This document shows, piece by piece, positions 1 to 23,396 of a stretch of DNA of 23,396 bases. The DNA lies in IMG/VR virus record IMGVR_UViG_3300025701_000911, positions 1 to 23,396 of that record. One strand, written 5' to 3'. This DNA is from a virus. Both the position numbers and the translations under genes were made by a program. Under the pieces are notes generated by a model. The model was not told the DNA's origin. It did not search any database and saw only the letters and a list, made by a program, of their open reading frames with translations. Position 1 is the first letter of the stretch. Every line of letters begins with the position of its first letter.

Positions 1-478
1 TTAAATTTAATTATTAGTTATTATTTATTTTATTTATAATTATTATCAGAATATAATAGTAGTTATTTTGAGTTTTTTAATTATTATATTTTAATTTTAA
101 TTACACTTATATTATCTGAGTTAAACAGTAGAGAGTTTGTACTATGCTATACATTTTTCTACGAAAAATTAGTTTAGTTTCGTCGCTAGTAAAAAGCTAA
201 AACGTCGTACGAATGTGGAGCAAAAGATCGTATATATATGGAAAACACGAAAAAACTTGGGGGGCCCGGCTTTTTTGAAACGATTTTGGTAAATGAAGCA
301 AAACCTCTACGGAGGGGGGCAGCACCCAAATTCCATATTTCTAATAAAATTCTAAAAAAAAACAGTGACACTAGGCTATTATATATAAGAGTAAGGGGCT
401 AATGTCACACTATGGCTATAAATTGTAAAATCGATGCTTCTTATGTGAGTATAACTAGTATATAAAATCAAAGTTTTC
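1..478. other. Long intergenic region with a GC-rich structured island
   Basis: No convincing gene is seen here. Positions 1-130 are almost pure A/T with stops in all frames. Positions about 250-330 are strikingly G/C-rich for this genome, with a run of six G followed by CCCGGC and six T (259-276), a CCTC-TACG-GAGG hairpin at 304-315 and GGG-CAGCA-CCC at 317-327. A longer stem lies at 365-408. This is the only gap above 100 nt in the window and precedes the whole late block, so it is the most likely place for a promoter, a leader RNA or a replication/packaging site. No canonical Bacteroidota promoter (TTG, about 19 nt, TAnnTTTG) was found. A 54-codon ATG frame (238-402) runs through the island but looks like a by-product of its composition. 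Confidence 0.6.
365..408 (+). promoter_or_regulatory. Stem-loop upstream of the late gene block
   Basis: GTGACACTAG (365-374) pairs with CTAATGTCAC (399-408) with nine of ten positions matched (one C-A mismatch) around a 24-nt AT-rich loop. No T-tract follows, so it does not look like an intrinsic terminator. It could be part of a structured leader RNA or a protein-binding site. The pairing is seen directly; the function is unknown. Confidence 0.4.
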
Positions 479-742
479 ATGGGTAGACAAAAATTATCTC
501 CAGGCGCTAGAAAAAGAAAGGCAGCAAGAGACTTAGCGTATGCTAAAGGTATACTTTGGGAAGGCAAATCAACTGCTAAATTCAAGAGAAAAGAGAAAAA
601 AGCAGAAAATCAAAGAATAGGACAAGAATCTAACTCAGATATACACCATGTAAACGGTGAATTAGGTAACACTAGAAGAGTTTCAACATCGTCAAATAGA
701 GATACGTTTGCGAACGGTGATAGAAAAAGAAAAAAACAATAA
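479..742 (+). CDS. Small basic phage protein of unknown function
   Basis: An 87-residue, very lysine/arginine-rich protein. The N-terminus carries SPGARKRKAARDLAYAK, the middle is KRKEKKAENQR, and the C-terminal half has DIHHVNG followed by NTRRVSTSSNRDTFANG. This layout recalls small basic proteins found beside structural genes in many phages, some of which look like degenerate HNH-type modules (DIHH...N...N). The spacing and metal-binding residues are too incomplete to claim nuclease activity. It starts at ATG after a TATAAAATC-type AT-rich leader and ends 3 nt before the next gene, so it is probably the first gene of the late transcript. A nucleic-acid-binding role is inferred from charge only. 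Confidence 0.6.
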   Translation: MGRQKLSPGARKRKAARDLAYAKGILWEGKSTAKFKRKEKKAENQRIGQESNSDIHHVNGELGNTRRVSTSSNRDTFANGDRKRKKQ

Positions 743-745
743 AAA

Positions 746-2059
746 ATGCCAAATATAAATAGTTATCCAGTAATAAGTTCCTTGTCTTCGAATGACTTGT
801 TAATAGTCTCAGACACATCACGAAAAAACTCTACCAAGTCGGTTAAAATACAGGCATTGGCAGATTATATAGGTTCAAGCGGCGGTGGCGGTGGAACAGG
901 TACAGTAACATCGGTGACAGGTACTGGTAGCGTTAGTGGTATAACATTGTCTGGTAATGTAACTGAATCAGGTAGTTTAACACTAGGTGGTAGTTTAAGC
1001 TTAACTAGTCAACAAGTTATAGGTTTTTTAGGGTATACACCTTCATCTTTTGATGGAGACTATGATAATCTAATTAACAAACCTTCTATACCTGACGGAG
1101 TATTTAAAAGCTTTGCTGTAGATGGTCAAACAACTGTAACAGCGGATTCAAACAGCGACACGCTTACGTTAGTTGCTGGAGATAATATAACTATCGCGAC
1201 AGATGGCGCTTTAGACACTATAACTATAAACGCTTCAAGCACTTTAAGCAATTTTGCTAATGACATTATTGTTAACAGTATAACTGTTGGAACTGGTGCT
1301 GGTGATGACAGTACAAATACAACACTTGGGTTTGAAGCTTTAAATACCAACACTCAACCTAATTCTGGATTTAACGTAGCTATAGGTAGGAGAGCCTTGT
1401 ATACAAAAAGCAGTGGTGGTTTTAATACAGCTGTAGGGGCTGGAAGTATGGGTTCGGATACCGTTTCTGGTAGTTTTAATACAGGTCTAGGTTACAATTC
1501 GTTGTATAATATAACTAGTGGTGATGATAATATCGCTATAGGACGTAGTGCCCAGCTGAACAACACAACGGGTCTTAAAAATGTGGCTATAGGAACTAGC
1601 TCTCTGACTCGAATAGTAGATGGAGATGAAGGTAACGTTGCTATTGGTCATCAATCAGGTTATGAATTGACAGGAGGTAATGGCAATGTAGCTTTAGGGC
1701 AGTGGGCTGGAGGTACTGGAACTGGTACTTACATTGCAAACGACTGTGTTTTTATAGGTAAAAATGCTAAACCAGGCGGTCTTAATTATACTAATCAAAT
1801 AGTTATCGGTGCTCTAGCTATAGGTAATGGTGGTAATACAGTTACTTTAGGAAATAACGATATAACGGACACTTACTTAAAAGGTAACGTAAATATTCCA
1901 GGGGATTTAGAGGTTACTGGTAACACTATAGGAGTAGTTGGGAACAACACAGACACTTACACTGATTCTCCTAAAGTAGCACAAATAGTAACATTAACAC
2001 AAGCTGAATACAACGGTATAACCCCATCTTCATCAACTTTATATATAATTGTAGACTAA
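746..2059 (+). CDS. Tail fibre protein with YadA-head-like repeats
   Basis: A 437-residue fibre. Residues 1-42 (MPNINSYP..SSL..NDLLIV...ADYIG) resemble the start of the fibre at 2839, suggesting a shared virion-anchoring domain. A Gly-rich linker follows at 44-52, then a Ser/Thr/Gly-rich beta-repeat region with the fibre motif GYTPSSFDGDYDNLINKPS at about 97-114. Residues about 200-375 contain seven or more repeats built on NVAIG / FNTAVG / DNIAIG / GNVALG, the pattern of trimeric autotransporter (YadA-head) repeats that form left-handed beta rolls. The C-terminus, TLTQAEYNGI...TLYIIVD (416-437), matches a short domain common at the ends of phage upper fibre or connector proteins. Its stop overlaps the next start by 1 nt (TAATG). 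Role: host adsorption, probably as a trimer. Confidence 0.88.
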   Translation: MPNINSYPVISSLSSNDLLIVSDTSRKNSTKSVKIQALADYIGSSGGGGGTGTVTSVTGTGSVSGITLSGNVTESGSLTLGGSLSLTSQQVIGFLGYTPSSFDGDYDNLINKPSIPDGVFKSFAVDGQTTVTADSNSDTLTLVAGDNITIATDGALDTITINASSTLSNFANDIIVNSITVGTGAGDDSTNTTLGFEALNTNTQPNSGFNVAIGRRALYTKSSGGFNTAVGAGSMGSDTVSGSFNTGLGYNSLYNITSGDDNIAIGRSAQLNNTTGLKNVAIGTSSLTRIVDGDEGNVAIGHQSGYELTGGNGNVALGQWAGGTGTGTYIANDCVFIGKNAKPGGLNYTNQIVIGALAIGNGGNTVTLGNNDITDTYLKGNVNIPGDLEVTGNTIGVVGNNTDTYTDSPKVAQIVTLTQAEYNGITPSSSTLYIIVD

Positions 2060-2805
2060 TGGGGAATCTTACACTTAATAGCATAACGCCTAACGGAGTT
2101 GGTAAGATAAAGTTAGGTAGTAGTAACGTACAGAGAATATACAGTGGGAGTACATTAGTATGGCCTGCATCTCCAGGACCAGCTCCAGCTCCAGATCCAG
2201 AACCAGTGGAAATATGTGGTCTAATTTGGACAGATGCGAACTCTAGTGAAACAGAATTAATTGCAGGTGGTAATATACCTATTCTAACCAATGACGTTGA
2301 TTGGTATGCAGCTTGGGAAGGCAATACGCCAGCGGCTTGCTACGTAGACTTTGATCCTAGTAACTCTACTTACGGTTTAATTTATAACTACTGGGCTAGA
2401 TACGCTATAAAACCTCCTACAGGTTTTAGATTACCAACCACAAATGATTGGGGTGCTATATTTTCATCTCTTTCATCTACTTGCTACGTAGATAATGGGA
2501 ATAGGTTTAATAGGTTTGGCGCAAACCCTGGAGAGTGGAATCCAGCGCAGTTAACCAATACAGCGGAGTTAGGTGATACCGGCTTTAATAGTGAAGGTTA
2601 TGGGTATGCATATACAAACACTACAACTGAAGTTTTAGAATTTCAAAATTTTCAACAAGCTGAAGTATATTGGACTGATAACTCTATAACACCTTCAACT
2701 CCTGCTGGCTATGGATTTTCTTTAAGTTCTGGTGAGATAGGCAGTATTAACATAGGAGACTATAGCTTGTGGTGTTTCTTTATGAGGTTTGTTAAAGATG
2801 CATAG
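2059..2805 (+). CDS. Adhesin with Fibrobacter-paralogous (C-type-lectin-like) domain
   Basis: A 248-residue protein. Residues 1-36 (KIKLGSSNVQRIYSGSTLVWP) are a short attachment module often seen in phage tail proteins. A Pro-rich linker, PASPGPAPAPDPEP, spans 36-49. Residues 51-247 match the layout of the 'Fibrobacter succinogenes major paralogous' domain: GLIYNYWARY (106-115), PPTGFRLPTTNDW (119-131), GFNSEGYGYAY (175-185), VYWTDNS (203-209) and the ending MRFVKD (242-247). That domain belongs to the C-type-lectin/formylglycine-enzyme-like fold group and is common in Bacteroidota surface proteins. It lies between two fibre genes and is translationally coupled to the first, so it is a good candidate for the receptor-binding tip. 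No reverse transcriptase or template repeat is visible, so there is no evidence that it is a diversity-generating target. Confidence 0.82.
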   Translation: MGNLTLNSITPNGVGKIKLGSSNVQRIYSGSTLVWPASPGPAPAPDPEPVEICGLIWTDANSSETELIAGGNIPILTNDVDWYAAWEGNTPAACYVDFDPSNSTYGLIYNYWARYAIKPPTGFRLPTTNDWGAIFSSLSSTCYVDNGNRFNRFGANPGEWNPAQLTNTAELGDTGFNSEGYGYAYTNTTTEVLEFQNFQQAEVYWTDNSITPSTPAGYGFSLSSGEIGSINIGDYSLWCFFMRFVKDA

Positions 2806-2838
2806 ATAAAGTTAATTATATAATAAAAAAAACAAAAC

Positions 2839-4950
2839 ATGGCAATAATATATTCATACCCTCAAGGTTCTTCAGCTCTACAAAATGATAGGGTGGTTAT
2901 AACTAGAATAGATGAAGAGGAAAACGAAATAACTACAAAACAACTAACTATAGGTCAAATAGCTGACTATACGTTAGCGAGACAAAAGAACGATTTTTTA
3001 ACTGGGTTAAGCTTTAATACAGGTGACGGTATATTAACAGCTACTGTTCAAAATCAATCGGATGTAACTGTTGACTTGAATGGTAGATACGCTTTAGCTT
3101 CAGAGCTTACTGAAGAATCCGAAATTAGAAGTGCTAATGACGAAACTTTACAAGATAACATTGATGCCTTAACTTTACAGAGTATAAACGCTGATATATT
3201 ACTTCAAGATAATATAGACGCAGAAGCGTTAACGAGAAGTAATGCTGACGGTGCGTTACAAGACAACATTGATGCTGAAACGTTAGCAAGAACAAACGCG
3301 GATAATACGTTACAAGATAATATAGACGCAGAAGAAACTGCACGTATTGCAGGTGATAATGCTTTGCAACAACAAATCAACGGAGTAGGTGGTGACCTTT
3401 CTAACTATCAACTACGCTCTGAAAAAGGGCAAGCAGATGGATACGCATCGTTAGATTCTAATGGAACAGTCCCTGTTTCTCAACTACCTGAATCAGTAAC
3501 AGGGGCACTTGAATTTCAAGGTGTTTGGGATGCTTCTACCAATACACCAACTTTACCTGACCCAACGACTGTTAAGGGACATTATTACAAAGTAAGCGTA
3601 GAGGGAACTTATTTAGGTGTTTTGTATCACGTAGGTGATTGGGTTTTGAGTGATGGAGTATCTTGGGAACATATACATACTCAAGAAACTGTAAGTGATG
3701 TATTTGGAAGAGAGGGAAGCATTACTGCAGTTGAGTCAGACTACTCAGCTTTTTATCCTTTGATTCAAGATTTAACAGATGAAACAAATGCACGTGTTAC
3801 AGGTGATGCAGGTTTACAGAATCAGATAGACGCGATACCAAATCCAAACGATGCTACAATAACATTAACTGCAGGAGATGGGTTAACAGGTGGAGGTGAT
3901 TTCACTACAGACCAAGCAGGTAACGAGACAATTACTTTAAGTCACGCAGGTGGGGGAATTGCAACAACATTTCCTAATATTACATTAAATTACGGTGATA
4001 CGTTTAAGGTTGGGTCAATTAATGAGGTAAATGGTTTTGATAATTTTGGTCATTTAAGAAACATACAACAAATTAATTTCACGCTTCCTGACGCGCCAAC
4101 TCTTGCGAGCTTAGGATATACAGGAGATACAAACGCTAACTATATTACCAATAACAACCAATTAATAAACGGGGCAGGTTACACTACCAATATTGGAGAT
4201 ATTACAGAAGTAATTGCAGGAGATGGAATGACAGGTGGAGGTGATTCAGGAAGTGTTACTATTTCACTTGGTAATGTATTGTCTAATAATCCTGATGGAA
4301 ATATTCAGTTTTCAGTACTCACTCCCGAAGATTTTAATTTAGAGGCTAACTTATCACCTGTTTTACAAGTTGTAGGTATTGAATACAGTCTAAGTAAGGC
4401 TCAGGCGATTGGCGATTACTCAGGTCAATTGAAGTTTTCAAATATAACAGGTGTTTACGATTTTTCGAGTAATGATGTAGGGCAGTTATCTATTTATAAT
4501 AATAACGACACTTTAATAAGGGCTTTACCTGACCAATACGGATTACTTAATGAAGCAATTACTGTAAAAAAAATCAATAGTTATGTAGGGATAGGAGTTA
4601 ATGATCCTGAATACAACTTAGATGTTAATGGAACTATTAGAGCACAGGGAGATATAATTGCTTTTTCTGATGCAAGAGTAAAGGAAAATGTAAAAACAAT
4701 ACCTAACGCTTTAGAAAAGGTTTCTAAACTAAGAGGTGTTGAGTACAATAGAATTGGGGAAAGCGAAAAATCAATTGGAGTTATCGCTCAGGAAGTGGAA
4801 AAAATTATACCTGAAGTTGTTAAAACAGACGTAGAAGGTATGAAATCGGTGGCTTATGGTAACATAGTAGGTTTATTAATTGAATCAATTAATGAGCAAC
4901 AAAAACAAATAGACGAACTTAAATCAAAAATAGATGGCATTACCAACTAG
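2839..4950 (+). CDS. Tail fibre with C-terminal S74 self-cleaving chaperone domain
   Basis: A 703-residue fibre. Residues 1-45 (SYPQGSSALQND...ITTKQLTIGQIADYT) resemble the start of the 746-2059 fibre. Residues 104-178 are 18-residue repeats beginning LQDNIDAE, likely a trimeric coiled coil. A globular fibre region follows from about 223 (GALEFQGVWDAS) to VSDVFGREGSITAVESDYS. Gly-rich AGDGLTGGGDFT-type beta repeats come next. The C-terminal 94 residues form the intramolecular chaperone of endosialidase (peptidase S74): SDARVKENV carries Ser610 and Lys615, matching the Ser-Lys autoprotease dyad, with IGVIAQEVEKIIPEVV downstream and a final coiled coil (INEQQKQIDELKSKI). In known members this domain assembles the trimer and then cleaves itself off before the catalytic Ser. 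Its 3' end overlaps the next gene by 17 nt. Confidence 0.93.
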   Translation: MAIIYSYPQGSSALQNDRVVITRIDEEENEITTKQLTIGQIADYTLARQKNDFLTGLSFNTGDGILTATVQNQSDVTVDLNGRYALASELTEESEIRSANDETLQDNIDALTLQSINADILLQDNIDAEALTRSNADGALQDNIDAETLARTNADNTLQDNIDAEETARIAGDNALQQQINGVGGDLSNYQLRSEKGQADGYASLDSNGTVPVSQLPESVTGALEFQGVWDASTNTPTLPDPTTVKGHYYKVSVEGTYLGVLYHVGDWVLSDGVSWEHIHTQETVSDVFGREGSITAVESDYSAFYPLIQDLTDETNARVTGDAGLQNQIDAIPNPNDATITLTAGDGLTGGGDFTTDQAGNETITLSHAGGGIATTFPNITLNYGDTFKVGSINEVNGFDNFGHLRNIQQINFTLPDAPTLASLGYTGDTNANYITNNNQLINGAGYTTNIGDITEVIAGDGMTGGGDSGSVTISLGNVLSNNPDGNIQFSVLTPEDFNLEANLSPVLQVVGIEYSLSKAQAIGDYSGQLKFSNITGVYDFSSNDVGQLSIYNNNDTLIRALPDQYGLLNEAITVKKINSYVGIGVNDPEYNLDVNGTIRAQGDIIAFSDARVKENVKTIPNALEKVSKLRGVEYNRIGESEKSIGVIAQEVEKIIPEVVKTDVEGMKSVAYGNIVGLLIESINEQQKQIDELKSKIDGITN
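3148..3378 (+). repeat. 54-nt in-frame tandem repeat in the fibre gene
   Basis: Four full units start at 3148, 3202, 3256 and 3310, each encoding LQDNIDA plus 11 residues (18 aa), followed by a partial fifth (LQQQI) at 3364. A related isolated copy (LQNQIDA) lies near 3814. Units differ at the DNA level mainly in third positions, so the array is old rather than freshly expanded. The heptad-like spacing of hydrophobic residues suggests a fibre coiled coil whose length could change by recombination. Confidence 0.8.
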
Positions 4951-5407
4951 TGGACCTTTAAGTTTTAGTATGATTAGAGATGAACTCGGAGTAACCTATG
5001 CGAGTCTTAGAGATATGTCGGCTATTGTAGGGTTAGTTACGCCTGACAATGTTTCTGAGTTTTATGGATATATTGCAGGACCTCCTGTAAGCGATATTGT
5101 AGTGAATAGATCCAGTGATAACAATGGGGGGTTTGTAAGGATTGAATATACAAGTTTACCACAACAATTTCAAGATTCATACATTATAAACCAAGATTTT
5201 GCAGTTCAGTATTTTGACTATCAATACAATTACTCATATCAAAATATATATACTTATCAGTTTGCTTTTAATGATACTAATTTAAATTCAGAAAGATTTG
5301 AACCACACCCTTCTCAATTTAATTCTTTTGTACAATATTCTTATCCTATTGGTAATCCAATACTATATGATATTGGGTTACCTGTTAATATAACAGGTTG
5401 GAGTTAA
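4934..5407 (+). CDS. Small virion-associated protein (MALPTSGPLSFS family)
   Basis: A 157-residue protein. The first 47 residues (MALPTSGPLSFSMIRDELG, SLRDMSAIVG, TPDNVSEFYGY) are a module recurring in phage tail-tip and fibre-associated proteins. The rest is rich in Tyr, Asn, Gln and Phe (for example DYQYNYSYQNIYTYQF) and predicted beta-rich, resembling a small Ig-like or jelly-roll virion domain. The ATG lies inside the end of the S74 fibre gene, giving a 17-nt overlap in a different frame. This start is well supported because the conserved module begins exactly there. The function is probably structural, at the distal tail; enzymatic motifs are absent. Confidence 0.72.
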   Translation: MALPTSGPLSFSMIRDELGVTYASLRDMSAIVGLVTPDNVSEFYGYIAGPPVSDIVVNRSSDNNGGFVRIEYTSLPQQFQDSYIINQDFAVQYFDYQYNYSYQNIYTYQFAFNDTNLNSERFEPHPSQFNSFVQYSYPIGNPILYDIGLPVNITGWS

Positions 5408-5424
5408 TTATAAAAAAATAAATT

Positions 5425-5730
5425 ATGATAAAAAAATGGTCAGTAAATAAGTTGTCGTTAGATGATAACAATCAAGATTTTGAAAACACTATAAAATTTG
5501 TAGAGTTTATTTTTAGTTTTTCTAATGGGGATATAAGCAAGGTTATTCCTATAATTATTAAACTTGATGCACCCACAGATTCTTATATAGAATACAATGA
5601 TTTAAACGAAACAGTTATTTTAAATTGGTTGTATAATAAGGAAGATTTCTCTAAAATGGAAGAGAATATAATTGATTCAATAATTAATCCGCAAGGGATT
5701 ATTGAGTTTGAAGAAAATTTACCATACTAA
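5425..5730 (+). CDS. Conserved small phage protein, unknown function
   Basis: A 101-residue acidic protein starting after the leader AAAAAAATAAATTATG. It begins KKWSVNKLSLDDNN, has beta-rich central strands, and then YIEYNDLNETVILNWL followed by an acidic helix. The pattern 'Y-x-D-L-x-E-x-x-V-x-x-W(V/L)' after a beta sheet is one I associate with a small family in marine tailed phages (possibly the group catalogued as DUF7936; this is from memory and unchecked). Its place among fibre genes suggests a structural or assembly role, but nothing in the sequence shows one. Confidence 0.6.
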   Translation: MIKKWSVNKLSLDDNNQDFENTIKFVEFIFSFSNGDISKVIPIIIKLDAPTDSYIEYNDLNETVILNWLYNKEDFSKMEENIIDSIINPQGIIEFEENLPY

Positions 5731-5761
5731 AAAACAAATAATAAATAACAAAAACAAACAA

Positions 5762-6049
5762 ATGGGATATTTAAGATTTAAGACAAACTTAACAGGAGAA
5801 ATAATTGTAGATGCTTCTAGAGTTTTAACAGTTAGATTAGCTTCTGGAAATATTGATCTTGTGACAGGTGAAAGCTGGAGTGCTTCAGGTGGTAGTTATG
5901 GTCAACTAAGAGTTCAGGGCAGCAATTTAGATGAAGCTACTAAAAATAGGTTTATCGATGCTATTATAGAAGCTCAAAGCGCTAAAGTAGTAGTTGTATT
6001 ACCTAAAGGAGACGAAACATTTAACAATGTACAGCCAGATCCAGCTTAG
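5762..6049 (+). CDS. Hypothetical small protein
   Basis: A 95-residue protein from ATG 5762 (MGYLRFKTNLTGEI). An upstream in-frame TTG at 5702 would extend it by 20 Lys/Asn-rich residues, but that stretch is the A-rich gap after the previous stop, so the ATG preceded by AAACAAACAA is the better start. It appears to have a beta-rich first half (GEIIVDASRVLTVRLASGNIDL), a Gly/Ser linker and a helix (DEATKNRFIDAIIEAQ) followed by a strand (KVVVVLP). No family was recognised. It is the last gene before the chaperonin pair and may be virion-associated by position only. Confidence 0.6.
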   Translation: MGYLRFKTNLTGEIIVDASRVLTVRLASGNIDLVTGESWSASGGSYGQLRVQGSNLDEATKNRFIDAIIEAQSAKVVVVLPKGDETFNNVQPDPA

Positions 6050-6058
6050 TAAATAAAA

Positions 6059-6090
6059 ACGTTTAAGTGTAATAATAAAGCACAAGACGT
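6059..6090 (+). promoter_or_regulatory. Imperfect inverted repeat in the groEL leader
   Basis: ACGTTT (6059-6064) pairs with AGACGT (6085-6090), including one T-G pair, and an inner GTG (6067-6069) pairs with CAC (6081-6083) around an 11-nt AT-rich loop. It lies in the 71-nt gap before groEL, the second-longest gap upstream of the MCP. It does not match the bacterial CIRCE operator (TTAGCACTC-N9-GAGTGCTAA). It could be an operator or mRNA leader hairpin; the pairing is modest. Confidence 0.3.
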
Positions 6091-6120
6091 AACAATATAA
6101 TCAAATCAAATTAAATAAAC

Positions 6121-7677
6121 ATGTCAGACAAGATTGTTAAAAATCTAAACTTTGGTGATGATGCCAAGGTTAAGATATTTAAAGGTATAGATAAATTAAC
6201 AAAGGCTGTTAGCTCTACGTTAGGAGCTAGCGGTCAATGTGTGATCCTAGAAGATGGTAACGGTAAACCAGTTATAACCAAAGATGGTGTAACAGTTGCT
6301 GATTCAATAACACTTCTAGATCCTGTTGAAAATATGGGTGCCACGCTTTTAAAAGAAGCTGCTAGAAAAACTGTAAAAGAAGCTGGAGACGGAACAACAA
6401 CAGCTACAGTACTAGCTCACTCTATTTTAAACAAAGCTTATGAAGTATCTAAAAACAATAGCATTAGAATTATTAAAAATGGTATTGATTCAGGTGTTGA
6501 TAAAGTAATAGAATATTTAGAAAGCAAAAGTATAGAAGTTAGCGGTGATATGTTAATGGATATAGCTACTATCAGTTGTAACAACGATAGAGAATTAGGG
6601 GAGATAATAGGTGACGCTTTTAAAGCTGCCGGCGATAATGGGGTTGTAGTAATGGAACCTACAGACACTGAAGAAACAAGTTTTGAATTAGTTGATGGTG
6701 TCCAATATGAAAAAGGTATTACAAATTCTCATTTCGTTACTAGCAAAGAAAAAAGAGTTGCTGAGTTAGAAAACCCTTTAGTATTGTTAATAGAATCACC
6801 AGTTGAATCTATAAGGCAAATACAATCAGTATTAGAGTACGTAATATCTAACAACAAGTCATTGTTGATTATAGGTGATTTAGATCCTAAGATTACATCA
6901 ACTTTAGCTATGAATAAAGTTAAAGGTAATATTAAGGTAAATGTTATCGATGCTCCTACTTACGGAGTTAATAAAAAAGATATGTTATCTGATTTATCTG
7001 TTTTAACTAACGCTACAGTGATAAATGAAGACTTAGGTGATGATCTAGATATTATAAGTCCAAACTTACTAGGTCAATGTAAAAAGAGTATCACAAGTGA
7101 TTATGAAACCATATTACAAGTAGATACTGAATCTGAAGAAGTCTTAGAGCTAATAAAAGAAGTTAAGGCTCAAATGGAAGAAGCTAAAGCTCCTGGTGAT
7201 GTAATAAGATTAGAAAAGAGATTATCAAGACTATCAGGTAAAGTAGCTATAGTTAAAGTAGGTGCAAACTCTGAAATAGAGTTAAAAGAAAAGTCTGATA
7301 GAGTTGAAGACGCTATATGTGCAACTAAAGCAGCTATAAAAGAAGGTATTGTATCTGGTGGTGGAATTGCGTTATTAGACGCGTCGCTAAAAACTAAACC
7401 TAGTAACGTAGGTGAAGAGATATTGCTAGAAGCTATTTTAGCGCCATTTAAGAAGATATTATCAAACGCAGGTGTTGATGTAAAGGTTTCTGAAAAAGAA
7501 GGCGTAGGATTTGATGTTATAACCGGAGAGATGGTTAATATGATTGAGAAAGGTATTATAGATCCTTTATTGGTTACGAAAAGCGCTTTAAAAAATGCTG
7601 CATCAGTTGCTACAACTATATTATCTACAGACTGTGTAATTAATAACTTAAGAGTTGGTGATGAAAGCAGTAGGTAA
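6121..7677 (+). CDS. groEL: GroEL-type group I chaperonin (phage-encoded)
   Basis: A 518-residue Cpn60 homologue covering equatorial, intermediate and apical domains. ATP-site residues are present: TKDGVTVA (Asp55, equivalent of E. coli Asp52), AGDGTTTAT (Asp90, equivalent of Asp87), and RVEDA (Asp397, equivalent of the catalytic Asp398) in [25 protein letters not shown] form. It should therefore hydrolyse ATP and fold proteins in a ring. It is shorter than E. coli GroEL (548): a segment between the intermediate and C-terminal equatorial parts is shortened, and the Gly-Gly-Met tail is missing (it ends [14 protein letters not shown]). In the apical helix that contacts substrate and GroES, hand alignment places Gln235 where E. 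coli has Leu234, while Leu238 matches Leu237. It overlaps the downstream groES by 17 nt. It probably folds capsid or fibre proteins. Confidence 0.97.
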
Positions 7678-7924
7678 TAATATACTAATCGAAAAGATTA
7701 AAGAAGAGGCTATATCAAAAACTAAAGGTGGTTTATTACTAACAAGTAGTCAAAAGCAAGATGTTAGGTATAAGCAAGCTACAGTTGTAAACTGTGGTGA
7801 TTTAGTCAAAGGCGTTAAGAGTGGTGATTCTATTTACTATGATATGCACGCAGGTCATAGAATAGAAATTGACAAGCAGGTTTTTTACGTGATTACACTT
7901 AGAGATGTTGTTGTTGTTTTATGA
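7661..7924 (+). CDS. groES: GroES-type co-chaperonin (phage-encoded)
   Basis: An 87-residue Cpn10 homologue from ATG 7661. An in-frame TTG two codons upstream is possible, but [15 protein letters not shown] fits the family start. The mobile loop (about 17-33) carries GGLLLT in place of the E. coli GGIVLT that docks on GroEL. VKSGDSIYY (52-60) matches VKVGDIVIF, and IEIDKQVFYVITLRDVVVVL matches the last strands of the barrel. The roof loop is short (YDMHAGHR). The start lies inside the groEL 3' end (17-nt overlap), and the stop overlaps the next ATG by 4 nt (ATGA). The gene order groEL-groES is the reverse of the usual bacterial operon. It should cap the phage GroEL; whether it also works with host GroEL cannot be told. 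Confidence 0.93.
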   Translation: MKAVGNNILIEKIKEEAISKTKGGLLLTSSQKQDVRYKQATVVNCGDLVKGVKSGDSIYYDMHAGHRIEIDKQVFYVITLRDVVVVL

Positions 7925-8364
7925 GGCTAGAAGCTAGCGATATAAGAGATATTAATCTTTTAAAACATTATAGAATAATACGTAAGTGGGCTTGTAGAAA
8001 TAACGATTTAAACGATGCTGATATAGAGCTTTTAATATATCTTGATTGTATGGATATGTTTACTAAAGAAGATTTTAAAACAGGTACGTATTCTTACAGC
8101 TGGGACAACAGGAGATGGAATAGGTTATTAAAAGAAGGTTGGATAACGGTTTGGCGTAAGAGAAATAGAACAACTCAAAAGTACCATATATATAAAGTTT
8201 CCTTCAAAGGCAAGCAGCTAATAAGTAGGATATACAGGATAATGCTAGGTCACGAAGATATACCTACAAGCACTAAAAGAAATAGTATCATGAAAGGTAA
8301 TACATATACTGACAAGGTTTTAATTACCTCGATAAATAATGTTAACAAAGATAAAAATAGATAA
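7921..8364 (+). CDS. Winged-helix-like phage protein
   Basis: A 147-residue basic protein. Residues 13-105 look like a MarR-type winged helix: a first helix (LLKHYRIIRKWACRNN), LNDADIELLIYLD, FTKEDF, then a recognition-type segment (SWDNRRWNRLLKEGWITVWRKRN) and a beta wing (KYHIYKVSFKGKQLISRIYRIMLG), followed by the HEDIP motif. Similar proteins are, to my knowledge, frequent in structural regions of Bacteroidota phages and are annotated either as regulators or as hypothetical. It is coupled to groES by an ATGA overlap. A DNA-binding role is an inference from the fold-like pattern; a virion or late-transcription role is equally possible. Confidence 0.7.
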   Translation: MRLEASDIRDINLLKHYRIIRKWACRNNDLNDADIELLIYLDCMDMFTKEDFKTGTYSYSWDNRRWNRLLKEGWITVWRKRNRTTQKYHIYKVSFKGKQLISRIYRIMLGHEDIPTSTKRNSIMKGNTYTDKVLITSINNVNKDKNR

Positions 8365-8366
8365 TT

Positions 8367-8843
8367 ATGGAAAAACAAGATAAGTCACCAGTTAAGTTTT
8401 TAGGAACTTCATTAGCTGCGATTGCACGTAGAGGAGCTAATTCTTCTTTTAACGGTGAAGGTGGTATAGCTGGATTAATAAGTCAATTGCAAGCAAAAAA
8501 TAATAATACAGTTGGATCGACACCACAAGACCCTTCTTCTGGAGGCATGATTTCTGCTGGTGTTCAAGCAGTTGGAGCACAAGCACCCACACCTGCTCCT
8601 GCAGCAATGGGTTCAGCCCCTGCTCCTGCAGCAATGGGTTCAGCTAATAATGCAAACCCTTTTGGAGGTAGAACTTTCACTATATCTCCGGCTCAAATGA
8701 AGAACGTTGAAAATGTTTTTGGAGACATAAACGAAAGACAAGCTTCTGTAGGTCAAAATATGGAGCAAAGCAATGAAAACTATGATGCTTACGGGGAAGT
8801 GTCTCCTTTAATGAAAAAATCATGCGGAAGCTATAAAAAATAA
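8367..8843 (+). CDS. Hypothetical Ala/Gly/Pro-rich phage protein
   Basis: A 158-residue protein of low complexity: a basic start (KSPVKFLGTSLAAIARRGA), a Gly/Gln/Ser middle, two perfect copies of PAPAAMGSA, then FTISPAQMKNVENVFGDINERQAS and an ending SPLMKKSCGSYKK. The SPL-M pattern near the end recalls KSPLYM in the protein at 9687, which hints at a shared peptide signal or interaction motif among these small proteins. No enzyme signature is present. It starts 2 nt after the previous stop. A structural or assembly role is only suggested by its neighbours. Confidence 0.6.
   Translation: MEKQDKSPVKFLGTSLAAIARRGANSSFNGEGGIAGLISQLQAKNNNTVGSTPQDPSSGGMISAGVQAVGAQAPTPAPAAMGSAPAPAAMGSANNANPFGGRTFTISPAQMKNVENVFGDINERQASVGQNMEQSNENYDAYGEVSPLMKKSCGSYKK
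8592..8645 (+). repeat. 27-nt direct tandem repeat (two copies)
   Basis: The unit beginning CCTGCTCCTGCAGCAATGGG occurs at 8592 and again at 8619, encoding two copies of the nonapeptide PAPAAMGSA inside the 8367-8843 gene. The copies are essentially identical in DNA, so the duplication is recent or kept by conversion. Confidence 0.85.
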
Positions 8844-8847
8844 AACT

Positions 8848-9057
8848 ATGGAAAACATGAAACAAAAAGCACAAGGACAAGTAGGTGAAAATACTTTATG
8901 GGATGGGCCATTAAGTCAAGCGGGTAGACCTCATGCAAAAGGATCTAGCTCTGGAGCAAAAGGTATGAAATTAAAAGTAATGCAGCCTTGTGGATGCGTT
9001 GGTGATTGTGGTTGTGGGCAATTGAACGGTCCTATAACTGGTAGAGCTAAAGGATAG
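8848..9057 (+). CDS. Small Cys-rich phage protein
   Basis: A 69-residue protein with GENTLWDGPLSQAGRPHAKG in the first half and a compact Cys cluster, PCGCVGDCGCGQ, at about residues 48-59 (four Cys in a C-x-C-x4-C-x-C pattern). The C-terminus is NGPITGRAKG. The Cys spacing could bind a metal, but no established zinc-ribbon or ferredoxin pattern fits exactly. It starts 4 nt after the previous gene and ends 4 nt before the next. No family was recognised. Confidence 0.6.
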   Translation: MENMKQKAQGQVGENTLWDGPLSQAGRPHAKGSSSGAKGMKLKVMQPCGCVGDCGCGQLNGPITGRAKG

Positions 9058-9061
9058 AGCC

Positions 9062-9352
9062 ATGCCATATACTCAACCAAGTAAAACTCCTTTGTTAAAA
9101 GTAGACAAGTCTAAAATGGCTTGTAATAAACCAAGAGCTGAGGTTAGTGGTGGTAAATCACACGTTGTAAAAGCTTGTGAAAATGGTAAAGAAAAAATAA
9201 TTAGATTTGGTCAAGCTGGTGTTAGTGGCGCTGGTAAGAAAAAAGATTCTAAATCTAATGCTAGAAGAAAATCTTTCCAAGCTAGACATGCTAAAAATAT
9301 TAAAAAAGGTAAAATGTCTGCTGCTTACTGGGCTAACAAAGTAAAATGGTAG
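9062..9352 (+). CDS. Small basic conserved phage protein
   Basis: A 96-residue basic protein. Residues 38-96 carry KACENGKEKIIRFGQAGVSG, then RRKSFQARHAKNIKKG and the ending SAAYWANKVKW. I recognise the combination 'RFGQ.GV.GAG ... RRKSF.ARH ... YWA.K.KW' from small proteins in several phages and large DNA viruses (possibly DUF5872; from memory, unchecked). Function is unknown; the high charge suggests binding to DNA or to an acidic protein partner. It is packed between two small genes with gaps of 4 nt and 1 nt. Confidence 0.7.
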   Translation: MPYTQPSKTPLLKVDKSKMACNKPRAEVSGGKSHVVKACENGKEKIIRFGQAGVSGAGKKKDSKSNARRKSFQARHAKNIKKGKMSAAYWANKVKW

Positions 9353-9353
9353 T

Positions 9354-9665
9354 ATGGCTTTTAAACTAAGAAGTTCTGAAAAAGAAATAGATAACACACC
9401 TATATATAGAGTTGATATGGAAGATGGTATTTTAGGTATGGCCAACAAAAATGGTTCTATACTTATAAATAAAAATCTTTCACCTTTACAAGAGAGAGAA
9501 GTAATTAATCACGAAAAAATCCACGTAGATCAAATCAATAGAGGAGATTTAACTTATGATGATAAAAACGTTTATTGGAAAGGTAAAAAATACTCAAGGA
9601 AAACTATGGACGAAGGTAATAGAAAACTTCCGTGGGAAAAAGAAGCATACGCTAAGACTAAATAA
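9354..9665 (+). CDS. Putative small HExxH metallopeptidase
   Basis: A 103-residue protein. It has a strand region (NTPIYRVDMEDGILGMANKNGSILINKNL), then LQEREVINHEKIHVDQ with the zinc-binding pattern HEKIH at 53-57, and about 36 residues later PWEKEAY with Glu97 as a possible third zinc ligand. This spacing and the small size recall gluzincin/minigluzincin peptidases and the many phage proteins with an HExxH...(E/D)xEA layout. Asp59-Gln60 after the motif are also common there. If active, it might mature head or tail proteins, or act on the cell envelope. No signal peptide or membrane segment is present. The gene starts 1 nt after the preceding stop. Confidence 0.65.
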   Translation: MAFKLRSSEKEIDNTPIYRVDMEDGILGMANKNGSILINKNLSPLQEREVINHEKIHVDQINRGDLTYDDKNVYWKGKKYSRKTMDEGNRKLPWEKEAYAKTK

Positions 9666-9686
9666 TTACAAATAAAAAAACAAAAA

Positions 9687-10583
9687 ATGGCTTATAATCA
9701 AAAACAAAACGCAGGTAGAGGCAATATGCCTAAAACAGGTAGAGATATACCTTTAAATATGAAATCACCATTATACATGGCTAATGGACCTGGAGATGAG
9801 TCTGACAAAAAGCCTGGAGATAATAAATCTAAAGAGCAAGAAGCTAGAGAGTTGGCTAAAAAAAGAGCTGAAGAAGCTAGGGTTAAAGCTGGAGAAAACG
9901 AAGGTGATAGCAAGAACGTTAGAACTTTTAAAGGAGAAGCTTCATACGTTGTTCCTGGTAAAAAAGTAGAAAGATACGCAAAAACACCTGAAGAAATAGC
10001 CGCTTGGAAAAAAGCTTCAGAAGAGAGCAAAGCAAAGTATAGAGATAAAACTAAAAAAGTAATAGAAACTGTATCTGACACAGGTGTTGACAAACAAAAA
10101 CCTACCACACCTCCAGAAAATAAAAAAGATGATAGAGTTTATTTTTTTAAAGGATCTAATGCGCATAATATGAATTTTGGAGGTCATACTACTTATGGCC
10201 GCGCTAAAGGTAAGCCAGATCCATCTAATCATACTAGTTACACAGTGTCACCGTCAAAACCTATTTCAGGTAGACCAAATACTTTTGAAAGTAGACCAGC
10301 TACAGATAGAGAAATGAAAGCAATGAAGTCTAGGTTTTTTAGTAAAACAGCTAGTCCATATCACAACGCGATGTACGAAGCTGGAACCGAAGCTGGATGG
10401 AATAACTATTTAACGCAAGTAGAGGGTAGAGAATCTAAACTTCAGTCAAAAGTTTCTGAAAGAAACAAATTAAGACAAAATGCAAAGTTAGAAATACAAA
10501 ACAAAAAAGAAGCACTTCAATCAAAAAAAGCTGAAAGAGCTGCTAAAATAAAAGCTTTCAATAAAAGCAGAGGTTATAAGTAA
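9687..10583 (+). CDS. Hypothetical Lys-rich protein with C-terminal coiled coil
   Basis: A 298-residue, highly charged protein that is probably largely disordered. The start has GRGNMPKTGRDIPLNMKSPLYM, followed by a Lys/Glu helix (KSKEQEARELAKKRAEEARVKAG), a Lys/Pro-rich stretch, a Gly/Ser/Pro middle (NMNFGGHTTYGRAKG...SYTVSPSKP) and a C-terminal basic coiled coil from about residue 250 (SKLQSKVSERNKLRQN...KKEALQSKKAERAAK). No enzyme domain was seen. The terminal helices would suit a protein that bridges partners or binds DNA inside the capsid. Its stop overlaps the holin start by 1 nt. Confidence 0.6.
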   Translation: MAYNQKQNAGRGNMPKTGRDIPLNMKSPLYMANGPGDESDKKPGDNKSKEQEARELAKKRAEEARVKAGENEGDSKNVRTFKGEASYVVPGKKVERYAKTPEEIAAWKKASEESKAKYRDKTKKVIETVSDTGVDKQKPTTPPENKKDDRVYFFKGSNAHNMNFGGHTTYGRAKGKPDPSNHTSYTVSPSKPISGRPNTFESRPATDREMKAMKSRFFSKTASPYHNAMYEAGTEAGWNNYLTQVEGRESKLQSKVSERNKLRQNAKLEIQNKKEALQSKKAERAAKIKAFNKSRGYK

Positions 10584-10981
10584 TGAAAAAGATATTTCAA
10601 TGGCTTACCGGTGGTGTTATCAAAGAGATAGGTAACACCATCGATAAGTTAACTACCACAGAAGAAGAAAAGCTGGAGATAAAAAAACAAATCCAAGAAA
10701 TATTAGAGAAAGCAGATAGCGACGCTCAGGAGCAAGTTACTGAACGTTGGAAAGCTGATATGGCTAGTGATAGTTTCTTGTCTAAGAATATTAGACCTTT
10801 GGTTCTAGTGTTTTTAACTTTTGTTTTTACAGTTTTAGCTTTTTTTGATGGTAACATTGGAGGTTTTACAGTTGCTGGGCAATACGTACCTATTTTTCAA
10901 TCTTTATTAATAACTGTTTACGGAGCATACTTTGTAGGTAGGACTTGGGAAAAGAACAAAAAATCAAGTAATGATAAATAA
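10583..10981 (+). CDS. Holin-like membrane protein (3TM-holin family pattern)
   Basis: A 132-residue protein. It has an N-terminal amphipathic segment (IFQWLTGGVIKEIGNTIDKL), a charged helix (EEEKLEIKKQIQEILEKADSDAQEQVTERWKADM), then the motif SFLSKNIRPLVLVFL that leads into membrane segment 72-89 and a second at about 99-118 (QYVPIFQSLLITVYGAYFVG). It ends RTWEKNKKS. The 'W-x-x-D-x-x-(S)-x-LS-x-N-x-RPL' pattern followed by two to three hydrophobic helices is typical of the 3TM/GTA-type phage holins. It would open the inner membrane at lysis. No endolysin is recognisable nearby. It is coupled to the previous gene (TAATG) and immediately followed by the next ATG. Confidence 0.75.
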   Translation: MKKIFQWLTGGVIKEIGNTIDKLTTTEEEKLEIKKQIQEILEKADSDAQEQVTERWKADMASDSFLSKNIRPLVLVFLTFVFTVLAFFDGNIGGFTVAGQYVPIFQSLLITVYGAYFVGRTWEKNKKSSNDK

Positions 10982-11248
10982 ATGAAAACAATTAAATTAA
11001 ATCAAATGAGTAACAAGATCACACAAGAAGAATTAGAAAAAGTTTCAACTTTAAAAAACAAGCAAGATCAAGCTGTATTTCAAATAGGAGTTTTAGAATC
11101 TCAAAAACATAGCGCTTTACATTCTTTAGCTGAAATAAACCAAGAGGTTGAAAAAAACAAAAAAGCTTTAGAAGAAAAATATGGCCAAGTGAGTATCAAC
11201 TTACAAGACGGTACGTACGAGGAAATTAAAGAAGAAGTTAAAGCTTAA
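10982..11248 (+). CDS. Small coiled-coil phage protein
   Basis: An 88-residue protein, almost entirely one helix with heptad spacing (ITQEELEKVSTLKNKQDQAVFQIGVLESQKHSALHS...), ending in the conserved-looking KYGQVSINLQDGTYEEI. I associate this layout (TQEELEKV...LEEKYG.V.INL.DG) with short conserved proteins of marine tailed phages whose function is unknown. Position directly after the holin (no gap) makes a lysis accessory role conceivable, but it lacks a signal peptide or membrane segment, so it is not a spanin. It may instead be a small assembly factor. Confidence 0.65.
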   Translation: MKTIKLNQMSNKITQEELEKVSTLKNKQDQAVFQIGVLESQKHSALHSLAEINQEVEKNKKALEEKYGQVSINLQDGTYEEIKEEVKA

Positions 11249-11252
11249 CAAG

Positions 11253-11480
11253 ATGTCTAGTGTTATAAGAAAAATAAGCATAGGTACAGATTACAAAAAT
11301 GAAGCTATGCATTACTCAGTTAAACAAAACGTTTACGGTGGGCACGAGATATGTAGTATAATTCACGATGAATCTGATTCTTCTTATAACATATACATTA
11401 AGAAAAACAACGAGGTGATGCCATGGAAGAAGTTTAATTCTAACATGGCGATATCCGTTGAATATGATTTAGAGTATTAA
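11253..11480 (+). CDS. Small conserved phage protein, unknown function
   Basis: A 75-residue protein: VIRKISIGTDYKNEAMHYSV, then GGHEICSIIHDE, and a C-terminus NEVMPWKKFNSNMAISVEYDLEY. The pattern 'I-x-(I/V)-G-x-DYKN-x-AMHY ... W-K-x-FN-x-M-x-x-S-x-EY' looks like a small family carried by Bacteroidota phages, recognised from memory only. It is predicted beta-rich. It is coupled by a 1-nt TAATG overlap to the double-barrel GroES-like gene, which suggests the two products are made together. Confidence 0.6.
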   Translation: MSSVIRKISIGTDYKNEAMHYSVKQNVYGGHEICSIIHDESDSSYNIYIKKNNEVMPWKKFNSNMAISVEYDLEY

Positions 11481-12085
11481 TGAGAGGTGTTTTTGATTTT
11501 ATAGTAGAACCAATTAATGGTAGATACGATAATGAAGTTAAAATTGGTGATAAAAAACTAATAACAAATTCTAATATAGAAAACTTCAAATTCATTAGTA
11601 GAGAAGCTAAAGTAATATCTACACCAACAGCTTTTAACTCTCCTATAAAAAAAGGTGATACAGTCATAATACATCATAATGTATTTAGAAGATATTACAA
11701 TCAGAAAGGTAAAGCCGTAGATAGTAGCAAGCTGTTTAAGGACAATACGTACTTTTGTCAGCCAGATCAAATTTATCTATATAAAAGAAAAGATAAATGG
11801 AAAGCTTTAGGCAATAGATGTTTTATAATGCCTATAAAAAATACTGATCCATTCTCGCTGGATAAAGAGCAAAAATGTATTGGTATATTAAAAATCGGTA
11901 ATAGTTCATTAGAAGAGCTAGAAATAACCGAGGGAGACTTAGTTAGCTATAAACAAAACAGAGAGTTTGAATTTGTTATAGATAATATGAGAGTTTACTG
12001 TATGGAATCAAATGATATTTTATTGAAGCATGAATATAAAGGAAACGAAGAAGAATATAATCCAAGCTGGGCAAAAAGCAGTTGA
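11480..12085 (+). CDS. Putative tandem double-barrel GroES-like co-chaperonin
   Basis: A 201-residue protein whose two halves each follow the Cpn10 layout. Half 1 (about 5-101): DFIVEPI, a long loop with KIGDKKLIT (mobile-loop position), EAKVISTPT, the strand motif PIKKGDTVIIHHN (55-67), and DNTYFCQPDQIYLYK. Half 2 (about 112-185): RCFIMPI, a short loop, IGILKIGN (134-141), LEITEGDLVSYKQN (147-160), and FEFVIDNMRVYCMESNDILLKHE. The second half closely tracks the E. coli GroES segments GEVLAVGN, VKVGDIVIF and [20 protein letters not shown]. T4 gp31 and RB49 CocO are single-barrel phage co-chaperonins, so a fused pair would be a pseudo-dimer. It may work with the phage GroEL encoded 3.8 kb upstream or with host GroEL. 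The overall pattern may be an established phage family; binding is untested. Confidence 0.68.
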   Translation: MRGVFDFIVEPINGRYDNEVKIGDKKLITNSNIENFKFISREAKVISTPTAFNSPIKKGDTVIIHHNVFRRYYNQKGKAVDSSKLFKDNTYFCQPDQIYLYKRKDKWKALGNRCFIMPIKNTDPFSLDKEQKCIGILKIGNSSLEELEITEGDLVSYKQNREFEFVIDNMRVYCMESNDILLKHEYKGNEEEYNPSWAKSS

Positions 12086-12305
12086 GGAGCTTATAAAAGT
12101 AGCTAAAGAAGCTATTGTAGATTCTGATGATGACATAAGCGCAGATAGGTTAAAAAATGCTGCTGCTACTAAGAAGTTAGCTATATTCGATGCTTTTGAA
12201 ATATTAAGCCGTATAGAAGAAGAAGAAAATTTATTAAAAGAAAAACCTAAAACTACTGAAAACAAAAAAGTATTTAAAGGTTTTGCTGAAGGAAGATCTA
12301 AGTAA
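12030..12305 (+). CDS. Putative small terminase subunit or packaging accessory
   Basis: A 91-residue, mostly helical protein directly upstream of the large terminase (1-nt TAATG overlap). It has an N-terminal helix (KKNIIQAGQKAVEELIKVAKEAI), then DSDDDISADRLKNAAATKKLAIFDAFEILSRIEEEE and a basic tail (ENKKVFKGFAEGRSK). The position, the size and a helix-then-coiled-coil layout ending in a basic tail fit a small terminase subunit, but no clear helix-turn-helix is visible. The only ATG gives an unusually long 56-nt overlap with the preceding gene in another frame; the conserved-looking ISADRLKNAAA segment lies after that overlap. Confidence 0.55.
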   Translation: MNIKETKKNIIQAGQKAVEELIKVAKEAIVDSDDDISADRLKNAAATKKLAIFDAFEILSRIEEEENLLKEKPKTTENKKVFKGFAEGRSK

Positions 12306-14530
12306 TGTATAAGCAAACACTTGTAAAGACAGTAAAAGATCACATAAAGCCTTCTATATTAAAGAGAAATAATAGGTATAAAAAGTGGGAGAGAGGTTAT
12401 AACGCTGAGCATGATGTGGTTATAATAAGTGGTGACGGAACTGTAGGTGAAATCATAGAGATACAGAACTTAAAAATAGCTCTACCCAAAGAACCTAAAG
12501 AAGTACATAAATGCTCTGATGTAAAAGAAGAGCAGATTTGGCAAAAAATAGATTACCCAAAAGAATTAACTAGAATAAAAAGTGTATTTGACTGGAATAA
12601 GTATGATTCAGATTTCAAAGAAACTTGGTACGATTATATAGACGAAGAGTTTAATAGGCGTGAGCAAGGTTTTTGGTTTAAGAATAATGGTAAGTCTACT
12701 TATATAACTGGTACACATTATATGTACTTACAATGGTCAAAGATAGATGTAGGTTCAGCAGATTATAGAGAGTCGAATAGATTGTTCTTTATTTTTTGGG
12801 AAGCTTGTAAAGCTGATAACAGATGCTACGGAATGTGTTATTTAAAAAATAGACGTTCTGGTTTTAGTTTTATGTCTTCAGCTGAGTTAGTTAATCAAGC
12901 AACTATGTCATCTGACTCTAGGTTTGGTATATTGTCTAAGTCTGGATCTGATGCGAAGAAAATGTTTACAGATAAAGTTGTACCTATAAGTATAAACTAT
13001 CCTTTTTTCTTTAGACCTATACAAGATGGTATGGATCGACCTAAAACTGAATTAGCTTATAGGGTTCCAGCTTCTAAGTTAACTAGAAGAAAGTTAAATG
13101 ATGGTGTAGAAGAAATAGAACTTGACGGATTAGATACAACTATTGACTGGAAAAATACAGGTGACAACTCTTATGATGGTGAAAAATTAAAATTACTAGC
13201 TCACGACGAGAGTGGTAAATGGGAGAGACCTGATAATATATTAAACAACTGGCGAGTTACAAAAACGTGTTTAAGATTAGGTAGTAAGATTGTTGGTAAG
13301 TGTATGATGGGATCAACATCAAACGCTTTAGATAAAGGTGGTGAAAATTTTAAAAAACTATACTATGCTTCAGACGTCACGGAAAGAAACCGCAATGGAC
13401 AGACTAGCTCGGGACTATATAGTTTGTTCATACCTATGGAATGGAATTACGAAGGATTCATTGATCGTTATGGGTTACCTGTATTCGATAAACCAAAAAA
13501 GGAAGTTTTAGATTCAAACGGTGATATTATAGATCAAGGAGTTATTGATCACTGGGAAAACGAAGTTGAAGGATTGAAAAACGATCAAGACGGATTAAAC
13601 GAATACTATCGTCAATTTCCAAGAACTGAGAAACACGCGTTTAGAGATGAAGCTAAGTTATCTTTGTTTAATTTAACTAAGATATACGAGCAGATAGATT
13701 ACAATGAAGATATGAACAACAAAAAGATGGTTACTAAAGGTAGCTTTCAATGGGTTGGAGGTGTTAAAGATACTAAAGTTCAGTTTATACCAAACAAAGA
13801 TGGTAGGTTTTTAGTTAGTTGGATACCAAAACTTGAACTTCAAAACAGAGTAATACTTAAAAACGGAGTAAGATACCCTGGTAATGAGCATGTTGGAGCT
13901 TTTGGTTGTGATAGCTACGATATATCCGGGACTGTTGATAAAAGAGGATCTAATGGTTCTTTACACGGTTTAACTAAGTTTAGTATGGAAGATGCTCCTG
14001 CTAATATGTTTTTCTTAGAATATGTAGCTAGACCTCAAACCGCTGAGATATTTTTTGAAGATATATTAATGGCTTGTGTTTTTTATGGTATGCCAATACT
14101 AGCTGAGAATAACAAACCAAGGTTGTTGTATCATTTTAAAAGAAGAGGCTATAGAGGTTTTGCGATGAATAGACCAGATAAAATATATTCAAAATTATCT
14201 GTTACAGAAAAAGAAATAGGTGGTATACCAAACTCTAGCGAAGACATTAAGCAAGCTCACGCGTCAGCAATAGAATCGTATATAAATGATTTCGTAGGTG
14301 CTAATGAAACAGGTTATGGTAACATGTATTTTCAAAGAACATTAGAGGATTGGTCTAAGTTTAATATTAATAACAGAACAAAATTTGATGCAACTATAAG
14401 TTCTGGTTTAGCTATAATGGCTTGTAATAAAAATAAATACACACCAGTGTTTATACAACAAAAAAATAAACCCACTTTAAAGTTCAAAAAATACGACAAT
14501 AAAGGATATACTTCAAAAATAATACAATAA
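12305..14530 (+). CDS. terL: Terminase large subunit (packaging ATPase/nuclease)
   Basis: A 741-residue protein. The ATPase half contains KNRRSGFSF (Arg183-Ser188) in the Walker A position, deviating from GxxxxGK[ST] in the way many terminases do, followed by the helix MSSAELVNQA. A Walker B strand, KLKLLAHDESGKW, has Asp301-Glu302. Motif III-like MMGSTSNALDKGG follows. The RNase H-like nuclease half has GAFGCDSYDISGT with Asp536 as first metal ligand, and later LLYHFKRRGYRGF. An N-terminal extension of about 90 residues precedes YPKELTRIKSVFDWNKY. Full length is at the long end for the family. It translocates DNA into the prohead through the portal encoded next (zero-gap junction) and cuts it. 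Confidence 0.93.
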   Translation: MYKQTLVKTVKDHIKPSILKRNNRYKKWERGYNAEHDVVIISGDGTVGEIIEIQNLKIALPKEPKEVHKCSDVKEEQIWQKIDYPKELTRIKSVFDWNKYDSDFKETWYDYIDEEFNRREQGFWFKNNGKSTYITGTHYMYLQWSKIDVGSADYRESNRLFFIFWEACKADNRCYGMCYLKNRRSGFSFMSSAELVNQATMSSDSRFGILSKSGSDAKKMFTDKVVPISINYPFFFRPIQDGMDRPKTELAYRVPASKLTRRKLNDGVEEIELDGLDTTIDWKNTGDNSYDGEKLKLLAHDESGKWERPDNILNNWRVTKTCLRLGSKIVGKCMMGSTSNALDKGGENFKKLYYASDVTERNRNGQTSSGLYSLFIPMEWNYEGFIDRYGLPVFDKPKKEVLDSNGDIIDQGVIDHWENEVEGLKNDQDGLNEYYRQFPRTEKHAFRDEAKLSLFNLTKIYEQIDYNEDMNNKKMVTKGSFQWVGGVKDTKVQFIPNKDGRFLVSWIPKLELQNRVILKNGVRYPGNEHVGAFGCDSYDISGTVDKRGSNGSLHGLTKFSMEDAPANMFFLEYVARPQTAEIFFEDILMACVFYGMPILAENNKPRLLYHFKRRGYRGFAMNRPDKIYSKLSVTEKEIGGIPNSSEDIKQAHASAIESYINDFVGANETGYGNMYFQRTLEDWSKFNINNRTKFDATISSGLAIMACNKNKYTPVFIQQKNKPTLKFKKYDNKGYTSKIIQ

Positions 14531-16951
14531 ATGATTTATAAAAGTGTAAATAGTTCTTTCCCAAGTCAGGTTGTACCTGATGTAGAAAAGCAGAGTTATG
14601 ATTATGGTTACGAAGTAGGTAGAGCTATAGAAAACGAATGGTTCAGTGGTGATAGAGGCGCTGGAGCAGGTGGCAGATTTGGTAATAACTGGCAAAACTT
14701 TCATAGGTTACGTTTATATGCAAGAGGAGAGCAATCTGTTCAAAAGTACAAAGATGAATTATCTGTTAACGGTGATTTGTCTTATTTAAATTTAGACTGG
14801 CAACCAGTTGCTGTTTTATCTAAATTTGTGGATATTGTTGTTAACGGTATGGTTGATAAGGGTTATGAGATTAAATCTTACGCTACAGATCCTTACGCTT
14901 TAGAACAAAGAACGAAATACGCTGAAGGTTTAGCTGAAGACGCTTTCGCTAGTGATTTAATGGCTCAAGCTAAAGAGGTTACTGGTAAAGAATTTAAGAG
15001 AACAAGCTTTTCTGATGCTGAACTTCCAAAGAATCCAGAAGAGTTAGAGTTGCACATGCAATTGAATTATAAGCAAGCTGTTGAGATAGCTGAGGAAGAA
15101 GTAATAAATAACGTATTAGACTTTAACAAATATCCAGAAATAAAAAAGAGAGTTGCTCAAGATTTAACTGTATTAGGTATTGGAGCTGTTAAAACAGATT
15201 TTAATTTATCTGAAGGCGTAACTGTTAAATATGTTGACCCTGCTAACTTGGTATATTCTTATACAGAAGATCCAAACTTTGAAGACATATATTATGTTGG
15301 CGAAGTAAAAAGTGTTTCTTTGCAAGAGCTTAAAAAACAGTTCTCTGATTTAACTGATGAGGATTTAAAAGAAATAGAAAAAACATCACCAGTATCTAGT
15401 TACACTAGACAATATAATGGTCAAGATAATAACTATGATAACGTTCAGGTTTTATACTTTGAATACAAAACATATTCCAACCAAGTATTTAAAATAAAGA
15501 AAACAGATCAAGGTTTAGAAAAAGCTCTAGAAAAACCAGATACTTTTAATCCACCGAAAAACGACAACTTTGAAACAGTCTCTAGATCTATAGAAGTTTT
15601 ATACAGTGGAGCAAAGATATTAGGTCAAGATAAAATGCTTAGATGGGAGTTAGCTGAAAATATGACTAGACCTTATAGCGATCAAACTAGAGTAGATATG
15701 AATTACTCTATATCTGCGCCTAGAATGTATAAAGGTCGTATAGATAGTTTAGTTAGTAAGTGTATTGGTTTCGCTGATATGATTCAGATAACACACTTAA
15801 AGATACAACAAGTTTTATCTAAGATGGTTCCAGATGGAGTATTTGTAGATGTTGATGGTTTAGCTGAGGTTGACTTAGGTAACGGAACATCATATAATGC
15901 TCAAGAAGCTTTAAATATGTATTTCCAAACTGGTAGTATAGTTGGTAGATCTTTAACTCAAGACGGAGACTTGAACCACGGAAAAGTTCCAATACAAGAA
16001 CTACATTCTTCTTCTGGTATAAGTAAAATACAAGCGTTAATACAGACTTATCAATACTACTTGCAAATGATAAGAGATGTTACAGGTTTAAACGAAGCAA
16101 GAGATGGTAGTATGCCATCTAAAGACTCTCTAGTAGGTTTGCAAAAACTAGCAGCGGCAAACTCTAACGTTGCTACAAAACACATATTACAGTCTTTAAT
16201 GTACATAACTGTTAGAACATGTGAGAATATAAGTCTAAGGGTTGCTGATATGTTAAACTTCCCTTTAACTAAAAATGCTCTTATGAACGCTATTAGTTTT
16301 TCTAATGCTAATACTTTAGAGCAGATGAAGTTTTTAAACATGCACGAGTTTGGTATATTTTTAGAACTAGAACCTGAAGAGGAAGACAAACAATCTTTAG
16401 AGCAAAACATACAGATAGCACTTCAAAGTGGTGGTATAGATTTAGATGACGCTATAGATTTGAGAAACATATCTAATCTTAAATTAGCTAATCAACTATT
16501 GAAGCAGAAAAAGAAAAGAAAACAAAAAGAAGCACAACAGGCTCAACAAGCAAATATACAGGCTCAAGCTCAAGCAAATGCTGAGAATGCTGAAAAAGCT
16601 GCTTTAGCAGAACTTCAAAAACAACAAGCCTTAGCTCAAACAGAGTTACAAATAGAGCAAGGTAAATCTCAGTTCAAGATACAACAAATGCAACAAGAAG
16701 CTGAGATTAAAAAACAACTTATGGCTGAAGAGTTTAATTATCAAATGCAGCTAGCTAAAATAAAAGCTGAGGCTGAGAAAAATAAGCTGGATAGTATTGA
16801 AGATAGAAAAGACGAAAGAACAAAAATACAAGCCACTCAGCAGTCAGAGTTGATAAACCAAAGACAAACTGACTCTTTACCAAAGAATTTTGAATCATCA
16901 GGTAATGATGTTCTAGGTAGTTTTGGTTTAGGGTCTTTTGAGCCAAGATAA
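14531..16951 (+). CDS. Portal protein
   Basis: An 806-residue protein directly after terL. The start (SYDYGYEVGRAIENEWF) and the wing region (NFHRLRLYARGEQSVQKYKDEL, YLNLDWQPVAVLSKFVDIVVNGMVD) have the look of Bacteroidota-phage portals, which ring the capsid vertex as a dodecamer. The central stem-like part includes MYKGRIDSLVSKCIGFADMIQ and RDVTGLNEARDGS with the downstream helix KDSLVGLQKLAAANSN. Residues about 655-775 are a long Gln/Ala/Lys/Glu-rich coiled coil (QAQANAENAEKAALAELQKQQ), probably the extended barrel reaching into the capsid. The tail ends SFGLGSFEPR. The assignment rests on position, size and these segments; no alignment was run. Confidence 0.88.
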   Translation: MIYKSVNSSFPSQVVPDVEKQSYDYGYEVGRAIENEWFSGDRGAGAGGRFGNNWQNFHRLRLYARGEQSVQKYKDELSVNGDLSYLNLDWQPVAVLSKFVDIVVNGMVDKGYEIKSYATDPYALEQRTKYAEGLAEDAFASDLMAQAKEVTGKEFKRTSFSDAELPKNPEELELHMQLNYKQAVEIAEEEVINNVLDFNKYPEIKKRVAQDLTVLGIGAVKTDFNLSEGVTVKYVDPANLVYSYTEDPNFEDIYYVGEVKSVSLQELKKQFSDLTDEDLKEIEKTSPVSSYTRQYNGQDNNYDNVQVLYFEYKTYSNQVFKIKKTDQGLEKALEKPDTFNPPKNDNFETVSRSIEVLYSGAKILGQDKMLRWELAENMTRPYSDQTRVDMNYSISAPRMYKGRIDSLVSKCIGFADMIQITHLKIQQVLSKMVPDGVFVDVDGLAEVDLGNGTSYNAQEALNMYFQTGSIVGRSLTQDGDLNHGKVPIQELHSSSGISKIQALIQTYQYYLQMIRDVTGLNEARDGSMPSKDSLVGLQKLAAANSNVATKHILQSLMYITVRTCENISLRVADMLNFPLTKNALMNAISFSNANTLEQMKFLNMHEFGIFLELEPEEEDKQSLEQNIQIALQSGGIDLDDAIDLRNISNLKLANQLLKQKKKRKQKEAQQAQQANIQAQAQANAENAEKAALAELQKQQALAQTELQIEQGKSQFKIQQMQQEAEIKKQLMAEEFNYQMQLAKIKAEAEKNKLDSIEDRKDERTKIQATQQSELINQRQTDSLPKNFESSGNDVLGSFGLGSFEPR

Positions 16952-16980
16952 AAAAACAAATTATTTAATTATATTATATT

Positions 16981-18132
16981 ATGTCAGAAGTGAAACAAGA
17001 AGGAGACTTTAAAATAAAGTCTAAACCTAAAAAACCTAAAAACTTAGGTCAAGAAAACAGTGTTACTAAGGTAGATATACCAAAGATAGACACAGAATCT
17101 CAAGGAGAAATTATCCCAGACGTTGTTAAAGTTGATTTAACCGAAAACCAAACAACAAGCGAAAATGTTACAGAAGAAGTTATAGAAGACAGTTCTTCTG
17201 AAGAATCTTTAAACGTTATACAAGAAATAATTGAAGATGAAATAAAAGAAGACGTCGAAAACTTAGAAGAACAATTTGACAACGCTTTAACTAACAACGA
17301 AAAAACAGGTGCTAAACTACCTGAAAACATAGAGAAGTTAGTTGCCTTTATGGAAGAAACAGGTGGAAACATAAATGATTACGTTAGATTAAACACCGAT
17401 TACTCTAACATAGATAACAATACTTTATTGAGAGAGTATTACAAAAAAACAAAACCACACTTAGATAGTGAGGATATAAATATAATCATGGAAGATTTTT
17501 CGTATGACGAAGAATTAGATGATGAAAGAGATATACGTAAAACAAAAATAGCGTATAAAGAAGAGGTTGCAAAAGCTAGAAACTTTTTAGAGGAAACCAA
17601 GAGTAAATACTACGACGAAATCAAGTTGAGACCCGGCGTAACTCAGGACCAACAAAAAGCTATGGACTTTTTTAACCGATATAAAGAAGATCAAGAAGCT
17701 GCTAAACAAAAGCACAGCAAATTTGTACAACAAACTAACAATTTATTAAACGACAATTTCAAAGGTTTTGATTTCAATGTCGGAGAAAAGAAGTTTAGAT
17801 ACGGTATAAAAAACGCTAAAAGCGTAGCTGAAGCTCAATCTGATATTTCTAATTTTATAGGGAAGTTCCTTGGTAAAGACGGAAGTATTGAAGACGCTAA
17901 AGGTTACCACAAAGCTTTGTATGCAGCGCGAAATGCTGACACGATAGCACAACATTTTTATGAGCAAGGTAAAGCTGACGCAGTAAAAGACGTTGTGGCT
18001 AAATCAAAAAACATAAGTACTGAACCTAGGCAAAACGCTAGCGGTAATGTATTTATTAACGGTTTAAAAGTAAAAGCAATTAGCGGTCTTGACTCTTCAA
18101 AACTAAAGATAAAAACAAAAAAATTTAACTAA
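16981..18132 (+). CDS. Putative capsid scaffolding protein
   Basis: A 383-residue protein between portal and MCP, the usual place of the scaffold. Residues 1-30 are basic (KIKSKPKKPKN), about 35-105 are strongly acidic and probably disordered (TEEVIEDSSSEESLNV...DEIKEDVENLEEQ), the middle is helical and acidic with coiled-coil character (EEVAKARNFLEETKSKYYDE, FFNRYKEDQEAAKQKHSKF), and the end is basic (SGLDSSKLKIKTKKFN), as in scaffolds that dock on the inner capsid surface through a C-terminal helix-turn-helix. No protease motif was seen. It starts after the leader ATTTAATTATATTATATT-ATG. Confidence 0.68.
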   Translation: MSEVKQEGDFKIKSKPKKPKNLGQENSVTKVDIPKIDTESQGEIIPDVVKVDLTENQTTSENVTEEVIEDSSSEESLNVIQEIIEDEIKEDVENLEEQFDNALTNNEKTGAKLPENIEKLVAFMEETGGNINDYVRLNTDYSNIDNNTLLREYYKKTKPHLDSEDINIIMEDFSYDEELDDERDIRKTKIAYKEEVAKARNFLEETKSKYYDEIKLRPGVTQDQQKAMDFFNRYKEDQEAAKQKHSKFVQQTNNLLNDNFKGFDFNVGEKKFRYGIKNAKSVAEAQSDISNFIGKFLGKDGSIEDAKGYHKALYAARNADTIAQHFYEQGKADAVKDVVAKSKNISTEPRQNASGNVFINGLKVKAISGLDSSKLKIKTKKFN

Positions 18133-18145
18133 AAAACTTTAAATT

Positions 18146-19597
18146 ATGGCTTTAAGTCCTGCTTTCGGTTCAATTAAACCGAGTCAAAAACAACAAATTT
18201 TAGAATCTAACTTCTTATCATTTAACGGTGGTTCAGGAGCTGGAGATTCAAACACATTCGCACAACAGTATTTACCAGAGATCTACGAACAAGAAGTAGA
18301 GCGTTATGGAAACAGAACTTTATCTGGATTCTTACGTATGGTTGGTGCTGAGATGCCAATGACTTCTGATCAAGTAATTTGGTCTGAACAAAACAGATTA
18401 CACGTTGCTTACAACGATGTAGCTAACGACGGAACTAACACTTTAACTTTTACGGTTGGTGGTTCTGGAGATGCATTTGTAGAAAACGTAATTTCTAAAA
18501 ACCAAACTGTTGTGATCTTAGATCCAGCTGGTCTAGAATTAAAAGCTTTAGTAACTGAATCTTCTCAGACTGGTTCTACTGCTACTATCGAGGTTGCTCC
18601 TTATACTGCTGCTAACACTGGTGCTTTAGCTGCTACAGGATTAAAAATCTTTGTGTACGGTTCTGAATATGGAAAAGGATCTAGCATTGCTAACTCTACT
18701 GGAGCTACTGATGTAAACGGTTACAAATCTATCACTCCTTCTTTTACTCAACACTCTAACTCTCCTATCATTATCAGAAATAAATATGTAGTTTCTGGAT
18801 CTGATATGGCTCAGATTGGATGGGTTGAAGTAGCTACTGAAGATGGTGCTTCTGGATATTTATGGTATTTAAAAGCTGAGTCTGAAACTAGATTACGTTT
18901 TGAAGACTACTTGGAAATGTCTGTAGTTGAAGGTGAAAAAGCTGCTGCTTCTTCTGGAGCTGAAGCTGCTGGAGTAAAAGGTACTCAAGGTTTATTTGCT
19001 GCTATCAAAGATAGAGGTAATGTAAATGTTGGTTTTACTGCTGCAACTGGATTAGCTGCTTTTGATGAGATCTTGAAAAACTTAGATACTCAAGGAGCTA
19101 TTGAAGAGAACATGTTATTCTTAAACAGACAAACTGCTTTAGATTTTGATGACATGCTATCTGACATCTCTTCTGGAAACAACGGAGGTACTGCTTATGG
19201 ATTATTTGAAAATTCAGAAGATATGGCATTAAACTTAGGATTCTCAGGATTCAGAAGAGGTTCTTACGACTTCTACAAGACTGACTGGAAATACTTAAAC
19301 GACGCATCTACTCGTGGAGCAATTCAAGGAGCTGTTGCAAGTGTTGAAGGTGTATTAATTCCTGCTGGAACTTCTACAGTTTATGACCAAATCTTAGGAA
19401 CTAACATCAGACGTCCTTTCTTACACGTAAGATATAGAGCTTCTCAAGCTGATGATAGAAGAATGAAAACTTGGTTAACTGGTTCTGCTGGTGGAGCTTT
19501 CACTTCTGACTTAGATGCAATGGAAGTAAACTTCTTATCTGAAAGATGTTTATGTGTACAAGGTGCTAACAACTTTGTATTATTCCAAGGAGTATAA
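18146..19597 (+). CDS. Major capsid protein (probably HK97 fold)
   Basis: A 483-residue protein following the scaffold candidate. The start (SIKPSQKQQILESNFLSFNGG...TFAQQYLPEIYEQEVERYGNRTLSGFLRMVGAEMP) and the end (RPFLHVRYRASQADDRRMKTWLTGSAGGAF...MEVNFLSERCLCVQGANNFVLFQG) are as expected for a capsid subunit. Codon use is visibly more biased than in the neighbours (TCT, GCT, ACT, GGA, and C-ending AAC/TAC/TTC), which suits the most abundant virion protein. A hairpin follows the stop by 14 nt. It is the likeliest client of the phage chaperonin by analogy with T4 gp23 and gp31. The HK97 fold is inferred from family knowledge, not visible directly. Confidence 0.88.
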   Translation: MALSPAFGSIKPSQKQQILESNFLSFNGGSGAGDSNTFAQQYLPEIYEQEVERYGNRTLSGFLRMVGAEMPMTSDQVIWSEQNRLHVAYNDVANDGTNTLTFTVGGSGDAFVENVISKNQTVVILDPAGLELKALVTESSQTGSTATIEVAPYTAANTGALAATGLKIFVYGSEYGKGSSIANSTGATDVNGYKSITPSFTQHSNSPIIIRNKYVVSGSDMAQIGWVEVATEDGASGYLWYLKAESETRLRFEDYLEMSVVEGEKAAASSGAEAAGVKGTQGLFAAIKDRGNVNVGFTAATGLAAFDEILKNLDTQGAIEENMLFLNRQTALDFDDMLSDISSGNNGGTAYGLFENSEDMALNLGFSGFRRGSYDFYKTDWKYLNDASTRGAIQGAVASVEGVLIPAGTSTVYDQILGTNIRRPFLHVRYRASQADDRRMKTWLTGSAGGAFTSDLDAMEVNFLSERCLCVQGANNFVLFQGV

Positions 19598-19611
19598 CTC
19601 ACATGTAATAC

Positions 19612-19647
19612 TTACCCTCGTTGAACTGACGGGGGTAAATATTACCC
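19612..19647 (+). terminator. Hairpins after the MCP gene (two mutually exclusive stems)
   Basis: TTACCCTCG (19612-19620) can pair with CGGGGGTAA (19630-19638), a 9-bp stem with one T-G wobble and a 9-nt loop. The same right arm also contains GGGTAA (19633-19638), which can pair perfectly with TTACCC (19642-19647) around a 3-nt loop. No clean poly-T follows, so this may be a weak terminator, an mRNA-stabilising 3' end or a processing site separating the MCP message from the downstream genes. Confidence 0.65.
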
Positions 19648-19675
19648 TTATTAAACTATTAAATTTTATTATATT

Positions 19676-20503
19676 ATGGCTAAACAAGCTACAGCAAAAA
19701 AAGCTGAGGTTGCTCCTCAGAAACCAACTGTTCAAGAAAACAAAACAGTTCAAAAACAACAAGTGAAACCATCTTGGGAAATAAAAGATAGAACATATAT
19801 TTTAACTAGAGGCATTAGCCCATTAACATATACAATACCATCTAGACATACATCAAAGCATGCTTTATTGTATTTTGATAAAGAGTCTGGTGAACAAAAA
19901 GAAATTAGATATGCGACTAACCAGTCATCTCCATTTAAAAAAGAACAAGAAGGAGAAGCTACATTAGGTCACATAATTTTTAGCAATGGTACATTAATGG
20001 TACCTAAAGAAAAACAAAACTTACAAAAGTTATTATCTCTATATCATCCACTAAAAAACAGAATATACGCAGAGTTTAGTCCTGTTGAAGTTGCTGAAGA
20101 TGAATTAGATATATTAGACTTACAAATAGATGCTATGACAGCGGCAAGATCGATAGATATAGACCACGCTGAAGCAATAATGAGAGTAGAACACGGTTCC
20201 TCAGTTAATTCTATGAGCTCTAAGGAGATTAAAAGAGATTTATTATTATTCGCTAGGAATAATCCTAGTATGTTCTTAGAGTTAGCGAATGATGAAAATG
20301 TACAATTAAGAAACTTTGCTGTTAAAGCGGCTGAAGCTGGAATAATTAAACTATCTCAAGATCAAAGAACTTTTTCATGGGGATCAAATGGTAGAAAATT
20401 AATGAATGTACCTTTTGATGAAAACCCTTACTCTGCATTTGCAGCCTTCTTAAAAACAGATGAAGGTGTTGAAATTTATAGATCTATAGAGAAAAATTTA
20501 TAA
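19676..20503 (+). CDS. Conserved capsid-adjacent virion protein, unknown role
   Basis: A 275-residue protein. Residues 1-35 are a low-complexity Ala/Lys/Gln linker (KQATAKKAEVAPQKPTVQ). About 35-125 form a beta-rich domain (SWEIKDRTYILTRGISPLTYTIPSRH...HALLYFD...GHIIFSNGTLMVPKEKQNLQKLLSLYHPLKN). The C-terminal half is helical, with ARSIDIDHAEAIMRVEHG, KRDLLLFARNNPSMFLELAND and a winged-helix-like ending (AAEAGIIKLSQDQRTFSWGSNGR). The short upstream ATG frame (19554) overlaps the MCP and is not used. Flanking hairpins on both sides suggest separately controlled expression. A head-vertex or head-fibre role is possible from position; no family was named with confidence. Confidence 0.68.
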   Translation: MAKQATAKKAEVAPQKPTVQENKTVQKQQVKPSWEIKDRTYILTRGISPLTYTIPSRHTSKHALLYFDKESGEQKEIRYATNQSSPFKKEQEGEATLGHIIFSNGTLMVPKEKQNLQKLLSLYHPLKNRIYAEFSPVEVAEDELDILDLQIDAMTAARSIDIDHAEAIMRVEHGSSVNSMSSKEIKRDLLLFARNNPSMFLELANDENVQLRNFAVKAAEAGIIKLSQDQRTFSWGSNGRKLMNVPFDENPYSAFAAFLKTDEGVEIYRSIEKNL

Positions 20504-20521
20504 AAACAAGTAATATTAATT

Positions 20522-20552
20522 ATAGCTGGTGGCAAAAATTGTTACCGGCTAT
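20522..20552 (+). terminator. Strong hairpin followed by TTTT
   Basis: ATAGCTGGTGGCAA (20522-20535) pairs with TTGTTACCGGCTAT (20539-20552) over 14 positions (three G-T wobbles) around an AAA loop, and TTT continues to 20555. It lies 19 nt after the preceding stop and 16 nt before the next ATG, so it is a good candidate intrinsic terminator or transcript-attenuating stem. It also argues against the in-frame GTG at 20529, which lies inside the stem, as a start. Confidence 0.7.
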
Positions 20553-20567
20553 TTTAAAAACAAAAAA

Positions 20568-21257
20568 ATGGCAATTAACATAGACTCAGTCTACAAGAGC
20601 GTTCTAGTTATCCTAGAGCAGGAAAAAAGAGGTGTTTTAACACCTACTGAATTTAACAAGATAGCTGCTCAGGCACAGCAAGAAATTTTTACTCAGTACT
20701 TTGACGAGTTGAATCAATTGTTAAGAATGGCACAAACTTCTTTAGCTTATGCTGATAGAATGGCTTTGTTAGATGAAAAAATATCTTTATTTAAAAGAGA
20801 GGAATCCATAGCTTTAACAAGTGGTAAAGCAACACTACCTACTCAGGTTCAAGAGCTTGGGTCTGTTGTTTACAAAAACAGAGAGGTTCAAAGAATACAA
20901 AAACACGAGCTATATACAACCAATCAATCACCACTGACTGCTCCAACAGAGTATTATCCAGTGTATATATACGAGAACAAAGTAGTGACTATATATCCAA
21001 CTACAGTTACAGGAGATATTGATGTAAATTATCTTAAGTACCCTAGCGATCCTAAGTGGGGTTTTACTATAGATCCAAATCTAGGCAACTATGTGTACAA
21101 TAGTATAAGTTCTGTTGATTTCGAGTTACACCAATCAGATCAACCATTATTGATAGACAAGGTGTTAGGTTATGCGGGTGTTATGACTAAAGATCAATTA
21201 TCTTTATCTATAGCTTCGCAAAAAGAACAACAAATTAACGCTGACGGGCAAAAATAA
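20568..21257 (+). CDS. Connector/ring-like protein, family A copy 1
   Basis: A 229-residue protein from ATG 20568 (MAINIDSVYKSVL). A GTG 13 codons upstream is in frame but lies in a hairpin, and the paralogue at 21864 begins MAINVDTVYKTVL, which fixes this start. Features: EQEKRGVLTPTEFNKIAAQAQQEIFTQYFDELNQ in the N-terminal helices, YADRMALLDEKISLF, then a beta domain (YYPVYIYENKVVTIYPTTVTGDIDVNYLKYP...WGF) and C-terminal ELHQSDQPLLIDKVLGYAGV. The helix-rich start followed by a small beta domain fits head-tail connector or tail-ring proteins of podovirus-like or crAss-like phages. Assignment rests on position after the capsid genes and on its paralogue. Confidence 0.72.
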   Translation: MAINIDSVYKSVLVILEQEKRGVLTPTEFNKIAAQAQQEIFTQYFDELNQLLRMAQTSLAYADRMALLDEKISLFKREESIALTSGKATLPTQVQELGSVVYKNREVQRIQKHELYTTNQSPLTAPTEYYPVYIYENKVVTIYPTTVTGDIDVNYLKYPSDPKWGFTIDPNLGNYVYNSISSVDFELHQSDQPLLIDKVLGYAGVMTKDQLSLSIASQKEQQINADGQK

Positions 21258-21263
21258 TAAAAA

Positions 21264-21845
21264 ATGGCAGATACAAGTATAACAAACGCTTTTATATCTC
21301 TAAATGATATAATAAATAACTTTATAATTTCATACACTGGACCTGGTAAATTGATACCTGATTCTAAAAGAACCGAAGTTGTATTTCACGCTAGAAGATC
21401 TCTCCAAGAGTTTTCTTATGAAACATTGAAAGGTCAATTTTTAATAGAAGAGCCTACAGCTACATCTCCATATCCTTTACCAAAAGATTACGTAGCTATG
21501 GTAACAGTGCAAGCTAATAACGTAGAATTTACTGAGTCATCTGTAAATCCTCCTGCTCCAGAAGAATATTTTATTGATTATGCAAATAAGCAAATCATAT
21601 TAAACGGTGGTAATGTTGGTGACAATTGGTTTAAAGTTAAGTACTTATCAAACGCTTTGACTACGGATGAATCAGCAGCTATTCCTAAGTTAGCAGAAGA
21701 GGCTTTATACTCTTGTATTGTTTATGCGATACTTGCTAATAGAGAAAAAACAAACCCAGGTTTACTACAAAGACTATTAATAGAAAAGACAGATAAATTA
21801 GAAAAAGCAAAATCAAGACTAGTTTTCACTAATTTTTCTTCTTAA
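21264..21845 (+). CDS. Connector/ring-like protein, family B copy 1
   Basis: A 193-residue protein. The N-terminus has SLNDIINNFIISYTGPGKLIP and VVFHARRSLQEFSYETL, then a short beta segment with PLPKDYVAMVTV, and a C-terminal helical part (KLAEEALYSCIVYAILANREKTNPGLLQRLLIEKTDKLEKAKSRL). The N-terminal helices are clearly shared with the last gene of the window (LNDIVNNFIVAY.GDGKLI, IVFHAKRAVQELSYDTF, IPQDYVNYV). It starts 6 nt after family A copy 1. The 'helices, Pro-Lys-Asp-Tyr-Val turn, beta, helices' layout fits a head-completion or tail adaptor ring, by inference from position. Confidence 0.7.
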   Translation: MADTSITNAFISLNDIINNFIISYTGPGKLIPDSKRTEVVFHARRSLQEFSYETLKGQFLIEEPTATSPYPLPKDYVAMVTVQANNVEFTESSVNPPAPEEYFIDYANKQIILNGGNVGDNWFKVKYLSNALTTDESAAIPKLAEEALYSCIVYAILANREKTNPGLLQRLLIEKTDKLEKAKSRLVFTNFSS

Positions 21846-21863
21846 TAAAAAACAAGGAAAATT

Positions 21864-22625
21864 ATGGCTATAAATGTCGATACTGTATATAAGACGGTTT
21901 TATTAATATTAAACAAAGAACAGCGTGGTTATATGACACCTGATGAGTTCAATAAAGTAGCTACTCAGGTTCAATTAGATATATTTGAGCGTTATTTTGA
22001 TGATCTAAACCAGCAAATTAAAGTTGGTCAAACAAGTAGAGAGTACGCTGACAGAGTTTTAGATGTTGATGAGAAGATAGCTGTTTTCAAGGTTAGAGGT
22101 GATTGCGATTATTTAGGTGATGGGGTTTTTAAACTACCTGTTTCTTATAATGGAGTCTCTACAAATGGAACAGCTGTTTACAAGTTAGGTGTTGTAACTT
22201 ACAATGATCCTGATATAGGAGATAGTGTTGAGGTAGAAAGGTTAACCTCTAAACAGTTTTACGAAAACCAAAGATCAGATTTAACTAGATCTTCTAGAAA
22301 CTTCCCTACTTATGTTTACGAAAACGAGACTAATACAAATAGAAAAACAATAAAAGTTAGTCCTTCAACTATAACAAATAATGTAGTCGCTGATTTTATT
22401 AGAAAACCTAAAAATGTTGTTTGGGGTTACAGTGTTGGTAGCCTTGGTCAATATGTATATGATGGTGACGCTGATGTTTCTACACAGATAGAGCTACATC
22501 CATCAGAGCAAGTTAATGTTATTTTAAAAATACTTTTATATTCTGGTATAATAGTTAGAGATCCTCAAATAATTCAAGCGGCGGCTTCTGAAGTACAGAA
22601 AAACGAAATAAACCAAAAAAGCTAG
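21864..22625 (+). CDS. Connector/ring-like protein, family A copy 2
   Basis: A 253-residue paralogue of the 20568 gene: MAINVDTVYKTVLLILNKEQRG, MTPDEFNKVATQVQLDIFERYFDDLNQQ, YADRVLDVDEKIAVF, FPTYVYENE...IKVSPSTITNNVVADFIRKPKNVVWGYSV and QIELHPSEQVNVILKILLYSGI align along the whole length. It is longer in the middle (about residues 75-110: DYLGDGVFKLPVSYNGVST). It starts after AAAAAACAAGGAAAATT-ATG; the AAGGA there is a rare Shine-Dalgarno-like stretch in this window. Two differing copies suggest stacked, non-identical rings. Confidence 0.72.
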   Translation: MAINVDTVYKTVLLILNKEQRGYMTPDEFNKVATQVQLDIFERYFDDLNQQIKVGQTSREYADRVLDVDEKIAVFKVRGDCDYLGDGVFKLPVSYNGVSTNGTAVYKLGVVTYNDPDIGDSVEVERLTSKQFYENQRSDLTRSSRNFPTYVYENETNTNRKTIKVSPSTITNNVVADFIRKPKNVVWGYSVGSLGQYVYDGDADVSTQIELHPSEQVNVILKILLYSGIIVRDPQIIQAAASEVQKNEINQKS

Positions 22626-22628
22626 TAA

Positions 22629-23396
22629 ATGTCATTAATAAAAGAAAATAACAGACAGTATTACGAAGGTGCTCAAAGTTTCAGGGGAGACGGATCTTTA
22701 ACTTCCTTTAAAACAACTTTCAATACTGATATAAAATGGTACAGCTCTGACCCAAACAGTGCTAAATACGCTAATAACAACTTTAAGTTATACACTAGCA
22801 CTACTGGTTTACCAGGAGACTGGACTGAAGTAGTTTCAGGTTATTCCGTTAGCGATAACACTATAGTCTTTGACATTGCTCCAGCTTTAAACTCTTTTAT
22901 AGTAGTACAGCTAAAAACTAAGAACGGAGGCAACTACGGATCTAACTTCAACGATAGAGCTTTTGGCCGTGCAGTCGAAGACAACTACGGCTCTTATTCT
23001 TTTGTAAAATTAAATGACATAGTAAATAATTTTATAGTAGCATACGTAGGCGATGGTAAACTTATAACAAGTGTTAATAGGACGGATATAGTATTCCATG
23101 CTAAAAGAGCTGTTCAAGAACTTAGTTACGACACTTTCAATAGCGTAAAGTCTCAAGAATTAACTATACCAAATAGCTTAAGTGTTGTTATACCTCAAGA
23201 CTACGTTAACTACGTTAACATATATTGGGTTGATAATCAAGGCGTTAAGCACATAATAATGCCAACGAAACTAACTAGCAATCCTAGCGAAACACCTCTA
23301 CAAGATGGGTCAGGCGTACCTATACAAGATCAAGACGGCAACAATATAGAGACTAAATCTATAACAGAGGAAAGATGGAAGGAAAATGATTTAAAA
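22629..23396 (+). CDS. Connector/ring-like protein, family B copy 2, with extra N-terminal domain (partial)
   Basis: The frame opens at ATG 22629 and stays open to the last base (256 codons), so the 3' end lies outside the window. Residues 1-128 are a beta-rich domain absent from copy 1: NRQYYEGAQSFRGDGSLTSF, WYSSDPNSAKYANNN, GLPGDWTEVVSGYSVSDNTIVFDIAPA, NFNDRAFGRAVEDNYGS. From about 130 it matches family B: SFVKLNDIVNNFIVAYVGDGKLI, DIVFHAKRAVQELSYDTF and VVIPQDYVNYVNIYWVD. It then continues into MPTKLTSNPSETPLQDGSG and TEERWKEND. It starts 3 nt after family A copy 2. C-ending codons (AAC, GAC, TAC, GGC) are more frequent than in its neighbours. Confidence 0.75.
   Translation, partial: MSLIKENNRQYYEGAQSFRGDGSLTSFKTTFNTDIKWYSSDPNSAKYANNNFKLYTSTTGLPGDWTEVVSGYSVSDNTIVFDIAPALNSFIVVQLKTKNGGNYGSNFNDRAFGRAVEDNYGSYSFVKLNDIVNNFIVAYVGDGKLITSVNRTDIVFHAKRAVQELSYDTFNSVKSQELTIPNSLSVVIPQDYVNYVNIYWVDNQGVKHIIMPTKLTSNPSETPLQDGSGVPIQDQDGNNIETKSITEERWKENDLK

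Follow-up and report, generated by a model that had tools for sequence, protein, structure and literature searches.

A predicted tandem double-barrel co-chaperonin encoded beside the DNA-packaging genes of flavobacterial phages

Introduction

The locus described here raises the question of what a co-chaperonin with two GroES barrels in one chain would do in a phage that also encodes an ordinary GroES and a GroEL. The stretch of DNA analyzed (the window, 23,396 nucleotides) comprises positions 1 to 23,396 of IMG/VR virus record IMGVR_UViG_3300025701_000911, and its source is a marine flavobacterial phage. An earlier note, made from the sequence alone, had read the gene at 11480..12085 as two GroES barrels fused in tandem. 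The tandem co-chaperonin has been described as confined to plants, algae and derived organelles (PMC3542282). The finding of this layout as a phage gene linked to packaging allows an old question to be tested simply in bacteria, namely how chains with an even number of barrels can be accommodated in a seven-fold chaperonin; the single partner is encoded in the same genome. It also hints at how GroEL cages may adapt to large head proteins.

Results

Gene and local layout

The open reading frame of the putative tandem double-barrel co-chaperonin (11480..12085, plus strand) starts with the ATG at 11480 and stops at 12083-12085, encoding 201 amino acids, exactly as the earlier note had it; its assignment draws on a PHROG family match and on the predicted structure. 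The genes named in this paragraph and the parts of the double gene described below all lie on the plus strand. A conserved gene for a 75-aa companion protein (11253..11480) ends on the base with which the double gene begins. Downstream, a conserved gene encoding 91 amino acids (12030..12305) shares 56 bases with the end of the double gene and one base with the start of the gene for the terminase large subunit (12305..14530; phrog_6681, E 2.2e-173). The separate single-barrel GroES is encoded at 7655..7924, with its likely ATG at 7661 (Pfam Cpn10, E 2.2e-11; phrog_3188, E 7.4e-15), where it adjoins the phage groEL (6121..7677; Pfam Cpn60, E 9.1e-56; phrog_5725, E 9.2e-134). The double gene thus adjoins packaging genes and is away from the ordinary groES, as previously described, the distance being about 3.6 kb.

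The 75-aa gene was kept beside the double gene in most of one set of loci compared and in 31 of 31 genome-collection loci, and none was detected in the phi38:1, Calle_1 and phi19:3 loci. Its product gave a weak MjAgo_N-like match in Pfam (E 0.0022), which was under the cut-off. The 91-aa gene occupies a position that might be that of a small terminase, its best family match having an E of 0.061. Two further genes of the window, close to each other at 20529-21257 and 21864-22625, resemble paralogues, with VYKSVLVILEQEKRG-VLTPTEFNK and VYKTVLLILNKEQRG-YMTPDEFNK, respectively, near their starts.

The C-terminal tail of the double protein, which ends YNPSWAKSS (12038..12085 including the stop codon), overlaps the next gene and is absent from the elemo, phi38:1, Panino and Manatee Spring relatives. 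Over residues 1-183, dN was far below dS in all five pairs compared, one of which gave no estimable dS for the N half; the tail that overlaps the next gene had a low dS in four of the five. Three members of the family (loci L071, L073 and L075) are 227 aa long and carry a cysteine-rich C-terminal tail that also runs over the overlapping next gene.

Sequence evidence for the family and its two halves

The family assignment was provided by PHROG 13932 ("co-chaperonin GroES", 200 aa), which matched residues 1-183 of the double protein over profile positions 1-198 of 200 (E 2.4e-26), a sequence match far beyond chance. PHROG 13932 also touched ordinary GroES in 12 of 14 control genomes (E up to 10); the assignment therefore relies on the match being full-length. 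The single-GroES family, PHROG 3188, covered only residues 132-185 of the double protein. Pfam Cpn10 (PF00166) reached residues 143-182 only, and its 16.3 bits were below the cut-off of 21.1 bits; the relatives from phi19:3 (32.7 bits) and phi38:1 (24.1 bits) were above it, and 27 of 47 family members were matched by this model at E up to 0.1. All scores of the NCBIfam GroES models were far below their cut-offs, those for ordinary single GroES included. Matches to UPF0300 (3 of 47 members, best E 8.1e-5) and DUF693 (1 of 47, E 0.0014) did not recur and were taken as chance.

The Cpn10 motifs that had been listed for the protein were present, with PIKKGDTVIIHH at residues 55-66, ITEGDLVSY at 149-157 and IDNMRVYCMESNDILL near the end. 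The IDN-x-x-V-Y-x-M-type last strand, which had been claimed for both halves, was found in the second half only; the first half ends NTYFCQPDQIYLYK. Profile comparison indicated homology between the C half and the single GroES family of these phages (hhalign P 1.3e-7, probability 94; reversed-profile control, 0.013). The same comparison for the N half was marginal (P 7.1e-4, probability 26; reversed-profile control, 0.19), and the claim for the N half therefore relies on the predicted fold. When the N half was compared with the C half, the P of 0.012 was no better than the reversed-C control, so that an internal duplication is not evident by sequence. A single-sequence phmmer search of the PDB returned two matches (best E 0.43), with no chaperonin among them. 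A profile search reached GroES, in the second half only, with a best E of 0.0032, and the same search ranked an unrelated acyltransferase (E 0.027) above Cpn20 (E 0.059). Several residues of the N half were strongly conserved, for example HHN at 65-67 and F69-R70, for which we know of no counterpart in GroES.

Predicted fold

The whole-chain model (mean pLDDT 89.9, pTM 0.83), for which 47 relatives were aligned, had a Cpn10 barrel on either side of a joint near residue 104. The first two solved structures matched by Foldseek were 7ekq_R (E 1.2e-5) and 7ekq_Q, with 194 and 205 residues, and many Cpn10 chains came next. Over the whole chain, Foldseek superposed the model on 7ekq_R with a TM score of only 0.51-0.53 and an rmsd of 7.3 Å, values that leave the mutual angle of the two barrels unfixed by the model. 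The best solved whole-chain match in VIA-align was also the Cpn20 chain 7ekq_R (Z 9.9, 3.9 Å over 159 residues, 16% identity, model residues 1-185), followed by GroES chains on approximately residues 104-186 (Z 7 to 8.7) and by T4 gp31 at Z 6.5-7.0.

Both halves had the GroES beta-barrel fold in the predicted models. The second barrel (residues 105-186; 11792..12037) aligned with GroES 1aon_O at Z 8.0 and 2.2 Å over 79 residues. The first barrel (residues 1-104; 11480..11791) was also recovered when the N half was modeled alone (pLDDT 87.1), and this model aligned with GroES 8wuc_a at Z 8.2 and 2.8 Å over 80 residues, a Z of about 8 being a level that the alignment tool calls common. The first 16 rows of the N-half fold list were all Cpn10, gp31 or Cpn20, the first other fold appearing at Z 5.5, and Foldseek placed 25 Cpn10-type rows on top, weakly, with a best E of only 0.015. 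Enoyl reductases and alcohol dehydrogenases, which contain GroES-like domains, were in the fold lists at Z 3-5.5. Residues 3-97 of 1aon_O span model residues 1-104 and its residues 1-97 span 105-186; since these spans abut at 104/105, the fusion is almost without a spacer, and in the model the joint is flanked by strands 98-103 and 106-109.

Structure prediction and fold comparison, the check proposed for the two fused barrels, thus gave two Cpn10-like barrels, and over the full length no match to an unrelated family was obtained. On the strength of these models, the protein is almost certainly a tandem Cpn10 double barrel. Among viral predicted structures, the first match was unnamed (TM 0.88) and the best named match was the cpn10 of phi18:3 (TM 0.74). 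A viral protein of 304 residues (BFVD A0A516L046) matched the double-barrel model with a TM of 0.72 by query length and could be a larger or triple-barrel version.

Relatives and genomic neighborhood

The double co-chaperonin is a conserved and widespread phage gene tied to packaging. A tblastn search found 80 GenBank phage records. Query coverage was 80% or more in 77 of them: 68 Flavobacterium elemo records, seven Cellulophaga records, Maribacter Panino and one Manatee Spring environmental podovirus. Three Pantoea records were weak matches, and the two listed lie in a methyltransferase. The relatives are annotated as "chaperonin cpn10" or "co-chaperonin GroES", except that the phi38:1, phi40:1 and Manatee Spring submissions annotate the double protein as "hypothetical protein". 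The 200-aa gp101 of Cellulophaga phi19:3, named GroES, is a distant member (PHROG 13932, E 4.7e-103) in the same neighborhood. In IMG/VR, 91 of the 96 pattern matches to the window protein were confirmed as relatives, the alignment query gave at least 598 relatives among the 600 matches listed and the Manatee Spring query gave 540; 80 of the 91 and 80 of the 540 were retained. None of the 13 matches to the pattern of the Panino protein was confirmed.

The protein was counted as present when more than 120 profile positions were covered. By this measure, 252 of 254 partly overlapping loci carried the double protein, the other two being the GroES/GroEL stretch of the window and Tenacibaculum phage Gundel_1. 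A terminase gene was found downstream, on the same strand and within about 900 bases, at 250 of the 252 loci; at the remaining two the available sequence ends 28 and 13 bases past the gene.

A cellular origin of the family was considered and set aside. The genome collection gave 128 pattern matches, of which 31 were confirmed, all in binned assemblies; the terminase lay beside the gene in 28 of the 31 and the other three loci end just after the gene. Binning and terminase adjacency together suggest that these loci belong to phage contigs and are not cellular genes. One record called an Aenigmatarchaeota chromosome (L274) harbors a member of this phage family close to a stretch of N at about 1107-1208 and is probably a chimeric scaffold. 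Such phage contigs were also seen in other archaeal bins (L257, L262, L273 and L277).

Loops and roof

The first barrel keeps the mobile loop; in the second barrel, 184 of the 192 distinct sequences compared have a shortened loop. The first mobile-loop region (residues 12-42; 11513..11605), measured from P11 to A43, was 31-32 residues long in 190 of the 192, and it held the lowest ten-residue pLDDT blocks of the model, the last residue aside. Within it, positions 27-29 (11558..11566) were hydrophobic in 100, 95 and 87% of the 192 sequences; we take this triplet to be the counterpart of Ile-Val-Leu in GroES. The window itself has Leu-Ile-Thr, with Thr at 29. The loop of the second barrel (residues 119-134; 11834..11881), measured from P118 to G135, had 16-18 residues in 181 of 192 sequences, 7 in three and 25-27 in eight, and its ten-residue pLDDT blocks were above 90.

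Long second loops of 25-27 residues occur in phi38:1-type, phi19:3-type and L177 members and carry motifs such as SLIYIP and GSIIVPNS, which we presume to be close to GroES mobile loops. Among these lineages, the L177 record and the phi19:3-type phages gave no GroEL match, and Callevirus has a GroEL; the loci concerned include L172, L175 and L177. Retention of the second loop is possibly linked to use of the host GroEL, a relation for which the lineages are too few to test.

The roof segment before the GD motif was 12 and 14 residues long in the two halves of the double protein, by the cut used, and that of E. coli GroES is about 18 residues long. T4 gp31 also has a short roof, and the roof of the window's single GroES likewise looks short by eye.

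Single GroES and GroEL in the same phages

Cpn10 and Cpn60 proteins were looked for in whole records of two sets and in the window. In the first set of 12 records, 11 had the double protein; all 11 also had a single GroES above the cut-off and 10 had GroEL. Neither double protein, single GroES nor GroEL was found in the twelfth record, Gundel_1. Five of the 11 were fragments picked after GroEL and GroES had already been seen in them. The second set consisted of every IMG/VR contig of at least 56 kb among the retrieved relatives, except L170 and L175, which are copies of phi19:3 and phi38:1; a single GroES above the cut-off was present in 13 of 13 and GroEL in 9 of 13. With Calle_1, which occurs in both sets, counted once and the window included, there were 24 distinct records with the double protein, representing about six or seven lineages, and some may be incomplete. 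A single GroES was found in all 24 and GroEL in 19; without the five pre-seen fragments the counts were 19 of 19 and 14 of 19. The five records that gave no GroEL match were phi19:3, three near relatives and the L177 record, and the single GroES of phi19:3 and of L177 had a normal-looking loop. Shared ancestry may account for the constancy of the single GroES.

Discussion

A proposed lid of double and single barrels

We propose that the phage co-chaperonin consists of two Cpn10 barrels head to tail, in the layout of Cpn20, encoded with the DNA-packaging genes, and that each double chain would supply two neighboring barrels of a seven-barrel lid on a GroEL-type cage. The capped cage would be the phage's own GroEL where one is present and otherwise that of the host. 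The first barrel would grip GroEL via its mobile loop, and the second, short-looped in most lineages, would serve mainly as wall. Seven places cannot be filled evenly by chains of two barrels, so three doubles and one phage single GroES would make up the ring, providing seven barrels and four gripping loops. Binding to GroEL has been reported to need at least four of seven functional GroES subunits (PMC4242682), and with the second loop shortened the 3 + 1 ring would have exactly four, the reported minimum. In plants, Cpn20 is found beside a single Cpn10 in the same compartment (PMC5780408), and three Cpn20 with one Cpn10 are reported as a functional ring in Arabidopsis (PMC3542282). By analogy, the fit of barrels and loops is suggestive. 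The ring from fewer chains that the earlier note put forward is a reasonable idea, but the presence of a single GroES in every searched record that bears the double protein suggests a mixed ring instead.

The client of the capped cage would be a head protein. The position beside terminase and portal genes suggests a client in head assembly, in analogy to the pair gp31 and gp23 of T4 (PMC5780408), and the short roof in both halves suggests that the dome is more open and the chamber larger, as they are in T4 gp31. The parts of this explanation differ in strength. It is quite probable that the double protein works as a GroEL-type lid, and the explanation taken as a whole (a double Cpn10 lid subunit, a 3 + 1 ring and a head client) also appears probable, if slightly less so. 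The case for a head protein as client is evenly balanced, and the 3 + 1 ring is a tentative proposal that falls somewhat short of that. The most far-reaching version, in which Bacteroidota phages would have independently evolved a chloroplast-like asymmetric 3 + 1 lid with four gripping loops and an open roof for head proteins, capping the host GroEL in some lineages, we consider doubtful.

The strongest competitor has the double protein forming a lid alone, either from four chains, with one of the eight barrels to spare, or from three chains with six barrels, and the single GroES acting separately. Such an arrangement has precedents, since the Cpn20 proteins of plants and Plasmodium are reported as functional homo-oligomers, mostly tetramers (PMC3542282, PMC4242682), and it would suit the position of the window's single gene next to groEL and 3.6 kb from the double. 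If each chain has a single good loop, however, four chains would offer at most four loops and three chains three, at or under the reported minimum, and the single GroES accompanies the double protein in 24 of 24 records, even in the five without a GroEL match. A lid made of doubles alone is possible, but we think it unlikely.

The near-constant position just upstream of the terminase, the loop shortened in most sequences and the strongly conserved N-half residues would also be consistent with a GroES-fold protein that has taken on a new job and does not cap GroEL, as a packaging or head accessory or as a cap for a ring such as ClpP. Loss of the second loop could mean that the protein has moved away from GroEL, and a lid containing Cpn20 is described on ClpP in Chlamydomonas (PMC8889267), so the layout does not prove GroEL binding. 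The hydrophobic triplet of the first loop is nevertheless conserved, the phi19:3-type and L177 members keep a long GroES-like loop in the second barrel, and the annotations of elemo, phi38:1 and Calle_1 label the neighbors as structural but not the double gene. Taken together, these observations make a new job improbable. A two-storey lid, in which seven chains would form one ring of first barrels on GroEL and another of second barrels above it to give a taller cage, would explain the shortened loop of the second barrel but is very improbable, as the chain aligns with Cpn20 over both domains (159 residues, 3.9 Å) and the strands at the joint fit side-by-side barrels, even if the model leaves the angle between them open.

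Comparison with known systems

A lid subunit of two barrels is not a new architecture. Cpn20, with two fused Cpn10 barrels, is known from plastids (PMC5780408), and the phage family is already catalogued in PHROGs and GenBank as GroES or cpn10. The fused double barrel put forward in the earlier note is supported by the predicted models. In the open-access literature searched, no paper was found that names a tandem or double GroES in a phage, a passing mention remaining possible, and nothing was found there on the constant company of the single GroES or on the shortened second loop of the phage double.

The named members of PHROG 13932 (phi38:1 gp089, phi19:3 gp101 and elemo cpn10) belong to the same family and occupy the same place upstream of the terminase, with 22-36% identity to the window protein; the member entries examined do not mention the tandem layout. 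The window's own GroES (7655..7924) is of the Cpn10 family, and its family is homologous to the second half of the double protein; it differs in having one barrel and a GGLLL-type mobile loop and in adjoining groEL. T4 gp31 is likewise a phage lid with the GroES fold, and each half of the double protein matches 1g31_A (Z 6.5 and 6.8). In contrast to the two barrels modeled here, gp31 has one barrel per chain, and the identity is 11-12%.

The predicted layout of the phage protein is that of the Cpn20, Cpn21 and Cpn23 proteins of chloroplasts and apicoplasts, in which a chain of about 200 residues likewise carries two Cpn10 domains in head-to-tail order. The best solved match, entry 7ekq, contains Cpn20 chain R twice and is taken to be the heterotetramer of CPN11, CPN20 and CPN23 on ClpP reported from Chlamydomonas (PMC8889267). 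The phage gene differs from Cpn20 in lying in a packaging neighborhood rather than serving a plastid or apicoplast, and the identity is 16% over the aligned part. Apicomplexan Cpn20 is reported to have a mobile loop and a roof in both domains (PMC3542282), whereas the phage protein has a short second loop (184 of 192 sequences) and two short roof segments. Two defining features of Cpn20 are thus lacking, and the phage protein should not be filed as Cpn20; the phage variant probably works like it.

Follow-up and report, generated by a model that had tools for sequence, protein, structure and literature searches.

The right end of the window, by which we mean the complete 23,396-nucleotide IMG/VR virus record IMGVR_UViG_3300025701_000911, carries two pairs of ring-type genes in the alternating order A-B-A'-B'. 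Judged from sequence comparison, the first pair (A and B, hereafter cassette 1) is an optional module that is gained, lost and moved between phages, and it has been transferred horizontally at least once. We propose that A, B, A' and B' would encode subunits of stacked head-tail adaptor rings lying between portal and muzzle. Each sampled phage would keep one native ring pair, A' and B', to which some phages, that of the window included, add the accessory A and B, placed between a conserved hairpin and A'. This additional pair most likely had a single origin by duplication of a native pair followed by divergence, and would since have been lost, regained and passed among related phages by recombination at a fixed site. 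It is likely to add two ring types, giving a longer barrel or an altered inner volume, while the native A' and B' would retain the muzzle and portal contacts in a division of labour. Taken as a whole, we regard this explanation as probable; the homology of the genes, their fold class and position, the patchy occurrence of cassette 1, purifying selection and at least one horizontal transfer are established. Fold, position and crassvirus precedent suggest that two extra ring layers are built and that the barrel is longer. To our knowledge, no virion of this phage group has been imaged.

Four ring-type genes between capsid and muzzle

The gene order at the right end of the window is terminase, portal, a gene without assignment, a capsid-type gene, the gene at 19676-20503 and then A, B, A' and B', with the contig end falling within B' (Table 1). 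The product of the capsid-type gene is presumed to be capsid by its position, as in crAss001 gp31-gp32-gp33. Spacers of 6, 18 and 3 nt separate the four ring-type genes, and the accessory pair is apparently co-transcribed with the native pair; a 64-nt spacer containing the hairpin precedes A, and this hairpin is kept in relatives both with and without cassette 1. The coordinates given for the four genes in an earlier note on this DNA proved correct: A begins at the ATG at 20568, the conserved start being MAIN..., and a longer GTG frame begins at 20529. For B', 256 residues can be read in the window, and the B' of a close relative (L004) is 402 aa long. The A-B-A'-B' order recurs in independent contigs (L003, L004, L088 and many more), which rules out an assembly artefact as its source.

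Table 1. Coordinates of the ring-type genes and their left-hand context in the window
Feature	Position	Strand	Evidence or remark
Portal protein gene (context)	14531..16951	+	PHROG 6547 portal, E 1e-145; Pfam P22_portal
Putative major capsid/virion structural protein gene (context)	18146..19597	+	PHROG 13704 (virion structural protein), E 8e-95
Conserved gene immediately 5' of the first ring gene	19676..20503	+	PHROG 34748; left neighbour of cassette 1 in 85/85 contigs
Strong hairpin in the spacer ahead of A; bounds the insertion site on its left side	20522..20552	+	RNA fold z -4.55
A, predicted cassette-1 ring/adaptor protein, 229 aa	20568..21257	+	Pfam SU10_adaptor 30.1 bits (cut-off 27); PHROG 14543; AF2 pLDDT 84
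B, predicted cassette-1 ring/adaptor protein, 193 aa	21264..21845	+	PHROG 13977; AF2 pLDDT 76; Foldseek top match crAss001 ring protein 1
A', predicted native-cassette ring/adaptor protein, 253 aa	21864..22625	+	PHROG 14543; 38% identity to full-length A
B', predicted native-cassette ring protein, cut by the contig end	22629..23396	+	PHROG 13977; B homology in the C-terminal part

A and A' are full-length paralogues, as the earlier note had held (38% identity over 247 columns, E 7e-56, 73 standard deviations above shuffles). The same note had credited B and B' with a short shared core motif; they are indeed paralogous (45% over 78 aa in the window, E 2e-20, 26 standard deviations above shuffles), and their homology in fact spans nearly all of B, residues 9-83 and 116-186 of which match B' in intact relatives. 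By this comparison B is homologous nearly throughout to the C-terminal part of B', which has an extra N-terminal region of ~115 aa (window 22629-22980; L004:6760-7110). That region has no Pfam match and, judged by length, is present in type-2 B' proteins and absent from B1, B3 and B4 (numbered by cassette type); a decoration or fibre-docking domain is possible. Cassette-1 B is itself enlarged to ~290-300 aa, against 193, at L263:6697-7602 and L273:6701-7579. A against B, A against B' and the other cross-pairs scored no better than shuffles, and kinship between A and B is thus undetectable by sequence.

Window A lies above the cut-off of the Pfam SU10_adaptor family (PF24175), window B and window A' themselves lie below it, and matches at E<=0.05 were obtained for 13/37 A-family rows and 23/27 B rows (best 9.4e-08). 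In the AlphaFold2 models of both A and B (pTM 0.55 for B), helices at the N-terminus precede a beta-sandwich, and two further helices lie at the C-terminus. The structure that A matches best is crAss001 ring protein 3, gp35 (7qoj_D; Z 13.4 with 186 aligned, rmsd 4.3; Foldseek E 6.7e-8); the top Foldseek match of B is ring protein 1 of the same phage, gp43 (7qog_B; E 2.3e-7; Z 10.2). The models also match SU10, GP4, N4-like and T7 adaptors, and the significant hits are almost all phage adaptors or ring proteins. The comparison with crAss-like rings and podovirus adaptors that the earlier note had suggested places A and B among ring/adaptor folds, with TM-scores to solved rings of ~0.5. Neither a profile search of the PDB nor hhalign against single crAss001 sequences linked the A and B profiles to a crAss001 ring, so homology to those rings rests on fold and position. 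In phage phi38:1 the gene 3' of B carries crAss_MUZ_C (67.9 bits); the gene 3' of B' in L004 is homologous to it, and the window contig stops before that gene. The relatives locate these genes between the capsid genes and a muzzle-type gene, and their initial description as connector or ring genes is supported. On the strength of fold, gene order and the muzzle-type next gene we interpret A and B as two kinds of tail-barrel ring. With the fold modelled for A and B, all four products are predicted to be tail-barrel rings between portal and muzzle, native A' being ring-3/4-like through the fold of A and native B' ring-1-like through that of B.

Elsewhere the window encodes a chaperonin pair, Cpn60 at 6121-7677 (E 9e-56) followed by an overlapping Cpn10 at 7655-7924 (E 2e-11); in the phi38:1 and elemo records a GroES gene adjoins the terminase in the stretch shown. 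A long tail-fibre-like protein (2839-4950) ends in a C-terminal Peptidase_S74 self-cleaving chaperone domain, and a Fib_succ_major domain protein (2059-2805, E 9e-12) lies beside the tail-fibre-like genes.

An optional cassette at one site

We compared 262 distinct contigs containing the region, comprising scans of viral contigs, four annotated phage records and the window; the contigs are metagenomic and were chosen by similarity, and the counts are not prevalences. A single cassette is found in 177 (85 of type 2, 80 of type 3 and 12 of type 4, isolates included). Cassette 1 occurs in the other 85, always adjoining the same upstream gene. The native pair follows it in 69, the remaining 16 contigs stopping before that point. 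Among these 69 tandem contigs the native cassette is type 2 in 58 and type 3 in nine, and in two the later A-family frame is closest by BLAST to A1, the cassette-1 form (in one, L135, the frame is broken). Cassette 1 alone was found in none of the 69 contigs that run on, and three cassettes in none of the 262. We also considered that cassette 1 might be hidden elsewhere in single-cassette genomes; no second copy was found in 16 such contigs of 34-63 kb.

Near-sister phages with and without cassette 1 differ by a clean insertion of ~1.29 kb, bounded by the hairpin spacer on one side and the start of A' on the other. L070, which has the cassette, and L052, which lacks it, share 91% DNA identity up to the spacer, then L070 has the extra ~1.29 kb, and identity resumes at 81% from 14 nt before A'. 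Filled and empty sites were compared by local alignment; global DNA alignments misplaced the gap (L070/L052, window/L005) and were left out. Insertion through recombination inside the conserved 5' end of A/A' was not seen, the borders falling in spacers. L104 and L030 are another close pair differing by one ring cassette.

All cassette-1 A genes fall into a single tight clade (support 100) on a long stem, and the native A' of tandem phages is interspersed among its counterparts from single-cassette phages. On the capsid-gene tree, built from three upstream genes, cassette 1 switches between presence and absence 16 times, and at least 11 of these changes are forced by well-supported branches. 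AU tests reject the cassette tree against the core tree and vice versa (p below 1e-5 in each direction). Individual genomes display the same conflict in both directions. Core proteins of L089 and the window are 54% identical, against 83% for A and 84% for B, and DNA identity steps up at window position 20546 and down at 21846, exactly at A + B; L096 and L113 are 98% alike in the core and just 72-77% alike in A and B. Among tandem genomes, distances for A and B correlate with each other (r 0.74) more closely than either does with the core (r 0.45-0.62), and the corresponding values against the core are 0.84-0.86 for native B' and 0.56-0.70 for native A'. Both accessory genes are under purifying selection (dN/dS 0.13 for A and 0.17 for B). 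As a separate observation, L103 and L121 share 97% of core and 96% of B' identity, and only 58% in A'; from this comparison, native A' is also exchanged on its own.

Origin and role of the accessory pair

The earlier note had explained the alternating order by tandem duplication of a two-gene block in this lineage, inherited vertically and now giving two ring layers. Part of that claim stands: the order does alternate, A and A' and B and B' are each of common descent, and A1 and A2 group together against types 3 and 4 (support 100/97), as do B1 and B2 (96/87), which is what block copying in an ancestor of the type-2 phages would be expected to leave. Recent copying in place does not stand. A and A' are no closer within a genome than between genomes, with no recent gene conversion in most genomes (conversion holding A and A' alike was rejected for the 5' ends). 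Cassette-1 genes form one clade, common to 85 contigs and to distant backbones, native A' follows the single-cassette genes, and both the patchy presence and the tree conflict speak against vertical inheritance. A recent local event is largely refuted, and an ancient vertical duplication followed by losses only is refuted by transfers of the L089 type; we consider the lineage-specific version very improbable. As to separate entry of A and A', which the earlier note had named as the outcome that would count against it, the gene trees go part of the way for present-day genomes and not for the ultimate origin. Cassette 1 might instead have diverged in some phage lineage outside our sample before being recombined in beside a native pair, a reading that we think unlikely. 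It would suit the long cassette-1 stem, the mobility of the cassette and AU tests that do not firmly reject other placements (A1 with A3, p 0.07-0.13; B alternatives, p 0.2-0.4); alternative branchings are disfavoured, mostly without rejection. Against it are the groupings of A1 with A2 and of B1 with B2, and the fact that no phage with cassette 1 alone was found among the 85 contigs, 16 of which stop before the native pair. In a quick B tree B1 falls within B2 on a very long stem; a careful restricted tree keeps this nesting with weak support, and a B2 clade without B1 could not be rejected (p 0.42). The native A of L268 (L268:7334-8026) is sister to A1 at 99/98, but its A1-like states are confined to residues 51-96; it may be a hybrid or a conversion tract between cassettes, and we did not rely on it as evidence of a link from A1 to A2. 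Overall, the best fit is an old duplication with later loss and horizontal transfer: on these trees cassette 1 probably originated by duplication and owes its distribution today to loss and transfer.

A different question is whether the extra pair lengthens the barrel at all, as it might instead supply alternative or mixed rings, or serve a collar or fibre-docking role. In crAss001 the fibre hubs are docked on rings 1 and 2 (PMC10172136), and the extra N-terminal domain of B', without a Pfam match, also speaks for such a role. The native pair, on the other hand, is always retained beside cassette 1 and all four genes are under purifying selection, and we rate replacement or choice as rather doubtful.

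Relation to known rings and implications for the tail barrel

The closest structural precedent is crAss001 (Crassvirales), whose rings R1-R4 are gp43, gp40, gp35 and gp34 (PMC10172136; PDB 7qog, 7qoj) and whose gene order is the capsid gene, gp34 and gp35 (R4/5 and R3) and, further on, gp43 (R1) and gp44 (the muzzle) (PMC10172136). Fold class, capsid-to-muzzle position and the possession of several paralogous ring genes are shared with the present system. In crAss001 R3 and R4 are recent paralogues and the R4/5 and R3 genes are adjacent, with those of R2 and R1 scattered among others; here, by contrast, the unit consists of two neighbouring genes, each for a different type of ring, and is present twice or, in close relatives, once. 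Cassette 1 also moves horizontally, and no sequence-level match to the crAss001 rings was found. The nearest annotated isolates belong to Pervagoviridae and Elemovirus. Callevirus phi38:1 (Pervagoviridae), the Flavobacterium elemo phages and Maribacter phage Panino share the arrangement terminase, portal, further genes, capsid, upstream gene, A, B and a large gene, which in phi38:1 is the muzzle gene; their PHROG 14543 and 13977 genes are annotated as virion structural proteins, and unlike the window they have one A-B pair only. The Pfam score of A and the fold matches also connect these proteins with the SU10 adaptor family and with adaptors of the T7 gp11 and P22 gp4 type.

Other podoviruses had been seen with a single ring of this kind, built from one protein (PMC10172136), and ring-gene number differs between crassvirus clades, implying different tail length (PMC10136315). 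Variation of ring number by paralogy is already known in crassviruses; a ring cassette of two genes that is exchanged among near relatives seems to be new, our limited literature search having found no report of one. It is conceivable, and we suggest it tentatively, that barrel length is a modular, exchanged trait: a two-gene cassette would move in and out at one site, near-identical phages would differ by two ring layers, and an accessory pair touching only rings would suit distant backbones. Natural close pairs that differ by one cassette (L070/L052 and L104/L030) would make the question of what determines tail length in multi-ring podoviruses directly testable. Ring number, known to differ between crassvirus families, may also differ between near relatives by recombination of a module.
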